A stretch of DNA of 64,000 nt, taken from positions 1-64,000 of the forward strand of contig JABAAC010000058.1 of assembly GCA_014238965.1 (NCBI GenBank), given 5' to 3'. The notes beneath the pieces were generated by a model, which saw nothing but the letters and a program-made list of their open reading frames with translations, was not told the DNA's origin and did no database searches. This DNA is from Phycisphaerales bacterium. Its GTDB lineage: Bacteria > Planctomycetota > Phycisphaerae > Phycisphaerales > SM1A02. How positions within the stretch are numbered: position 1 is the stretch's first letter; every line of letters starts with the position of its first letter. Below, in pieces: positions 1 to 64,000 of the stretch. The position numbers were made by a program, and so were the translations under genes.

Positions 1-522
1 AATGTCCGTCTCCATGGCATTTACTGAACCCGCATCGGTGAGCGCGTCGGCCGTGTAGACCGCCAGCACGTCAATGACGGTTCCGGTATCGCCAGCACCA
101 TCTCGCTGCGGTGGTGATGGTGGCGCGTCGCCCGAGGCTGCACCCGAGGCTGCAGTAGTGCCAAAGCCATCGGGCGATACAACCACGCACGGGGGCTGGT
201 GAGAGCGATTGTCCAATCGCCACTGCAGCGGCGCACCAGGCGCACCTCTCAATGCAATTGTGGGCTTGCCAGGCCGAAGTACTCGCCCTGCAATATGGCC
301 ATTGTGCCGTCGAATGATCACATGGCCCCCGGACACACTTTGAAGGCTGCCTCGCACTGGGGCACCCGCTGCCAAGCCCAGCAGCGGCCCATCGGCAACA
401 TGAAATCGCCCAAGACCATCAAGCGAAATGGCTGTGACGGCCTCCATTGGGCCCTCTAAGACGAGGTGCCCGCTGCCCGATTGGGCGCATAGCAGTACGG
501 TCAGAACGGTCGCAATGGTCAC
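1..522 (-). CDS. Partial secreted protein, probable M12-like (reprolysin-type) metalloprotease, N-terminal part
   Basis: Reading the minus strand gives an uninterrupted frame of 174 codons that runs off the left window edge. The first possible start is a GTG at 522; an in-frame stop lies about 30 bases upstream of it and no ATG intervenes. The N-terminus (VTIATVLTVLLCAQSG) looks like a short signal peptide. A low-complexity Ala/Ser/Gly/Pro linker near residues 125-145 is followed by TVIDVLAVYTADAL, which resembles the first strand and helix of the catalytic domain in bacterial reprolysin-like zinc proteases (typically VDVLVVYTPAA). The HExxHxxGxxH zinc motif would lie outside the window, so the enzymatic role is inferred. 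It is divergent from the secreted protease at 837. Confidence 0.5.
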   Translation of the reverse strand, partial: MTIATVLTVLLCAQSGSGHLVLEGPMEAVTAISLDGLGRFHVADGPLLGLAAGAPVRGSLQSVSGGHVIIRRHNGHIAGRVLRPGKPTIALRGAPGAPLQWRLDNRSHQPPCVVVSPDGFGTTAASGAASGDAPPSPPQRDGAGDTGTVIDVLAVYTADALTDAGSVNAMETDI

Positions 523-836
523 AGGCGAAGGATACGGTCCAGATGCGGGTTTTCAAGCCACCCTCTGGCTACGGGCCACCTTGGAAACAGAATCCCCGCG
601 TAAACCCTTAAAACAAGGGTGGTTCCGGAAAATGAGGCCTTCAAGAGCCATTCCGAGGGATCCTCTTGGACAGATGGCCCGAATCATGGAATGCTATCAG
701 TACGCCTCTTGAGGCCACCGATAGAGCTAGCGAGAGAGCCCCAGCACCTGCGGGGTATGAGATGGACACAGGGGATAAGCGGACTACGCACGCTCCGCTT
801 AGAGAACTTTATTGCCCAGGAGAGGACACCAAAGAC
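523..836. other. Intergenic region between two divergent secreted-protease genes
   Basis: This 314-base stretch holds the upstream regions of both flanking genes. I see no convincing coding frame: short open frames here lack any recognisable product. It contains a perfect 8-bp inverted repeat at 776-783/794-801, and a looser inverted pair (GGCCTTCAAGAG near 633 with CTCTTGAGGCC near 707). No -35/-10 pair with good spacing stands out. Confidence 0.5.
776..801 (+). promoter_or_regulatory. Leader hairpin upstream of the lysyl-endopeptidase-like gene
   Basis: TAAGCGGA at 776-783 is followed after 10 bases by its exact reverse complement TCCGCTTA at 794-801. The hairpin ends 17 bases before the AGGAG/GAGG ribosome-binding site (818-825) of the gene starting at 837, so it would sit in the mRNA leader or form an operator-like dyad. 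Its function is unknown. Confidence 0.4.
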
Positions 837-3242
837 ATGCGACCCACAACGCCAAGATTAACCATGACCTGCCAATTGATAGCCGCAGCCGCCCTGACTT
901 CTGGAGCAATGGCTGTTGCGCCAAGTCAAACACGCCAAATCATGCCCATTGAGGCTGTCTCGATATTGGAAGTTGATGGCCCTGACTACGACGCGCTGTG
1001 GGAAGAAGATGCCCGTCGAGACTCCAAAGACCAACCGTGGCGCTTTGCCGTGCCTCACAAAGTAGATGTCACGCCCTTCACTTCCGGCACATGGTCAATC
1101 AAAGCTGACGGACGCATGCTTTGGCAACTTCGCATCGTGGCAGATCAGGCCCTGCACATTAATCTTGGCTTCGATCAGTGGACGTTGCCTAGTTCTGCAC
1201 AAATGTGGATGACAAGTTTCGACGGCACACACGAGCGTGGCCCATGGGACGCGCAAGACAACGCCGAACATGGCGAACTCTGGTCACCATTTGTATGGGG
1301 CGATGACCTTGTACTTGAAATCGAAGTCGATGCGAACCAGTGGCAACTTGTCGAAGACAATGTCCACTTGGCATTCGTCAACGTTGGTTATCGCGGCTTT
1401 GCCCCGCGAGACATGCCGCCTCGACGTGGCTCATCTGAATCATGCAACGTTGACGTTGAGTGCCCATTGGGCGATCCATGGTGGGACGAGATCCCTTCTG
1501 TGGGCGTGTACACACTCTCGGGCTACTTGACATGCACCGGCGCCATGATCAACAACACTGCCCAGGACGAGCGAAACCTCTTTCTGACCGCCCAACACTG
1601 CGGCATCAACACCGGTAATGATCAGACTATGGTCGTGTACTGGAATCACCAGAATTCAACTTGCCGCACTGGCGGATCCAGCGGCGGCAATGGCAACGGT
1701 AATTTCAACCAATACTCAAGTGGCGCAACCTACCGCACGTCAATCAATGCGACTGACTGCTGCCTTGTCGAGATGAACAACGATCCCAACTCGAGTTGGG
1801 GCGTGACCTACTCTGGCTGGAGTCGAACTACCAACCCAACTCAGGGCGTTGGCATACACCACCCCGAGACGGCTGAGAAGCGCATCTCCTCAGTTCAGAA
1901 CATCTATACGACCAGCGGCCAAGGCGTTCAGTACTGGGGCATCAACTGGGACGAAGGGCGAACAGCTCCTGGTTCATCTGGCTCCCCCCTGTATGACGCC
2001 AACTATCGCATCATTGGTCAGCTCTACGGCGGTTGGTCGTACTGCACCAACGATGATGATGACGTCTACGGACGATCCATCTCCTACAGTTGGAACTCGC
2101 TTAAGACGTATCTCGATCCGACAAACAGCAACGCCCAATACATTGATACATTCAATCCCAACAACCCATCTGAAAATGGCGCCTGCTGCTTGTCTGGTGG
2201 CCAGTGCCTCGTTGGATCACCAGAAGCATGCGATTTGGCCAGTGGCACATTCCAAGGTGCAGGCTCGGTGTGCGGCAACGTTGATTGCGACGACACCCCA
2301 CCAGCAACGGGCGCATGCTGCGTCGGTGACAGTTGTGCAGGTGGCGTCACCTCGGCACAGTGCAGCGCAGCTGGCGGTACATTCCAAGGCGACAACTCTG
2401 ACTGCTCAAACGTTAACTGTGGCGGCGATCCCCCATCCGACGTGGAACTCAAGTCAGTCATTGCAGCGCAGGACATGGTCGCGGGTGTGGCCAACGACTG
2501 GACCGTCGACATCTATGCGGTGCTCCCTGAGAACTGGCGTGTAGACGCGGTTGCTGGCACGAATAGCCAGCCTAAGACCGTGACGTGCAGCACCAGTTTC
2601 TATCAAGACTCCTATGGCGGCCCCACGTCAGCGGATATCAATCCGGCGTTCTACGACCTGATCCCGTCACTGCGATATGACAGCCGCGTCACGATCGGCG
2701 CACTGGATAGCTCAGGTGACCCATTCGGTGACAATGCACTGCAACAAATTGGCATCAACTGGAGCACGTTTGAAGGCGGCGGGGATCTGTCCGTCGACAA
2801 CGGCACGTGGTTCATCTTGCCAACCGATGCACAAGGTGACACTCGCGAGTTCACCGCTGGCGACTGCAGCGTGCAGCACGGTGTGCTGATCGCCCGATTG
2901 ACACCTGTGGGACACAATGCCACGGTGACCTTTGATGGCCTCGTGCAAGGTCGTGACGCAGCGGGTGCTACATGGCAGGGCACTGCAACCTCAACGGCCA
3001 CATGGTCCTCTACGCAGGATTGCAACATGAACGGTGTGCCAGACAGTTGCGACATTGCCAATGGCACGTCTCAGGACAGCAATAACGACGGTGTGCCCGA
3101 TGACTGCGGATGCCCAGGCGACTATGACGGCTCAGGCAATGTCAACGTGGATGATTTGCTGACAGTGATTGCAGGATTTGGTGGTCAGTACAACGTCGAA
3201 GACCTCCTGATCGTCCTTGCCGAATTCGGCAACGACTGCTGA
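837..3242 (+). CDS. Secreted lysyl-endopeptidase-like serine protease with Cys-rich repeats and dockerin-like C-terminus
   Basis: 801 residues. The start chosen is the ATG at 837, with an AGGAGAGG ribosome-binding site just upstream; it gives a clean signal peptide ending AMAVA. Residues about 210-435 match the Achromobacter protease I (lysyl endopeptidase) fold: TAQHCG with His254, TDCCLVEMN with Asp307 and GSSGSP with nucleophile Ser381, plus HHPETAEKRIS. Then come two GACC-type Cys-rich repeats (about 440-525), a beta-rich domain seen in many Phycisphaerae secreted proteins, Ca-binding-like repeats (NMNGVPDSCD, NNDGVPDDC) and a terminal dockerin-like pair (GSGNVNVDDLL and YNVEDLL). The second half of that pair lacks the DxDG calcium ligands. 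It probably acts outside the cell or at the surface; Lys specificity is inferred from family only. A strong terminator follows. Confidence 0.85.
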   Translation: MRPTTPRLTMTCQLIAAAALTSGAMAVAPSQTRQIMPIEAVSILEVDGPDYDALWEEDARRDSKDQPWRFAVPHKVDVTPFTSGTWSIKADGRMLWQLRIVADQALHINLGFDQWTLPSSAQMWMTSFDGTHERGPWDAQDNAEHGELWSPFVWGDDLVLEIEVDANQWQLVEDNVHLAFVNVGYRGFAPRDMPPRRGSSESCNVDVECPLGDPWWDEIPSVGVYTLSGYLTCTGAMINNTAQDERNLFLTAQHCGINTGNDQTMVVYWNHQNSTCRTGGSSGGNGNGNFNQYSSGATYRTSINATDCCLVEMNNDPNSSWGVTYSGWSRTTNPTQGVGIHHPETAEKRISSVQNIYTTSGQGVQYWGINWDEGRTAPGSSGSPLYDANYRIIGQLYGGWSYCTNDDDDVYGRSISYSWNSLKTYLDPTNSNAQYIDTFNPNNPSENGACCLSGGQCLVGSPEACDLASGTFQGAGSVCGNVDCDDTPPATGACCVGDSCAGGVTSAQCSAAGGTFQGDNSDCSNVNCGGDPPSDVELKSVIAAQDMVAGVANDWTVDIYAVLPENWRVDAVAGTNSQPKTVTCSTSFYQDSYGGPTSADINPAFYDLIPSLRYDSRVTIGALDSSGDPFGDNALQQIGINWSTFEGGGDLSVDNGTWFILPTDAQGDTREFTAGDCSVQHGVLIARLTPVGHNATVTFDGLVQGRDAAGATWQGTATSTATWSSTQDCNMNGVPDSCDIANGTSQDSNNDGVPDDCGCPGDYDGSGNVNVDDLLTVIAGFGGQYNVEDLLIVLAEFGNDC

Positions 3243-3275
3243 GAAGTTCTTATCCAGTACAACTTGCGTTGAACG

Positions 3276-3312
3276 CAGGCGTCGTCGGTTCTAACCGGCG
3301 ACGCCTGTTTCT
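3276..3312 (+). terminator. Rho-independent terminator of the secreted protease gene
   Basis: CAGGCGTCG at 3276-3284 pairs perfectly with CGACGCCTG at 3299-3307, and the inner bases TCGGTT/AACCGG extend the stem with one G-T wobble around a tiny loop. TTTCTT follows directly. It lies 34 bases after the stop codon of the protease gene and before the convergent hydantoinase gene. Confidence 0.85.
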
Positions 3313-3345
3313 TAGAGCATCGACAGCGCGCAACGTACTGCTGGT

Positions 3346-6300
3346 CTACTGCTGTGGACCACAACCCCCACCACCGGGCGTCTCGATGATGATGCGATCA
3401 CCAATGTGTGCATCAAGCACAAACCGAGCGGGCAGCTGTTCCACCGAGCCGTCAGTGTGCACAACGCGCTGCGCACCGGGTCGCCCTTGGCAGCCACCAT
3501 CCAGCCCAGGGGGCGAAACGCTTCGGCGACCCGACAGCAAGCTCACTTGCATGGGTTGCAAGCATTCAAGCTCGCGAATGACGCCGTCGCCACCTATGTG
3601 CGAACCGCGTCCGCCCGATGCGACCCGCCGCTCCAGCCGCCACAGCCGCACCGCGAAGCGACGCTCCAGCACCTCCGGATCGGTCAATCGCGAATTGGTC
3701 ATGTGGCCCTGCACGCAGTGCGCGCCATCGAATGCAGGACCCGCGCCTGTGCCGCCACACACCGTTTCATAGTGCTGTACGGTGTCGTCACCGAAAGCAA
3801 GGTTGTTCATGGTGCCCTGGCTTGCACTCTGCACACTGCAAGCAGAGAGCAACGCATCGACCACGAGTTGGCTCGTTTCAACATTGCCGCCAGCAACAGC
3901 TGCACCCGCTCTAGGGGAGAGGATAGAACCCTCCGGCAGTGTCAGTTGCACCGGCCGCAGGCACCCGTCGTTCAGTGGAATGGATTCGTTGACAAGGCAT
4001 CGAAGGACGTACAGCAGTGCCGCTCTCGTCACTGCTGGAGGCGCATTGCCGTTACCAGTGGATTGCGGCGTGGTGCCTGTGAAATCGACAATGAGATCGG
4101 TGCCCTCAGGCTGCACGCGGACGACGATCGCCCCGCCGGCATCAAGCTGCATGCAGGCCTTGCCCCCATGCAGTGTGCCTATGCAGCGACGAACAAGCGC
4201 CTCACCTTGGTCAAGCACACCTGCTACCAATGTACCGAACGTCGTGGTTCCAATCGCTTGAGCAACATCCTTCACCGCAGAACGGCCGCGTTGGTTGGCG
4301 GCGAGTTGCGCTCGAAGATCGTCAAGCACGCGATCGGGCGCTCGACATGGCCACTGCCCTGCACCAAGGATGTCGCGGAACCCTTGTTCGTCGAGCACAC
4401 CGTTGCGAACAAGTTGGAATGCGTCGATCACGACGCCTTCCTCCTCAAGCGTTGTGGCGTTTGGCGGCATCGACCCCGGCGTCGTCCCGCCAATGTCGCT
4501 GTGATGGCCGCGGCTGGCAATCATGGCGATGCGCTCACCCTGATCGTCGTACACAGCCGTCACGACGGTCAAGTCTGGCAGGTGCGTGCCACCGCGGAAG
4601 GGATCGTTGAGCACAAGGGCATCACCGGGCCCGGTCGCTTCCGGGCAAGCATCGAGCACGTGGCGAACGCTTGCCCCCATCGACCCAAGATGCACTGGCA
4701 TGTGTGGGCCGTTTGCAATGAGATCGCCCTCAGGGGTGAAGATGGCGCAGGAATAGTCGAGTCGCTCGCGAATGTTCACGGAGCGAGCCGTGAATCGAAG
4801 AAGGGCCCCCATCTCTTCGGCAATGGCCTGCATGCGATGCGATAGCAGCGTGACACGTGTTCCATCATCGCCACCGACCTGCGTGGGCATTGCTGCAACA
4901 CGATCGATCTGCAATGTTCCGTCTTCGAGCACCGTGCCCTGCCAACCAGCGTCAATGTGCACGGTTGAACCTGACTCGATGATGACCTGTGGTCCATCGA
5001 TGGGGGTTTCATGGGCCGCCCTGACTTGTCCGTTGGTCACATACGAAGGAACTTCGGTGGCGGGCTCTACCTCTTCAACTTGCACCGCAGTGATGACTGG
5101 CTCCGTGTCACCAGGATCCCACCCGAACCGCTGTAGGCAAGCTGTTCGAAAGGCATCGTGTGCTGCCTCTGGCGTACTGAGCAGCGATGCGGGCAACATG
5201 ACGCTTCGGTCCCAATCGGGCACCGCCACGTGAATGTGCACAGAGGAATCTGACGACAGGGCGCCCGACACCTTTTCCCACGCCGCTGGATCGTGCAAAG
5301 GAATGCGCACCGACACCCGCCGCAAGCTGCGCCCGCGAGCAAGCCCGATACCCCATGCAGAAAGCACACCACCCAGCGGATGGGTGAGCACCTGAGAAAT
5401 GCCAAGCGCGTCAGCTAGTGGACACGCCAGCAGACCCCCTGCTCCACCAAATGCCACCAACGCAGCATGATCAATTGAACGACCTTGAGCAGTTGAAATT
5501 CGACGCACCGCGGCGGCCATAGCCTCAACGGCTATATCACAGCACCGCTGCGCAAGCATCTCAATAGAGTCCATCGCAGCGCCTACCTGCGACATGGCAT
5601 TATGCACCTGCTCAAGCGCATGCCGCGATGCGAATACATCAGCACCCGCACAACGATTGGTCCCGAATACTTTGGGAAGTGCGTGTGCAGGCAATCGACC
5701 AAGGATGATCAGACAATCAGTGATCGTTGCGGGCCCACCATGCCCGTAGCATGCTGGGCCAGGATGAGCCCCGGCACTATCAGGCCCTACTTTCAATCGA
5801 ATGCCATCGAACATGCAGATAGACCCGCCGCCTGCTGCAATGGTCTCGACGCCAAGTGCCGGCACGGCAATGCGCAACCCACTGATGGTCGTGTCATCGC
5901 GTCGCTCCAGCGTGCCGTCCCACCAAGCTACATCCGTCGAGGTGCCACCCATATCCAAGGTCACAGCACACTCCACGCCCGCAGCCTCTGCCACTGCCGC
6001 GGCGCCAACAACGCCTCCGGCGGGTCCCGACAACACCGCTTGCGCTCCACGCATTGCTGCAGCATCGATCAGCCCGCCGGCACTGTGCATGCACCGCAAT
6101 GGAACATCTCCGAGATAACCAATCAAACTGCTCAAGCTTCGCTGCAATACGGGTGTCACCGATGCATCAACTGTCAATGTCTGCATGCGTGGCACAAGTT
6201 GTTCGATAGGCAAGTCGCTGCTGCACGAGATGGCATCATCTTGAAAGCCTGCTGCCCGCGCCGCCGCTACAACCAACTGCTCGTGTGCAGGGTGCTGCCA

Positions 6301-6774
6301 ACCGTGCAACAAGCAAATTGCCACAGCTTCGCAGCCTTGCTCGCGTGCACGTTGTAGATCATTTTCCACAGCATTCATGTCTAAAGGCAACAGGACTTCG
6401 CCGTCAACGGAAACCCGCTCGGATGCTTCAATACAGAGGGCATGCAATGGCTCTGGCCGATGAATGGCCAACGAAAAAAGTTCTGGCCGTGTTTGGTCGC
6501 CGATCCATGCCAAGTCGCCAAGCCCCTTGGTCATGACCAGAGCAGTTGCCGCGCCGCGGCGTGTCAGCAGCGCATTGGTCGCGACAGTTGTGCCAAGATG
6601 GACGACTTCAGGCTGCTCGCGGAGCGTATGGACGAGTTCCTTGATGCCCGCGACAACTGCGTCGTCATTTCGGTCTGGATCGCCTGAGAGCACTTTGCGC
6701 ACATGCAGGTGCCCCTGCGCATCAATCGCGACAAGATCGGTAAATGTGCCGCCGCGATCAACAAAAATACGCAT
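3346..6774 (-). CDS. Fused hydantoinase A/B, 5-oxoprolinase family
   Basis: 1142 residues, a natural fusion of the HyuA-type ATPase half and the HyuB-type half, as in ATP-dependent 5-oxoprolinase (OplAH, about 1200-1290 residues). N-terminal HyuA motifs are visible: FVDRGGTFTDLVAID at the very start, HLGTTVATNALLTRRG near residue 60 and TLDMGGTSTDVA near 275. The HyuB half (about 640-1140) shows HMPVHLGSMG, RGGTHLPDLT and SRGHHSDIGG and ends GGGGCGPQQ. Members hydrolyse 5-oxoproline or hydantoins with ATP; the substrate here cannot be decided. The ATG follows the marC stop by 6 bases, so the two are probably co-transcribed. Confidence 0.9.
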   Translation of the reverse strand: MRIFVDRGGTFTDLVAIDAQGHLHVRKVLSGDPDRNDDAVVAGIKELVHTLREQPEVVHLGTTVATNALLTRRGAATALVMTKGLGDLAWIGDQTRPELFSLAIHRPEPLHALCIEASERVSVDGEVLLPLDMNAVENDLQRAREQGCEAVAICLLHGWQHPAHEQLVVAAARAAGFQDDAISCSSDLPIEQLVPRMQTLTVDASVTPVLQRSLSSLIGYLGDVPLRCMHSAGGLIDAAAMRGAQAVLSGPAGGVVGAAAVAEAAGVECAVTLDMGGTSTDVAWWDGTLERRDDTTISGLRIAVPALGVETIAAGGGSICMFDGIRLKVGPDSAGAHPGPACYGHGGPATITDCLIILGRLPAHALPKVFGTNRCAGADVFASRHALEQVHNAMSQVGAAMDSIEMLAQRCCDIAVEAMAAAVRRISTAQGRSIDHAALVAFGGAGGLLACPLADALGISQVLTHPLGGVLSAWGIGLARGRSLRRVSVRIPLHDPAAWEKVSGALSSDSSVHIHVAVPDWDRSVMLPASLLSTPEAAHDAFRTACLQRFGWDPGDTEPVITAVQVEEVEPATEVPSYVTNGQVRAAHETPIDGPQVIIESGSTVHIDAGWQGTVLEDGTLQIDRVAAMPTQVGGDDGTRVTLLSHRMQAIAEEMGALLRFTARSVNIRERLDYSCAIFTPEGDLIANGPHMPVHLGSMGASVRHVLDACPEATGPGDALVLNDPFRGGTHLPDLTVVTAVYDDQGERIAMIASRGHHSDIGGTTPGSMPPNATTLEEEGVVIDAFQLVRNGVLDEQGFRDILGAGQWPCRAPDRVLDDLRAQLAANQRGRSAVKDVAQAIGTTTFGTLVAGVLDQGEALVRRCIGTLHGGKACMQLDAGGAIVVRVQPEGTDLIVDFTGTTPQSTGNGNAPPAVTRAALLYVLRCLVNESIPLNDGCLRPVQLTLPEGSILSPRAGAAVAGGNVETSQLVVDALLSACSVQSASQGTMNNLAFGDDTVQHYETVCGGTGAGPAFDGAHCVQGHMTNSRLTDPEVLERRFAVRLWRLERRVASGGRGSHIGGDGVIRELECLQPMQVSLLSGRRSVSPPGLDGGCQGRPGAQRVVHTDGSVEQLPARFVLDAHIGDRIIIETPGGGGCGPQQ

Positions 6775-6780
6775 GTGTGA

Positions 6781-7485
6781 TCAGTGCTTGTGTGGCTGCT
6801 GCAAAGCAGTTTCGACTACAGGGCCAATCGTTTTGGCCACGCCCATAATGCCTGAGATCATCATTTGCGCCGCTATGCACACCAACAAAAAGCCCATGAT
6901 TCGTGTCAGGGCGTTCATGCCCGTTGTACCCAGCACTCTGAGCACCACGCTAGATGATCGTAGGCACAACCAGCTCACGACCATCGCTACAAGCACCGCC
7001 AAGCCAAGCGAGAGCCATCCCTCCCATATCTGGACACCCTCCTTGGCTAAGTGCTGCACACTTGTTGGATCAGTGAGTTTCGACCCCTGGGCAATGACTA
7101 CTGCAATGGCCCCGGGACCCGCAATCAAGGGAAGAGCCAAGGGGCAAAAGGAGATGTCCTCGGATGCCTTGGATTCCTTCTCTTCCGTAGCCGTGTGCTT
7201 GCGTTTTTCCTTGGGGTGCAACAGCCCCCAGCCAACGTACCCAACGACAAGCCCGCCACCAAGATTCACTGCATCGAGCGTGATGCCAAAGAACTCCAGA
7301 ATGTACGTACCCCCAAACAAGAACGCCAAAAGCAAAATGAGGGCATACACATTCCCCATCAACGCTTGCTTGCGACGAGTGGCCTTGTCATCCCCTTCGG
7401 TGATGCTGAGGAAGATCCCAACATTGCCAAATGGATCTGTAATAACAAAGAGCGATACAAAGGCGCCAATAAACAATTCAACCAT
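6781..7485 (-). CDS. MarC family integral membrane protein
   Basis: 234 residues with about six hydrophobic segments. The opening ELFIGAFVSLFVITDPFGN and the later PLALPLIAGPGAIA segment are signatures of the MarC (UPF0056) family. A charged cytoplasmic loop (KEKRKHTATEEKESKAS) separates the two halves. MarC proteins were once linked to multiple antibiotic resistance, but the E. coli member was later shown not to be involved and the role is unknown. It sits directly upstream of the hydantoinase gene, which suggests a possible but unproven transport link. Confidence 0.9.
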   Translation of the reverse strand: MVELFIGAFVSLFVITDPFGNVGIFLSITEGDDKATRRKQALMGNVYALILLLAFLFGGTYILEFFGITLDAVNLGGGLVVGYVGWGLLHPKEKRKHTATEEKESKASEDISFCPLALPLIAGPGAIAVVIAQGSKLTDPTSVQHLAKEGVQIWEGWLSLGLAVLVAMVVSWLCLRSSSVVLRVLGTTGMNALTRIMGFLLVCIAAQMMISGIMGVAKTIGPVVETALQQPHKH

Positions 7486-7513
7486 AGGGGAACGATAGTC
7501 GAAAACGCAGGCT

Positions 7514-7528
7514 GGGCCCGCGTGGGCC
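7514..7528 (-). terminator. Possible weak terminator after the thioredoxin-like gene
   Basis: On the minus strand GGCCC-ACGC-GGGCC forms a 5-bp GC hairpin just after the stop codon at 7532; a TTTT run follows about ten bases further on. The stem is short and the T-run is displaced, so termination is uncertain. Confidence 0.3.
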
Positions 7529-7531
7529 TAC

Positions 7532-8149
7532 TCAACCCTTAGGGAGGACCGGCACGGAGGATGGCTTGCGCATCGCTATGCGTTCCACCGCTTGCTGCAA
7601 CTTCACAAACCCATCGTTCTCTTGTGCCTTTGACCTATCCGAACTAGGAAAGAGAACGGGTCCCTTGTGCGCGTGCACCATACGACGCGATGAATCCAAT
7701 ACCACGGTGACGCTCGTGGCCGACAATCCGCTTGGCGCACCGACCAATCGCTTCAACTCGGACCAATCAGTATCGATCGCGACGGGACCATTGAAGCCCA
7801 GTGCCTTGGCATCCGCGGCGATGGTCTCTGGGGCAATTGGGCGTGGCGGCTTGGGGTGAAACACCGCAACAAATTGAATACCACGTGATGCGTAATCCTT
7901 GCGCAACTGCTCTAGCGCAGGCAAACTCTGTCGACACCACGGACATTCAATGGTCCACCAGCGATAGACGATGCCCCGTGGTGGTGGCGCATCAGCATCA
8001 CTATGCATCGGCGTTGCCCAACCATCAAACTGTGGTACAGGCCGCACGGTATTGATCGACTTTGCTAACGATGGAGGCAATGACACCGGTGGAGCACTAG
8101 GCGGCGACTGTGAAAGACTCACTGCCACGGCAAACGCTGCAGCAATCAC
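7532..8149 (-). CDS. Secreted thioredoxin-like (TlpA/redoxin family) protein
   Basis: 205 residues. A signal peptide (about residues 1-13) precedes a Pro/Ser-rich linker and a thioredoxin-fold domain with the active-site motif CPWC (Cys69, Cys72) in WWTIECPWCRQSLPALEQL, followed by a central FVAVFHP strand. Members reduce or exchange disulfides outside the cytoplasm. The position normally holding the cis-proline appears as SATSVTVVLD, with Ser in place of Pro, which is unusual. The GTG start overlaps the stop of the AsmA-like gene (GTGA), so the two are translationally coupled. Confidence 0.75.
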   Translation of the reverse strand: MIAAAFAVAVSLSQSPPSAPPVSLPPSLAKSINTVRPVPQFDGWATPMHSDADAPPPRGIVYRWWTIECPWCRQSLPALEQLRKDYASRGIQFVAVFHPKPPRPIAPETIAADAKALGFNGPVAIDTDWSELKRLVGAPSGLSATSVTVVLDSSRRMVHAHKGPVLFPSSDRSKAQENDGFVKLQQAVERIAMRKPSSVPVLPKG

Positions 8150-9078
8150 GAGCCGCCTTCTTTCCCCTTGTCAGCATCTTCGCCTTGCCCCTTCTTCGCA
8201 TCTTTGGTGTCTTTCTTATCTGAGCCATCACCGAGCAAGCCCGTGAGTTGACCACTAATCGCTCCCCCAATGCCCCCGCCAATATCCTTGATGCCTTGCG
8301 TCGCTTTCCCAAGCCCCTGGTTTAGCGTCTCATTCACATTGAGCAGTACCTTCCCCACACCCAATTGTCGCAAGCCAGGCACCGATTCCATCGCGGTTGC
8401 CAATGAGCCCACGGCTGCGCCGCTAAGGCCTTTCACGGGATGATCAACGATGTGCTGCATCACAATCGACAAAGCCAGCGAAATCACCTGGCCAGCCACA
8501 TCGCCGTCTTCCGTGTTTGTGCCAACGTTTTTCATGACGAAACTTGGAATCGTTGCATCAAGTTTGCCACCGGCAAGGTTCACAATGGAACCGCTGGCGG
8601 TAAGCGTTATGTTCGTGATCTCCAGTTCGCCAATGCTCAAGTGCACCGGCTCGTCTTCCTCGTCGTCCTCGCCAGCTCCTTCTGTTGCCTTTGTCACATG
8701 ATCGACGATCACGGTTGCGTTGAGCCGGTCATCGATTTGCTCAAGATCCAGCGTCAATCCATCAATTTTGACCGTTGGGATATTGATTTTTCTTGAGAGC
8801 AAGGTGCCCACTGATGCAGCGATGTCTGCCCGATCGAGGTGCACAAATTCCGTTCTCTTAAAGCCAGGCGGGTTAGCAATGACCAGCCCCTCGACCGAGG
8901 TTTTCGAGCTGAACAAACCCAGACGAATGGATGACACATCGGTCTTCACCCCCAAGATGGCAGTTCCTTCACTGCGAAGCAGTGAGGCAGCAATCGCATC
9001 GACTGCCATGTATGCCCCGAGCAGTAACACCACAATGCCCACGATGATGCCTGCGATGATCTTTTTGGTACGACTCAT
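8146..9078 (-). CDS. AsmA-like membrane-anchored protein of unknown function
   Basis: 310 residues. One N-terminal membrane anchor (about residues 7-28) is followed by VDAIAASLLRSEGTAILGVKTDVSSIRLGL, a pattern common at the start of AsmA/DUF748-type repeating-beta-groove proteins, and by beta-strand repeats of the kind IGELEITNITL. The C-terminus is a Gly-rich helix region and a highly charged Lys/Asp/Gly tail. The AsmA superfamily is implicated in envelope lipid transport; this short member is only tentatively placed. A purine-rich AAGGAA lies upstream of the ATG. It is first in a probable leftward operon with the thioredoxin-like gene. Confidence 0.55.
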   Translation of the reverse strand: MSRTKKIIAGIIVGIVVLLLGAYMAVDAIAASLLRSEGTAILGVKTDVSSIRLGLFSSKTSVEGLVIANPPGFKRTEFVHLDRADIAASVGTLLSRKINIPTVKIDGLTLDLEQIDDRLNATVIVDHVTKATEGAGEDDEEDEPVHLSIGELEITNITLTASGSIVNLAGGKLDATIPSFVMKNVGTNTEDGDVAGQVISLALSIVMQHIVDHPVKGLSGAAVGSLATAMESVPGLRQLGVGKVLLNVNETLNQGLGKATQGIKDIGGGIGGAISGQLTGLLGDGSDKKDTKDAKKGQGEDADKGKEGGS

Positions 9079-9105
9079 AGAGCTGTTGTTCCTTCTGAAG
9101 TGAGC

Positions 9106-9111
9106 AGTGTA
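9106..9111 (-). promoter_or_regulatory. Candidate -10 element for the AsmA-like gene
   Basis: On the minus strand TACACT lies 28 bases before the ATG at 9078, placing a start of transcription about 20 bases upstream of translation. No convincing -35 box is seen at 16-18 bases, so this is weak. Confidence 0.25.
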
Positions 9112-9213
9112 CGCGGAGAGTGATCACCAGTGACGGTTCGTTCATGAGTGGCGCGGCACGACAGTGCGATGATTGGTTGCCTTAGCGGCGGGAATTGGTT
9201 GCCTGAGTGGACA

Positions 9214-9590
9214 ATGATCCTTGTGGCATCAGCAACTGTACTACTGGCCATAGGCGGCGCAGAACGCCTTCGGTGGCGGATCGTGCCAGTGCCAGCGGTG
9301 GATGTTCCTAGTGCCGCATGGACCCTTGTCAATGACGTCTCCGACAATGGCATGCTGACTGACCGAAGCGGCGCGTCGTCGAGCGCCGTGGGCTGGCACG
9401 CATTCACCTGGACCCTTGAGGGTGGCACCCATCAATGTAAGGATGGCGCTGTAAATGTCGGCGATCTCTTACTGCTCATCGAAGGCTGGGGCCCTATGGC
9501 GAGTCGTGCTTCGACGATCTTGACGCAAGTGGAACCATCGGCGTTGATGACCTGTTGAGCGTCTTAGCCCACTACGAGACCACAGGATGA
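9214..9590 (+). pseudogene. Small secreted dockerin-like protein gene, interrupted by a one-base frameshift
   Basis: An ATG at 9214 opens a hydrophobic leader (MILVASATVLLAIGGA), followed by about 80 residues without recognised family and then a first dockerin half, DGAVNVGDLLLLIEGWG. Directly after this, near 9490-9496, the frame is lost; the +1 frame continues as PYGESCFDDLDASGTIGVDDLLSVLAHY, a perfect second dockerin half, and stops at 9588-9590. Inserting one base in the GGGGCCC stretch would restore a 126-residue-scale protein. The annotated frame without correction stops at 9558. It could be a sequencing error in a homopolymer-like stretch, a recent mutation or programmed slippage. The upstream ATG at 9148 is an alternative start. 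Confidence 0.6.
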
Positions 9591-9599
9591 GGCCTCGCC

Positions 9600-9627
9600 T
9601 TGACCGGCTCACCCTACCTGCTAAACT
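9600..9627 (+). promoter_or_regulatory. Promoter of the tRNA-Asp gene
   Basis: TTGACC (9600-9605, five of six consensus) is separated by 16 bases from TAAACT (9622-9627, four of six). A GC-rich segment (GCCGCG) follows the -10 box, as is usual for stable-RNA promoters, and the mature tRNA starts 16 bases downstream of the box. Confidence 0.65.
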
Positions 9628-9642
9628 GCCGCGTTCCCAATT

Positions 9643-9716
9643 GGGGCGGTAGCTCAATTGGTTAGAGTACCGGCCTGTCGAGCCGGTGGTTGCGGGTTCG
9701 AGTCCCGTCCGCCTCG
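9643..9716 (+). tRNA. tRNA-Asp (GTC)
   Basis: A 74-base cloverleaf. The acceptor stem pairs GGGGCGG with CCGCCTC (one G-T pair). The D-arm is AGCTCAATTGGTTAGAGT, and the anticodon stem CCGGC/GCCGG holds the loop CTGTCGA with anticodon GTC. The T-arm is GCGGG-TTCGAGT-CCCGT with the invariant TTCGA. The 3' CCA is not encoded (TTCA follows the discriminator G), so it must be added by the CCA-adding enzyme. It reads GAC/GAU aspartate codons. Confidence 0.97.
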
Positions 9717-9723
9717 TTCACTT

Positions 9724-9759
9724 GGAAGGAGAAGCCAATGCTTCTCCTTCCTGCGTTTT
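9724..9759 (+). terminator. Terminator of the tRNA-Asp transcript
   Basis: GGAAGGAGAAGC (9724-9735), a CAAT loop and the exact complement GCTTCTCCTTCC (9740-9751) make a 12-bp perfect stem. TGCGTTTT follows. It starts 8 bases after the tRNA. Confidence 0.88.
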
Positions 9760-9914
9760 GGCCTAAGGCGAGCCATGCACAATGGCCCAATACCCTTGGC
9801 AGCACAACCAGATCCACTGCCTTCGCACGCATCACGCCATTGAGATCCATGCTGTGAACGAGGCCGATGCATAACTGGGCCTGCATACATCCTTCAAGCC
9901 GTACACTTGGGTTC

Positions 9915-11423
9915 ATGCCTGCCTCCTCTCTTTTCAGTGCGTTCCTCATTGCCACCTTGCAGGCACCGCAACCCAACATTGTTGTTGTCATGGCTGACGA
10001 CCTTGGTTGGCAGGATGTGTCCGTACCAATGCACACGGAGGCCACTGCACTCAATGCCCAGTGGCACACGCCCCATCTGGAGCGACTTGCCGCCCAAGGC
10101 ACCGTACTGACGAATGGTTACGCCGCTGCACCCGTGTGCACCCCAACGCGTGTAAGCCTGATGACGGGTCAAATGCCCGCCCGACACAACGTCACGTATT
10201 GGACACTCCATCACGATCGTGACACAAGCAAGAACCACCCACGCATCGCACCGCCCGCCTGGTCGAAGGAAGGTCTTCAGCCAGGGACACCCACGCTGCC
10301 CAAAGTGCTTCGCGATGCGGGCTACCGAACCATCCACGCCGGCAAGGCGCACTTTGGCGCCCATGGCACACCCGGTAGCAATCCATCTCATCTTGGCTTT
10401 GATGTCAATATCGCGGGCCATGGATCAGGCGCGCCGTCGAGCTTTCTTGGGACCCACAACTTCTCTGCTGCGGGGAAGCAAATGGCCAATACCCCCGATG
10501 CCAAGCCAGGACGCCCAAGCGTCTGGGATGTGCCAGGACTGGATGCCTATCACGGCAAGGACATGTACCTGACAGAAGCGCTTTGCACCGAAGCAATCAA
10601 CGCACTCGATGCCGCTGTCAACGATGGCGTGCCCGTGTACCTGTACTTCGCACCCTACGCGGTGCACACACCCATCATGGCCAACGCCAAGTATCTACAG
10701 CGATACGAGGGGCTGCACCGAACCGAAGCTGCCTACGGCACCATGATTGAGTCGGTCGATGCCGCGCTCGGGCGTATTCTTGAACGCCTTGACCATCATG
10801 GCCTTGCGAACAACACCATCGTCGTGTTCACCAGTGATAACGGCGGGCTCAGCGCGCACGCCCGAGGTGGCACGCCCAATACCCACAATGCCCCACTGCA
10901 TTCAGGCAAGGGGTCAAGCTATGAGGGCGGCACCCGTGTTCCTTGGGTGGTGCGTTGGCCCGATGTCACTGAGCCAGGGAGCCGAATTGATACGCCAGTG
11001 ATCACACAGGACCTCACACCGACGCTTGCCCGAGCCGCTGGCGCTGTCTTTCCAGCTGATCATCCCCTTGATGGTGCAGATCTCCGCAGTGTTCTGAAGG
11101 CTGGTGGCGTGCCCACACGCCCACTGGTGTGGCATCAACCGCACCAATGGGGCGCCAATGGACCTGGTATCGAGCCCTTCAGCGCTATCCGCGATGGCAA
11201 CTGGAAACTCCTAGTGTTCCACGATGGACCGCGTGTGGAACTCTATGACCTGTCCGAGGATCTGGGTGAATCCAACGATCTGAGTGTCGAGCGACCGGAA
11301 ATGACCTCGCAAATGCTGCAGCAGTTGCGCCGGGTAGCCATTGGTACGGGCCTGCAAATGTCCATCGACAAGGCCACAGGTACTCCAATTCACCTCCCAA
11401 GTGGCACTGGCGGAGCCCAGTAA
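9915..11423 (+). CDS. Secreted sulfatase (type I, formylglycine-dependent)
   Basis: 502 residues from the ATG at 9915, chosen because it gives a compact signal peptide (MPASSLFSAFLIATLQA) directly before the conserved first strand NIVVVMADDLGWQD, whose Asp pair binds calcium. The maturation motif CTPTR (Cys75-Arg79) is followed by LMTGQMPARH; the Cys is converted to formylglycine by a sulfatase-maturing enzyme not seen in this window. Later motifs are KAHFGAHG, PYAVHTPI, FTSDNGG and GKGSSYEGGTRVPWVVRWP. The enzyme removes sulfate esters, in marine planctomycetes usually from algal polysaccharides; the substrate is not predictable here. It stands alone, about 160 bases after the tRNA terminator. 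Confidence 0.92.
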   Translation: MPASSLFSAFLIATLQAPQPNIVVVMADDLGWQDVSVPMHTEATALNAQWHTPHLERLAAQGTVLTNGYAAAPVCTPTRVSLMTGQMPARHNVTYWTLHHDRDTSKNHPRIAPPAWSKEGLQPGTPTLPKVLRDAGYRTIHAGKAHFGAHGTPGSNPSHLGFDVNIAGHGSGAPSSFLGTHNFSAAGKQMANTPDAKPGRPSVWDVPGLDAYHGKDMYLTEALCTEAINALDAAVNDGVPVYLYFAPYAVHTPIMANAKYLQRYEGLHRTEAAYGTMIESVDAALGRILERLDHHGLANNTIVVFTSDNGGLSAHARGGTPNTHNAPLHSGKGSSYEGGTRVPWVVRWPDVTEPGSRIDTPVITQDLTPTLARAAGAVFPADHPLDGADLRSVLKAGGVPTRPLVWHQPHQWGANGPGIEPFSAIRDGNWKLLVFHDGPRVELYDLSEDLGESNDLSVERPEMTSQMLQQLRRVAIGTGLQMSIDKATGTPIHLPSGTGGAQ

Positions 11424-11465
11424 GAAAAGTTGCTCCAATTTCCTGAAGGAGATACTTGCATCTGC

Positions 11466-11689
11466 TCAGCAAACGGTCATTGTGGAGTGCACTCCATAAC
11501 GAGTCCTTGCTGAACGTCCTAGCTCCTTGTGGGGCTACTGAAATAGGGCACACAGCAACACGGCTTCGGGAGGTACGGAACATCGACGCGTGAGAAACGT
11601 CGACCTGTCAGCGACACGACCTAAGAGTCATCGGGAGAGTGACTCTTGGGTTGTTCCAAAACGAGAGAGGTGCACAGCACACGCTGTGC
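11466..11689 (+). ncRNA. Candidate structured non-coding RNA, no known family recognised
   Basis: Six stems follow in order: TCAGCAA/TTGCTGA (11466-11472/11507-11513) enclosing TGGAG/CTCCA (11483-11487/11492-11496); TAGCTCC/GGGGCTA (11520-11526/11531-11537); TCGACG/CGTCGA (11583-11588/11598-11603); a 15-bp stem 11616-11630/11640-11654; and GCACAGC/GCTGTGC (11672-11678/11683-11689). The irregular pairs are G-U in a plus-strand transcript, but would be C-A mismatches on the minus strand, which argues for a plus-strand RNA. I see no RNase P, SRP, tmRNA or 6S signature. It may instead be a sulfatase 3' UTR. Confidence 0.4.
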
Positions 11690-11754
11690 TACGGCGGTGG
11701 CGAAGAGAGGAACCTATGACGCCTGGTTGCAAAACTGGGCGTCCATGGTTTTTG

Positions 11755-11838
11755 CCCCCCGTTCTTGCCCCCCGTTCTTGCCCCCCGTTGTTGCCCCCCG
11801 TTCTTGCCCCCCGTTCTTGCCCCGCATCTTCGCCCCCC
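11755..11838. repeat. 13-bp tandem repeat with C6 tracts (G6 on the polA strand)
   Basis: C6 runs begin at 11755, 11768, 11781, 11794 and 11807, exactly 13 bases apart, separated by GTTCTTG (once GTTGTTG); a degenerate C4 follows at 11820 and a further C6 at 11833. On the minus strand this gives GGGGGG tracts with 7-base loops immediately downstream of the polA stop (11853), suited to G-quadruplex formation in DNA or in the polA mRNA tail. Confidence 0.95.
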
Positions 11839-11852
11839 GCCGCTGTCAACGC

Positions 11853-14696
11853 TTACTTCGCGTCATACCAGTCTTTGGACACGCTCGCATCAACAATCAA
11901 CGGCACGTCGAGGTCCATCGCACCCTCCATCTCCGACACCAGCAGCGACAAGCCCTCGTCCGCTCGTGACTCGGGCACCTCGATGACGAGTTCATCATGC
12001 ACTTGCAACACCAACCGAGCATCGGCGTGCAGCCCACCAAGTTTGGCATGCAAATTGACCATGGCGATCTTGATCAAGTCCGCCGCTGAACCCTGCACGA
12101 CAGAATTGATCGCCAGCCGCTCAGCTAAGGCCTGCTCCTGCCTGTTGGACGAGTCGATGTTGTGAATGGCCCGCCGCCGTCCCTCGATCGTCTCGACCCA
12201 TCCCTCTGCGCGAGCCTGATCGACACAGTCTTGAAGAAACGATTCAATGCCAGTGAACCGCGACTTGTAATCGGCGATAATCTGACTCGCCCGGGCAACA
12301 CTGGTGCCTTCACCCAGCCGACGCGACAAGCCATAGGGCGTAATCCCATAGACGATGCCAAAGTTCACCATCTTGGCAGCGCTGCGTTGCTCGCTCGTCA
12401 CATTGTCCAATTGCACGCCAAACACTTCCGCGGCAACCGCCCGATGAATATCCTCACCCGCGGCAAATGCCCCAAGCAACCCCTCATCACCCGACAGATG
12501 CGCCAAAATTCGCAACTCGACCTGCGAGTAGTCGGCTGTCACAAGCACGCAACCTGGATCAGCCACGAAGGCCCGACGAATCTCACGACCAAGATCGCTT
12601 CGGATTGGAATGTTCTGCAAATTAGGGTCGCTTGAACTCAGCCGACCCGTCGCTGTTGACACCTGATTGAACCTCGCATGCACTCGACCGGTCTGGGCAT
12701 TGATACATGCCTTGAGCGACACGAGATACGTGCCCACAAGTTTGGCCAATTGCCGGTATTCGAGAATCAGGCCCGGTAACGGTGTGGTGACATCTGGATC
12801 ACTGTCGAGTTTCTCAAGCACTTCAACATCGGTTGATGGCCCGGTCTTACCCCGCTTGATGACTTTGAGCCCAAGGCCGGGCACCTCATCTTGTGGAGCG
12901 TTGAATAAGACACTGGCAAGTTGCTTGGGTGAGTCGGGATTCATTGGCCCTGGCGCGGCGTCAGCGATGTCTAGTCGGAGTTCCTCAAGTCGCTTGACCA
13001 ATCGCTCACGCTGATGATCGAGTTCATCGGGGTCAACGCGAACGCCCGCGTACTCCATATCCCCAAGCACTGGCACCAGCGGCAATTCCAGATCCTCTAG
13101 CAATCCAGACAGCCCCAACGCTTCAATCTCGCTGAGCAATGGATCGACGAGCCGAAGGGTCACATCGGCATCTTCTGCGGCATAGGGCACTGCTCGATCA
13201 AGTTCTACCGTGTCAAATGTCGTTTGATGCTTGCCCGAACCAATCAACGACGCAATGGGAATGCAGTCTAGATCAAGCAATCCTAATGCAAGCGCATCCA
13301 TGCGGTGACTTGACCGCGATGCATCCGCCACATACGAGGCAACCATGGTGTCGACAATCGTTCCCTTGACCAACAACCCTGCTCGCCGAAGGACTTTCAG
13401 GTCAAACTTGGCATTGTGCGCCACGAACCGCGTGTTGGCATCTGCAAATGGACCACGCAAAGCTTCAATCACTGTTGCTTGATCAAGGTGCGTCTCGGGC
13501 TCAGGCGAACGCACCGGGATGTACCACGCTGCACCTGGTTCCACAGCAATCGAAATGCCACATAGGTGGCACTGCATCGGATCCAGACCCGTCGTCTCAG
13601 TGTCGAAGGCCACGACATCAGCACGTGCCATCGCGTCGACTACTGTCTGCAAGCCCGTGGCATCAAGCACTGCGGTGTAGTGCGCCGAGGGATCCGCTGG
13701 CTGAAGCGTTGGCGTTTCAATCCCGCCCCACAGCGTGCCCGCACCATCGGCAGCCGAATCGACATTGCTTATGTCACTGCCTTTGACATCAGATCCACTG
13801 GCAGAGCCTCTGGCCGATGCGATCAGTTTCTCAAGCTGCCCGGGTGTCCGTCGAAAGTCCAATTGGCGAAACAATGGCAAGGCTCGATCAAGTGACAACG
13901 TGGCAAGATCGATCTTGGCCGCATCAAGCTCAAACTCGAAGTCGAGGTCGTCTTTGAGTTGGATCAGCGAGCGATTGAGTTGTAATCGATCAAGTGCTCC
14001 ATCAAGGTTCTCTCGGCGTTTCCCTTTAATGTCGTCAATGTGCTCATACAGGCCCTCGATGCTTCCGTACTGAAGAATTAACTTCGCTGCCGTCTTTGGA
14101 CCAATGCCTGGAACGCCAGGAATGTTGTCAACAGAGTCCCCCATCAGGCTGAGCATGTCCACGACGTGCTTTGGCTCAACACCTTCAGTTTTAAAAACAT
14201 CAGACGGCGTGCGCAGGGTGTCTCGCTGCGGGTCGTACAACTGCACTCGATCCCCAACAATCTGAGTGAGGTCCTTGTCCGCTGAAATAATCCATACGTC
14301 CATGTCGTGGGTTGACTCGACCACTCGGCGAGCAACCGTGGCGATCACGTCGTCCGCTTCGGCACCCTCGACACCCAGTAAGGGAATGTCCAGCGATTCA
14401 ATGACCTCTAGACACCGTTCCACTTGTGGGTGGAAGTCATCTGGCGCGGCCTCGCGATTGGCCTTGTAGTCCTCGTCAATCTCGCTTCGAAATGTACCGG
14501 TGTCACCCGAAACATCCAATGCAACAGCAAGGTGGGTTGGCCCGCCTGAATCAAGCAGATGAATGAGAATGTCGCAGAATCCTGCAACCAGTTTGGTCGG
14601 CTCTTTGGTGACACTCGAACTTTGATAGGGCCGCCGCGCATAATACGCGCGAAAGAACTGCGAGTAGCCGTCAATCAGGCACAGTGTCTTCTTCAT
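11853..14696 (-). CDS. polA: DNA polymerase I
   Basis: 947 residues, with all three classical domains. The 5'-nuclease (about 1-290) starts LCLIDGYSQFFRAYYA and has EGAEADDVIAT and MGDSVDNIPGVPGIGPKTA. The 3'-5' proofreading domain (about 330-540) retains FDTETTGLDP with its Asp/Glu pair and the later AEDADVTLRL, so proofreading is probably active. The polymerase domain shows TGRLSSSDPNLQNIP, ADYSQVELRILAHLSGD, KMVNFGIVYGITPYGL and QVHDELVIEVP. It fills gaps in replication and repair. Its ATG overlaps the GlmU-like stop as ATGA, placing it last in the mre operon. The G6 repeats lie directly after its stop. Confidence 0.97.
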   Translation of the reverse strand: MKKTLCLIDGYSQFFRAYYARRPYQSSSVTKEPTKLVAGFCDILIHLLDSGGPTHLAVALDVSGDTGTFRSEIDEDYKANREAAPDDFHPQVERCLEVIESLDIPLLGVEGAEADDVIATVARRVVESTHDMDVWIISADKDLTQIVGDRVQLYDPQRDTLRTPSDVFKTEGVEPKHVVDMLSLMGDSVDNIPGVPGIGPKTAAKLILQYGSIEGLYEHIDDIKGKRRENLDGALDRLQLNRSLIQLKDDLDFEFELDAAKIDLATLSLDRALPLFRQLDFRRTPGQLEKLIASARGSASGSDVKGSDISNVDSAADGAGTLWGGIETPTLQPADPSAHYTAVLDATGLQTVVDAMARADVVAFDTETTGLDPMQCHLCGISIAVEPGAAWYIPVRSPEPETHLDQATVIEALRGPFADANTRFVAHNAKFDLKVLRRAGLLVKGTIVDTMVASYVADASRSSHRMDALALGLLDLDCIPIASLIGSGKHQTTFDTVELDRAVPYAAEDADVTLRLVDPLLSEIEALGLSGLLEDLELPLVPVLGDMEYAGVRVDPDELDHQRERLVKRLEELRLDIADAAPGPMNPDSPKQLASVLFNAPQDEVPGLGLKVIKRGKTGPSTDVEVLEKLDSDPDVTTPLPGLILEYRQLAKLVGTYLVSLKACINAQTGRVHARFNQVSTATGRLSSSDPNLQNIPIRSDLGREIRRAFVADPGCVLVTADYSQVELRILAHLSGDEGLLGAFAAGEDIHRAVAAEVFGVQLDNVTSEQRSAAKMVNFGIVYGITPYGLSRRLGEGTSVARASQIIADYKSRFTGIESFLQDCVDQARAEGWVETIEGRRRAIHNIDSSNRQEQALAERLAINSVVQGSAADLIKIAMVNLHAKLGGLHADARLVLQVHDELVIEVPESRADEGLSLLVSEMEGAMDLDVPLIVDASVSKDWYDAK

Positions 14697-15874
14697 GTCT
14701 GACTGAGTATCTCTAGTCGCGCACGCAATGCATCTGAAACGTGCTGCCCACGCCTTGCCATGACTGCTTCAAGTGACTCAAACAACTTGTCAGTCCGATA
14801 CGGCTTGTCGCCATCGTCAGTAAACCAACGCAGCGGCCGCATGCTTGATGGTGGTGGAGTGGAAGCCGCGATCATGCAGCCCGTTCCCAACACAGTGCCC
14901 GTAGCGAGCAAGGTTCCGATAGCAGTCTTGACATGATCCCCCACGATCGACCCAAGGAACGTACGCCCCGTACGCATACGTGGCCCGTCTGCTGAGGGTC
15001 GCATTGTTACCTCGCTATAGGTGTTTAAGAGATTTGATGTAATGGTTCCTGCACCGAGATTCACCCATTCGCCGACCCACGAGTCGCCGAGGTATCCATC
15101 GTGGGCCTTGTTTGATCGTCCCTGAAAAACGCTCGACCCTATCTCCCCGCCGACTTTACACCCAGGACCGATCACAGTGCCACCGCGGATCACCGCTCGA
15201 TCGGCGATCATCGCGCCACGGGCCACATGGCACGGCCCAGACAATACGGCGCCAGGTCGAATAGTCGCCCCGCGCGCAACAACGACAGGGCCAGCACTTG
15301 CATCGACTACCACATTTGGAAACACAACAGCCTCTGGATGAATACGAACCGCGGCGGTTCCAACAACAGCAACCTGATCGGGGCACCCAAGCGGGGTCGA
15401 TGATGCTTCAAGATCGTCGAGCAAGCATGAGGACAGTGATGCGATCAGGTCCCATGGATACATCAGCATGGGCAGGTCTACAACAGTCGCATCTACGGCA
15501 TCGGGCAAGTCGCCACCATTGAGGACATGCGGCGCATCGTCTCGAGTAAGGCATGCTGCAATGACGCTACCGTCAGCAGCAATGACCCCTTGCCCCACAC
15601 CTAGGTCAGGCAGGTCGCCCAAGCCAAGCCAGCGGCCATTAACCAGAAGGAGCGAGTCGCCATCAGGCAGTTCGTTGACGGGGTGTTCGGTGGACTCAGA
15701 CCACAGGGCCGCAAGTTCCTGAGGCACCCACCAAGCGGCGGGGAACCTGCTGAGCCGTCGTTCAATGCGCTCCAGTGATCGATGTGCACCTGTTCGCAAA
15801 TCAAAGGCTGGGCGCAAATCAACCATCGGGCCAAGTTGCCCGCGTCCGTCATCAAAGATCACCAATCTTGGCAC
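14693..15874 (-). CDS. GlmU-like sugar nucleotidyltransferase/hexapeptide-repeat protein
   Basis: 393 residues, GTG start 2 bases after the mreD stop. The N-terminal half (MPRLVIFDDGRGQLGPMVDLRPAFDLRTG) matches the putative sugar nucleotidyl transferase of the GlmU family described from Bacteroidetes and Planctomycetes, which lacks the classic LxxGxGTRM start of real pyrophosphorylases. The C-terminal half is a left-handed beta-helix with hexapeptide repeats (VVVARGATIRPGAVL, MIADRAVIRGGTVIGPG) and NLGAGTITSNLLN, as in the GlmU acetyltransferase domain. It may work in nucleotide-sugar supply for the wall, in keeping with its mreBCD neighbours, but the reaction is not established. Confidence 0.75.
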   Translation of the reverse strand: MPRLVIFDDGRGQLGPMVDLRPAFDLRTGAHRSLERIERRLSRFPAAWWVPQELAALWSESTEHPVNELPDGDSLLLVNGRWLGLGDLPDLGVGQGVIAADGSVIAACLTRDDAPHVLNGGDLPDAVDATVVDLPMLMYPWDLIASLSSCLLDDLEASSTPLGCPDQVAVVGTAAVRIHPEAVVFPNVVVDASAGPVVVARGATIRPGAVLSGPCHVARGAMIADRAVIRGGTVIGPGCKVGGEIGSSVFQGRSNKAHDGYLGDSWVGEWVNLGAGTITSNLLNTYSEVTMRPSADGPRMRTGRTFLGSIVGDHVKTAIGTLLATGTVLGTGCMIAASTPPPSSMRPLRWFTDDGDKPYRTDKLFESLEAVMARRGQHVSDALRARLEILSQT

Positions 15875-15876
15875 AG

Positions 15877-16461
15877 TCAGCCTCCACGCCGGCCAGCATA
15901 ATCAAGCCGCCCCGGCGAGGTTTCAAACCGCCACCCGCGGGCACTCAGCAGCAGGACCCAGCCCACCAAAATCGCCAGCAACGATGTGGCAAGGGCATCC
16001 CCACAGAGCCGAAGGAGTACGTCCGAGGCGGGCTGAGGAATAGCGGCCTGCGTCCATGGCAGCCAAAATCGGAATGTCTGAATAGATGCCAACGCCAATG
16101 CCGCTGAGGCCGCCACCACCCCGGCCACAACCACGAGCGTCACCGCCCGCGAGCGAAACAGCATGCTTCGGCACAACAGCACGAACCATGCTGCTGCGGT
16201 CATGCCCAGTGCTGATGGACCCAGCACAACGATCGCTGTGCCACCACCACCACTGCCTGGGGCTGCATCGAGCAGCAGTCCAGCCCACCAACCAGCCCAG
16301 AGCGCCGAGGCGGGCGAGGCATGGAGTGCTACGAAGGCCACAAGTACCGCCACAAGCGACGGTGCGGCACCTCCGAGCCAGCCAATGGAAAAGAGGCCAC
16401 CAACACCAGCATCCAAGCCTGCAAAGACCAACAGCACTGGCGCAAAGACGATCCACCTCAT
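15877..16461 (-). CDS. mreD: Rod shape-determining protein MreD (probable)
   Basis: 194 residues, almost entirely hydrophobic, with about five membrane segments and short charged loops. Sequence similarity to MreD is weak, as is usual for this fast-diverging family; the assignment rests mainly on size, topology and position directly behind mreB and mreC. MreD is an inner-membrane part of the elongasome that links MreB filaments to peptidoglycan synthesis. Its ATG overlaps the mreC stop (ATGA). Confidence 0.7.
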   Translation of the reverse strand: MRWIVFAPVLLVFAGLDAGVGGLFSIGWLGGAAPSLVAVLVAFVALHASPASALWAGWWAGLLLDAAPGSGGGGTAIVVLGPSALGMTAAAWFVLLCRSMLFRSRAVTLVVVAGVVAASAALALASIQTFRFWLPWTQAAIPQPASDVLLRLCGDALATSLLAILVGWVLLLSARGWRFETSPGRLDYAGRRGG

Positions 16462-17327
16462 TCCGTGGCCCCCTCTTCCCCAGCGGAGACCACTGCTACT
16501 TGCACGACCGACTGTGGTGGGGCGGCGGGCACTGCGATGACCCGCTGTCGCAAAGGTGCATCGTCAATGGGCTCCAATGACCGCACCGTGGCCAAGACCA
16601 AACCTTGCACCCGACTTGGCCACCGCGGATCGGTCAACATCAATCGATCGCCCAATTGAATGTCGGCACGCCGATCCACATCGGCGAGGAATGCCCCTGT
16701 GCCATCTGGTTGAAGGAGCAGACGATCGAGGGGGCGATCTAGTGACTCAATAGTTCGAACAACTGCAACTTCCACAGGACCGGAGTCTGGGTGCGCCACG
16801 GGCCGCACGAGCAATCGGAATGGGCCAACACGCTCCAATCGACCCACCAACAATCGATCCTTTGCAATAACCACATCGCCTGTGCGCACCCGACCTTGAG
16901 TTGCATCTGGCGGCTGCAACTCGATGCGCGCTGTGGCATCTCGTACCGCTCGACCAGTTACGACGCGGACCAACGTAGTTGGTGGCACGGGTGCGCGTAA
17001 GGCCGTGTCGGGCAGCGATTCAAGCAATCGCACACGCTGCGCCAAACCGTCAGCGCGAATTCTTTCTTGGCGGAATAGGCGTGCCCACGTGTCTCGCTCT
17101 CGCTGGACAAGGTCGAGGTGCTCGCGAGCTTGCATGCCGCCCAGACCATCGCCCGAGGGGCGAAGCCAATCGTCAAGCAGCACGCCCAATCGAGCGAAAG
17201 GCATTTGGGGCACTCGAAGAAGATCAGCGAGATCGGCGGACAGCCCCGATTGCGAAGGCGGCAATACAACTGACACACTCGTCAGCAGCAGCGCGAACCC
17301 AAGAGCCATTCGGCGTTTGCTGAGCAT
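16458..17327 (-). CDS. mreC: Rod shape-determining protein MreC
   Basis: 289 residues. A membrane anchor near residues 8-27 is followed by a helical, probably coiled-coil stretch (about 60-110; HLDLVQRERDTWARLFRQER) and a beta-rich C-terminal domain with GDVVIAKDRLLVGRLERVGPF and a later AFLADVDRRADIQLGDRLMLTD, the pattern of the two MreC beta-barrels. MreC is a periplasmic scaffold bound to MreB, MreD and the elongation transpeptidase. It starts 29 bases after mreB. Confidence 0.85.
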   Translation of the reverse strand: MLSKRRMALGFALLLTSVSVVLPPSQSGLSADLADLLRVPQMPFARLGVLLDDWLRPSGDGLGGMQAREHLDLVQRERDTWARLFRQERIRADGLAQRVRLLESLPDTALRAPVPPTTLVRVVTGRAVRDATARIELQPPDATQGRVRTGDVVIAKDRLLVGRLERVGPFRLLVRPVAHPDSGPVEVAVVRTIESLDRPLDRLLLQPDGTGAFLADVDRRADIQLGDRLMLTDPRWPSRVQGLVLATVRSLEPIDDAPLRQRVIAVPAAPPQSVVQVAVVSAGEEGATE

Positions 17328-17356
17328 GGGTCAAACACCTCAAAGCGAACGTAAGG

Positions 17357-18415
17357 TCACAGGTCGTCGACGTCCGACTCCATGGTCGCCTTCCACATCT
17401 CAAGATTCTCAAGATAGATGCTGGTTCCACGGGCCACGCAGGTCAATGGGTCCTCGGCAATCGTCACGTCCAACCCCGTATCGCGATTCAACACGATGTC
17501 TAGGCCCCGCAGTAGTGCCCCGCCACCGACGAGGCAAATACCGTTGTCCACAAGATCGGCAGCAAGTTCAGGAGCTGCTCGCTCCAGCGTTCGCTTGACC
17601 GCATCCACAATGGCGCGAATTGGTTCCTGCAAGGCTTCGCGAATCTCCTCGCTGGTCACCTCTGTCTTGCGTGGCAAGCCCGACAAATTGTCGCGGCCAC
17701 GCACTGCCATGGTGGTCTCCTCGCCCGTGGCTGCAGCAGAGCCAATCTCGATCTTGATCCGCTCGGATGTCTGCTCACCGATGGTGAGGTTGTACGTCTT
17801 CTTCATGTGCGTGATGATGGCTTCATCAAAGTCATCACCCGCGGTACGCACGGATTCGCACGTTGCAATATCTGCCAGCGACATGATGGCGACCTCGGTT
17901 GTACCACCGCCAATGTCAACAACCATCGATGCGGTGGGCTCGGCAATAGGCAACCCCGCGCCAATGCCTGCGGCCATTGGCTCTTCAACGAGGAAAACGC
18001 GTCGAGCGCCAGCGCGTTCTGCTGAATCAAGCACTGCACGCTTCTCAACTGCGGTGATCCCACTGGGCACCGCCACCACAACACGCGGGCTCACGATTCG
18101 AGCTTTACCCGTGGCTTTGCGAATGAAGTACGCAAGCATTGCTTCAGTGATTTCAAAGTCACTGATGACGCCGTCCTTCAACGGCCGAATGGCGCTGATA
18201 GATCCAGGAGTCTTACCGAGCATTTCCTTGGCTTCCCAACCCACGGCGTTGCCGTTGTTGAGCACCCGATTCGTGCCCTTGTGCACTGCAACGACAGACG
18301 GCTCATTGAGAATGATGCCTTCCCCCCTGACGGCAACAAGCGTGTTGCACGTACCAAGGTCTATTCCCATATCAACGCTGAACCAACTGAGTATGCGGTC
18401 GAGAACCAACTTCAT
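17357..18415 (-). CDS. mreB: Rod shape-determining protein MreB (actin homologue)
   Basis: 352 residues, the usual length. Actin-fold nucleotide-binding motifs are intact: MGIDLGTCNTLVAVRGEGI (phosphate 1), VVDIGGGTTEVAIMSL (phosphate 2) and LVGGGALLRGLD (adenosine). Conserved MreB segments include VVVAVPSGITAVEKRAV, VFLVEEPMAAGIGAGLPI and AGDDFDEAI. It polymerises beneath the membrane and directs side-wall synthesis. It leads the run mreB-mreC-mreD-GlmU-like-polA. A GGAGG lies one base before the ATG, too near to be an ideal ribosome-binding site, and forms a 5-bp hairpin CTCCA/TGGAG just upstream. Confidence 0.97.
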   Translation of the reverse strand: MKLVLDRILSWFSVDMGIDLGTCNTLVAVRGEGIILNEPSVVAVHKGTNRVLNNGNAVGWEAKEMLGKTPGSISAIRPLKDGVISDFEITEAMLAYFIRKATGKARIVSPRVVVAVPSGITAVEKRAVLDSAERAGARRVFLVEEPMAAGIGAGLPIAEPTASMVVDIGGGTTEVAIMSLADIATCESVRTAGDDFDEAIITHMKKTYNLTIGEQTSERIKIEIGSAAATGEETTMAVRGRDNLSGLPRKTEVTSEEIREALQEPIRAIVDAVKRTLERAAPELAADLVDNGICLVGGGALLRGLDIVLNRDTGLDVTIAEDPLTCVARGTSIYLENLEMWKATMESDVDDL

Positions 18416-18510
18416 CCCTCCAAAAGGTGGAGCGACATCATAGTCACGTCAGCCTCTCGGCGACGGCAAGGGCCCCATTGGAGTCATTAAGTATTTGGAA
18501 GCCCGGTTCG

Positions 18511-18690
18511 CTACTGCAGAATCTCAAACGGCGAACCGGCCTGGCGACCATCCTGGGCGCTACCGTGTTCCATGTTGTGGAGCACCAAGTAGACGCAGCC
18601 GAGAATCATTATGAGCAGCGCGATGCCTGAGATAGCGCTGTAAACGTCTAGCGGGGCCCCCGCAGTTCCCTTTTTGGCGAATCGACTCAT
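18511..18690 (-). CDS. Small single-pass membrane protein
   Basis: 59 residues from the ATG at 18690, which follows the stop of the coiled-coil protein by 7 bases. A short positively charged N-terminus (MSRFAKKGTAG) precedes one membrane segment (about residues 19-42: SAISGIALLIMILGCVYLVL) and a polar tail. I do not recognise a family. Position between a MreC-like coiled-coil membrane protein and mreB suggests an envelope or cell-shape role, which is only inference. A longer frame beginning at 18765 would overlap its neighbour by 68 bases and is less likely. Confidence 0.6.
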   Translation of the reverse strand: MSRFAKKGTAGAPLDVYSAISGIALLIMILGCVYLVLHNMEHGSAQDGRQAGSPFEILQ

Positions 18691-18697
18691 GGCTGGT

Positions 18698-19642
18698 TCA
18701 ACTTTCGCCTTCAAGGGCGTAGGCTCGATGCCCAGCCTGTGCCAACCCACGAGCGGGGTCTTCATGCGTCAGCAGACCCGTAGATCGGTTCAGGTCGACC
18801 TGAATGATGCGTAGGCGACCGATGAAGGTGCCACCATCACCGATTGTGAGAATCCAGCCTTCTTGCACACCGTCACGAGAACCCGCGTCTATTTCCACCA
18901 AGGTGTTTTCGCCGCGGGAAACATCAAGCACGGTTGATGTGAGATTTCGATCAGGAGCAATACCTTCGTCAAGTGCACGGTCTGATCCATCGATCGATCC
19001 GAAGTTGGCTTCGAATTGGGCCAACTCTTCACTTGATCGTTGTTGAACCTGACGCAGGGACTCATTCTCTTCCTGCAAGACCTTGCGGACGTCTGCAGCA
19101 ACTTGCAGTTGCGCCTCGGCCTCTGCCAAACGCTCGTCAATTTCCACACGCTGCGACTCGGCCAATACGGTTCGGCTTCGCAGACCCTCAAGATCACTCA
19201 GCAGCAATTTGCTCAAGCCGCTGCTTGTAGACAAACTCTGGGCCATGGCCAATTGCATGGCCTCCTTGCTGGCAAGTTGGCTGCGTGACTCAAGCAGTTG
19301 CGCTTCCGTCTGCGTCATCGCCATAGCAAGCGATTCCATTTGGGAAATCTGTGCCTGCTCGCGCTGGCTGTAAATTGCAAGTTCCTCATTGAGGACTGCA
19401 ACTTGCCCCTGCGCTTGCTGTCGATGTTGCGAGAGATCGTTACGAGCCGTGCGCAGTTGCGTCTGATGGTCGAGGGCTTCAGCCCGCCAATGCTCTTGAT
19501 TGAGTGTCGAGACAACAACGAGCGGGACCATGAAGATGGCCAGCAGCGACACGAGAACCACGAAGATCTTGGTGAGAATGTGCACGTATGTATTCCGTGA
19601 TAAACCCCACCCAAGGGGTTGTGATGGTGGACTCTGGGCCAA
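18698..19642 (-). CDS. Membrane-anchored coiled-coil protein with a MreC-like C-terminal beta domain
   Basis: 314 residues if started at the TTG at 19642; a GTG at 19585 (YVHILTKIF) is an alternative that begins right at the membrane segment. One membrane helix (about residues 26-46) is followed by a long Gln/Glu/Ala/Ser-rich coiled coil (about 50-215). The last 90 residues (LVEIDAGSRDGVQEGWILTIGDGGTFIGRLRI) resemble the small beta barrel of MreC and related proteins. The topology is thus that of a periplasmic scaffold. It is followed by the small membrane protein and then mreB, so a role beside the elongasome is a reasonable inference. Confidence 0.65.
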   Translation of the reverse strand: MAQSPPSQPLGWGLSRNTYVHILTKIFVVLVSLLAIFMVPLVVVSTLNQEHWRAEALDHQTQLRTARNDLSQHRQQAQGQVAVLNEELAIYSQREQAQISQMESLAMAMTQTEAQLLESRSQLASKEAMQLAMAQSLSTSSGLSKLLLSDLEGLRSRTVLAESQRVEIDERLAEAEAQLQVAADVRKVLQEENESLRQVQQRSSEELAQFEANFGSIDGSDRALDEGIAPDRNLTSTVLDVSRGENTLVEIDAGSRDGVQEGWILTIGDGGTFIGRLRIIQVDLNRSTGLLTHEDPARGLAQAGHRAYALEGES

Positions 19643-19663
19643 ATGGCTGTGGAAGCCTGTTCG

Positions 19664-20683
19664 CTAAAGAGGCTTTGTAGGTTCCCAGAGGCGTTTCGTC
19701 AATGGCGCAGCCCCCGATTGCTTCCGCCTGTGGAGAACCGAACCCGCCGCACGGACGCGTACGTGGGGATTGGGGTCTGCACAAAGTTCAAGTAGTGCCG
19801 CGTTCTGACCAGCGGCTTCACCAAAAGCGAGTGCCGAGGCAGCCTGTGCTCGAATGGCCGGTTCGGCATCAGTCACGAATTCCAGCGCGATTCGTGGCTG
19901 AGCTGCTTCGGGGGTCAAACGGCCCAATGCCTCAACTGCAATCAACCGCAATTCAGGCCCACAGGGCCGAGGTCCGGAGTTGAACGCGATCTGCTCTAGG
20001 GCATGCCCGAGGCCCGTATCTCCTAATTGGCCAGCTAGTTGCGCTGCAAGGGCGATAATCTCACCATCGTCGGCAGATCCAAAAAATGCGGCGCGTATTT
20101 CCTCTAGATGGCTCATGCTGCCAAGGCGCACCAAAGCCTCCGCGGTGGCCAACTCAACCAATCGAACGCGTCGAGCGTCTAGGCCAGGAATGGGTCGGCC
20201 AAGCGAGGCTGTCAGCAACCCCACGGCCGACTCGTTGCCAAGACGCCCCAAGACCATGGCGGCGTTAGATCGAGAGGTCGGATCGTCCCCAAACATCATT
20301 TCGGCCAACAATTGCAACTTCACGGATTCTTGACAAGTGGCCAACGCATACAACGCTGCAGCTCGAACCGACATCGACGAATCGTTTTGCAGCGGGCGAA
20401 CAAGGTCGACGAGATCGCAATGCTTGCCATCACCGAGGCTGATCGCTGCAACGAACCGAACGCCTTCGTTGACATCCACCAATCCGAACTTTAGCGCATT
20501 GGCTTGCTGAGACGGTGCGGGTGCGAGCGCCTCGATGGCGTTTGCACGCAGCAGTGGATCGGGTGAACGCCCCGCCTGAAGCAGGATCTCGATGGGATCA
20601 GGCGGTGCCGGCGGCGGCGTTGCGGGCATAGGCGAGCACGCAACGAGCACCAGTAGCATCAGGCAGGCGATTGTGTGACGCAT
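19664..20683 (-). CDS. HEAT-repeat lipoprotein
   Basis: 339 residues from the ATG at 20683 (GGAG eight bases upstream). The N-terminus MRHTIACLMLLVLVAC is a lipoprotein signal with lipobox LVAC (Cys16), followed by a Pro-rich linker. The rest is a series of about 30-residue helical repeats of HEAT type, for example DPLLRANAIEALAPA, MSVRAAALYALATC, TSRSNAAMVLGRLGN and PAIRAQAASALAFGEA. Such solenoids bind partner proteins; no catalytic motif is seen. Its start lies inside the 3' end of lnt, the enzyme that finishes lipoprotein acylation, and the overlap of 25 bases implies co-translation. Confidence 0.75.
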   Translation of the reverse strand: MRHTIACLMLLVLVACSPMPATPPPAPPDPIEILLQAGRSPDPLLRANAIEALAPAPSQQANALKFGLVDVNEGVRFVAAISLGDGKHCDLVDLVRPLQNDSSMSVRAAALYALATCQESVKLQLLAEMMFGDDPTSRSNAAMVLGRLGNESAVGLLTASLGRPIPGLDARRVRLVELATAEALVRLGSMSHLEEIRAAFFGSADDGEIIALAAQLAGQLGDTGLGHALEQIAFNSGPRPCGPELRLIAVEALGRLTPEAAQPRIALEFVTDAEPAIRAQAASALAFGEAAGQNAALLELCADPNPHVRVRAAGSVLHRRKQSGAAPLTKRLWEPTKPL

Positions 20684-22350
20684 GACGCTCCATTCATCGG
20701 CCCGAGAGGGCCACCAACGACACGAACGATGAACCCAAGGAGAACCAACACACATAAAAGCCTTGGGAACCAATTGCCCCAACGAGCATATGTCGTGTGC
20801 TGTGGCGTTGCCCCAGGCGCTCTAATCACGCCAGCGAGTGAACCGGCCGTTTGAGCGGCAAGCCGGTGGCGAATCCTCCCCCTCGGTGAAATCACAGACG
20901 TAAACCCAGTGTTTGCAACGCGAATCATGGGCCGCCGCAATTCGATTGCCCGATAGATCGCTGCAACCTCGTGTGCACGACGACCAGCATCGTCTGTGCC
21001 AAACCAGCCGTCATTGCTGACGTTGATGATGACATCAGCAACCGTCTGGCCATCTTGCACCGCCAACTCACGCACGACACTAGGCACGGCATCTTCGAAA
21101 CACACTGGCACTGCCATGGTCCACGTGCGATCACGAACCTCAATGCTAAGCCGCACTGGCGCCTCCCCGGCGTCGAGATCAAATTGCATGCCGCTTGCAC
21201 CCACAGCCATGAGCTGATGCTCCAGCCACGGCCAACTGCGGATCCATGGCATCGTCTCGCCAAATGGTGTCAGAAAGATCTTGTCGTAACGCTGCAAGGC
21301 ACCCTTAGGATCCACCAAGACGGCGCTGTTGTACCGCTGGGCACTTTGCAAGTAACCCTCGTCATTGAAAGACATGCCCACCCACGACGGTGAGCCCACC
21401 AGCCAGGGCATGCCTGTCTTGACTGCAGCACGCTGAACCACCTGTGGCCAACGCGCCAGATGTGCCGCCCTAGGACCCAGGGATGCAATGAAGGAGATGG
21501 TGTCCGGGTCAAAGCCAACCCCTGGCACCATGGTCTCAGGCCACACAACAAGATCGATGGGCCCTGCCTTGTCTAGCGCAGCGAATGTTTGATCAATGAA
21601 CCCGTTGACATCAGCTTCTTGTCGGTCCTGAGCCCAACCGATTTTGTTGTCTTGGGGCAAATTGGTCTGCACCGCAAGCACCCGCAATGTTGCGTCATCT
21701 GTCGAAGGTGATGTTGTATTGGAGCTCGCCAGGTTGATCCAAAGCCAAAGAACGAGGAAGCACACAAACATCACAAGACTTCGATTCCAAGGCCTAGCCG
21801 TCACGAGCGACACAGACCCAAAGACAACGAGAAAACTCGCCAACCAAACGCCGCCGAATGACGCGACCTGTCCTAACGAGGTCCCCACAACACCGTGGGC
21901 TACGAAGTAGAACGGCCACGCATCCAAGACCACTTCGCCGCGGAGATATTCGAGCGTCGTAAACAACACAGCCGCGGTAAAGGCAAGTGGTACGCGAGCG
22001 GTCCAGCGGCCCAATGCCAATGCACGCAGTAAGACGGCAAACAGTGGCACCCAGAGGGTCGAATACAGCGCGAGCCCCGGCCAACCTGCCACCGAAACAT
22101 CTTGCACCCATCTCAGGGCAATCAACCAAGGCACCAGAAAGACCACACCGCACAGCAATGCCATGCGCCATGTTGAGGGCGCCCACAGCGCAGCTCGAAC
22201 AAGCAACCCAGGCCAGAGCAAACTCGCCGCCACCACCACAGCCAGCGGCAAGGGCGCCGCCGTGACGGGCATTGACAGCCACCAGCACACTGCAGATGCA
22301 ATCAGCAGCCCAACCGTAGTGGTCAGCGGCGGATCGCACGTGCGTTGCAC
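20659..22350 (-). CDS. lnt: Apolipoprotein N-acyltransferase
   Basis: 563 residues if started at the GTG at 22350, one base after the accD stop (TGACGTG) and with GGGAAG just upstream; the frame is open to 22464, but an earlier start would overlap accD by over 100 bases. The first half has about seven to eight membrane segments. The periplasmic nitrilase domain carries the catalytic triad: Glu in VVWPETMVPG, Lys in RYDKIFLTPFGE and Cys in AVPVCFEDAVP. A final hydrophobic segment closes the protein. Lnt transfers the third acyl chain to the N-terminal Cys of lipoproteins, and a lipoprotein gene follows. Confidence 0.92.
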   Translation of the reverse strand: MQRTCDPPLTTTVGLLIASAVCWWLSMPVTAAPLPLAVVVAASLLWPGLLVRAALWAPSTWRMALLCGVVFLVPWLIALRWVQDVSVAGWPGLALYSTLWVPLFAVLLRALALGRWTARVPLAFTAAVLFTTLEYLRGEVVLDAWPFYFVAHGVVGTSLGQVASFGGVWLASFLVVFGSVSLVTARPWNRSLVMFVCFLVLWLWINLASSNTTSPSTDDATLRVLAVQTNLPQDNKIGWAQDRQEADVNGFIDQTFAALDKAGPIDLVVWPETMVPGVGFDPDTISFIASLGPRAAHLARWPQVVQRAAVKTGMPWLVGSPSWVGMSFNDEGYLQSAQRYNSAVLVDPKGALQRYDKIFLTPFGETMPWIRSWPWLEHQLMAVGASGMQFDLDAGEAPVRLSIEVRDRTWTMAVPVCFEDAVPSVVRELAVQDGQTVADVIINVSNDGWFGTDDAGRRAHEVAAIYRAIELRRPMIRVANTGFTSVISPRGRIRHRLAAQTAGSLAGVIRAPGATPQHTTYARWGNWFPRLLCVLVLLGFIVRVVGGPLGPMNGASCVTQSPA

Positions 22351-22351
22351 G

Positions 22352-23203
22352 TCACTTCCCGGAATAATCGATGATGCTAGAGATCTCACTGCGCAGATCC
22401 TTGCGGTCGATGACACGGTCAACAAAGCCACGCGTCTGCAGGAACTCCGATCGCTGGAAACCATCTGGAAGATCCTGGCGAATGGTCTGCTTGATGACGC
22501 GGGGTCCGGCGAATCCGATCAACGCTGCGGGCTCGGCAAGAATGAAGTCACCCAACATGGCGAAACTGGCCGTAACGCCACCAGTTGTCGGATCTGTCAG
22601 GACACTGATGTACAGCCCCCCCATGTCGTCGAATCGAGCCAACGCCGCTGAAGTCTTTGCCATCTGCATGAGTGACAAACCAGACTCCATCATGCGTGCT
22701 CCCCCCGAGGCGGACACAACCACCAAGGGCAGATCGTTTGCGGCAGCCGCTTCGATGGCCCGAACAATCTTCTCGCCAACGGCACTGCCCATGGAACCCC
22801 CGAGAAAACGAAAGTCCATCACCGCAAAGATTGTCTTCCGTCCCTTGACGAATCCGGTTCCACATCGAACTGCTTCATTGATACCCGTTTTGCGACGGGC
22901 ATCACGCAACCGGTCTGGGTAGGGCCGGACATCTTGAAACTGCAATGGATCGCCGCCAACTACGTCGACGTCGAATTCGACAAACGTGCCCGGATCGCAG
23001 AGTTGCTCAATGCGTGCTTCAGCGGAAATGCGAAAGTGATATCGGCACTCAGGACAGACGCTCTGGCTGTTGTCGAGCGTCCGTTTGAATAAGATGGCGG
23101 TGCATTCGGGGCAGCGAAGCCAGAGTCCCTCTGGGACGGGCTTCTTGCGAGTCGCCGTCTGGACGTCGTCATCTGTCCAAGATCGTGTGTGCTGTCGAGC
23201 CAT
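22352..23203 (-). CDS. accD: Acetyl-CoA carboxylase carboxyltransferase subunit beta
   Basis: 283 residues, the usual length. The N-terminal zinc ribbon is C-x2-C-x15-C-x2-C (LRCPEC ... SVCPEC). The carboxyltransferase core shows AVMDFRFLGGSMGSAVGEKI, ASGGARMMESGLSLMQMAKT, VLTDPTTGGVTASFAMLGD and GFAGPRVIKQTIRQDLP. With AccA, not in this window, it transfers CO2 from carboxybiotin to acetyl-CoA, the first step of fatty-acid synthesis. It leads the leftward set accD-lnt-HEAT lipoprotein-coiled-coil protein-small membrane protein. Confidence 0.97.
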   Translation of the reverse strand: MARQHTRSWTDDDVQTATRKKPVPEGLWLRCPECTAILFKRTLDNSQSVCPECRYHFRISAEARIEQLCDPGTFVEFDVDVVGGDPLQFQDVRPYPDRLRDARRKTGINEAVRCGTGFVKGRKTIFAVMDFRFLGGSMGSAVGEKIVRAIEAAAANDLPLVVVSASGGARMMESGLSLMQMAKTSAALARFDDMGGLYISVLTDPTTGGVTASFAMLGDFILAEPAALIGFAGPRVIKQTIRQDLPDGFQRSEFLQTRGFVDRVIDRKDLRSEISSIIDYSGK

Positions 23204-23245
23204 GAGGGGAAACCCTATCTGCCGGCGAAGTGGCGTGACGGGGGC

Positions 23246-23273
23246 ATGATCGGGTTCTGAGCGGCCCCGTCAA
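23246..23273 (-). promoter_or_regulatory. Candidate promoter of the accD-lnt operon
   Basis: On the minus strand TTGACG (23273-23268, five of six) is followed after 16 bases by GATCAT (23251-23246, four of six). Transcription would start near 23238, about 35 bases before the accD ATG. The 149-base gap between rpe and accD supports a promoter here. Confidence 0.4.
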
Positions 23274-23352
23274 GGGCCCAATGGCAGGAATTGGACAAAG
23301 CCCGCCCCAACCGGCTTCAAAACGCCCTTTGCGTCTATCGCACGATTATTGA

Positions 23353-24054
23353 TTAGCCCTGTATCGCCCCAATAACGCCCGCGTAGTCATCTGACCCAAA
23401 GAGTGCTGAAGCGCTCACCAGCACGTTTGCACCAGCCTCCCGGCATGCCTGCGCTGTTGCTGGCCCAACACCCCCATCCATCTGGATGTGACCCGCTGGG
23501 CCCAGTTGTGCGCGAATTGCCCGCACATGCTCAAGCACCTGGGGCATGAAGGCCTGCCCCGAAAAGCCAGGCACGACGCTCATAACCAGCACCATGTCAA
23601 AACACGCAGCGACATCGAGAACAGCCTGCGGATCAGTCGTGGGATTCATCGCAATGCCGGCAGTGCACCCCAACGCTCGAATCGCTTCAGCCATCGCTGG
23701 TGGATCATCGAGTACTTCGATGTGCACGGTCAGATGATCGGCCCCCGCGTGAGCGAACGACTCAATTCGGTCGGCCGGATTGTCGATCATCAAGTGCACG
23801 TCTTGGTACACATCCGGCAGGTGCTGCCGCATAGCCTTGCACACAACCGGCCCCATCGACAGATTTGGCACAAAGTGGCCGTCCATCACATCGATGTGCA
23901 GCATCGACGCCCCTGCGTCAATGGCTGCACCTGCGTCTCGAGCAAGATCACCGAAGTCCGCCGACAAGATCGATGCCGCGACCAACGTCTGGTCGGTTGC
24001 ATCACGCCCAAAGTGGACAGGATCAGGCAGCATTGCCAGTGTTTTGTTTGACAT
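23353..24054 (-). CDS. rpe: Ribulose-phosphate 3-epimerase
   Basis: 233 residues from the ATG at 24054, with AAGGA about 11 bases upstream; it overlaps the preceding gene by 32 bases. TIM-barrel motifs are clear: AASILSADFGDLARD, HIDVMDGHFVPNLSMG (with the metal-binding His and Asp), DVHLMIDNPADRIESFA, HLTVHIEV, VLVMSVVPGFSGQAFMP and IQMDGGVGPATA. It interconverts ribulose 5-phosphate and xylulose 5-phosphate in the pentose phosphate pathway. It is downstream of pgk and a thioredoxin-fold protein. Confidence 0.95.
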   Translation of the reverse strand: MSNKTLAMLPDPVHFGRDATDQTLVAASILSADFGDLARDAGAAIDAGASMLHIDVMDGHFVPNLSMGPVVCKAMRQHLPDVYQDVHLMIDNPADRIESFAHAGADHLTVHIEVLDDPPAMAEAIRALGCTAGIAMNPTTDPQAVLDVAACFDMVLVMSVVPGFSGQAFMPQVLEHVRAIRAQLGPAGHIQMDGGVGPATAQACREAGANVLVSASALFGSDDYAGVIGAIQG

Positions 24055-25105
24055 AAAGCCAGCGTTCCTTGAGTTCAGATTTGATGTTTGGCGGCGCAAT
24101 GCGATACGCCTTCTTGGCCTGCTGCCGTGCCACATCATGCTTACCCTGTCGAGTACTTACGATTGCCATACGACCAAGGGCTCGCGCTCGATCTTCAGAC
24201 GTTTCCGCCGAGTCAAATGAGATCTTCGCTGCAACGGCGGCAGCATCGAGCATGCGGCGATCGTCGGGAATGCTCGGGTCGTTGGCGAGTCGCTCGGCGA
24301 CCATGCCCAGAAAGTCAGGGTCAACGTCCGAATATTCCATCACCCACTTTTGAACCATGCTTGCTGCAAACTCCGGATCGTTCTGCTCGGTCAGCGTGGA
24401 CACCAGAAAGTCCAACTCTTCATCAACGAAGTACAGTTGCGTACCGCGACCGCGTGCTGACATTCGATCCACGACCGCCCTGTACTGCGTCCAGTCTCTA
24501 GACCGTCGATAATTCTCAATCTCCACACGGTAGGGCGCGGCCCACTCTTCAGCTGTCACGTCGTATCGCCCGGTAACTAACTTGGCTACGAGTTCATGCA
24601 ATTTGGGGTCAAGCGGACTCATGAGTCCTTGCACAGCACCCTGTGGGCCAATGGCCACAAGCAACAGGAACGGCGGCTGCCGCTTGCGCAACCACGTGCG
24701 GGTCATGTCGCCCTCCTTGACGGAAGCAACAGGAAACTTAATGCGCGTCGACTGCTTGATTACAAATGGGCGGACCGTTGGGACAGGATCTTCGTTGTAA
24801 TTGACGGGCCTTCGCTCCACGCCATATCCGAGCACTTGCAGCCGGTCGTTCCCCCAACGCTGTTGCAGTTTGCTCAGAATCGGCATTGCCATTCTGGACC
24901 CTTGCAAGCTGGGCTCCCAAAACAACACCAATTTAGTCTTCTTCCCTGCAGTGTCAGGCGCATCGCCGATCCACTCGCCTACGGGCAATGCTGGAGGCAC
25001 ATAGCCAATGGTCAGGGGCTCCGGTGGAGGATCCCGGACGACCGCCGTGGCAACGGTCGTGAGCAACATGGTCAACAAGATGGATAGACGATTTGGGACA
25101 GACAT
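24023..25105 (-). CDS. Secreted thioredoxin-fold protein without active-site cysteines, with helical C-terminal repeats
   Basis: 360 residues from the ATG at 25105 (AGGAG nine bases upstream), giving a signal peptide MSVPNRLSILLTMLLTTVATA. Residues about 45-160 have redoxin-like features: KLVLFWEPSLQGSRMAMPILSKLQQRW lines up with the FWASWCGPCRMEMPVL segment of TlpA-like proteins, but both Cys are replaced (LQGS in place of CGPC). The C-terminal half is helical and TPR-like (RARALGRMAIVSTRQGKHDVARQQAKKAYRIAP). The protein is therefore not expected to be a redox enzyme by the usual mechanism. Function unknown. Confidence 0.65.
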   Translation of the reverse strand: MSVPNRLSILLTMLLTTVATAVVRDPPPEPLTIGYVPPALPVGEWIGDAPDTAGKKTKLVLFWEPSLQGSRMAMPILSKLQQRWGNDRLQVLGYGVERRPVNYNEDPVPTVRPFVIKQSTRIKFPVASVKEGDMTRTWLRKRQPPFLLLVAIGPQGAVQGLMSPLDPKLHELVAKLVTGRYDVTAEEWAAPYRVEIENYRRSRDWTQYRAVVDRMSARGRGTQLYFVDEELDFLVSTLTEQNDPEFAASMVQKWVMEYSDVDPDFLGMVAERLANDPSIPDDRRMLDAAAVAAKISFDSAETSEDRARALGRMAIVSTRQGKHDVARQQAKKAYRIAPPNIKSELKERWLYVKQNTGNAA

Positions 25106-25158
25106 GTCGATTGCTCCTGCTTGGGTTCCCAATTTGGGTCACCGATTGGAAGAAGGCA

Positions 25159-25164
25159 AGTATA
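25159..25164 (-). promoter_or_regulatory. Candidate -10 element upstream of the thioredoxin-fold/rpe genes
   Basis: On the minus strand TATACT lies within GGGCGTATACTTGCC, 54 bases before the ATG at 25105. There is no good -35 box at normal spacing. The same GGGC-R-TATACTT context occurs before putA (62198). Confidence 0.35.
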
Positions 25165-25182
25165 CGCCCCATCGCCCACCAA

Positions 25183-26397
25183 TCACGCCTCTTCTAGGCA
25201 AGCAACAGAGGCAAAGGACAGCCCTTCGAGCATACGGAGACTTGCACCACCACCCGTTGAGACATGAGAGACCTGCGCATCAACGCCCGCAGCCTTCACA
25301 GCAGCAGCGGTCTCTCCGCCCCCGACAATTGTCACCGCCCCTCGCTCTGTCGCTGCTCGAAGTGCCTGTGCCACCGCCTGGGTGCCCATGTCCAACGGTG
25401 GCATTTCAAAGACACCCATGGGCCCGTTCCAAACCACCGTGCCAGCGGTGTGCAACTCACGCGTACACAATTCGATGGTCGCTGGACCGATATCCAGGCC
25501 AATCCAACCATCGGGAACATTGCCCTTGCACACCTGTGTCGGCACGTGAGCTTCGATGCGCTGCGCGCACACATGATCGACAGGGAGGTGAATCGCCTTG
25601 CCCGCCTGCTGCGCCTTGGAAAGTAATTCAGCAGCCGTTGACACCATCTCTAACTCAACAAGACTGTCGCCAATGGACTTGCCCTGCGCAGCAAGGAACG
25701 TGTAAGCCATACCGCCGCCAACGATGATTGAATCGACGTCATCAAGCAAGTTTCGAATAGCGTTAAGTTTGTCGGACACTTTCGCGCCGCCAAGTACCGC
25801 TATAAACGGGCGCTTGGGTGCGGCAATCGCCTCACCGAGAAACTGAAGTTCCTTTTCCAGAAGGAAGCCTGCAACGCGTGGCTGAGCCTGCATTGCAGCA
25901 GGCACGCCAACCATTGACGCGTGGTCGCGATGGGCTGTTCCGAATGCATCGTTCACATACGCCCTGCCTAGCGCCGCGAGATCTGCTGCGAATGCCGCGT
26001 CGCCGGCTTTCTCGCCTGCTTCAAAGCGAAGGTTGTCAAGCAAGACAACATCGCCTGGACTCGCCGAATCGATGGCTGCTTGCGCCATGGGACCTCGACA
26101 CGCACCGGCAACAAAATGCACCCTGTGCTCCGCACCGAGCAACATTTGCAACACGTCAGCGACGGGCGAAAGTGAGTACTTTTCCTCTGGACCGGTGCCC
26201 GCAGGCCGACCAAGGTGACTCATGCACACGGCGATACCACCAACGTCGAGGATGCACTTGATCGTCGGCACCGCCATACGAATGCGACGGTCATCTAGGA
26301 CACTACCGTCCGCACGGAGTGGTACGTTGAAATCAACCCGCACGAGCACAGGCATGCCTTGCTCTACGTGCAAATCAGTGATTGTCTTCACAGGCAT
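25183..26397 (-). CDS. pgk: Phosphoglycerate kinase
   Basis: 404 residues from the ATG at 26397, with GGAGG ten bases upstream; two upstream in-frame methionine codons would only add a short non-conserved extension. Motifs run in order: VLVRVDFNVPL, MSHLGRPAG, LLDNLRFEAGEKAGD, FGTAHRDHASM, AVLGGAKVSDKL, VGGGMAYTFL, VWNGPMGVFE and VGGGETAAAV, covering both the 3-phosphoglycerate and nucleotide sites. It makes ATP from 1,3-bisphosphoglycerate in glycolysis. It is divergent from miaA with only 58 bases between the starts. Confidence 0.97.
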   Translation of the reverse strand: MPVKTITDLHVEQGMPVLVRVDFNVPLRADGSVLDDRRIRMAVPTIKCILDVGGIAVCMSHLGRPAGTGPEEKYSLSPVADVLQMLLGAEHRVHFVAGACRGPMAQAAIDSASPGDVVLLDNLRFEAGEKAGDAAFAADLAALGRAYVNDAFGTAHRDHASMVGVPAAMQAQPRVAGFLLEKELQFLGEAIAAPKRPFIAVLGGAKVSDKLNAIRNLLDDVDSIIVGGGMAYTFLAAQGKSIGDSLVELEMVSTAAELLSKAQQAGKAIHLPVDHVCAQRIEAHVPTQVCKGNVPDGWIGLDIGPATIELCTRELHTAGTVVWNGPMGVFEMPPLDMGTQAVAQALRAATERGAVTIVGGGETAAAVKAAGVDAQVSHVSTGGGASLRMLEGLSFASVACLEEA

Positions 26398-26455
26398 ATG
26401 TTGTCGCCTCCACGTCCAGAGTGACACGGGTCATGCGATACCGTAGCGTGCAACC

Positions 26456-27436
26456 ATGCATGCTTCCGCACATTCGCCTGCATCGCTCAATCGACCTGTC
26501 GTCGTGGTGGCTGGCCCGACCGCTGGGGGAAAGTCTGCCCTCGCAGTTCAGTTGGCCCAAGGCCTCCCAGATGGAGGTGAGTGCATCAACGCAGACTCAA
26601 TGCAGGTCTACCGAGGTATGGATATCGGAACTGCCAAGCCATCCATGGCTGAGCGGTGCGGTATTCCTCATCATTTGATTGATGTGGCCCAGCCCAATGA
26701 GCCCTTTACGCTTGACACTTGGCATGCGATGGCCAATGAAGCCGTCCAAGACATTCGTAGCAGGGGCAAGTGGCCCGTGCTGGTAGGTGGCACCAATTTG
26801 TATGTGCAGGCCTTTCTCTATGGAATGCTCGATGCGCCCGGCCCTGATGCATCGATGCGAGCCAATCTGGACACGCTTGAGGCTGCCCAGTTGCGAGCCC
26901 AACTTGAAATTGCAGACTCCGAGGCGGCCAAGCAGATTCACCCCAATGACCGTCGTCGCATGATTCGAGCCCTGGAAGTTGCCGCATCGGGCACGACAAT
27001 CTCGAGCCTGCAAACACAATGGACTCGCCCCCCTCGCAATGATACCTTGCTGATCGCCTTGCAATGGCCCACAGACATCATCAACAGCCGAATCAACGCA
27101 CGAGTACGCACCATGGTTGATGCCGGGCTTATCGATGAGATTCGTTCCCTGGCACCGACTCTTGGACCGCAAGCGGCTGCCGCCCTTGGATACAAACAGG
27201 TTTTATCCGCAATTGATGGCTCTCAAGCCGACCTAGATACAGCGTTAGAGCAAGTCAAAATTCGGACGCGCCGATTCGCCAAAGGACAGCGAACGTGGCT
27301 TCGGCGCTTTAAGTCAGTGAAAGTATCGCTGTGGCTTGAACCGGCCCTTGGAGATGCGCAAACTCTTTATTCCCAAGCAATTAACTGGGTATTACAACAG
27401 CCTCCCTCCCAAACAAATTCTACAAAGCAGGCTTGA
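26456..27436 (+). CDS. miaA: tRNA dimethylallyltransferase
   Basis: 326 residues. The P-loop GPTAGGKSALAVQLA comes near residue 22, followed by INADSMQVYRGMDIGTAKPS, HHLIDVAQPNEPFT, LVGGTNLYVQAFLYGM, DRRRMIRALEV and QRTWLRRF, all conserved in MiaA. The enzyme adds dimethylallyl to N6 of A37 in tRNAs reading UNN codons, using the isoprenoid DMAPP. The MEP-pathway genes ispG and dxs and a prenyl synthase lie within the next 9 kb. topA follows after 44 bases. Confidence 0.96.
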   Translation: MHASAHSPASLNRPVVVVAGPTAGGKSALAVQLAQGLPDGGECINADSMQVYRGMDIGTAKPSMAERCGIPHHLIDVAQPNEPFTLDTWHAMANEAVQDIRSRGKWPVLVGGTNLYVQAFLYGMLDAPGPDASMRANLDTLEAAQLRAQLEIADSEAAKQIHPNDRRRMIRALEVAASGTTISSLQTQWTRPPRNDTLLIALQWPTDIINSRINARVRTMVDAGLIDEIRSLAPTLGPQAAAALGYKQVLSAIDGSQADLDTALEQVKIRTRRFAKGQRTWLRRFKSVKVSLWLEPALGDAQTLYSQAINWVLQQPPSQTNSTKQA

Positions 27437-27480
27437 CAAGCGGACACAAATTGCCCATATAAGCCCGCCGGCCAACACCC

Positions 27481-30072
27481 ATGGGTACCAATCTCGTCAT
27501 TGTCGAATCGCCTGCAAAGGCCAAGACCGTCGAACGCTATCTCGGCGGAGGCTGGGTCGTGAAGGCTTCAGTGGGCCATATTCGTGATCTGCTCAAGCGA
27601 GAAAAGGGAAACCCAGTGCCAGGCGTGGACCTGACCAAGGACTTCCAGCCCACCTATCAAGTCTCCCCGGACTCAAAGAAGGTTGTTGCTGAACTGAAGA
27701 AACTCGCCAAGAAGTGCGACGAGATCTGGTTCGCCACTGACCTTGACCGTGAAGGCGAGGCCATTGCTTGGCACCTCGCAGAGGAACTGAAGGTCGACCC
27801 GATTACGGCCAAACGCGTGACATTCAACGCAATCACAAAGACCGCGATCGCAGAGGCATTCGACAACCCTCGCCCCATTGACATGGACTATGTGAACGCT
27901 CAACAGACGCGGCGCATTCTTGATCGCATCGTTGGCTATCAAGTCTCTCCGTTGCTCTGGCGACGAGTCGCCCCGGGCCTGAGTGCCGGCCGAGTCCAAT
28001 CCGTTGCGGTGCGCCTTGTTGTTGAACGCGAGCGGGAGATTCGTGCACATGTGCCCGATGAATCGTGGCGTGTCGTGGGCCGATTCACGCCTGATATCGA
28101 TTCCGCCACGGACATGCATGACCAGTGGGCCAACTTGATCGCGTCACAAGTTGACGATGGTTTGACCCGCAAGGATCGCTTCGCCTGGATGGCAAAGCAC
28201 GGAGCGCTTGGATCATTGCTGGTGGAACTGATCGACGGCAATGAAGCCATGTCGTTGGCTGCAGATGATTGGACCATTGATGGCGACCTTGAACAAGCGC
28301 ACCACGCTCGGCTCATGGCGATGGCCAGTGCCATTGGCTTACTTGATCCATCGCTGAAAGAGACTCGTGACCCCGATGGCAAAGGTCCCGCTGCGCGCTG
28401 TTTGGCATTGACTGGGCAACTCGATCCTGATGCGCGATACACCGTGCAGTCCATTCGCCAAAAACAGTCCCGATCACGCCCGCATGCACCGTTCATCACG
28501 AGCAGCCTGCAAGCGACCGCCGCCAATGTGCTGGGCTTTACGGCAAAGCGAACCATGGGCGCCGCCCAAAAGCTCTATCAAGGCATTGATGTCAAGGGTG
28601 AAGGCCAAGTCGGCCTCATCACCTATATGCGAACAGACTCAACGCACGTGTCGCCAGATGCCCTCAAGATGGCCCGTGACTACATCGAGTCATCGCACGG
28701 CGATGACTATCTTCCCGCGAAAGCAAACGTCTACACATCGGCGAACAAGAGCGCACAAGAAGCACACGAAGCAATTCGACCTACCGATGTCCAGCGGCAC
28801 CCAGACAACCTGCCCGGGGGCATGGATGACGATTTGCGAAAGTTATACCGATTGGTATGGAATCGCTTCGTCTCAAGCCAAATGACGCCCGCTGTATGGG
28901 ATCGCACGGAAATCAGGCTGGGCCGAACAGACACGGACACGGGGGCGGCATTCCGATCGACCGGCCGTGTACTCAAGTTCGATGGGTTCTATCGCGTCGC
29001 GGGTGTGCCATCGACCGACGCAGAGCAAACGCTCCCACCACTTGAAGAAGGCCAGCAGTTCGCACCCTTTAGCCTTGAACCGGAACAGAAGTTCAGTCCG
29101 CCCCCGACTCGGTACACCGAAGCAAGCCTGGTCAAGAATCTTGAAAAAGAAGGCATTGGACGACCTTCCACATACGCCTCGATCATCGAGACCATCCAGA
29201 AGCGCCGCTATGTCGAAAAGATGGAACGCAACTTCCGAGCGACGTACATGGGTGAAAAAGTGACTGACCGATTACTCGAAGCCTTCCCAAAGCTCATGGA
29301 CCTTGGATACACCAAGTACATGGAAAGCGAACTTGATCGCATCGCCGACGGCGAATTGAATTGGGTAGATGAGTTGAAGTCGTTCTACGTAGATTTCTCT
29401 GATGCCCTTGAGCATGCCGAAGAGAATATGACGCATGCCAAGGCGGAAACGGAGCCAGCGGACTGGAAGTGTCCCGACTGCGGGGCACGAACTGCTTACC
29501 GGCTCGGTCGCCGCGGACGGTTCCTAACGTGCTCAGCGTATCCCGATTGTGAATTCGGTTGCAGCGTTGATCGAGACGGCAGACCTCAACTCGTGCAAGA
29601 AGTAGACATTCGTCATCCCGAGACGGGTGAGACGATGGTGCTTCGCAATGGCCGATTCGGACCATTTATCGCCGCAGCCGATTACACCAAGGGCGATATT
29701 GTCCTCAACACAGACAAAAAGACCAATGGTCTGAAGTTCCCTTCCATTCCGCCGCTGCAAATCGAGTTGACCTGTGCCAAGTGCGATGCGCCATTAAACC
29801 TGCGCAATGGCAAACGCGGTCCGTGGCTTGGCTGTTCCAAGTTTCCAAAATGTCGTGGCCGTGGCAAGTGGAGTGAACTTGACGACGACTTGCGAGCCAA
29901 ACTCGAGCAAGAACTCGATGCGCACGAAAAGGCCAATCCAAGACCGACCTTGTTCAGAGGCGATGGCACAACCGAGGTTGTCGAGGGCGAGCCGCTGGAT
30001 GGCCTCATGGTGGCTAATGAAGATGACAAGCTCGAATTGCACGAAGATGCTATTGCTGAGCGTGGCGTCTAA
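27481..30072 (+). CDS. topA: DNA topoisomerase I
   Basis: 863 residues. The Toprim domain opens with LVIVESPAKAKTVERYLGGG and contains FATDLDREGEAIAWHL. The nucleophile is Tyr382 in TYMRTDSTHVS. SAGRVQSVAVRLVVERERE and NLEKEGIGRPSTYASIIETIQ are further family landmarks. The C-terminus has two zinc-ribbon-like modules: CPDCGARTAYRLGRRGRF ending CEFGC, and CAKCDAPLNLRNGKRGPWLG ending CRGRG. It relaxes negative supercoils by single-strand passage. The first domain holds an extra segment of some 100 residues (about 200-305, with HDQWANLIASQVDDG) before the conserved PFITSSLQ. Confidence 0.97.
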   Translation: MGTNLVIVESPAKAKTVERYLGGGWVVKASVGHIRDLLKREKGNPVPGVDLTKDFQPTYQVSPDSKKVVAELKKLAKKCDEIWFATDLDREGEAIAWHLAEELKVDPITAKRVTFNAITKTAIAEAFDNPRPIDMDYVNAQQTRRILDRIVGYQVSPLLWRRVAPGLSAGRVQSVAVRLVVEREREIRAHVPDESWRVVGRFTPDIDSATDMHDQWANLIASQVDDGLTRKDRFAWMAKHGALGSLLVELIDGNEAMSLAADDWTIDGDLEQAHHARLMAMASAIGLLDPSLKETRDPDGKGPAARCLALTGQLDPDARYTVQSIRQKQSRSRPHAPFITSSLQATAANVLGFTAKRTMGAAQKLYQGIDVKGEGQVGLITYMRTDSTHVSPDALKMARDYIESSHGDDYLPAKANVYTSANKSAQEAHEAIRPTDVQRHPDNLPGGMDDDLRKLYRLVWNRFVSSQMTPAVWDRTEIRLGRTDTDTGAAFRSTGRVLKFDGFYRVAGVPSTDAEQTLPPLEEGQQFAPFSLEPEQKFSPPPTRYTEASLVKNLEKEGIGRPSTYASIIETIQKRRYVEKMERNFRATYMGEKVTDRLLEAFPKLMDLGYTKYMESELDRIADGELNWVDELKSFYVDFSDALEHAEENMTHAKAETEPADWKCPDCGARTAYRLGRRGRFLTCSAYPDCEFGCSVDRDGRPQLVQEVDIRHPETGETMVLRNGRFGPFIAAADYTKGDIVLNTDKKTNGLKFPSIPPLQIELTCAKCDAPLNLRNGKRGPWLGCSKFPKCRGRGKWSELDDDLRAKLEQELDAHEKANPRPTLFRGDGTTEVVEGEPLDGLMVANEDDKLELHEDAIAERGV

Positions 30073-30146
30073 AAGCACACCAACACCGCTTCCCCCCACA
30101 ATCGCCGCCCCAGTTGCGTCCAAGAACGCCCTACACTGGTGTATTC

Positions 30147-31403
30147 ATGTCGCATCGAGCCACAACACGGCAGATCTCCGTTGGCGATGACCGCGTTGGC
30201 GTTGTCCGCATCGGGGGCGACGCGCCTGTTTCAGTACAGACCATGACGGCGGGCTACACATACGAGATCGACGCGTGTGTAAAGGAAATCAATCGACTGC
30301 ACGACGCCGGCGCTGACATTGTTCGCGTCGCGGTACCCGAACGAAAGGACACCGAAGCATTACCCGAAATCCTCTCACAGACCAACGTCCCAATCGTGGC
30401 CGACGTGCACTTTCACTACAAGCGTGCGCTAGAGTCTGTTGAAGCGGGCGTGCATAAGATTCGACTCAATCCCGGCAATATCAACGACCGAGATCAAGTC
30501 AATGCAGTCATCGATGCCTGCCGAGAACGTTCGATTCCCATACGGGTTGGGGTCAATGAAGGATCGATCATCGAACGACGGGACAAACAAGCCCGTGCCA
30601 AGGAGCTGGGAACCTTTTTCGCCGACCGCCGTGGTGGACATCTGATCGCCTTGATGATCGCCAAGCTCGAGGAGTACATGGACATCTTCGATGCCCGCGA
30701 CTTCCACGATGTTGCAATCAGTGCCAAGTCCATGGACCCTCTGCTGGTCATCGATGTCTACAGCGAAATTGCCGCTCGATTCGATTACCCGTTGCACTTA
30801 GGCGTCACACACGCGGGTCCTCGAGAAACCGGCACAATTCGAAGTGTGGTTGCGCTGGGCTCACTCCTTTCACGCGGCATTGGCGACACCATTCGTGTGT
30901 CGTATGCCAGTGATCCGGCGCTGGAAGTCGAAGACGGATTGGAAATGCTGTACTGCCTTGGACTGCGCAATCGAACAGGTGTGGAGCTCATTGCATGCCC
31001 AACGTGCGGACGAATTCAAGTGGACCTCTTCACCTTGGTTCAGGAGGTTCGCAAGACCCTCGCCGATGCGATCGATGTACCGCTGAAAGTTGCCGTGATG
31101 GGCTGCGTAGTCAATGGCCCCGGCGAAGCTGAAGGTGCCGATGTGGCGGTCTTTGCCGGTGATCGCCGAGGCATTATTTACGTGCAGGGCGAACGCGTCG
31201 CCAACGTCAAGGAAGAAGAGATTCTTGATCGACTTCTTGAAGCATGTGTTGACTTGCAGGATCGCGTTCGCCGCGGCGAAGCAACCATTGGTCACAAGAA
31301 CGTAGAGATCGTGCCACCAGATCCCATTGGGGAGCTTGGCAGCGGCATAAAGAAGATTCAAGCTGGCGACGTTGAGCAGATAACAATCAGCGCCAAGCCA
31401 TAG
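30147..31403 (+). CDS. ispG: 4-hydroxy-3-methylbut-2-en-1-yl diphosphate synthase
   Basis: 418 residues from the ATG at 30147; an ATG-less upstream extension to 30114 is not conserved. Motifs: VSVQTMTAGYTYEIDACVKEI, ADIVRVAVPERKDTEAL, VADVHFHYKRALES, IRLNPGNIND and IRVGVNEGS for the TIM barrel; the 4Fe-4S ligands are in IACPTCGRIQVD and VAVMGCVVNGPGEAEGADV. It is the single-barrel bacterial type. The enzyme makes HMBPP from MEcPP in the MEP isoprenoid pathway. It is convergent with the TraB-like gene, stops 7 bases apart and no terminator visible. Confidence 0.96.
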   Translation: MSHRATTRQISVGDDRVGVVRIGGDAPVSVQTMTAGYTYEIDACVKEINRLHDAGADIVRVAVPERKDTEALPEILSQTNVPIVADVHFHYKRALESVEAGVHKIRLNPGNINDRDQVNAVIDACRERSIPIRVGVNEGSIIERRDKQARAKELGTFFADRRGGHLIALMIAKLEEYMDIFDARDFHDVAISAKSMDPLLVIDVYSEIAARFDYPLHLGVTHAGPRETGTIRSVVALGSLLSRGIGDTIRVSYASDPALEVEDGLEMLYCLGLRNRTGVELIACPTCGRIQVDLFTLVQEVRKTLADAIDVPLKVAVMGCVVNGPGEAEGADVAVFAGDRRGIIYVQGERVANVKEEEILDRLLEACVDLQDRVRRGEATIGHKNVEIVPPDPIGELGSGIKKIQAGDVEQITISAKP

Positions 31404-31410
31404 CAGACCG

Positions 31411-32619
31411 CTACTGCGTACCAAACATTGACGATGCCATCGTGGACATCTGTTCCATCGCAGCAATGTCTTGGGCGTCCAGATTCGATGCTTCCAAGTC
31501 AATAGAAATCGCAGGCAACCAACGAGTTTCAACCGGTTCCCACCCCGCATCACAAAAACCAACATCGAGCCCAGGCATATGCGCTGCGCCGTACAGCACC
31601 GCGATTGTTGCGTCAGGCGACATGCGAGCAAGTTGTGCCTTGGTGACCTCGATCGCCACGTCATTTCGATCATGCAGAATGACTTGTTCCAACTGCTCGC
31701 CATACATCGCCACGCCCTGTTTGACGAGATCAGGGTTTGACAACAACTCGATCATCATGAGCCGAAAGCCGTCGATGGTTCGCCCGCCTGATATGGCATC
31801 GATCCTCGGCAGCATGCGAATCAGCCCAACAGCAACCTTCCCCGTCAGACTTGAACCCGTGAGCATCCCTCCAATGTCAATGGTGTCCTCCCCACCACTG
31901 AGTCGGCGAGACACTTCTTCCGCGCTCATGTCCCCAGGCACCCAATTTGGGCGTTCATAGGGCAACTCATTGAGTTGAAATCGCATGCGCAACACGTCGG
32001 CCAACTCCCGCTGCAAGTTGGCATTAGGGCCAGATGGCATGTCGGGAATAGACATGTCGATATCCGCTGCAGGTCCGTCGCCTCCAAGGCGGCCGTCCGC
32101 TGCGAAACTTCGAAACACTGTGCCCTGTGGCGTTTCCACGATCTCCACAGTGTTACCCCATGCATCCTTGCCAAGGGTTCGCACGATGTTGGCCATGACG
32201 CGATGTTGATCGACCACCGCCTCAGCCATGTTGTGCATATCAGTGGGAGGAACCTCAAGATTGGCTGCGGCGTGGGCGAGTACCTTCAGCGACGCCTTGG
32301 TTGACGTGATGCGATTTGCATCCGTCAGGCCCGATGGGGCAACAGCGCCTTCCGGAAGGACTGCTTCAAAGATAACGACATCCGACTGCTCAAGAAGATT
32401 GCCGACGGCTTCAAAGTATGCCGCATCACCGAGGTGCGCAACGCCGACAAGCCAAACTGACGGCGACCCGGGGCGAACATATCGACGCGCTGCAGTTTGC
32501 AGTGCACGTGTCGATGCGCCACGCGTTGCGCCAAGCCAAACAAGTTCTTCGCTCGCACTAACTGATGGAGTGGTTGAACACACCAATGCCACGCATGCTG
32601 TCAACAGGCGCGCATTCAT
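31411..32619 (-). CDS. TraB/GumN family secreted protein
   Basis: 402 residues with a signal peptide (about residues 1-22, ending SVSA). The family signatures are PSVWLVGVAHLGDAAYFEAV, followed by SDVVIFEAVLP, and near the C-terminus ATIAVLYGAAHMPGLDVGF; the paired GxxH motifs (GVAH, GAAH) and the FE acid resemble the metal-binding site of the TraB/Tiki/GumN metalloprotease superfamily. Proteolysis is thus possible but not shown for this branch. The ATG overlaps the stop of the ExbB-like gene (ATGA). Confidence 0.8.
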   Translation of the reverse strand: MNARLLTACVALVCSTTPSVSASEELVWLGATRGASTRALQTAARRYVRPGSPSVWLVGVAHLGDAAYFEAVGNLLEQSDVVIFEAVLPEGAVAPSGLTDANRITSTKASLKVLAHAAANLEVPPTDMHNMAEAVVDQHRVMANIVRTLGKDAWGNTVEIVETPQGTVFRSFAADGRLGGDGPAADIDMSIPDMPSGPNANLQRELADVLRMRFQLNELPYERPNWVPGDMSAEEVSRRLSGGEDTIDIGGMLTGSSLTGKVAVGLIRMLPRIDAISGGRTIDGFRLMMIELLSNPDLVKQGVAMYGEQLEQVILHDRNDVAIEVTKAQLARMSPDATIAVLYGAAHMPGLDVGFCDAGWEPVETRWLPAISIDLEASNLDAQDIAAMEQMSTMASSMFGTQ

Positions 32620-33254
32620 GAGGAAGCGTCTGTCTTGTCAGTTGGATCGCACATGCCTTCTTGGGCCGCCGCGACCATGGCTTCAATGCGACCAAGTGCA
32701 TGAGCGACTTGGCCGCGAAAAGCCATATAGGGGAACAGCGTTACCAAGGCAACGACTAGCCCAAATGCGGTCGTCAAAAGTGCAGTAGCGATCCCGCCAG
32801 CTACGGCAGTTGGGTCTGTGAGCGTCGACTTGCCACCAAGTAATTCGAAACTCTGAATGATGCCCAGCACCGTTCCAAGAATGCCTAGAAGTGGCGCCGC
32901 CGTGATAATGGTGCTCAGCGTCACCATGAATCGATCGAGTCGACCACGTTCATCCTCAACGGCTTCAACCGCAACGGCATCGCTGACTCCTTCATAAAAC
33001 AGTCGGCGTGCCAGACGGCCGTAGGGCGTCATGTCGCCCTCGATGAGTTCCCTCACATTATCTCGATCGCCTTCACGCAGTGCCCTGTTCAATCGCGCAA
33101 TACGCCGCAAACTTGCTCGGCCATTGACCGAGACCCAAAAAACAGTGCGTTCGATGACAAGCGTCAATGTCATCACCGACAAAATGATCAGTGGGAACAT
33201 GACGTAGCCACCACGAGTCATCAGCGATACAACTTGGTCGAAGAGTTCACTCAT
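32616..33254 (-). CDS. MotA/TolQ/ExbB-type proton channel protein
   Basis: 212 residues from the ATG at 33254; an ATG at 33290 would add 12 residues. Three membrane segments have the family arrangement: GGYVMFPLIILSVMTLTLVIE near the N-terminus, then, after a cytoplasmic domain, LSTIITAAPLLGILGTVLGIIQSF and GGIATALLTTAFGLVVALVTLFPY. The APLLGILGTVLG segment is the classic ExbB/TolQ signature. Such channels use proton flow to energise envelope partners, normally together with an ExbD/TolR protein, which is absent here. Its partner gene is instead the TraB-like gene, coupled by an ATGA overlap. Confidence 0.85.
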   Translation of the reverse strand: MSELFDQVVSLMTRGGYVMFPLIILSVMTLTLVIERTVFWVSVNGRASLRRIARLNRALREGDRDNVRELIEGDMTPYGRLARRLFYEGVSDAVAVEAVEDERGRLDRFMVTLSTIITAAPLLGILGTVLGIIQSFELLGGKSTLTDPTAVAGGIATALLTTAFGLVVALVTLFPYMAFRGQVAHALGRIEAMVAAAQEGMCDPTDKTDASS

Positions 33255-33294
33255 AAGGAGGCGTATGGTACGGTCCCGGATCTTCGCCATCTGA
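33255..33294 (+). CDS. Possible 9-codon leader peptide with strong Shine-Dalgarno
   Basis: AAGGAGG at 33255-33261 is followed by ATG at 33265 and a nine-codon frame (MVRSRIFAI) ending in TGA at 33292-33294, eight bases before the ATG of the prenyl synthase at 33303. The Shine-Dalgarno match is perfect though close (3 bases). It may couple translation of the downstream gene. The AAGGAGG directly abuts the divergent ExbB-like start, so chance is possible. Confidence 0.3.
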
Positions 33295-33302
33295 GTTTCA
33301 TC

Positions 33303-34226
33303 ATGCCCAGTATTGATAAACCCAACACCGACGCATACAACCTCGCCACTGAACGTGGCATGGCGCTGCTCGAAACTGCCGCTACACAGGTTGAGGCATG
33401 GTTGGACCAGTGGCCGGGCTGGGATCTACTCCCCAAGCATTTGGCCTCCGCTGGCCGATACGGTGTGCTTGGCGGGGGCAAACGGTTGCGCCCCAGCCTT
33501 GTACTGGCAGCGTGCGAGGCCTGTGGTGGCAATCGAACCGATGCCATGCCCGCTGCTGCAGCGCTTGAATTAGTGCACTGTTTCAGCCTCGTCCACGATG
33601 ATCTGCCAGCCCTAGATGACGACGCACTGCGTCGTGGCCGCCCCACGCTGCACGTGCACGCGGGAGAGCCAATGGCCATTCTTGCAGGCGACTTGCTGCT
33701 GACACAAGCATTTCAGGTACTTGGATCAGCCAACTGGCCTTCCGATGTTCGCGCTGAGTTAATGCGGATGCTTGCAGACGGAACGGTGCAGATGGTTGCG
33801 GGCCAGGTCTACGACACCTTAGGGGGGTTACCTGACACGATTGATCCAATCGAACAACTGCGACTCGTCCACAACTGCAAAACCGGCGCACTGATCAAGT
33901 CCGCAGTCTTGATGGGTGCCAAGGTCGCCCAGGCGAACGAGGACACGATGCAGGTGCTCACGCACTACGGTGATGCCATCGGTCTGATGTTCCAAGTCGT
34001 GGATGACCTGCTGGACGTTACCCAGAGCGAGGCACACATTGGTAAAGCCGTCGGCAAAGACGCCGCGAAGGGTCGGCCAAATTGGCCAGATGTCTTGGGC
34101 ACTGAAGCCTCAGGACTCGAAGTCAATCGACTCTTGCAATTGGCTGTTGAGTCGATTGAACCGCTGCAGGCCAATGGCCGCGCGCTCCACGATCTCGCCT
34201 TGACCATGGCTGTGCGAACACGCTGA
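33303..34226 (+). CDS. Polyprenyl synthetase (farnesyl/geranylgeranyl diphosphate synthase type)
   Basis: 307 residues. The first Asp-rich motif is LVHDDLPALDDDALRRGRPT (DDxxxxD, as in bacterial FPP/GGPP synthases of the IspA type) and the second is FQVVDDLLDVTQSEAHIGK (DDxxD). GGGKRLRPSLVLAACEACGG and AGDLLLTQAFQVL are also typical. It condenses IPP with DMAPP/GPP/FPP. Chain length is not certain; the residues before the first motif (ELVHCFSLVHDD) fit a short-chain FPP/GGPP enzyme. It lies 125 bases before dxs, a common MEP-pathway pairing. Confidence 0.9.
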   Translation: MPSIDKPNTDAYNLATERGMALLETAATQVEAWLDQWPGWDLLPKHLASAGRYGVLGGGKRLRPSLVLAACEACGGNRTDAMPAAAALELVHCFSLVHDDLPALDDDALRRGRPTLHVHAGEPMAILAGDLLLTQAFQVLGSANWPSDVRAELMRMLADGTVQMVAGQVYDTLGGLPDTIDPIEQLRLVHNCKTGALIKSAVLMGAKVAQANEDTMQVLTHYGDAIGLMFQVVDDLLDVTQSEAHIGKAVGKDAAKGRPNWPDVLGTEASGLEVNRLLQLAVESIEPLQANGRALHDLALTMAVRTR

Positions 34227-34236
34227 ATGCGTGTTC
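34216..34236 (+). terminator. Hairpin spanning the stop codon of the prenyl synthase gene
   Basis: GAACACGC (34216-34223) and GCGTGTTC (34229-34236) form an 8-bp perfect stem around TGAAT, so the TGA stop codon is in the loop. No T-run follows, so ordinary intrinsic termination is doubtful; it may be an RNA stabiliser or attenuator before dxs. Confidence 0.3.
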
Positions 34237-34351
34237 AGAGACGAGTTCCACGAATCGCCGTATTGTGGTCTGGACTTCTCGAGGCAGGCCTGCGATCCTA
34301 TGCCCACGGGCTCTGCCCAACACTCACTCCAGCAACCTGAGCACGCACCGC

Positions 34352-36301
34352 ATGGATCTGACATTGCTTTCTCAAATTGAATCACCAGCTGACCTCAAGG
34401 CGTTGCCCATCGAGCAACTTCCGTCGCTGGCGGCTGAAATTCGCCATGCCATCTGCTCACAGGTCATGCAGTCAGGTGGACACCTCGCTCCAAATCTGGG
34501 CGTTGTCGAACTGACTATTGCCCTGCACTACGTGTTTGACTTTGGCCATGACCGACTGCTGTTTGATGTCGGACACCAGTGCTACCCACACAAATTGCTG
34601 ACCGGCCGCTTCCCCATGCTGAAAGGCCTTCGTCAGCGAAGTGGTATGGCAGGCTTTCCAGAACCCTTGGAATCGAATTTCGACTTGTTTGCAGTGGGGC
34701 ACGCTGGCACAGCCATCTCGACAGCGGTGGGCATGGCTCGTGGTGACACCCTTACCGGTGAGGGCGTCAGCGGTGAGCAACCCGACGGCCGACGTGTCGT
34801 TGCGCTGGTTGGCGATGCAAGCATTGTCAATGGCGTTGCGATGGAAGGGCTAAACAACGCCGGTACGTTGAAGAGGCAGTTTCTTGTCGTGCTCAACGAC
34901 AATGGAATGAGCATTGCCAAGCCACAAGGCGCTGTCTCTGGCTACTTCGATCGACTCCGCGTCAGCGACACCTACCGATCCATGAAGCGAGTGGCAAAAG
35001 ACGCCTTGAGCAAGTTGCCCGGTGGCACCGCACTGAAGGGTGCCTGCCATCGCATGGGTGAAATGGCCAAAGATGCATTGCTTGAAGACACTTGGTTTGA
35101 GCACTTCGGACTGGTGACTGTTGGCCCAGTGGACGGCCATGACATTCAGGGCTTGATTGAAATGTTGACCGCTGTCAAACATGTTGATCGCCCCATGGTG
35201 CTGCACGTGCATACCGTCAAAGGAAAGGGATACGACTTCACCGAAGGCGACGCAACAACATTCCACTCTCCCAAACCCTTCACCGTCTCTGGTTGCGACG
35301 TTGAACTCAAGTCGGGCGGACGATCATTCACCTCTGCATACGGCGATGCAATGTGTAACCTGATGGACGACGATGACCGCGTGGTCATCTGCACGGCGGC
35401 AATGCCCGACGGCACAGGTGTCAAGCAGGCCATCGATCGATTCCCAGATCGGGCATTCGACACGGGCATCTGCGAGTCGCACGCCATGGACATGATGGCA
35501 GGCATGGCCAAGAGTGGCTTGCGGCCCTTCTTTGCTGTGTATTCCACATTCCTCCAACGCGCATTCGACCAAGCCTTCCAAGAAGTTGCATTGCAAGGAC
35601 TGCCAGTTCGACTGTGCTTGGATCGCGCGGGCGTAGTTGGCGGAGATGGCGCAGTGCACCATGGCTTTTGCGACATCGCATTGCTCAGAGCCCTGCCCGG
35701 TGCCACGATCTGTGCCGCGATGGATGAAGCAAGCCTGAAAGCGGCGCTTGAATTCATGCGGACCTGGGATGATGGACTGTCGTGTGTACGGTATCCACGT
35801 GATGGTGTCGCTGGACGGTTTGCCAAGACGCCCTGTGCCGCGTTTGAACGAGGCCGAGGTCGATGCCTACGCCCCGTTGCCGAGCCCGCAGCGATCGTAC
35901 TGGCCTATGGCACATGTGCGATGACTGCGATGGATGCGGCCGATACCCTTGCTGATGAACATGCCATTGAGGTGTGGGATGCGAGATTCGCCAAGCCAGT
36001 GGACCGCAAAATGCTCATTTCGGCGCTCGAGCGAAGTGTCCCTGTCATGACAATTGAAGATCACTCGATCATTGGCGGTTTTGGAGCGGCCTGTTTGGAA
36101 GAAGCGTCATCCCTTGGACTTGATGCGTCACAATTGCAACGACTCGGGCTTCCAGATGGTTGGATTTATCAAGGCTCACGCACGGAACAACTTGCCGAAG
36201 CAGGCATTGACGCAATCTCGCTGGTTACAGCCCTGCGAAATGCAATTGGACGTGGATGTAATGCAAACACCACTTCGCCGCGCCACTCACCCGTTCGTTG
36301 A
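34352..36301 (+). CDS. dxs: 1-deoxy-D-xylulose-5-phosphate synthase
   Basis: 649 residues from the ATG at 34352; the frame is open from 34265 but the added stretch is not conserved. The TPP-binding and core motifs are GGHLAPNLGVVELTIALHYV, LFDVGHQCYPHKLLTGR, VGHAGTAISTAVGMA, VALVGDASIVNGVAMEGLN and HTVKGKGYDFTEGD; the transketolase-type C-terminal half has TGICESHAMDMMAGMAKSGL (Glu of the cofactor site; EQH is more usual than ESH) and YSTFLQRAFDQ. It makes DXP from pyruvate and glyceraldehyde 3-phosphate, the entry to the MEP pathway; ispG is 3 kb upstream on the same strand. Confidence 0.95.
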   Translation: MDLTLLSQIESPADLKALPIEQLPSLAAEIRHAICSQVMQSGGHLAPNLGVVELTIALHYVFDFGHDRLLFDVGHQCYPHKLLTGRFPMLKGLRQRSGMAGFPEPLESNFDLFAVGHAGTAISTAVGMARGDTLTGEGVSGEQPDGRRVVALVGDASIVNGVAMEGLNNAGTLKRQFLVVLNDNGMSIAKPQGAVSGYFDRLRVSDTYRSMKRVAKDALSKLPGGTALKGACHRMGEMAKDALLEDTWFEHFGLVTVGPVDGHDIQGLIEMLTAVKHVDRPMVLHVHTVKGKGYDFTEGDATTFHSPKPFTVSGCDVELKSGGRSFTSAYGDAMCNLMDDDDRVVICTAAMPDGTGVKQAIDRFPDRAFDTGICESHAMDMMAGMAKSGLRPFFAVYSTFLQRAFDQAFQEVALQGLPVRLCLDRAGVVGGDGAVHHGFCDIALLRALPGATICAAMDEASLKAALEFMRTWDDGLSCVRYPRDGVAGRFAKTPCAAFERGRGRCLRPVAEPAAIVLAYGTCAMTAMDAADTLADEHAIEVWDARFAKPVDRKMLISALERSVPVMTIEDHSIIGGFGAACLEEASSLGLDASQLQRLGLPDGWIYQGSRTEQLAEAGIDAISLVTALRNAIGRGCNANTTSPRHSPVR

Positions 36302-36326
36302 TGCACATTCTGCTCGTAGTGGGTTG

Positions 36327-37073
36327 TCAGTGCCGTAGCTGCCGAACGGTATCAAGCGATCGTTGATCAAGTGGCATGAGAAGCATGGCGATATTCGCCA
36401 TAAGCCTATTGGTGAGCCGCTCATACGTTGGCCATGCGCTGGCGACACCCTCACGCACTGCTTCAATCGTTAACCCGGCCTCGGCGATATCAGGGCGGTC
36501 CTCATCAATGATCTGATCGATGACGCCTGGGTGCATCTCAGGATGAAACTGAATGGCGTAGGTCCGCACACCAAGTTTCCACGCCTGAGGATCGTCCGCT
36601 GGCCCCTTGGCCAACAGCACAGCATCGTCCGGTAGCCTTGTGGCGACGTCGCGATTCCAATGCAAGCAGTCTGTTGCCCACGGTAAGCCTGCAAACACAG
36701 GATCTTCACGACCTTGTGGCGTCAACCGAACTTCGTGTGAACCAACTCGAACGCCCGTTTCCAGCGGCCCAACCTTGCCACCAAGCGCCGCTGCGAGAAT
36801 CTGCGCTCCAAAACAAATGCCCAGCACTGGACAACCTGCCTCATGCGCCATTCTCGCCAAGGCCATTTCCGCGTCTGCATGAACCGCACTGCCATCGGTC
36901 AATCGATCGGGCGAGCCCATGATGACCACCCCGTCAACGCCATCAAGAGAGTCGGGCACCACGTCGCCTTTGTGCACGCGGACATACTCCAACTTGTGAC
37001 CGTAACGACCAAGCACGGTTGCAAGGCGGTTGGCGCGTGAAATACAGGTATGCTCGAGAATAATAATGGGCAT
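36327..37073 (-). CDS. Class I glutamine amidotransferase (GMP synthase-like)
   Basis: 248 residues from the ATG at 37073 (a TTG two codons upstream is the alternative). The triad is visible: the nucleophile elbow PVLGICFGAQILAAALGG, and AIQFHPEMHP with His and Glu. VVIMGSPDRLTDG is the usual strand before the oxyanion loop. It is a stand-alone amidotransferase domain of the GuaA-like kind, without a synthetase domain; similar proteins include gamma-glutamyl hydrolases of polyamines or peptides and toxin-like GATases. The substrate is not predictable. It converges on dxs and is divergent from the toroid protein. Confidence 0.85.
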   Translation of the reverse strand: MPIIILEHTCISRANRLATVLGRYGHKLEYVRVHKGDVVPDSLDGVDGVVIMGSPDRLTDGSAVHADAEMALARMAHEAGCPVLGICFGAQILAAALGGKVGPLETGVRVGSHEVRLTPQGREDPVFAGLPWATDCLHWNRDVATRLPDDAVLLAKGPADDPQAWKLGVRTYAIQFHPEMHPGVIDQIIDEDRPDIAEAGLTIEAVREGVASAWPTYERLTNRLMANIAMLLMPLDQRSLDTVRQLRH

Positions 37074-37128
37074 GCGCAAATGCTAACAGGAGCCGGCGTT
37101 TGTGCAGTGAAACCGCAAAGCCACCGAT

Positions 37129-39348
37129 GTGTCTGCGACAACACGATCTATGCCGCTGCTCCTCATACTGTTCGCCCTGGCAGGCCCCGTCGATACGATG
37201 GACGCACGCGCATTGACCGACGATGCCGTTGGCGAGGCGATCCACACAATTCGCGAAGCGATCCTCGGTCGACACAATTCCAATCGCCACTGGGACCCGC
37301 GAAGTATGCCTGCTGGCGAAAGTACGGGCCAGCGAACGGGTGGATACACCGCACTGGCCTGTTTGGCGCTCACCACCGCTGGACACCCCTGGCACACTGA
37401 ACCAGTACGTGGCGCAATCGAAACGCTTGCAAAAGGGAAGGGCACAGGCACCTACACCATTGCTCTTCGCGTGCTGTTGTTCGCTTCGCTGCCAGAACGG
37501 TTTCGCCCTGCACTGGTGCGTGATGTGCGAACATTGATTCAAGGCTTTGACATCAAGCGAGCCGGCTGGACGTACACCTGCCCGGGCAACCGAGGGCCCT
37601 CTTCGCCGAGCGTTCGCCACATGGCACTGCTTGCATTGCGTGCTGCCGCGGATGCAGGTGTCACTGTGCCACCGCAAATCACCGCTGCCGTTGGCGACTC
37701 ATTGCTTCGTGACCAACATGCCGATGGCGGCTGGGGCTATCGGCCCAACGAAGGCGCATCAGGCTCCATGACGGCAGCGGCCATTGCGTCGCTGTTACTG
37801 GCAACTGATCTAGGATGCACCACCGACCACACCCGTTCCGCCCTTGAGCACGGTATGGCTTGGCTGAACACACACTTTCAAGCGGACACCTCACCCGGAG
37901 GTGGTCGTTCACGTGGTTTTCCCTTGTATTGGCTCTACGCGTTGGAACGTACCGCAATGGAAACTGGACGTCGATCATTAGCTAATGTCGATTGGTTTAG
38001 GCACGCTGCTGTCGCGGTCAAAGACCGATTGCTCAATTGCGACGGTGAAGTCTCCAATCGCTCAAAGAGTGTCACCGCTTTGCGGCAGTTGTGCTTTGGC
38101 CTACTGGTGCTGCACAGCGGCCGTGTACCACTATGCGCATCGGTGCTTGTAGAAGACGTCAACGCACCTCCGCCAACACTGGCCCGTGCATTTACCCATG
38201 CGCTGTCTAAACGCTCTGAGCATACGCATAGCTGGCAAAGCGTCTCAATCGACGATGATGTTGGCGTATGGCTTGAAGCACCAATGGTGTTAATACCTCC
38301 TGGCTTTGAGGCGTTAGCCAAACCAACCGCTGTGCAAGCTATCGACACTGCAATTGAACACGGAGGCACAATTGTCTTTGCAGGTCGAGGAGGTCAATTC
38401 GCCACAGCTGCTCGCGACATCATGAGACAGGTGTGCCCTGACACTCGTTGGAAACGGCTGACACCAGGACGCACGCCCCGTGGCATCATTGTTGCCAAGC
38501 AGCGCAAACCCGTTCACGCTGAGATCATTGAACGGGACGGTCGGCTTATCGCTTGGCTGCTCCTAGACAAGCCCGATCGCAGTGGCGGCTGGAGCAACGG
38601 GCTACTGGAGGCGCTGATGGACGCTTGGGGCACCGCAACAGAACGCCTTCCATTTCCGCCTCGGCTCGCACAACCCCCGCCACCAAAGCCTCTGCCTACG
38701 CCACTGAAGTTCTACTGGACCAACCGGCCGCCAATCCGTGCCGTTGCTGCGTTGTGTAGAGCGATGCCGACCAAGCAATCCCACCTCACCCCACTGGTAA
38801 TCGCCTGCAGCGACCCAAATGAAGCACCACACGCAATGGTGCGGGCCATTGAAGCATCCAACACCGGTCGCCCGGTGTTATTGACCCCCCCAGGTGGGAG
38901 TATTGAACTGGCCAAGGCAATCCTTGCATCAGCGCCAGCGGGCACGCGACCGCAGCGTTGGTGGCCACTGCGTACACCAAAGCCCAGATGGCGGGCGTTC
39001 TCACGACAAATGCGACCCAACCGAGCCATGGACCTCCCGCTGCTACTGCAGCGACCCACTGCACACCAAGGTGGCATTGTGCTGTGCCCGTGTGACGTGC
39101 TGCTATCGCTGCTAGAGCGCCCCGCCTGGGGCATCCACGGTTTGCAGAGCGAATCAGCACGGGGCTTGCTGGCAGGGCTGCATCAATTACGGGAGACTGG
39201 TGGCCGTGATGAATCCCCCACCTCAACGAACCTGGCTCCCATGGACCGCCATGGCAGCAGTTCTCCTGGGCGCTGTACTGACGATCGTACTCCTTCCCAA
39301 TGCAGACCAAACACAGGCCCTTCGTGGCATTGCAAGCACCAACCTTGA
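37129..39348 (+). CDS. Secreted squalene-cyclase-like toroid plus DUF4159 protein
   Basis: 739 residues with GTG start at 37129 (an ATG at 37150 is possible); a signal peptide is present. Residues about 25-330 are alpha-alpha toroid repeats of the prenyltransferase/squalene oxidase kind (GGYTALACLALTTAG, RHMALLALRAAADAG, DQHADGGWGYRP, SMTAAAIASLLLATDLG, LYWLYALERTAMETG). From about 385 follows a DUF4159-like domain (DVGVWLEAPMVLIPPGFEAL, EHGGTIVFAGRGGQF). This pair is common in planctomycetes. No cyclase DxDD motif is seen, so it is probably not a terpene cyclase. The last 45 residues are compositionally unlike the rest and overlap the next gene by some 140 bases. Confidence 0.75.
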   Translation: MSATTRSMPLLLILFALAGPVDTMDARALTDDAVGEAIHTIREAILGRHNSNRHWDPRSMPAGESTGQRTGGYTALACLALTTAGHPWHTEPVRGAIETLAKGKGTGTYTIALRVLLFASLPERFRPALVRDVRTLIQGFDIKRAGWTYTCPGNRGPSSPSVRHMALLALRAAADAGVTVPPQITAAVGDSLLRDQHADGGWGYRPNEGASGSMTAAAIASLLLATDLGCTTDHTRSALEHGMAWLNTHFQADTSPGGGRSRGFPLYWLYALERTAMETGRRSLANVDWFRHAAVAVKDRLLNCDGEVSNRSKSVTALRQLCFGLLVLHSGRVPLCASVLVEDVNAPPPTLARAFTHALSKRSEHTHSWQSVSIDDDVGVWLEAPMVLIPPGFEALAKPTAVQAIDTAIEHGGTIVFAGRGGQFATAARDIMRQVCPDTRWKRLTPGRTPRGIIVAKQRKPVHAEIIERDGRLIAWLLLDKPDRSGGWSNGLLEALMDAWGTATERLPFPPRLAQPPPPKPLPTPLKFYWTNRPPIRAVAALCRAMPTKQSHLTPLVIACSDPNEAPHAMVRAIEASNTGRPVLLTPPGGSIELAKAILASAPAGTRPQRWWPLRTPKPRWRAFSRQMRPNRAMDLPLLLQRPTAHQGGIVLCPCDVLLSLLERPAWGIHGLQSESARGLLAGLHQLRETGGRDESPTSTNLAPMDRHGSSSPGRCTDDRTPSQCRPNTGPSWHCKHQP

Positions 39349-39676
39349 GAGTCGGACTCAAGCCTGGGCATGGCTTTCAAGCAAGGCGCCAGGGGCGACT
39401 AGACCACGAGTGATCGTCATGCTGGATGATCATCCAGATATTCTGGGCCAAGCCATTGCACCCGCCGGAGCCGATGCGCTACGAGATGCGGCCGTCGCGC
39501 TCCTTGCGACACAGGGGTTTGCACCACCCATGGTCTCTTACGAGACCTGGACACCGATCCTGCAGGCGCTACACGCTGGATCGCCTGATGAACAGTCGCT
39601 CGGAGCAGCTGTTGAAGCTTCTACATTGCACGATCGCAGCGCCGATGTCACCATGCCCGGAACGAACCACCCATGA
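39209..39676 (+). CDS. Small single-pass membrane protein of unknown function
   Basis: 155 residues from the ATG at 39209, or 158 from the GTG at 39200. A Pro-rich start (MNPPPQRTWLPW) leads into one membrane segment (about residues 13-31, TAMAAVLLGAVLTIVLLP), and the rest is soluble with a helical, Ala-rich part (LESRTQAWAWLSSKAPGA; ALRDAAVALLATQGFAPP). I recognise no family. It lies between the toroid/DUF4159 gene, which it overlaps, and the thioesterase gene, with which it shares a 4-base ATGA overlap, so it belongs to that operon. Confidence 0.65.
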   Translation: MNPPPQRTWLPWTAMAAVLLGAVLTIVLLPNADQTQALRGIASTNLESRTQAWAWLSSKAPGATRPRVIVMLDDHPDILGQAIAPAGADALRDAAVALLATQGFAPPMVSYETWTPILQALHAGSPDEQSLGAAVEASTLHDRSADVTMPGTNHP

Positions 39677-40086
39677 CGCACGAATCTGACCATACTGAGA
39701 CCCTTGCCCTTCGGGTGCACATGATGCCCAAGGACACCAACCACATGGGCAGCGTGTTTGGCGGAACCATTCTGTCACTCATCGATCAGGCAGGATTTCA
39801 CGAGGCCCTGCGCCATGGCCGGCACCGCTACGTCACAGCGTCAATGGACGCAGTAGAGTTCCGCGAGCCCGTGCATGTGGGCGATGTTGTCACCGTGTAC
39901 ACACAACTGCTGCACGCGGGACGAACGTCGCTACGAATTGGCGTGCGCGTCGAGGCCAAGCGGCTTGAATCTGGCAATGAGGTCTGTGTGACCTCCGCCA
40001 CATTAACCATGGTCGCCATTGACGAGCACGGGACGCCGATTCCTTGGAACAGCAAGCCCACCGCAGGACGAGGGCTGTCCGCGTGA
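39673..40086 (+). CDS. Acyl-CoA thioesterase (hotdog fold, YciA-like)
   Basis: 137 residues. The hotdog helix and catalytic region MGSVFGGTILSLIDQAGFHEALRHG is typical of the YciA/BACH group (usually N-x-x-G-x-x-x-GG-x-x-L-x-x-x-D), followed by VTASMDAVEFREPVHVGDVV. It probably hydrolyses acyl-CoA thioesters in the cytoplasm; chain-length preference is unknown. Its ATG overlaps the preceding stop (ATGA), and its TGA overlaps the purN GTG (GTGA), so three genes are translationally linked. Confidence 0.85.
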   Translation: MTHESDHTETLALRVHMMPKDTNHMGSVFGGTILSLIDQAGFHEALRHGRHRYVTASMDAVEFREPVHVGDVVTVYTQLLHAGRTSLRIGVRVEAKRLESGNEVCVTSATLTMVAIDEHGTPIPWNSKPTAGRGLSA

Positions 40087-40727
40087 GCACACCGCTGAAG
40101 GCCGTCGCCATGGCTAGTGGCGGTGGCAGAACCGTGCTGAATCTCCTTGAGTCCATCAGCCGCGGTGATCTATGCGATGTAGCTCTAGAGCATGTGTTTG
40201 TCTCGCGCCATGATGCACCGGCTGTTGAACGATGCTCCAAAGCAGGCTTGCATGTTCACCTCCCCGATAGCAACGTCGATGTGTCGGCGAAACAATTTCT
40301 GATCGACACAAGTCCCGACCTTGTATTGCTCTGTGGCTACCTACGGCATCTGCAGATCCCCGTGGACCTCACTGATCGGGTTTTGAACATTCACCCCTCA
40401 TTGCTGCCTGCCTTTGGCGGCCAGGGCATGTACGGCCAACGCGTGCATGCGGCGGTGCTGAACGCCAAGCACACCGAGTCCGGCTGTACCGTACATCTGG
40501 TTGACGACACCTACGACAGCGGTCCCATTGTGCTGCAACGAACATGCCCCGTGTACGAGCACGACACACCTGACACACTGGCATCCCGCGTATTCCAGCT
40601 GGAGTGCGATGTCCTGCCCGAGGCCATCTCGCTAGCGACACAAGGTCGCTTGCGACTGATTGAGGGCTGCATTGAGGTCGCTCCTGAAAGCACCCCTTGG
40701 CCCATTGCCTTATTTGATCCACGCTGA
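40083..40727 (+). CDS. purN: Phosphoribosylglycinamide formyltransferase
   Basis: 214 residues from the GTG at 40083, which overlaps the thioesterase stop. Motifs: AVAMASGGGRTVLNLLESI (phosphate loop, normally SGxGSN), LVLLCGYLRHL, LNIHPSLLPAFGGQGMYGQRVHAAVL with the catalytic Asn-His pair, and SGCTVHLVDDTYDSGPIVLQ with the catalytic Asp. It formylates GAR in purine synthesis using 10-formyl-tetrahydrofolate. The loop GGGRTV in place of GSGSNL is somewhat divergent, so a related formyltransferase role is not excluded. Confidence 0.88.
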   Translation: MSTPLKAVAMASGGGRTVLNLLESISRGDLCDVALEHVFVSRHDAPAVERCSKAGLHVHLPDSNVDVSAKQFLIDTSPDLVLLCGYLRHLQIPVDLTDRVLNIHPSLLPAFGGQGMYGQRVHAAVLNAKHTESGCTVHLVDDTYDSGPIVLQRTCPVYEHDTPDTLASRVFQLECDVLPEAISLATQGRLRLIEGCIEVAPESTPWPIALFDPR

Positions 40728-40768
40728 CCGGGGGTTATTTTTGTCCAGAGCCAGTAGCATGCACCTTC

Positions 40769-41635
40769 ATGGCTGATTCCAAAAGTGGCCGCGGCAATTT
40801 TCGCCGCTTCTTCCTGCGGGGCTTGGCCGTGGTGCTTCCCGCCACGCTCACGCTGTGGGTGCTGGTGCAGGCATACCTCTGGGTCGATCGCTCGATCGCA
40901 CAGCCCATCAATGCCGGCGTACGGACGCTCCTCGTTGAGTCATTCACATATTGGAATGGCCTCACCGAAACATTTGGCATCACACCTGATTCCAGCACTA
41001 TGGCGCTGGCTCGCGAGACGTTGCATCTGGCCCCGGATGATTCGTCCAGCGACACCACAATCATCCATGACTACTACGTTGGACTGACCCAGTCGTGGTG
41101 GACTGACTATCCACCGCTTCGCTTGATCGGCTTGGTCGTCGCTGCCATTGGTGTCTACCTAGCGGGTCGCTTGGTTGGCGGACTTGTGGGCCGCGCCGTC
41201 TATCGATGGCTTGAACGGCTCATTACCTCACTGCCAGTTGTCAAGAAAATCTATTCGTGGATCAAACAAGTCGTCGACTTCCTGTTCCGCCGTCAAGACG
41301 ACGAAAGGGCCATGAAGTTCAGCCGCGTCGTAGCAGTGCAGTACCCTCGAAAGGGCGTTTGGTCTGTTGGCTTTCAGACTGGTGTTGCCATGCTCAGCAT
41401 GCAAGAGAAAGCTGGGGCATCCGCAATCACTATCTTCATTCCATCGTCACCAGCCCCATTTACTGGATACACCATCACGGTGCCCAAAGAAGACACGATC
41501 GACCTGCCATTAACTGTTGAAGAGGCCATCGGCTTTACGATCAGCGGCGGCGTGCTTCGTCCACCCTCGCAGCTCGTGCCAAGTGAAGACCCTACAAGCG
41601 AGCAACTTAGCTTAAAAGAGAAGGACGCCAGTTGA
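40769..41635 (+). CDS. DUF502 family membrane protein
   Basis: 288 residues. Two membrane segments (about residues 15-38, LRGLAVVLPATLTLWVLVQAY; and 115-140, LIGLVVAAIGVYLAGRLVGG) flank an extracytoplasmic loop of some 75 residues. The following RWLERLITSLPVVKKIYSWIKQVVDF and GVWSVGFQTG are signatures of DUF502, widespread and of unknown function. The C-terminal part is cytoplasmic and acidic. Its stop overlaps the TTG start of the hibernation factor gene. Confidence 0.9.
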   Translation: MADSKSGRGNFRRFFLRGLAVVLPATLTLWVLVQAYLWVDRSIAQPINAGVRTLLVESFTYWNGLTETFGITPDSSTMALARETLHLAPDDSSSDTTIIHDYYVGLTQSWWTDYPPLRLIGLVVAAIGVYLAGRLVGGLVGRAVYRWLERLITSLPVVKKIYSWIKQVVDFLFRRQDDERAMKFSRVVAVQYPRKGVWSVGFQTGVAMLSMQEKAGASAITIFIPSSPAPFTGYTITVPKEDTIDLPLTVEEAIGFTISGGVLRPPSQLVPSEDPTSEQLSLKEKDAS

Positions 41636-41928
41636 AAACCACAATCACCTGCCGACATGGCGAACGCACTGAAGCGATCGACGACTATGTACTCCGAAAG
41701 ACTGAGCGACTTCCCCGTTATTATGACGCAATCACTGCTGTGGAAATAGTGCTCGACCACCAAAAGTCGTCGCACTGTATTGAGATGATCATCTCAATTG
41801 ACCATGGCGAGCCACTGATTTGTCATGCTGATGATGCCGACTTGTACGCCGCCATCGACCGTTGCACCGACCGCGCAGTTCGACAACTATCTGACCGCAA
41901 GAGTAGGATCAGGGACGACCATCACTGA
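41632..41928 (+). CDS. hpf: Short-form ribosome hibernation promoting factor (HPF/RaiA family)
   Basis: 98 residues, with TTG start overlapping the DUF502 stop (TTGA). The sequence MKTTITCRHGERTEAIDDYVLRKTERLPRYYD has the beta-alpha-beta start of the family, and the C-terminal helix DADDLYAAIDRCTDRAVRQL carries the conserved D-x-Y-x-A-I-D pattern. It lacks the C-terminal dimerisation domain of long HPF. Such factors bind the 30S decoding region in stationary phase. As in proteobacterial rpoN operons it is followed by ptsN and an HPr gene. Confidence 0.88.
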   Translation: MKTTITCRHGERTEAIDDYVLRKTERLPRYYDAITAVEIVLDHQKSSHCIEMIISIDHGEPLICHADDADLYAAIDRCTDRAVRQLSDRKSRIRDDHH

Positions 41929-41949
41929 GTTAGCCATTGGAGCGTGTGT

Positions 41950-42426
41950 ATGAAACTACTTGACATCGTTGTTCGTGACGCAATTTCCGCTGATCTTGGA
42001 TCCATTTCGAGAGACGAAGTCATCGGCACACTCGCCGACATGCTCGTCAAAGACGGTGTCCTTGCTGCAGATTGCCGCGATGACTGCATTAAATCCGTCA
42101 TCAAACGCGAGCGGCGCGGGTCCACTGGCTTCGGTCATGGCGTTGCCGTACCACACGCAAAGATGGCAGGCCTAGACCGCGCGATTGCCGCCATCGGCAA
42201 TATCCCCCAAGGCGTCGACTTCAATGCGCTCGACCGAGGCGATGTGCACTCGGTCGTCCTGTTGCTGAGCCCTGAAGATGCACCTGAAGTACACCTCGAA
42301 GCAATGGAAGTCATTTTCGGACATCTCAGCCAAGAAACATTCCGTCGATTTCTACGACAAGCCGAGTCGGTGGATGCCATCGTCACGCTGCTTGAAGATG
42401 CCGACGAGAGTCAACTCAACGCCTGA
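41950..42426 (+). CDS. ptsN: PTS IIA-type regulatory protein (PtsN family)
   Basis: 158 residues from the ATG at 41950. The phosphorylation site is His69 in RRGSTGFGHGVAVPHAK, in line with His73 of E. coli PtsN, and VVLLLSPEDAPEVHLEAMEVIFGHLSQETFRRFL matches the second conserved block. It receives phosphate from an HPr-type carrier and generally acts as a regulator of nitrogen, potassium or carbon balance and not in sugar uptake. HPr is encoded next door; no enzyme I or sugar permease is in the window. Confidence 0.92.
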   Translation: MKLLDIVVRDAISADLGSISRDEVIGTLADMLVKDGVLAADCRDDCIKSVIKRERRGSTGFGHGVAVPHAKMAGLDRAIAAIGNIPQGVDFNALDRGDVHSVVLLLSPEDAPEVHLEAMEVIFGHLSQETFRRFLRQAESVDAIVTLLEDADESQLNA

Positions 42427-42462
42427 GCGCCCCTTAGGGTCGCCCCACGCGTATCAATTCCA

Positions 42463-42747
42463 GTGGCTACATCCGCCCGCATCACCGTCACCGTCCCCAA
42501 CCGGCTCGGCCTACACGCCCGCCCCGCCATGCTTTTCGCAGAACGGGCGCAGGACTACGCCGCCGATGTGCGTGTGCAGCGTTCCGACAGCGATGAACAA
42601 GTCGACGGCAAGTCGATCATGCACCTAATGATGCTCGCGGCGACGAAAGGCACGGAGTTGGTGATTGAGGCCACTGGTTCTGGTGCCCAAGACGCCGTTG
42701 ATGCCCTGCAGACCCTCGTTGTGAGTGGTTTCAGCGAAGCTGAATAA
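42463..42747 (+). CDS. ptsH: Phosphocarrier protein HPr
   Basis: 94 residues with a GTG start. The active site is His18 in NRLGLHARPAMLFA; the regulatory-serine region is DGKSIMHLMMLAA with Ser51, corresponding to Ser46 of Gram-positive HPr, so control by an HPr kinase is possible. The length fits the family. It passes phosphate from enzyme I to IIA proteins, here most likely to the adjacent PtsN. A perfect short hairpin follows its stop. Confidence 0.93.
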   Translation: MATSARITVTVPNRLGLHARPAMLFAERAQDYAADVRVQRSDSDEQVDGKSIMHLMMLAATKGTELVIEATGSGAQDAVDALQTLVVSGFSEAE

Positions 42748-42751
42748 AGAC

Positions 42752-42769
42752 TGCCAGGCATACCTGGCA
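42752..42769 (+). terminator. Hairpin between ptsH and gpsA, possible terminator
   Basis: TGCCAGG-CATA-CCTGGCA is a perfect 7-bp stem with tetraloop, five bases after the ptsH stop and 42 bases before the convergent gpsA stop. No T-run follows on either strand, so it may act with Rho or only protect mRNA ends. Confidence 0.4.
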
Positions 42770-42810
42770 TGGCGCTACGCACGAACGTCCCACGCTCGCC
42801 TTGGGCAGAC

Positions 42811-43821
42811 CTACCATTCCGAGCCCATATCACGACCCATCAGCGATTCGAAGGCCTCGTCAACCGCTAGGTCCTCATACAGCACCTCATAGATTGCCTG
42901 GGCGATGGGCATTTCCACATTCACTTCCGCAGCAACGGCTGTGATGGACTTCGCCGTGGACATGCCCTCTACCGTGGCGCCCGTGCGCTGCAGAAACGCC
43001 GATGATGATTCGCCACGCCCAAGCGCTTCGCCGAACGTTCGATTTCGACCAAACGGGCTGAAGCATGTCGTGGCAAGATCACCTACCCCCGCAATGCCAA
43101 AGAATGTCTCCGACTTGGCACCGTAGGCCACGCCAAGTCGCGTGATCTCTGCCAGTCCACGTGATAACACCGCTGACTTGGCGTTATCTCCCAGTTCAAG
43201 CCCATCACACATGCCCGCGGCAATGGCAATGACGTTTTTGGCTGCGCCGGCAAGTTCAACTCCAACGACATCGTCAGATGCATAGATACGAAGCCAAGGC
43301 GCGTGCAACGCCTGCTGCAAACGCTCGGCAACATCGCTTCGAGTTGCCGCGGCAACCATGACCGCTGGCTTACGATGTACAAGTTCCGAGGCGATCGTGG
43401 GCCCAGATACAACCGCAAGATCAACATCAGTCCCAATCACATCCGCCAAAATGTGCGTTGGCAATCGATACGTATCAACCTCGATGCCCTTTGCAGCAGA
43501 GGCGATCATGGTCCCCTTGGCAAGATGCGGTGCCAGTACGCCCCATGCCGATGCGGTGGCCTGTACGGGAATGGCATGGATAACAATCGTGGCACCATCG
43601 AGCGCTGCTGCAGGATCATCGTGCACGACAATGCCCTCTGGCAATATGAAGTGCTCCAGCCGATCGTGATTCGTCCGCGTGGAGCGAAGATCCTCGATCA
43701 TGGACCCAGCAGGTCCCCAAATACGTACGTCGGGCATGCCCGCAGCGGCAGCCGCATCGGCCATCACCAGACCCATCTGCCCACATCCAACAACTGTGAC
43801 TTGCTCGCGCATGATGTGCAT
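42811..43821 (-). CDS. gpsA: NAD(P)-dependent glycerol-3-phosphate dehydrogenase
   Basis: 336 residues. The dinucleotide motif VTVVGCGQMGLVMADAAA deviates from the usual GxGxWG by Met in place of Trp. Other motifs are clear: MIASAAKGIEV (substrate-binding Lys), VVSGPTIASELV, GVELAGAAKNVIAIAAGMCDGLELGDNAKSAVLSRGLAEI and FFGIAGVGDLATTCFSPFGRNRTFG. It reduces dihydroxyacetone phosphate to sn-glycerol 3-phosphate for phospholipid synthesis. GGAGG lies 15 bases before the first ATG; a second ATG nine bases inside is possible. Confidence 0.95.
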   Translation of the reverse strand: MHIMREQVTVVGCGQMGLVMADAAAAAGMPDVRIWGPAGSMIEDLRSTRTNHDRLEHFILPEGIVVHDDPAAALDGATIVIHAIPVQATASAWGVLAPHLAKGTMIASAAKGIEVDTYRLPTHILADVIGTDVDLAVVSGPTIASELVHRKPAVMVAAATRSDVAERLQQALHAPWLRIYASDDVVGVELAGAAKNVIAIAAGMCDGLELGDNAKSAVLSRGLAEITRLGVAYGAKSETFFGIAGVGDLATTCFSPFGRNRTFGEALGRGESSSAFLQRTGATVEGMSTAKSITAVAAEVNVEMPIAQAIYEVLYEDLAVDEAFESLMGRDMGSEW

Positions 43822-44020
43822 TCAACCAAGTAAGAGCCTCCGAGGCAATTGGGCGAACCCCAGATACCCCAAATGCGTACCCCGGGGGTTCTGCCTGATC
43901 AGGCGCCGTTCAGGGCTATGGCTGTAATCTGGCTACACTGGCACGCCCCACAAGACCCCCGGGCCCGGCACCACCGGATCCAAGCCCTAGGGGCCACCGC
44001 TTTGAGGAGTCGAGTTCCCC
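43822..44020. other. Intergenic region upstream of the P-type ATPase, hairpin-rich
   Basis: This 199-base region separates divergent gpsA and the ATPase gene. It holds a 12-bp palindrome GCCTGATCAGGC (43893-43904), AACCCC/GGGGTT (43856-43861/43885-43890) that can form a hairpin in competition with the local palindrome ACCCCGGGGGT, and a TACACT -10-like box at 43934-43939 without a matching -35. A metal-responsive operator would be plausible here but I cannot identify one. Confidence 0.35.
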
Positions 44021-46072
44021 ATGTCTCATATGGATGCCGCCGCCACGGCCAGTTTGCACGATCACACCCAAGACGAACCGCTCTCGGCCGTTGGACTTGA
44101 ACGCCGCTTGCTGGTGGCATTGGCTGGAGGCGTGTTGCTTGGTGCCTCTTGGATTGGATCGCTACTGGGCGTCGATGAAGGGGTCAGCCAGTTCCCCGCC
44201 TTTTTGGGCGCGATCATTCTGGTCATTCCACTGCTCATGGGCGCTTGGCGAGAACTCGCCGTGGGCCGCCCAAGCGGCGATGCACTGGCAACGCTGGCCA
44301 TTCTGGCAGCGATGTCATCTGAAAACTATCTAGCGGCTGGGTTCTTGGCATTGTTCTTGTGGATGGCCAACCTCATCCTGAGCCGAACGGCCTGGGGTGC
44401 CCAACGAGCCATCCGAGACCTCGTGCGACTCACGCCAGACCTCGCTCGAAAAATTACTGCAGAGGGCAAAGAGGTGCAGGTTCCACTCGCTGACCTCACG
44501 CTCGGCGAGGTCGTTCGCGTGCTGCCAGGCGAGAATCTTCCTGTCGATGGCACTGTGCACTCGGGCCAATCAAGCATCAACCAAGCATCACTCACTGGTG
44601 AAGCTGTGCCAATCGAAGCACAAACCGGAACAGACGTCTACGCAGGCACGACCAACCTCACCGGCCGACTTGACGTGACCGTGACTGCGGTGGCTGGCGA
44701 AACCACCATTGGGAAGGTCGAACAGCTCATCCGTGAAGCTGAGTCCTCACGCACCTACCGACAGGAAGTCATCGAGCAACTTGCTGGGTACTACTTCTGG
44801 GTCGTCATCATGGTCGCATCACTCGTGTGGTTCTTTACCACTCGAAACGCTGATGAAGCGATTCGTGCAGAAGCCTCATTGCGTGCCATCACGGTACTCG
44901 TCGTCACCTGCCCTGGCGGCCTGCTGATTTCGCACCCAACCGCCATGGTCGCTGCATTCGCCGCAGCAGCCCGATTGGGCATCATGATCAAGCAGACACG
45001 CACGCTGGAAGCGGCCGCCGACATCGACACAGTCGTCATGGACAAAACCGGCACACTGACCACCGGCGTCTTTGAAGTATCACGCCTTGCACCAGGCGAC
45101 AACGTTGACGGCGCTGCACTGCTGCAAGCGGCGGCCGATGCAGAGCAGTCATCGAATCACCCCCTCGCTCGATCGATTCTAGATACCGCCGAGAAGGCGA
45201 AAATCGAACCCGCCCCAGTCGAAGGCTACGAAGAGATTCACGGCCGGGGTGTCAAGGCGGAAACCACCCATGGCACGACCTACGCTGGCCGTGCTGCGTG
45301 GTTGCTGGAACTGGAACCCTCTATCGCCGACGCCGTCGCTGCAGTGGAAGAACGCATTGCGGGCATGTCCGGTGTGCACGTCATGCGCAATGATGTCTAT
45401 CTTGGCGCTGTCGGGCTGGAAGACAAACTTCGTCACAACGCAGCGGAGGCAGTTGGCGAACTTCGCCGTTTGGGCTGTCGCCGACTAGCCATATTCACAG
45501 GCGACCGCATTGCCGTGGCCCGCCGGGTTGGCCAAGCTGTCGGTGTTGACATGATCGAAGCGGAATGTCTACCTGAAGAGAAGCACGAAGAACTCAAGCA
45601 TCTCATGCGCCAAGGCCATCGCACGCTTGTCGTTGGCGATGGCATTAACGACGGCCCGATTCTCGCCACGGCAGATGTGGGCGTCGCCATGGGCTTGTCT
45701 GGCTCCGATATTGCCACCAACTCCGCTGGCGTGGCATTGATGAACGACGATCTTCGGAACATCCCCTTCTTGCTTGCTCTGGCTCGCCGCGCACGGCGAG
45801 TCATTTCACAGAACATCGCCATGTCGCTGCTGCTGGCGGTGATTGGCTTGGCCCTGGCAGCCACTGGCACCCTGCTCAACTTGTGGCTCGCACCCTTCTA
45901 CTACGCCCTTGGCTACATCGTCGTTATCGCCAACTCCTTGCGATTGGTCAGGTTCGGTGAAGATCATGCCGAGGCCGAACAGAGCCGAGTGCAAGATGAG
46001 ATGGCCCGCGCCCAGCGGGAACGTTCCGGCGAAGCTCGCCGTCGGCGGATTGAGGGCCAAACAGCGGGCTGA
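44021..46072 (+). CDS. P1B-like cation-transporting P-type ATPase with CPG membrane motif
   Basis: 683 residues; GAGGAG lies about 13 bases before the ATG. A-domain LTGEAVP, phosphorylation site DKTGTLTTG (Asp341), N-domain SSNHPLARS (the HP signature specific to heavy-metal ATPases) and P-domain GDGINDGP are all intact, so it should be an active pump. The M4 motif reads VTCPGGLLISHPT (Cys297-Pro-Gly) where known heavy-metal pumps have CPC, CPH, SPC or TPC. There is no N-terminal HMA domain, only a His/Asp-rich start (HDHTQDE). The last helix LAPFYYALGYIVVIANSLRL lacks the Asp used by Zn/Cd pumps. The transported ion is therefore unknown. Confidence 0.88.
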   Translation: MSHMDAAATASLHDHTQDEPLSAVGLERRLLVALAGGVLLGASWIGSLLGVDEGVSQFPAFLGAIILVIPLLMGAWRELAVGRPSGDALATLAILAAMSSENYLAAGFLALFLWMANLILSRTAWGAQRAIRDLVRLTPDLARKITAEGKEVQVPLADLTLGEVVRVLPGENLPVDGTVHSGQSSINQASLTGEAVPIEAQTGTDVYAGTTNLTGRLDVTVTAVAGETTIGKVEQLIREAESSRTYRQEVIEQLAGYYFWVVIMVASLVWFFTTRNADEAIRAEASLRAITVLVVTCPGGLLISHPTAMVAAFAAAARLGIMIKQTRTLEAAADIDTVVMDKTGTLTTGVFEVSRLAPGDNVDGAALLQAAADAEQSSNHPLARSILDTAEKAKIEPAPVEGYEEIHGRGVKAETTHGTTYAGRAAWLLELEPSIADAVAAVEERIAGMSGVHVMRNDVYLGAVGLEDKLRHNAAEAVGELRRLGCRRLAIFTGDRIAVARRVGQAVGVDMIEAECLPEEKHEELKHLMRQGHRTLVVGDGINDGPILATADVGVAMGLSGSDIATNSAGVALMNDDLRNIPFLLALARRARRVISQNIAMSLLLAVIGLALAATGTLLNLWLAPFYYALGYIVVIANSLRLVRFGEDHAEAEQSRVQDEMARAQRERSGEARRRRIEGQTAG

Positions 46073-46099
46073 GGCCCGCCGCACGGTAGAATGGACACC

Positions 46100-47158
46100 A
46101 TGAGCACGATCAACGATCTGCTGGGTGCCGAGGCCAACGATCTCCTCGAGCACAAATGTTCGATCCCCGCGTCTTCGCTGCACCTGCCTGGTGGCGACTT
46201 CGTCGACCGCATGTTCAGCCAGTCCGACCGCAACCCACAGGTGTTGCGTTCGCTGCAACAGTTGTACGGTCATGGCCGGCTTGGTGGATCAGGCTACCTG
46301 TCCATCCTGCCTGTGGATCAAGGCATCGAACACTCAGCAGCGGCATCGTTCACCAAGAATCCTGTGTGCTTCGACCCCGAAGGCATACTGGAACTCGCAG
46401 TGGAAGGTGGCTGCAACGCAGTAGCAAGCACGTTCGGCGTGCTGGGTTTGATGGCCCGCCGCTGGGCTCACCGCATTCCATTCATCGTCAAACTGAATCA
46501 CAATGAGTTACTCACATCACCCAACTCATTCGATCAAGTGATGTTTGGCACGATCGACCAAGCGTGGAACATGGGCGCTGTGGCGGTGGGTGCAACGATT
46601 TACTTTGGCTCGCCTGAAAGTCGACGACAAATTGTGGAAGTTGCAGAAGCCTTTGCTTACGCACACGAGCGCGGCATGGCCACCATTCTCTGGTGCTACC
46701 TGCGAAACGACGACTTCAAGCATGGCGACGCTGATCACCATGCCTCTGCTGATCTCACCGGCCAGGCAAACCACTTGGGTGTGACGATTCAAGCTGACAT
46801 CATCAAACAAAAACTAGCTGAAACCAACCGTGGCTACGTCGCAATGAACGACGCGGGCAGCTTTGGCAAGTACGACAAAAGTATGTACGACGGCCAATGC
46901 ACGGACCACCCCATCGACCTATGTCGATGGCAAGTGCTCAACTGCTTCGCCGGCCGAATTGGTTTGATTAACTCCGGCGGAGCCTCTGGCGACAACGACC
47001 TCGCCCAAGCTGTCCGCACGGCGGTTGTGAATAAACGTGCTGGGGGCACTGGGCTGATCTCCGGACGAAAGGCCTTCCAGAAGCCCCTGAAAGACGGCGT
47101 CGCATTGCTCAATGCAATTCAAGACGTCTACCTCGACGACTCAGTAACGATCGCGTAA
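46100..47158 (+). CDS. fbaB: Class I fructose-bisphosphate aldolase (archaeal/FbaB type)
   Basis: 352 residues from the ATG at 46100; one at 46091 would add three residues. It aligns throughout with E. coli FbaB from memory: [83 protein letters not shown] (with the Schiff-base Lys), [10 protein letters not shown] and [16 protein letters not shown]. It cleaves fructose 1,6-bisphosphate without a metal ion. With pgk, gpsA and rpe it is one of four central carbon genes in the window. Confidence 0.97.
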
Positions 47159-47240
47159 TCGAGAGAACGAGCCCTCCGGGCACTTGATTGAAGCGATCGC
47201 CCTGCTGACAGCGATTCTCGTGGCAACTACCATTCAACGC

Positions 47241-48389
47241 ATGATGCGCCCCGCTGTACCTGCCGGCCCCCCTCCTGGTGCCAGAGTCCTTGTCGCCATG
47301 TCTGGCGGCGTAGACTCGGCCGTTGCAGGCGCGTTGCTCATCGAGCAAGGCTTTGATCCAGTGGGCTGCTTCATGCGACTGGGCGAACAAGGAGAAGCTG
47401 TCGAAGCCGCTGGCGAAGGCGTCAAACTGCACCACAGGGGATGCTGCTCCATTTCCGATGCAGGCGACGCCCGGCGTGTGTGCGACATTCTCGGCATGCC
47501 ATTTTATGCAGTTGACTTCAGCAACGACTTCAAACGCATCGTCAATTATTTCGAATCCGAGTATCACGCTGGCCGCACACCCAACCCGTGTGTGCGATGC
47601 AACGACTGGTTGAAGTTCGGTCGGCTCTTTGACTATGCCAAGGCAGTGGGCACCCAGTGGATTGCTACGGGTCACCACGCGCGCATCGAATACGTTGACG
47701 GCCGGCCACGCTTGCGGCGCGGACATGATGTGCCCAAAGACCAGTCCTACGTCCTGTTCGGCCAGCCCACTGAGCGACTTGCACAGATGCTCTTGCCAGT
47801 AGGCTCAATGACGAAAGATGAAGTCCGCCAGCGTGCCCAAGCACTGCAGCTCCCCGTCGCGAGCAAGCCCGACTCCATGGAAATCTGCTTTGTGCCAAAT
47901 ACAGACTATGCAGGTCTGCTTCGACGTCGATCGCCCGAGGCATTCGAGCAAGGCAAAATTCAAGATACGCATGGCACCGTCCTAGGCACACACGATGGAC
48001 ATCAGCAATTCACTATCGGCCAGCGTCGTGGGCTAAACCTCGCCTTGGGTGAACCCCGATATGTGACAGCGAAAGATCCATCGACGAATACCATCACCAT
48101 CGGGCCACGCAGCGCCCTTGCAAGCGCTGGTTGCACCGCCCATGAATCGGTTTGGCATATCAGCCCTGAGACACAATGGCAGCCCTGCCGCGCGCAAGTA
48201 CGTGCCCATGGCGAAGGGTTACCTGCACGGGTGCGTGCATCAAGCGACTCCACACTTGAGATTGAATTCGCCACGCCGCACGATGCAATCGCCCCCGGAC
48301 AAGCTGTGGTGTGTTACCAGGGCGACATCGTGTGCTGTGGCGGCTGGATCAACCGAACGCTTCGAGCCGACGAAACATTCGACACATGA
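47241..48389 (+). CDS. mnmA: tRNA-specific 2-thiouridylase
   Basis: 382 residues from the ATG at 47241; an open frame from 47184 adds a hydrophobic stretch that is not conserved. The PP-loop is VLVAMSGGVDSAVAGALL. Catalytic Cys lie in AGRTPNPCVRCNDWLKFG and SMEICFVPN; DQSYVLFGQ, IGQRRGL and EPRYVTAKD are further MnmA landmarks. It thiolates U34 in tRNA Lys, Glu and Gln, with sulfur from a relay not encoded here. The stop overlaps the ATG of the transpeptidase gene. Confidence 0.96.
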   Translation: MMRPAVPAGPPPGARVLVAMSGGVDSAVAGALLIEQGFDPVGCFMRLGEQGEAVEAAGEGVKLHHRGCCSISDAGDARRVCDILGMPFYAVDFSNDFKRIVNYFESEYHAGRTPNPCVRCNDWLKFGRLFDYAKAVGTQWIATGHHARIEYVDGRPRLRRGHDVPKDQSYVLFGQPTERLAQMLLPVGSMTKDEVRQRAQALQLPVASKPDSMEICFVPNTDYAGLLRRRSPEAFEQGKIQDTHGTVLGTHDGHQQFTIGQRRGLNLALGEPRYVTAKDPSTNTITIGPRSALASAGCTAHESVWHISPETQWQPCRAQVRAHGEGLPARVRASSDSTLEIEFATPHDAIAPGQAVVCYQGDIVCCGGWINRTLRADETFDT

Positions 48390-49963
48390 ACGTTGGCCTG
48401 CCATACAGCAGTTCGCGTGAGCCGGTGATGGGCCGAAACGTGGTGGCGACGTCGCAGCCCCTTGCCGCACAAGCGGGCCTGATGATGCTCCACGCCGGGG
48501 GCACTGCCATTGACGCGGCCATCGCAACCGCCGCAGCCCTCACCGTTGTGGAACCTACGGCCAATGGCCTTGGGGCCGATGCATTTGCCATGTGGTGGGA
48601 TGGTGAGACCTTGCATGGGCTCAACGCCTCAGGCCGTGCCCCAGCGGCTCTTGATGTAGAACGCCTACGCACAACTGGTGGCATACCACGACTCGGCTGG
48701 GACGCTGTCACGGTGCCAGGGGCTGTCTCGGGCTGGATCAGCATGTGTCATGCCGGTGGCACGCTGCCATTGCCACAACTGCTCGCCCCTGCAATCGCAT
48801 ATGCCCGCGATGGCTTTGCCGTCTCGCCCCAGACCGCCCGTGGATGGGCTCGATCGGTGCGTCGATACGCCCAGTTCGACGATTGGATGGCAACCTTTGC
48901 CCCCAATGGCCGTGCCCCGGCACCTGGCGAGTACTTCAAAAGCGAAGCCCATGCATGCACGCTCGAAGCCATCGCCCAGACGAATGGTGAAGCGTTTTAT
49001 CAGGGTGACATTGCCCAACGCATCGCCGCGGCGGCTGGGCACAGCGGCGCGGCCATGGGGCTTGAAGATCTTCATACACACGAGCCGATGCGTATCGATC
49101 CACTCAGCGTGTCATTGGGTGATGTCCAATTACATGAGCTGCCACCCAACGGCCAAGGGCTCGCAGCCCTCGTCGCAGCGGGCGTGCTTGAACGACTCGG
49201 CGGATCATCACTGGACCCCGATGACCCCGCGACCATGCACATACAAATCGAATGTATGAAACTGGGGTTTGCAGATGCCAGTGCGCACATCGGAGACCCG
49301 CACTTATTGCAGATGGATGCGGCGGAACTCATCGAACCAGCGCGACTCGACACACTTGCGGGCATGGTCGATGTTGTACACGCCAAACCCCTGTGCAGTG
49401 GTGTCCCCCAGTGGAGCAGTACCGTGTATCTCGCAACCGCGGATGCCTGTGGCCGCGCGGTGTCGTTCATTCAGAGCAACTACGAGGGCTTTGGCTCGGG
49501 TATCGTCATTCCCGACACTGGCATTGCAATGCAGAACCGAGGTGCTGGATTTGTGCTTGAAGAGGGTCACCCCAACACATTGCGGCCCGGGGCTCGACCG
49601 TACCACACCATCATTCCTGGCTTCACGACCTGCAAGGGCGCAGCGCACATGGCCTTTGGCGTGATGGGCGGACCAATGCAGCCACAAGGTCACTTGCAAG
49701 TGCTCTCGCGTGTGACATATGGCTGGAATCCACAGGCCGCGCTCGATGCCCCTCGCTGGCGCGTCGAAGGCGCTCAGCGGGTCGCCGTCGAACCGCAGAT
49801 GCCCCAGCAGACCATCGCCACCCTTGAACGTATGGGCCACGACGTCCACGTTGCTACCGAGCGCGATGTCTCCTTTGGTGGTGGCCAAGTAGCGCTTCGC
49901 CACGGCGAAGGCTGGATAGGCGCAAGCGATTGCAGACGCGATGGCCAAGCCGTTGCCTTTTGA
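48386..49963 (+). CDS. Gamma-glutamyltransferase family protein
   Basis: 525 residues from the ATG at 48386, which overlaps the mnmA stop (ATGA). N-terminal VATSQPLAAQAGLMMLHAGGTAIDAAIATAAALTVVEP and NGLGADAFAMWWD are typical. The autocatalytic nucleophile is probably Thr346 in WSSTVYLATADACGRAVSF. MGGPMQPQGHLQVLSRV and DAPRWRVE follow. There is no visible signal peptide, whereas classical enzymes are periplasmic, so a cytoplasmic acylase-like role is possible. Such Ntn hydrolases process themselves into two subunits and transfer or hydrolyse gamma-glutamyl groups. Confidence 0.9.
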   Translation: MNVGLPYSSSREPVMGRNVVATSQPLAAQAGLMMLHAGGTAIDAAIATAAALTVVEPTANGLGADAFAMWWDGETLHGLNASGRAPAALDVERLRTTGGIPRLGWDAVTVPGAVSGWISMCHAGGTLPLPQLLAPAIAYARDGFAVSPQTARGWARSVRRYAQFDDWMATFAPNGRAPAPGEYFKSEAHACTLEAIAQTNGEAFYQGDIAQRIAAAAGHSGAAMGLEDLHTHEPMRIDPLSVSLGDVQLHELPPNGQGLAALVAAGVLERLGGSSLDPDDPATMHIQIECMKLGFADASAHIGDPHLLQMDAAELIEPARLDTLAGMVDVVHAKPLCSGVPQWSSTVYLATADACGRAVSFIQSNYEGFGSGIVIPDTGIAMQNRGAGFVLEEGHPNTLRPGARPYHTIIPGFTTCKGAAHMAFGVMGGPMQPQGHLQVLSRVTYGWNPQAALDAPRWRVEGAQRVAVEPQMPQQTIATLERMGHDVHVATERDVSFGGGQVALRHGEGWIGASDCRRDGQAVAF

Positions 49964-49977
49964 CCTAGCATTGCACC

Positions 49978-50949
49978 ATGCACTACGGCGGTATTGATGA
50001 AGCGGGCTATGGCCCGATGCTCGGTCCACTATGCGTGGGCAATGCCGTTTTTCACATTGATCCCACGCCCACAGAGCGACCATGTCTTTGGACGCTGCTT
50101 AACCGAGCCATTTCCCATGCGGGGCGAGATCGCGCCCGCCGGATTGCCATTGACGACTCTAAGAAACTCAAAGGTGCACGTGGTGGCATTGCACATCCGC
50201 TCATGCAACTTGAACGCGGCGTGCTGGCCATGCTCGGGGCAACTCACGAAGATCGATCGTGGTTGGAATCATGCACCGACCTCGTGCTGCTACGCAAACT
50301 CGGCGTCATACTGCCTGATGAACCCTGGTTCGTAGGTGAGCCAATTCAACTGCCATTAGGTACTGATGCTCGTTCCCTTCGACTGGATGCCAAGGTGCTT
50401 CGAAGCACCATGGTGGACGCGGGTGTCCAACTGAGCCGCTTGCAGGTGCAAGCCTTGTCGGTGACGCACTACAACAACCGTGTTGAGGCCTCTGGTTCAA
50501 AGAGTTGGGTGAATTTTGAAACCGCTGCGGGGCTTATCGACGCAGCATGGGCCCAGGCCCCGTCGCTGCATCTGGTTATGGATCGCCATGGCGGGCGAAC
50601 GAGTTATCAACGAGAACTTCGAACAAGTTGGCCCGACGCAGTAATCGACATCCGTGGCGAGTCAGAAGATCGATCCGACTACCTGCTCCGCCACGGCAAC
50701 GCGTCGCTGCATCTGCATGTGCGGGCCAAAGCTGATGCCAATCACCTGCCTGTGGCATTGGCCTCAATGGCAGCCAAATTGGTCCGCGAACTCATGATGC
50801 TCCGCCTCAATCGATTCTTTCAGGGTCTGATGCCAGACCTTGAGCCCACCGCAGGCTATGTCAAAGATGGCCGCCGCTGGCTTCAGGATGTCAGGCCACT
50901 CCTTGAAGCCCAAGGATTCGACAAGCAAACCCTCGTCCGCTGCCGATAG
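49978..50949 (+). CDS. RNase HII-like protein, enlarged and divergent
   Basis: 323 residues, against about 200 for RNase HII. The opening GGIDEAGYGPMLGPLCVGN mirrors the RNase HII start (GxDExGRGPxxGP) with Asp7 and Glu8 kept but Arg replaced by Tyr. IDDSKKLKG fits the next conserved block. A further Asp comes in LVMDRHGGR, and KADANHLPVALASMAAKLVREL matches the late Asp plus AS-x-x-AK-x-x-R motif. The segment between about 80 and 190 is extra. The four acidic residues of the RNase H site thus seem present, suggesting a nuclease acting on RNA-DNA or a related substrate. It starts 14 bases after the transpeptidase gene. Confidence 0.65.
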   Translation: MHYGGIDEAGYGPMLGPLCVGNAVFHIDPTPTERPCLWTLLNRAISHAGRDRARRIAIDDSKKLKGARGGIAHPLMQLERGVLAMLGATHEDRSWLESCTDLVLLRKLGVILPDEPWFVGEPIQLPLGTDARSLRLDAKVLRSTMVDAGVQLSRLQVQALSVTHYNNRVEASGSKSWVNFETAAGLIDAAWAQAPSLHLVMDRHGGRTSYQRELRTSWPDAVIDIRGESEDRSDYLLRHGNASLHLHVRAKADANHLPVALASMAAKLVRELMMLRLNRFFQGLMPDLEPTAGYVKDGRRWLQDVRPLLEAQGFDKQTLVRCR

Positions 50950-51241
50950 AAAAAACACACGTGTTCCTTTTAATTGCCGGGCAACCAGTTACAATGGGGA
51001 ATTCGAGTTTGTCGGCCCAGCCGACGGAGGATCCCGCTCATGCACCGCGAAAAAGACACCGACCCCCGGTCACGCTGACGCGGCACTCCGTCCGGCGATG
51101 ACCGGGCCACTCGACTCCACACACGCCATATGACCATCACGTTCCGTAGATGGCTGGCCGCTGACAACAGCATGCGGCATGCCTCTTCCCTCACTGTGTT
51201 TCACCCTTTTTCACTTCCACTTACTGACGATGACAACAGCC
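50950..51241. other. Long leader/upstream region of fusA
   Basis: No convincing gene lies in these 292 bases. TACAAT at 50990-50995 is a five-of-six -10 match without a good -35 box; it would give fusA a leader of about 245 bases. TCGGC-CCA-GCCGA (near 51013-51025) is a small hairpin. There is no Shine-Dalgarno before the fusA start. Confidence 0.35.
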
Positions 51242-53356
51242 ATGGCACTAGATCTCACTACTCTTCGCAACATCGGCATCTGCGCTCATATCGACGCAGG
51301 CAAGACAACTGTCACCGAACGCATCCTGTACTACACGGGTAAGTCCTACAAGATGGGCGAGGTGCACGAAGGCACCGCCACCATGGACTTCCTCGAGGAA
51401 GAACAGGAACGTGGCATCACCATTCAGAGTGCCGCGACCACCTGCCCATGGGAAAAGGATGGCGTCACCTACACAGTGAATCTCATCGACACGCCCGGCC
51501 ACGTCGACTTCACCATCGAAGTGGAGCGATCGATGCGCGTCCTTGACGGCGCTGTGGCTGTCTTCGACGGCAAAGAAGGCGTCGAAGCCCAATCCGAGAC
51601 CGTTTGGCGACAGGCTGAGCGATACCGCGTGCCTCGCATGTGCTTCATCAACAAGATGGACAAAGTCGGCGCAGATTTCGAATTCTCTTTCAACTCCATC
51701 AAAGAGCGCCTTGGCGCCAACCCCATTCCCCTGCAGATTCCCATCGGCGCGGGCAATGAACTTGAAGGGCTTGTAGACCTGCTTGAAATGCGGGCCTACT
51801 ACTTCGACTCGGGCGAACTTGGCGCCGTCGTCACGGAAAAAGACATCCCCGACGACATGAAAGAAATGGCCGAACTCTGGCGACACGACATGATCGAACG
51901 CGCCGCTGAGATCGACGACGACCTTATGGAGAAGTTCATCGAAGATGAAGACTCTGTCACGACCGAAGAGGTCAAATCTGCAATTCGCAGAGGCACCATT
52001 AGCGAGGTCTGCACGCCTGTGCTCACCGGTGCGGCCCTGAAGAACATTGGTGTGCAGCGGCTGCTCAATGCCATCATTGACTTCCTACCGAATCCCACAG
52101 AAGTTCCCGACGTACATGGCACCGATCCAGAAGACGAAGATATCCAACTGGCCCGCACCGCCAGTCGAGACGCTTCCTTTTCAGCGCTCGTCTTCAAAGT
52201 CGTATCCGACACGCATGGTGATCTAACGTACGCCCGCGTCTACTCGGGCACGCTCGCCAAGGGCACACGCGTACTGAATCCGGTCAACGGCCGCAAGGAA
52301 AACATCTCACGGATCTATGAGATGCATGCCAAGGATCGCGAAGCAAAAGATGAAATTTACGCCGGACAAATCGTCGCACTCATCGGCCTGAAACACTCGA
52401 TCACCGGCGACACCTTGTGTGACCCCAATGATCCAATCGTGCTGGAACGCATGACGTTCCCTGATCCAGTGATCACCATGGCTATCGAACCCGTCACACA
52501 GGACGACAAAAAGAAGCTTGGCGAAGCGTTGACGACGCTGCATCGAGAAGACCCGTCGTTCCGCTCGCAATTCAACGACGAGACCGGGGAGACCATCATC
52601 TCGGGCATGGGCGAGTTACACCTAGAGATTGTTCGAAACAAGCTCGTTCGCGACATGAATATCAATGTCAACGTTGGAACACCACGTGTCTCCTACCGCG
52701 AGACAATCACGAACACCGCCGCTGATGTCCGTGGAAAATTCGCCAAACAAACCGGTGGCCGTGGTCAATTCGGCGACGTCGTCTTGACGGTTGAACCCTA
52801 TACCGCCGCGGAAGCCGAAGCCGATGAACTCAAGTTCAAAAACGGCATTTGCTTCGTTGATGACATCAGCCAAGGCGTGATTCCACGCGAGTACATTCCG
52901 TCGGTCGGCAACGGCTGTCGAAATGCTGCAACCTCAGGCATTCTCGGTGGCTACCCCATGGTGAACGTCAAGGTCACGCTGACCTATGGCTCGTACCACG
53001 AGGTGGACTCCAGCCAAATTGCCTTTGAACAAGCCGGTGCACTTGCCTATCGCCAAGCTTGCACCCAGGCCGGGCTTGCTCTTCTTGAGCCGATCATGAA
53101 GGTCACCATTCTCACGCCGGAAGAGTTCTTCGGCACCGTGTCTGGAGACCTCGCCAGTCGTCGCGGGCAAATCAGTGAATCTGAAATTCGCGGGAATGTC
53201 CGAGTGATTACCGCGGAAGTGCCTCTGTCAGAAATGTTCGGCTACACAACCGTGCTTCGTGGCATGACCCAAGGTCGTGCCAGTAGCTCGATGGAACCCG
53301 CTGAGTACCGCATCATGCCGCCGAACCTCTCCAAGGAAGTCCTCGCGGGCTCGTGA
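51242..53356 (+). CDS. fusA: Translation elongation factor G
   Basis: 704 residues from the ATG at 51242; an ATG at 51230 would add four residues, and neither has a Shine-Dalgarno. G1 is [18 protein letters not shown]2 [12 protein letters not shown]3 [17 protein letters not shown] and G4 [10 protein letters not shown]; domain IV/V landmarks include [30 protein letters not shown] and [22 protein letters not shown]. It moves tRNA and mRNA through the ribosome with GTP. It is not in a str operon: no ribosomal protein gene is adjacent, and ribD follows with a GTGA overlap. Confidence 0.97.
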
Positions 53357-54453
53357 GCACGATTGCGGACCGCCACTGGTTGAATCTGGCAGCTCGAGCT
53401 GCATCGCGTAGCCATGGCTTTGTCTCCCCCAACCCTCCGGTGGGCTGTGCGATTGTGTCTGTTCAGGGTCAGTTGATCGCGCTCGGGCGACATCGACGCT
53501 GTGGCGAGGCGCACGCAGAAGTCAATGCGTTGATGATTGCAGGCGACGCGGCCCGCAGCGGAACGGCCTTTGTCACGCTTGAGCCGTGCACGCACAGTGG
53601 CCGTACCGGCCCATGTACGCAAGCATTGATTGAAGCTGGCATCGCTCGCGTCGTCATCGGCGCTGCAGATCCAGCACCGCATGCACATGGTGGTGCAGAT
53701 GTCCTTCGAGGGGCGGGCATTGCTGTTGACCTCGTCGATCATCAACCATCTTTGGACTTAAGCGCGCCACACCGAAAGCGCCACCTCGATGGGCGCCCAT
53801 GGGTGCGATGCAAGTGGGCACAATCTCTCGATGGACATGTTGTGACCCGCACTGGTGAAAGTATGTGGATCAGCAACACGACATCGCGACGGCTAGTGCA
53901 CCGCGAACGTGGTCGCGTTGATGCTGTACTCACCGGCATTGGTACCGTGCTCGCCGATGATTGCCGATTAACCGTGCGAGATGTTCCAGCCCGCCGAACA
54001 CCAATGCGCGTTGTGATCGATCGAGACCTACAAACACCCACAGACTCAGCGCTCGTACAGACCATAGCGCAGGCACCGCTGATCCTTGTTGCGCGGCCTG
54101 ATGCAGAGGCCTCTCGCCGAGACGCCCTGGCCGCTGCGGGCGCACACATCTTGGACAGTCCGGCCCATACAGATGGGACCTTTGATTTGAAACAGGTGCT
54201 GCGCGAACTCTGGATGCGATTTGACGTGGGAGAGGTACTCGTTGAGTCCGGTCCACGCCTGATGCATTCGCTGATGGCTGCCCACCTGATTGATGAGTTA
54301 GCAGTGTTCATCGCCCCGCGTGTACTGGGCAAGGAAGATGCGATGCCAGGGTTCAAAGAGCTTGCTCCACCGAAACTCACAGATGGCAACGACATGCGAT
54401 TGATTGGCGTGCACCGACGCAATGGCGATCTGTTGCTTCGCTACATGTGCTGA
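53353..54453 (+). CDS. ribD: Bifunctional riboflavin biosynthesis deaminase/reductase
   Basis: 366 residues, with GTG start overlapping the fusA stop. The deaminase domain (about 1-145) has NPPVGCAIV, the zinc-site [15 protein letters not shown] and [17 protein letters not shown]. The reductase domain (about 150-366) has [61 protein letters not shown] and APRVLG. It performs the second and third steps from GTP to riboflavin. It converges on the DUF4340 gene with 28 bases between stops. Confidence 0.95.
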
Positions 54454-54481
54454 GCCCATAGAGGGCACAAGTGAACGCCGG

Positions 54482-55819
54482 CTAAAAGCCACCCAGTGGC
54501 AGCCAGGTCCCCTCAGGCAGAATGCGAATGACACTGTCGCCATTTTCAAGCCCCCACCGACCCCCACCCTGAGGCGTTACGGGTTCCTGCAGCACCCGAA
54601 CCGTATCTAGTGGTCGGCCGTCGTCCCCCTCGAGCACAACCGTGGCAACCTCTAATTCACTTGGATACTGGTCAACTAAGGTAATTTCTGGCGCCGACGT
54701 TGACAGGAGTGTCTCAAGCAACCCATCTACTGTGGCAGTATCGACGTGTGCGCCATCGCTGGACTGCCACGCATCCAAGTCTCGCATGAGTTGTATCGTT
54801 TCCCCCGCAGTCAAGATGCGAATCGAACGCACATCTACAGCAGCCACGCCCGAGCCGGTTCGATCGACCAATGCCACAGGATCCGCAAGCAACGAAGCGA
54901 CGGTTTCCTGATCGACTCGAACGATAGACGGTACACCCTCGATCATGGCATATCGATCGCCACTGGTGCCGCCCACGCGATCGCCGATCAGCAGTGTTGT
55001 CACATTAGATGCACGCCCACCGGCACGAGCCACTGCAATGCTCGCGATGGGCGGGGCCAATCCGAAGGCCGCGGGATCGGTGGGTTCATCAAGCAGCACA
55101 GATTGAAACCTCGCTCGAGCCAACTCACCTAGGTGCCCGGCAACACTGGGTGTATCAGCTCGCGTTTCAACTGGTGAAGCAAATCGCCATGTGCGTCCAG
55201 ATCGGTTCAAGCTGATTTGCTCACCATTGAGCAGCCACGCAACATGGTCTGCATCAGCATCGGTGCCCGGCAATAATCGCGCGTCGCGCCAAGCGCTGGG
55301 ATGCTCATGCAATGCCATGGCATGTACATCATCGTCCACAACGACTGCCTCCGCTGCATCGCCCAACCGCAACCACCCACGACCACCAATGCCGGTTCGG
55401 CCAAGATGAACATCGATGGTGGTACCGTCGCTGCTGCGAAGCACCAATCGCCCTAGATCACTGCCTGTGCCATCTGGAGCAACCAATCCAAGCACACCAG
55501 ATTGTGTTTCATCAAGCGCTACACTCGCGACGGCTCGCAAACTTCGCAGCAACTCGGGTAGTTCCAGTAACCGAGCAGCATCCATGCGATGCACAAATGG
55601 TGATTCCTGCCACCATGTCCCTGATTCATCACGTTGGAACGTCCATGTTGAATCACCCTGCTGCAATTCGATGAACGACAACGCGTCATCTTGCGGCACA
55701 TCAGGAACCGCTACTGCATCAATCGAGCCCGCCGTGCCCCCGCCGGTACGAGCAAGCAAGGCAACGATCAGACAGACCATTGCAATCACCCAAATGATGC
55801 CAGTGGTTCGTGTGCTCAT
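54482..55819 (-). CDS. DUF4340 domain protein
   Basis: 445 residues from the ATG at 55819, which overlaps the stop of the preceding fusion gene (ATGA). A single N-terminal membrane segment (about residues 7-24) is followed by repeated beta-rich blocks such as DDALSFIELQQGDSTWTFQ, TWRFASPVETRADTPSVAGHLGEL and AFGLAPPIASIAVAR, typical of DUF4340. Such proteins routinely follow GldG-like genes and are thought to be extracytoplasmic parts of the same ABC system; the cargo is unknown. Confidence 0.85.
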   Translation of the reverse strand: MSTRTTGIIWVIAMVCLIVALLARTGGGTAGSIDAVAVPDVPQDDALSFIELQQGDSTWTFQRDESGTWWQESPFVHRMDAARLLELPELLRSLRAVASVALDETQSGVLGLVAPDGTGSDLGRLVLRSSDGTTIDVHLGRTGIGGRGWLRLGDAAEAVVVDDDVHAMALHEHPSAWRDARLLPGTDADADHVAWLLNGEQISLNRSGRTWRFASPVETRADTPSVAGHLGELARARFQSVLLDEPTDPAAFGLAPPIASIAVARAGGRASNVTTLLIGDRVGGTSGDRYAMIEGVPSIVRVDQETVASLLADPVALVDRTGSGVAAVDVRSIRILTAGETIQLMRDLDAWQSSDGAHVDTATVDGLLETLLSTSAPEITLVDQYPSELEVATVVLEGDDGRPLDTVRVLQEPVTPQGGGRWGLENGDSVIRILPEGTWLPLGGF

Positions 55820-58587
55820 GCGTCTCGCCGTCCCATGTGGATGAACACGCCTGCCATAATGAGCCCACCAGGCAATACAAGTAACAACACCCAGCCCCAT
55901 GCGGTGTGTGATGCAACCCCAACTGCCCCCAGCCGAGCGACCTCCTGGCTTAATGGACCCGCGGCGATGCGATCATCCAACCCTGAAAGCCACGCCGTTC
56001 CGGCAAGCAACAACTCGTGATTGCCTGGATTTGACAGTGCAATACGTCCACCACCTGCCGATACCGCCGCATCAGCAATATTCGTTCGAAGCCAACTGCC
56101 GCTACCAATGGCGAGCACCCGTCCAAAGACACCCTCGCTATCGGTTGCTTGTGCTGCCACAACAACCGGCACGTCGCTTTGGGGTGCGGCCTCTGGATCG
56201 AACCGTGGCAACCGATGTGTGGGCACCGATGGGCCAAGCGTCAAGACCCGCCAATCGGGCTCAATCCAAATGCCCTCTGCTGGCCTTTGCGTGCCCAGAG
56301 CGACAACCTGCACACCGCTGGGCACGCTGGTGCTCGCTGCAAGCGGCACGGTCATAGGCAACAAGAGATCTTGGCCGTGCAACGCAGCGGCTACAGCATG
56401 GTCTGCTGGGAAGTCGGCAAGATTCATTGCCGTCGACAGCGCCCCACGACCATCCGTTGAGGGCATCGACCGTAGTAGAACCTTGCCAGTGTCAGCCTTG
56501 ATGCCCACATCACCAAGCAGCGCCGCCCACGGATCAACCTGTCCGTACCGCGGCATCAATGATGGGTTGAGATTGACCATGACACCCTCGCCTCGGCCAA
56601 TCAAGGTGCGTGCTGCCTGCACAAGCGCTGTCTCTTGGGGCGTGGGCTTTAAGCCTCCACTACGCATCGGTGGCACAATGACCCACGCCGTAGGGCCCAC
56701 GGCCCAAGGCTCAGGCTCGCGACCTTCACTTGGCCGCCATTCCTGCACCTGAACCCGGGACGCTGCGAGCATCGCCGCTGGCCCAGACACATCAGACTTC
56801 GACTTGCCATCGAGTACAGAGCCAGACTCGGCATGGACAAAGACAACCCGTGGTGTAATGCCATCACGGATAGAACGGATCGCCGCAGCAAGGACTTGAT
56901 CGCCTCGGAACCGCTGGTCGATAGCGATGCCACCGATAGCCTCACCCAATGCCGATGGCAGAAGCTGCGCAGCAGGAACCACCACGGCCCCATCAGGGCC
57001 AATCACGACAGCCGCCTCGCCCTGGGCAAGCAATGCACCCATCGAATCAAGATCTGATGGGGGAAGTCGGCCCAAGCCGTCCGCTGCCTGCGCCAACTCC
57101 AATGCATGCGCCCGCCAGCTGCCAGACTCAACTGGGGCTCTCTTGTCAAGGCTGCCTTCATCGAGCATTGCAAGCATGCGGCCTGTGGCGTCGAGTTCCT
57201 CAGCCCACTGCCCGAGCGCCTGCTGCAGAATTGACAATGCCGCACCTCGATCCGCCAATGGGTGCGTCGCGGAGGCGATCCTCGCTGTGGCAACCGCGTC
57301 GACCAACCGCCCCCCTTCAGCACCCAGCAGCGCTAATGCCGCAGCGCGAGATCGCAACGCTTCACGCAGACTGTCATCCTCAACAGTTGCTGCACGCTGG
57401 CGAAGTGATGCTGCTGCCGACTGCGCAAAGAGCACCAAATTCTGAAGTGCGTCTTCACCCTGATCGAGCGCAGCGTCCCACGAGACGGTCTCTTTACTGA
57501 GCCGTAGCCGAAGTGCTTCCAGCAACCCTTCAAACGCGAGAATCGCCTTGGGGTCAGTTGGATCGATACGTTCAACCCTCAATCCATCTGCAACTGCGGC
57601 ATACCGATCGAGCACTTCATCGACCTGCTGCAGCAAGGCGGGATCAGCCCGATCCTCAACGAGTAATACGGCAATACGCCAGTCGCCCTCCAAGTCATTG
57701 AGCAACGCCGACGTTCGCGGGCTGAGCGAGTACCGCCTCGATTTGGTCGCATCGACGCGCAGTTGCAGCCACGGTGCCCCTGCCAAGGCGACGAGGGACA
57801 CAGCAAGCACACAGACGCCCCCTAAGGCGGCCAGATCGACACGACGCCGGCCTGGGACAGCAAAGAGCGTTGCTCCAATCAGAAAGAACGCCGTTAGGGA
57901 GAGGAAGTACACAACATTGGCCGTATCGAACAAGCCCAGCGTGAACGCCTGCAGTCGACGTACCGGATCAATGTCAGCAAGTACAGGGCCCCACTGTGGC
58001 GCAATGATCGATGGCAGCGCCATCTCCAAGACCACGACAGCCAGTACCCAACTCAGCGCCGTAATGAGAAACGCGGTTGTGGCCCCATTGGTTAGCGAAC
58101 TGGCAAGCAAGCCGCTGGACATGACTGCAACAGACAGCAAATACACGCCAACAACACCACAGAGCACCTCGCCCAGATCCGGTCGGCCATGGAGTTCCAG
58201 CAGCATCACCTGTGGAATTGTTGGCACCAGCAGCATCAGCAGTGCGATGATGGCTGCACCGACAAACTTTGCAGCTACCAACGTCCAGGCGGGGACAGGC
58301 CCCGCGCACAGCAACTCCCACGTGCCGCGGCGGCGCTCTTCGCCAATGGCCGCCATAGTCACTGCTGGTGCGGCGAGCATCATGAAGATTGCGTCAAACT
58401 CCAAAACAAACCGGAGCGATGCCGGTCGGCCCGACTGAAACACCCCCATCAGAAAAACAAGCCCTGACCCAAATGCGAACATCGCCAACACAACCCAACC
58501 CGATGGGGACAGCAAGAATGCCCGGACCTCGCGATGAACGAGCGCCCCAAAAGCTGGCCACAGTGGTGGAGCCTTCATCAGGCTCAT
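55816..58587 (-). CDS. GldF-GldG fusion: ABC-2 permease plus auxiliary transport domain
   Basis: 923 residues. The first 240 residues form an ABC-2 permease with six membrane segments (GALVHREVRAFLLSPSGWVV; EERRRGTWELLCAGPV is the usual cytoplasmic motif), as in GldF. Another helix (about 250-272) leads to a long extracytoplasmic domain (about 275-890) starting LRVDATKSRRYSLSPRT, as in GldG/ABC_transp_aux, and a last helix near 895-915 precedes HMGRRDA. In Flavobacteria GldF and GldG are separate. An extra Ala-rich helical insert (about 370-520) is present. Both neighbours overlap by four bases. Function: export or surface machinery of unknown cargo. Confidence 0.88.
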   Translation of the reverse strand: MSLMKAPPLWPAFGALVHREVRAFLLSPSGWVVLAMFAFGSGLVFLMGVFQSGRPASLRFVLEFDAIFMMLAAPAVTMAAIGEERRRGTWELLCAGPVPAWTLVAAKFVGAAIIALLMLLVPTIPQVMLLELHGRPDLGEVLCGVVGVYLLSVAVMSSGLLASSLTNGATTAFLITALSWVLAVVVLEMALPSIIAPQWGPVLADIDPVRRLQAFTLGLFDTANVVYFLSLTAFFLIGATLFAVPGRRRVDLAALGGVCVLAVSLVALAGAPWLQLRVDATKSRRYSLSPRTSALLNDLEGDWRIAVLLVEDRADPALLQQVDEVLDRYAAVADGLRVERIDPTDPKAILAFEGLLEALRLRLSKETVSWDAALDQGEDALQNLVLFAQSAAASLRQRAATVEDDSLREALRSRAAALALLGAEGGRLVDAVATARIASATHPLADRGAALSILQQALGQWAEELDATGRMLAMLDEGSLDKRAPVESGSWRAHALELAQAADGLGRLPPSDLDSMGALLAQGEAAVVIGPDGAVVVPAAQLLPSALGEAIGGIAIDQRFRGDQVLAAAIRSIRDGITPRVVFVHAESGSVLDGKSKSDVSGPAAMLAASRVQVQEWRPSEGREPEPWAVGPTAWVIVPPMRSGGLKPTPQETALVQAARTLIGRGEGVMVNLNPSLMPRYGQVDPWAALLGDVGIKADTGKVLLRSMPSTDGRGALSTAMNLADFPADHAVAAALHGQDLLLPMTVPLAASTSVPSGVQVVALGTQRPAEGIWIEPDWRVLTLGPSVPTHRLPRFDPEAAPQSDVPVVVAAQATDSEGVFGRVLAIGSGSWLRTNIADAAVSAGGGRIALSNPGNHELLLAGTAWLSGLDDRIAAGPLSQEVARLGAVGVASHTAWGWVLLLVLPGGLIMAGVFIHMGRRDA

Positions 58588-59501
58588 GGCTGGGCTCTAT
58601 TCAGATGGTGGTCAATGAGGGTGTCAATCGTGCCATGCTCCGGTCCAAGTTCTCGCCACTGTAGATGGGCATCGGCCACCGCAGAAGCGATGACGCTGCG
58701 AAGGTCTTCCGAGGCATCTGTTGGTGTGATACTCGTGCGGTGCCAACCATCCTGGAGCACCTGCGTGGCAAGGCTCGCGATGCCCGGAACGTTGGCAAGC
58801 GCATTGGCTGGGTCAGCGTGGGTCTCCAGTGCGATACGCCCACGTGATGCTGCCTGCTGTAAGTCATCGACCGCCCCAGCTGCCTGCACGCGACCACCCG
58901 AAAGCAGAATGAGGTCGTCACACATTGCTGCTGCATCGGCGACTTGATGCGTCGACAAAATGACAGCCCGGTCCTGGGCAAGGTCTCGAATGAGCGTTCG
59001 AAAGGCACGCTGTTGAAGCGGGTCTAGGCCAGTTCCTGGTTCATCCAGAATGAGTACCGCAGGGTTATGCACGATGGCAGCGGCAAGCGCCACGCGTTGG
59101 CGAAAGCCCCGCGACAGGCGGCCGATGATGCGGCGACGGACGCTGGAGAGGTCACACCGCTCAATTGCTCCCTCGACGGAAGCAGCGGGCACGCCGTAGA
59201 GCCGGGTGCGAAGTGTGAGCCATTGATCAACCCGCAGTTCGTCCCAAGCTGGTGCTGCATCGGGCAACCAGCCCAAGGCAGATCGAGCAACGCGGCCATG
59301 GGTCACTAGGTCGAGGCCGTCAAGGGTCACGGTGCCCGCATCAGGCCGAAGCACCCCACAAAGCATCCGGAGCGTGGTTGTTTTGCCCGCCCCATTGGGA
59401 CCAAGCATCCCCGTGACCCGCCCTTTGAGGGCAGTCACCGAGACCCCATCAACTGCCAGAAGCGTGCCGAATCGCCTTGTCAGGTCATGTGCTTGAAGCA
59501 T
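58584..59501 (-). CDS. ABC transporter ATP-binding protein (GldA-like)
   Basis: 305 residues. Walker A GPNGAGKTTTLRMLCG, Q-loop region DAAPAWDELRVDQWL, signature LSRGFRQRVALAAA (LSxGx in degenerate form), Walker B VLILDEPGTGLDP and H-loop ILSTHQVADA are all present, so it is probably an active ATPase. A C-terminal tail of about 90 residues follows, as in ABC-2 export ATPases. Its TGA overlaps the ATG of the permease fusion. It is divergent from the GAF-receiver gene, 128 bases apart. Confidence 0.93.
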   Translation of the reverse strand: MLQAHDLTRRFGTLLAVDGVSVTALKGRVTGMLGPNGAGKTTTLRMLCGVLRPDAGTVTLDGLDLVTHGRVARSALGWLPDAAPAWDELRVDQWLTLRTRLYGVPAASVEGAIERCDLSSVRRRIIGRLSRGFRQRVALAAAIVHNPAVLILDEPGTGLDPLQQRAFRTLIRDLAQDRAVILSTHQVADAAAMCDDLILLSGGRVQAAGAVDDLQQAASRGRIALETHADPANALANVPGIASLATQVLQDGWHRTSITPTDASEDLRSVIASAVADAHLQWRELGPEHGTIDTLIDHHLNRAQP

Positions 59502-59629
59502 CAGCCGGTCACCGTACCGCCCAGAGGCCGGCGGGTCGAATGGACTGAACCTTCAGGCCTTCAAAGAACTGCTTGCCGCTGGCGAACAAGGGTGTACTCT
59601 TCCGATGGGAGGCTTGGAGGACTTTTTCC

Positions 59630-61174
59630 ATGAATCGGAAGAAGCCGAGCATCTTTGTGGTCGTTCCCCCCGCCTTGGCGGGCGGTGATCGCTGCGACGA
59701 CCCGGAACTGCTCACCGCTGTGACCACCCTTGCTGAAGCCCTCAAGCGATGTGGCCCAGCTGATGCCATTGCCGACGCTGGAGCGTCAATGCTGCTGCGT
59801 GGGCTTGGCACAGCTGCTGCCGTGGTCGGAGCCGACGGAACTATTGCCTGGAGCGACGATCGATTCGATGCACTGCCAACGTCGGTACAGGAAGCCTGCT
59901 GCATCAAGGTTGCAGATCGCGGCTCCCCGCGTATTCGATTCGAGCTAGAAGACCGGTTGTGGGAATTACACGTAGCGCCCCTAGAGGGCAATGGCATTGG
60001 CATTCTGCTCGTGGACGCCACGACTGCCGGTGAGCGTATTCATCGCCGGGCGGCGATCGATGCATCAGGACTCTCACTGCTTCGACTCGATCGTCGTGCC
60101 ATTGCCGAACTCTCGGTAGCCGATCGGCTTCGTCAATTGGAAGCGGCTATTCGTGAGGCGGTACATGCCAACCTTGACTTCGATCACTTTGAGATTCGAT
60201 TGCTCTCGCCAGACTCAAACCGGTTGGACTTAGTCATCTCCGAATCGCTTTCACCAATGCGCATCGGGGAAGTGCTGTACGCCGAAGAAACGGGCAATGG
60301 CATCAGTGGCTGGGTCGCAGCGACGGGTCGCCCATACCTCTGTCTCGACGTGCGAACGGATCCGCTGTATCGAGAGGGCCTCGATGAAGCTTGCACCTCG
60401 TTGACCATTCCCTTGAAGGTCAACGAACGTGTCATCGGCGTCTTCAATATCGAGTGCGACACGCTCGGTGTACTGGATGAAGTCGACTTAGAAATGGCAA
60501 TCCGCTTCGGCGAGTACGTAGCAAGTGTGCTGCACTTGCTTGACCTTTTGGTCGTCGAACGCATTACAACAAGCGAGCAGACCGGGCGCCGCTTAGCTGA
60601 GTCGATGGAGACACCGCTAAACGACTTAGAGGCTCTCGCTGCAGCGCTGGATTCAAGTGGCCACGACCAACGCGCTGCCGAACTGCGTGCGACAATGGAC
60701 AACATTCGTAAGGGTATTGAGCAGTGCGCCTCAGGGCCGCGAAGTGTCATTGATGCGGAGCAAGAATTGCGGACGCTTGAAGCCGACGAAATGCTCATTG
60801 GCCGAACAGTGGCCATTGTGGAAGATGAACCGCGCATTCGCGACGAAGTGACGCGCATCCTTGGCCAACTTGGCTGCCGCGTGGCGAGTTTCCCCGGCGG
60901 CCAGGCGTTTTTCAACCAACTCAACCGTGGGCTCGAACCGGATTTGGTGATCAGCGACATCCGGCTGGGCGATGCCAGCGGCTACGAAGTATTGACCGCT
61001 GCTCGCGATGCGAATGCCGATGTCCCGGTGTTGCTCATGACTGGCTTTGGGTACGACCCAAATCACACGATTGTCCGTGCGAGCGCTGAAGGCGTGCAGG
61101 GCGTGCTGCTCAAACCCTTCCGTGTTGGACAACTCGTCGATGCTGTTCGTGGTGCACTAGGCGTCAAGGTGTAA
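59630..61174 (+). CDS. GAF and response-regulator receiver protein
   Basis: 514 residues from the ATG at 59630, with GGAGG ten bases upstream. An N-terminal region (about 25-150) includes a PAS-like part (LGTAAAVVGADGTIAWSDDRFDALP). A GAF domain (about 165-325) has GNGISGWVAATGRPYLCLDVRTDP and TSLTIPLKVNERVIGVFNIE. A helical segment (about 330-390) lacks the HisKA histidine motif. The C-terminal receiver (about 395-514) starts TVAIVEDEPRIRDEVT, with the phospho-acceptor Asp in LVISDIRLGD and Lys in GVLLKPFRV. There is no kinase or output domain. It overlaps prmC tail to tail by 18 bases. Confidence 0.85.
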   Translation: MNRKKPSIFVVVPPALAGGDRCDDPELLTAVTTLAEALKRCGPADAIADAGASMLLRGLGTAAAVVGADGTIAWSDDRFDALPTSVQEACCIKVADRGSPRIRFELEDRLWELHVAPLEGNGIGILLVDATTAGERIHRRAAIDASGLSLLRLDRRAIAELSVADRLRQLEAAIREAVHANLDFDHFEIRLLSPDSNRLDLVISESLSPMRIGEVLYAEETGNGISGWVAATGRPYLCLDVRTDPLYREGLDEACTSLTIPLKVNERVIGVFNIECDTLGVLDEVDLEMAIRFGEYVASVLHLLDLLVVERITTSEQTGRRLAESMETPLNDLEALAAALDSSGHDQRAAELRATMDNIRKGIEQCASGPRSVIDAEQELRTLEADEMLIGRTVAIVEDEPRIRDEVTRILGQLGCRVASFPGGQAFFNQLNRGLEPDLVISDIRLGDASGYEVLTAARDANADVPVLLMTGFGYDPNHTIVRASAEGVQGVLLKPFRVGQLVDAVRGALGVKV

Positions 61175-62098
61175 CGAGGGAGGGGTGTTCGTCGCCATTT
61201 CCGCAAGCACAATTCGCTCATCGCCCCAAGCATCGCGCAGTACCCGAGCATTGACCAGCCCCGCCTGAGTACATAACTGGGCAGCCTTGTGCACATGCCA
61301 ATCGTCGACTTCCATGGCAAGCAACCCGCCTGGGTGCAAACGACCAGGCGCTTGGGCAACCAATCGGCGCACAACATCAAGACCATCGATCCCACCACGC
61401 AGGGCCAGCGATGGCTCGTGAGCTTGAACGGTGCTTGCAAGGGCCTCAAATCGTTCATCACTGATATAGGGCGGGTTTGAAACAATGATGTGCACGTCGT
61501 TCTCAAGAGGACCAAGCAGGTCACCCTCTACACATGTAAGGCGATGGGATACATCGTGCTGTGTCACGTTGTCCATCGCAACTGCAAGCGCCGAGTCGCT
61601 GCAATCCACCGCCAGCACCTTGGCAGTGGGCAATTCCAGGGCCAACGTGATGGCGATGCACCCAGAGCCAGTGCCGATGTCAGCGATGGTCAGTGGCTCG
61701 GGACGGTCCTGAGGGTCGATGCCTCGCACCCATGTCAGCACGGCCCGCACAAGCGACTCCGTAGAGTCACGCGGCACAAGCACACTGGCGTTCACTTGAA
61801 AGTCACGCAGCATGAAACCACTTCTTCCAAGAAGTTGTTGCAATGGCTCCCCCGCCGTTGCCCGAGTAACCAGGGCACGCAACGTCTCTCGCTGGGAATT
61901 GGTTGTAGGCCGATCGGGATGAGTAAAGAGGTCCATTACATCGCAGCCAATGGATTCAGCCACGAGGTGTCGAGCCACGACCTTTGGTGCGTCGATGGCC
62001 TTGTCCGTCAGATGCCCCTCAATCCACGCCAGCAATAATCGTGTTGTCCACGTTTCCCTTGCGAGCGTATCTTTGGAGGCTTGGGCCATGGTGTGCAT
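61157..62098 (-). CDS. prmC: Peptide chain release factor N5-glutamine methyltransferase
   Basis: 313 residues (an ATG three codons inside is an alternative). The N-terminal helical substrate-binding part is followed by GRSGFMLRDFQVNASVLVPRDSTE, the SAM motif TIADIGTGSGCIAITLALELP and the active site IIVSNPPYISDERFEAL, where NPPY binds the glutamine amide. HEPSLALRGGIDGLDVVRRL is also typical. It methylates the GGQ glutamine of RF1 and RF2. It reads toward the GAF-receiver gene and is divergent from putA. Confidence 0.95.
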   Translation of the reverse strand: MHTMAQASKDTLARETWTTRLLLAWIEGHLTDKAIDAPKVVARHLVAESIGCDVMDLFTHPDRPTTNSQRETLRALVTRATAGEPLQQLLGRSGFMLRDFQVNASVLVPRDSTESLVRAVLTWVRGIDPQDRPEPLTIADIGTGSGCIAITLALELPTAKVLAVDCSDSALAVAMDNVTQHDVSHRLTCVEGDLLGPLENDVHIIVSNPPYISDERFEALASTVQAHEPSLALRGGIDGLDVVRRLVAQAPGRLHPGGLLAMEVDDWHVHKAAQLCTQAGLVNARVLRDAWGDERIVLAEMATNTPPSLHLDA

Positions 62099-62197
62099 GG
62101 TAGACGCGAACGCCGTGAGTCAATTCACACAGGCCCACGAAAGTCGCGATGGGGCCCTGCCATGGCCTACGTTGCAGCCTTGACAGCCCGCTGGGCA

Positions 62198-62203
62198 TAT
62201 ACT
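62198..62203 (+). promoter_or_regulatory. Candidate -10 element upstream of putA
   Basis: TATACT in GGGCATATACTTCGC lies 30 bases before the putA ATG and would give a leader of about 25 bases. A TTGACA at 62180-62185 precedes it by only 12 bases, too near for a normal -35. The same GGGC-R-TATACTT context precedes the thioredoxin-fold gene at 25159. Confidence 0.35.
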
Positions 62204-62233
62204 TCGCGCCCTTGGAACGCGCTGGAGTACCAC

Positions 62234-64000
62234 ATGGCCCTCTTTCGAAAATCCAAACACCCCGCCACGATGGTTGATTCAGTTGCGGCCAAACCCTTGG
62301 CAAGCCCCTTCGATCCGGCGATCGAAGCGAGCATCCATCGCATCGGCAACGACCTGCTGACAGAATCGCAGGACCACCGCAAGGGCATGTTGTCCTCGGC
62401 GTTCTGGTCCGACAAATTGATGGACTGGGCCATGAAGGATGAGGCCTTCAAGGTGCAGTTGTTCCGGTACGTGGACTGTTTCCCAACGCTCCGCACACCT
62501 AAGGTTGTGCACGAGCACTTGGTGGACTATCTGACACAGCCAGGCGTGACGTTGCCCCCGGGGCTAGGCCTGGGGCTCAAAGCCGGTGGACTGATGAAGG
62601 GCACGCTCACCAAGACGGTGTCGGGCAGAATTGAGGGCATGGCCAAGCGGTTCATTGCAGGCGAAGATGCCGCCAGCGCCACGCCGATGCTCGAGAAACT
62701 CTGGTCGCAAGGCATCGCGTTCTCCGTCGACTTGCTTGGTGAAGCATGCGTCAGTGACAAAGAGGCCGCGGCGTATCAACAGCGATACCTCGACCTTGTC
62801 GAGCAACTACCCCAGACGACGGCACATTGGCCCGCCAATGATCAATTGGAACGTGACCATTTGGGTGTTGTGCCGCGAACAAATGTGTCCATCAAAATCT
62901 CATCGCTGTACGCACATACCGATCCAATTGACACCGAAGGCTCGATTGCCGGGTTGATGCAATCGCTCGAGCCGATTCTTGTCAATGCTGCCAAGCACCA
63001 GGTGCTGGTCAACTTCGACATGGAGCACCATGCCTTCAAGGATCTGACATTAACACTGTTCCAGCAGTGCTGTGAGCGATGGGACTTCCCTGCTGGCCTC
63101 GCCATGCAGGCGTATCTGCGAAGCGGCGATGCCGATGCGCAGCGCATGATTGAGTGGTCGCAGGCGACTGGTCGGCAGGTCACGATTCGACTTGTCAAAG
63201 GCGCGTATTGGGATCAGGAGACGATCGAAGCTGAGATGGAAGGCTGGCCAATTCCAGTGTGGTCACGCAAGGCCGACACAGATGCCTGCTTTGAACGCAT
63301 GACCAACGCCTTCATCAAAGCAACGCCCACGACCGTGGATCAAGGCGGTGTGAAGTTGGCACTGGGATCGCACAATCTTCGCTCCATCGCTGTTGCCTTG
63401 GCGTTGTTGGAGGACCGCGGTCTTCCGCCTGAGGCCTTGGAGTTGCAGATGCTCCATGGCATGGCCGATCAACTCAAGACAATGGCCGTTGCTCGTGGAT
63501 TGCGACTGCGTGAGTACGTGCCAGTGGGCGACATGATTCCGGGCATGGCGTACTTGGTTCGTCGATTGCTAGAGAACACCAGCAATGAGTCGTGGCTTCG
63601 TGGGTCGAGCGTGGGCACCGTGTCGGCTTCGGAGTTGTTGCAGTCGCCCCATGGCGGTGATGAAGCAACCGATCCAGGACTTGCTCGAATTGCCCAGAGC
63701 CCTGAGCGCCATGCCTTAAGCTCGGCAGTTGAGGGTGTGGGCGATGGCCGGGCGTTCTTCACCGAACCGCTTCGAGACTTTGCCCAGGCACCACAGCGCA
63801 ACGCATTTGCTTCGGACATCGCCAACGCCACGGTGCCTAACGTACAGATTGATGCGACGATTGTGGATGCCGATGCTGCGATAGGCGCTGCGGCTAAAGC
63901 GTTTCCCACATGGCGTGATACGCCGGCCCTGGATCGCTGCGGCATGTTGGTGCGTTGTGCGGCCTTGATGCGAGAGCGTCGTAATGTGCTTGCTGGCGTG
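62234..64000 (+). CDS. putA: Bifunctional proline dehydrogenase/1-pyrroline-5-carboxylate dehydrogenase, partial
   Basis: 589 residues are visible; the frame continues past the right window edge. GGAG lies eight bases before the ATG. The proline dehydrogenase barrel (about 85-470) shows NVSIKISSLYAHTDPID, NFDMEHHAFKDLTLTLFQQ, AMQAYLRSGDADAQRMIEW, VTIRLVKGAYWDQETIEAE, LGSHNLRSIA, LQMLHGMADQLKTM and LREYVPVGDMIPGMAYLVRRLLENTSN. From about 500 it passes into the aldehyde dehydrogenase part (FPTWRDTPALDRCGMLVRCA). The DNA-binding N-terminal domain of enterobacterial PutA is missing, so it should be purely catalytic. It oxidises proline to glutamate. Confidence 0.95.
   Translation, partial: MALFRKSKHPATMVDSVAAKPLASPFDPAIEASIHRIGNDLLTESQDHRKGMLSSAFWSDKLMDWAMKDEAFKVQLFRYVDCFPTLRTPKVVHEHLVDYLTQPGVTLPPGLGLGLKAGGLMKGTLTKTVSGRIEGMAKRFIAGEDAASATPMLEKLWSQGIAFSVDLLGEACVSDKEAAAYQQRYLDLVEQLPQTTAHWPANDQLERDHLGVVPRTNVSIKISSLYAHTDPIDTEGSIAGLMQSLEPILVNAAKHQVLVNFDMEHHAFKDLTLTLFQQCCERWDFPAGLAMQAYLRSGDADAQRMIEWSQATGRQVTIRLVKGAYWDQETIEAEMEGWPIPVWSRKADTDACFERMTNAFIKATPTTVDQGGVKLALGSHNLRSIAVALALLEDRGLPPEALELQMLHGMADQLKTMAVARGLRLREYVPVGDMIPGMAYLVRRLLENTSNESWLRGSSVGTVSASELLQSPHGGDEATDPGLARIAQSPERHALSSAVEGVGDGRAFFTEPLRDFAQAPQRNAFASDIANATVPNVQIDATIVDADAAIGAAAKAFPTWRDTPALDRCGMLVRCAALMRERRNVLAGV

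Follow-up and report, generated by a model that had tools for sequence, protein, structure and literature searches.

A P1B-type ATPase that is retained throughout one family of marine Phycisphaerales and lacks most of the canonical metal ligands

P1B-type ATPases are defined by the Cys, His and Asp residues that hold their metal, and the locus described here raises the question of what a pump of this class carries once nearly all of these ligands are gone. The window, a stretch of 64,000 nucleotides, includes a gene for such a pump (Table 1) and the gene is part of a 2.6-Mb Phycisphaerales genome bin. In the NCBIfam search its score for TIGR01525 lies well above the cut-off of 346.25, the cut-off of TIGR01512 is exceeded as well, and no equivalog reaches its own cut-off. 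Together with the HP motif, DKTGT and eight membrane helices, the TIGR01525 match identifies the protein as a P1B pump. An earlier note made from the DNA alone held that the catalytic and HP motifs are intact, which is correct, as TGE, DKTGT, SSNHP (377-381), GRG at 408, TGD at 493 and GDGIND are all present. It also held that there is no HMA domain, and this agrees with Pfam, which matches only PF00122 and PF00702, that is the A-domain and the HAD domain. The His/Asp-rich start that the same note regarded as a feature is not conserved even within the genus (the pump of L003 starts with MSNPEAAATVHPALSG), so that a special role for these residues was rejected; the family is essentially devoid of a His tail, which is found in its CPS/His relatives.

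Table 1. Coordinates of the pump gene, its motifs and putative ion-site positions, and the neighbouring genes in the window
Feature	Position	Strand	Basis or remark
gpsA, divergent neighbour upstream of pump	42811..43821	-	adjacency conserved across clade; marks orthology, not function
P1B-type ATPase gene, CPG/Tyr-Tyr type	44021..46072	+	ATG start, 683 aa; TIGR01525 501.8 bits; PF00122 + PF00702
N-terminal tail, residues 1-26, no HMA, no conserved His/Cys tail	44021..44098	+	Pfam, tail counts
Ala105, position of exit-path Glu/Asp in P1B-2 and P1B-4	44333..44335	+	column counts; Glu role PMC8880997
Asn117 in M2; Glu instead in Gln628 subgroup	44369..44371	+	column counts
TGE motif, residues 192-194, A-domain	44594..44602	+	motif search
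M4, residues 285-318, helix broken at 296-298	44873..44974	+	AlphaFold2 model, mean pLDDT 79
Cys297-Pro298-Gly299, ion-site motif position of P1B pumps	44909..44917	+	alignment
His305 in M4, family-specific (His or Tyr)	44933..44935	+	alignment column counts
DKTGT phosphorylation motif, residues 341-345	45041..45055	+	motif search
HP motif, P1B nucleotide-binding domain, residues 380-381	45158..45163	+	motif search
GDGIND motif, residues 539-544	45635..45652	+	motif search
Tyr628 in M6, position of P1B-2 Asp and P1B-4 His	45902..45904	+	alignment
Tyr632 in M6	45914..45916	+	90/90 in family; Asp/Glu in 53/58 other-family relatives
DeoC/LacD-type aldolase, downstream of pump	46091..47158	+	in most family loci where flank allows

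In the alignment M4 of the window pump reads VVTC297-P-G299-G-LLIS-H305-P and M6 reads APFYY628ALGY632IVVIANSLRL, in keeping with the Cys297-Pro-Gly-Gly motif and the Tyr in place of the Zn/Cd-pump Asp that had been noted before. Tyr628 is found where the P1B-2 motif DxG has its Asp and where sCoaT, a P1B-4 pump, has His657, and Tyr632 occupies the position of the T in HEGxT/DxGxT. A structure search with the model returned CopA, ZntA and sCoaT as the best matches, the highest TM scores being 0.72-0.75 against CopA (7r0g), and the model thus supports a P1B fold in which M4 is predicted to be interrupted at CPG.

These substitutions are a property of the whole family. The nearest relatives, with 85-86% identity, likewise have CPGG with Tyr628 and Tyr632, and in sister genomes this place is occupied by CPG and not by CPC. 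Gly299 is found in all 90 distinct family sequences with GGC, GGT, GGA and GGG all in use, and Tyr632 and Ala606, the latter at the aligned position of the P1B-2 Lys in M5, are equally invariant (90/90 each), as is Pro625 in the 57 family loci first examined. Residue 105 is Ala in 79/90 and otherwise Pro, Thr or Gln. Cys297 is kept in 83/90 and replaced by Ala in six sequences and by Thr in one. The usual ligands, namely the third residue of the M4 motif, His628, Asp/Glu632, the exit acid of M2 and the N-terminal His/Cys tail, are missing from every one of the 90 sequences. Residue 628 is either Tyr (44) or Gln (46), and two linked states account for 39 sequences each: Asn117-His305-Tyr628 and Glu117-Tyr305-Gln628, the latter regardless of residue 297. 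From the column counts, the two linked residue sets look like a maintained alternative site and not like decay. Nor do these counts show any acidic residue to be conserved within the membrane core in the Tyr628 type.

The family consists of marine Phycisphaerales and the gene is present in all of its 57 high-quality genomes; at the level of the order a match is found in 217 of 220 high-quality genomes, a count which mixes the window clade with a CPC-type sister group. A search for all P-type ATPases often recovers only two or three per family genome. The window genome has two, the second being a CPC copper-type pump, and in addition one CDF exporter. The window-type pump is the sole P-type ATPase found in the reduced genomes G496 and G630, which are about 90% complete, so that a second one could have escaped detection. 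Pairwise dN/dS is 0.02-0.15 with dS often saturated, and the gene is thus under purifying selection and a housekeeping gene in the family.

The position of the pump was determined in a tree of 66 sequences from which the motif columns had been removed; CtpC was absent and mycobacterial and rhodococcal plasmid matches beside ArsR genes were left out. The Phycisphaerales clade that includes the window pump has support of 100/100. Its sister group is formed by CPC/His pumps from other Planctomycetota (99/97), and HN-type pumps with CPC are the next to join (99/92). P1B-2 and P1B-4 are found together on the opposite side of the tree (96/93). Forcing the clade into P1B-2 or into P1B-4 worsens the likelihood by about 146 log units with AU p = 0.0002 in each case; the two constraints give nearly the same value and are therefore not independent evidence. 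Membership of either subgroup is rejected by these tests and by the missing motifs.

Within the clade M4 covers a spectrum of CPS, CPT, CPA, CPV, CPG, APG, TPG and VPA, and CPC is absent from all 53 rows. The other Phycisphaerales families have CPS, CPT, CPA, CPV or CPG together with His628 and Asp/Glu632, and their orthologues carry a His-rich N-terminal tail that usually bears CC. APG or TPG occur in some members of the window's own family, and in the sister group the third M4 residue has changed several times to give CPS, CPT, CPL and CPG. Judged by sequence, CPG is one end of a spectrum that also includes CPC and even VPA, and not a defining motif; nor is it unique, since it also occurs in other lineages of the clade, in the sister group and in an Enterococcus pump. 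Tails were scored as having at least four His or at least two Cys within the last 45 amino acids before residue 27. By this measure 50 of 53 clade relatives with His628 have at least four His and 46 of 53 at least two Cys, in contrast to none of the 90 family sequences on either count; five other clade sequences without His628 likewise have neither a His nor a Cys tail. According to the tree His628 was lost three separate times in the clade, in the window's family, in the VPA genus (L039-L042) and in L225, all of them without a His tail, and loss of the tail by itself is seen in three clade sequences. Tests on independent pairs gave three pairs in one direction, which is too few to reach significance. 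In sCoaT the two residues on either side of the M4 Pro have the corresponding His between them (PMC8880997), and the joint loss of both therefore makes structural sense. The acid of the exit path in M2 is E120 in sCoaT and E202 in ZntA (PMC8880997). In all seven genomes of the VPA genus (L039-L042, L244-L246) the pump has no M4 Cys, residue 297 being Val, carries Gln628 and is without a His tail. Three pumps of other Planctomycetota (L152, L159, L165) show CPGP in M4 and a Gln (VQNVGE) in M6, which the aligned residues indicate to be another separate loss of the third M4 Cys together with the M6 His.

The neighbourhood of the gene is informative on descent. As had been claimed earlier, no metal regulator is adjacent to the pump, its neighbours being the divergent gpsA and the aldolase. 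The gpsA gene lies beside the pump in 54/57 family loci, 28/36 loci of tailed relatives and 4/4 VPA loci, but in none of the 48 sister loci. Since it is shared by tailed and tail-less loci, the tailed and tail-less pumps are orthologues at one locus. For the same reason the adjacency is older than the change in the site, gpsA is uninformative on a new cargo, and it was set aside as a functional clue. No hint of the substrate was found among the neighbouring genes. An MgtE-like magnesium transporter, recognised by eye, adjoins the pump of His-tailed relatives at six loci including L014 (7132-8565). The sister CPC/His pumps belong to another gene cluster, which also encodes SPFH proteins together with an ABC transporter. 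In L122 (34-3923, 5974-8530), and similarly in L130, L131 and L046, the pump of this conserved cluster is accompanied by SPFH/Band_7 proteins, a permease and an ABC ATP-binding protein; two of the SPFH/Band_7 proteins in clusters of this type were confirmed by Pfam and a third was judged by eye. SPFH-type neighbours occur in 30/48 sister loci, genes judged by eye to be ZnuC/ZnuB-like are additionally present in L131, and the cluster is possibly a membrane metal platform.

The results describe a universal pump under selection in which the catalytic motifs are kept and the canonical ligands are gone, with the exception of a mostly conserved Cys297. As the metal-holding residues have been lost and the pump is nevertheless strongly conserved, its cargo probably does not belong to the zinc- or copper-like metals. 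The earlier suggestion of a different ion or coordination is supported by the ligands that are absent family-wide from a universal pump, and more strongly than could be seen from the one sequence, but needs correction in so far as it treated CPG as the distinguishing motif. The explanation preferred here, to which about an even chance is given, is a working housekeeping pump that arose from His-tailed P1B6-like exporters by the dismantling and rebuilding of the metal site and that no longer carries a soft transition metal. Its ancestor would have been a His-tailed, P1B6-like exporter of transition metals. Its site would have been taken apart and rebuilt around Gly299 and Tyr632 with, for the most part, either Asn117-His305-Tyr628 or Glu117-Tyr305-Gln628, and the present pump would still cycle via a phosphorylated Asp341 and move its cargo across the inner membrane. 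This cargo would not be a soft transition metal in need of Cys, His or Asp ligands; the likeliest candidate is a cation of harder character, which backbone carbonyls, tyrosine hydroxyls, Gln or Asn and, in most members, Cys297 would coordinate. A point against it is the core of the Tyr628 type, whose lack of a conserved acidic residue would be hard to square with a strongly bound divalent cation. Somewhat short of an even chance is given to the wider proposal that these pumps form a separate subgroup of P1-type ATPases, with a Gly299/Tyr632/His-or-Tyr305/Tyr-or-Gln628 site and a non-thiophilic cargo, and that a similar dismantling took place in two other lineages of the order.

It appears rather unlikely that the protein is still an exporter of a transition metal (Zn2+, Mn2+, Fe2+ or Cu+) whose site, reduced to the Cys297 thiolate and to backbone and tyrosine or glutamine ligands, has a lower affinity suited to metal-poor sea water. 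Its descent from CPC/CPS pumps with His, its synteny with the His-tailed relatives and its assignment to TIGR01525 would fit such a role, and the retention of Cys297 may point to a one-thiolate metal site. However, Cys297 is missing from seven family members and the whole VPA genus and is therefore dispensable, and the His/Cys tail, the His and Asp of M6 and the exit acid have been lost together and not thinned. A P-type ATPase without an ion of its own, which acts in regulation or, like KdpB with KdpA, powers a second membrane protein as its ATPase subunit, would account for a catalytic engine that is kept above a Tyr628-type core without conserved acid; this is improbable, as the locus holds no conserved partner gene but only the divergent gpsA, HPr and the aldolase. 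Only a slight chance is given to a flippase for a lipid or other organic molecule. The lost ionic ligands, the aromatic M6 (APFYYALGY) and the adjoining gene for glycerol-3-phosphate dehydrogenase, a lipid-precursor enzyme, could be read in this way, but that adjacency already exists in the metal-pump-like His-tailed relatives and does not track the change, and P1B scaffolds are not known to act as lipid flippases. An error in the Gly codon or a decaying relic gene can practically be dismissed: although several family members are metagenome bins and a few stop-interrupted matches are listed, the conservation of Gly299 rules out a sequencing or assembly error, and its use of all four codons, the low dN/dS and the presence in every family genome speak against a relic.

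The orthologues at this one conserved locus form a series from CPS with His and a His tail to almost no canonical ligand at all, and can be regarded as a natural experiment on a change of cargo in a P-type ATPase. The pump can so little be dispensed with that it remains as the last P-type ATPase of small genomes, and the series makes a directly testable claim on which ligands the P1B scaffold needs. By automatic annotation, a gene that is universal in a marine group is called a 'heavy metal translocating P-type ATPase', which is probably a misnomer.

None of the subgroups P1B-1 to P1B-4 accommodates the window pump. P1B-3 is marked by CPH in M4, in place of which the window pump has CPG, and the CPH pump L022 groups with the outgroup. 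A literature search returned nothing relevant on CPG-type pumps, Phycisphaerales P-type ATPases or SPFH-linked pumps. The Cu+ pumps of P1B-1 have CPC in M4, YN in M5 and MxxSS in M6 (PMC4932525), and the window pump, with CPG, SLLLAVIGLAL in M5 and APFYYALGYIVVIANS in M6, falls outside the CopA/SilP group. P1B-2 (Zn/Cd/Pb) is characterised by CPC in M4, Lys in M5 and DxG in M6 (PMC4932525); the window pump resembles its members E. coli ZntA and S. aureus CadA in overall fold, catalytic domains and the TIGR01512 match, but is without CPC, the M5 Lys (Ala606), the M6 Asp (Tyr628) and the exit Glu. With the P1B-4 pumps (Co/Zn; SPC in M4, HEGxT in M6; PMC8880997) such as sCoaT and CtpD it has in common the lack of an HMA domain, and its M6 position 628 corresponds to the site of sCoaT His657, but it has YALGY instead of HEGxT and neither SPC nor the exit-path acid. 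An Enterococcus plasmid heavy-metal P-type ATPase (L174, WP_002293759.1) does share CPG in M4 but has HEGS in M6, as in P1B-4, and is placed on a long branch near P1B-2/P1B-4, so that its CPG most likely arose separately; its gene (702-2606) adjoins a small HMA protein. Pumps with CPC in TM4 and HN in TM6, such as Mycobacterium tuberculosis CtpC, are called P1B6-like (PMC9374683). The window pump has neither motif, and its sister group has CPC and LH(N). Like the P1B6-like/CtpC type it is without an N-terminal HMA domain and it is found on the same side of the tree as the HN-type pumps, but it differs in having CPG for CPC, Tyr or Gln for the M6 His, Tyr for Ser/Asp at 632 and no His tail. On this evidence, and with CtpC itself outside the tree, the window pump can best be regarded as a putative derived branch on the P1B6-like side of the family.
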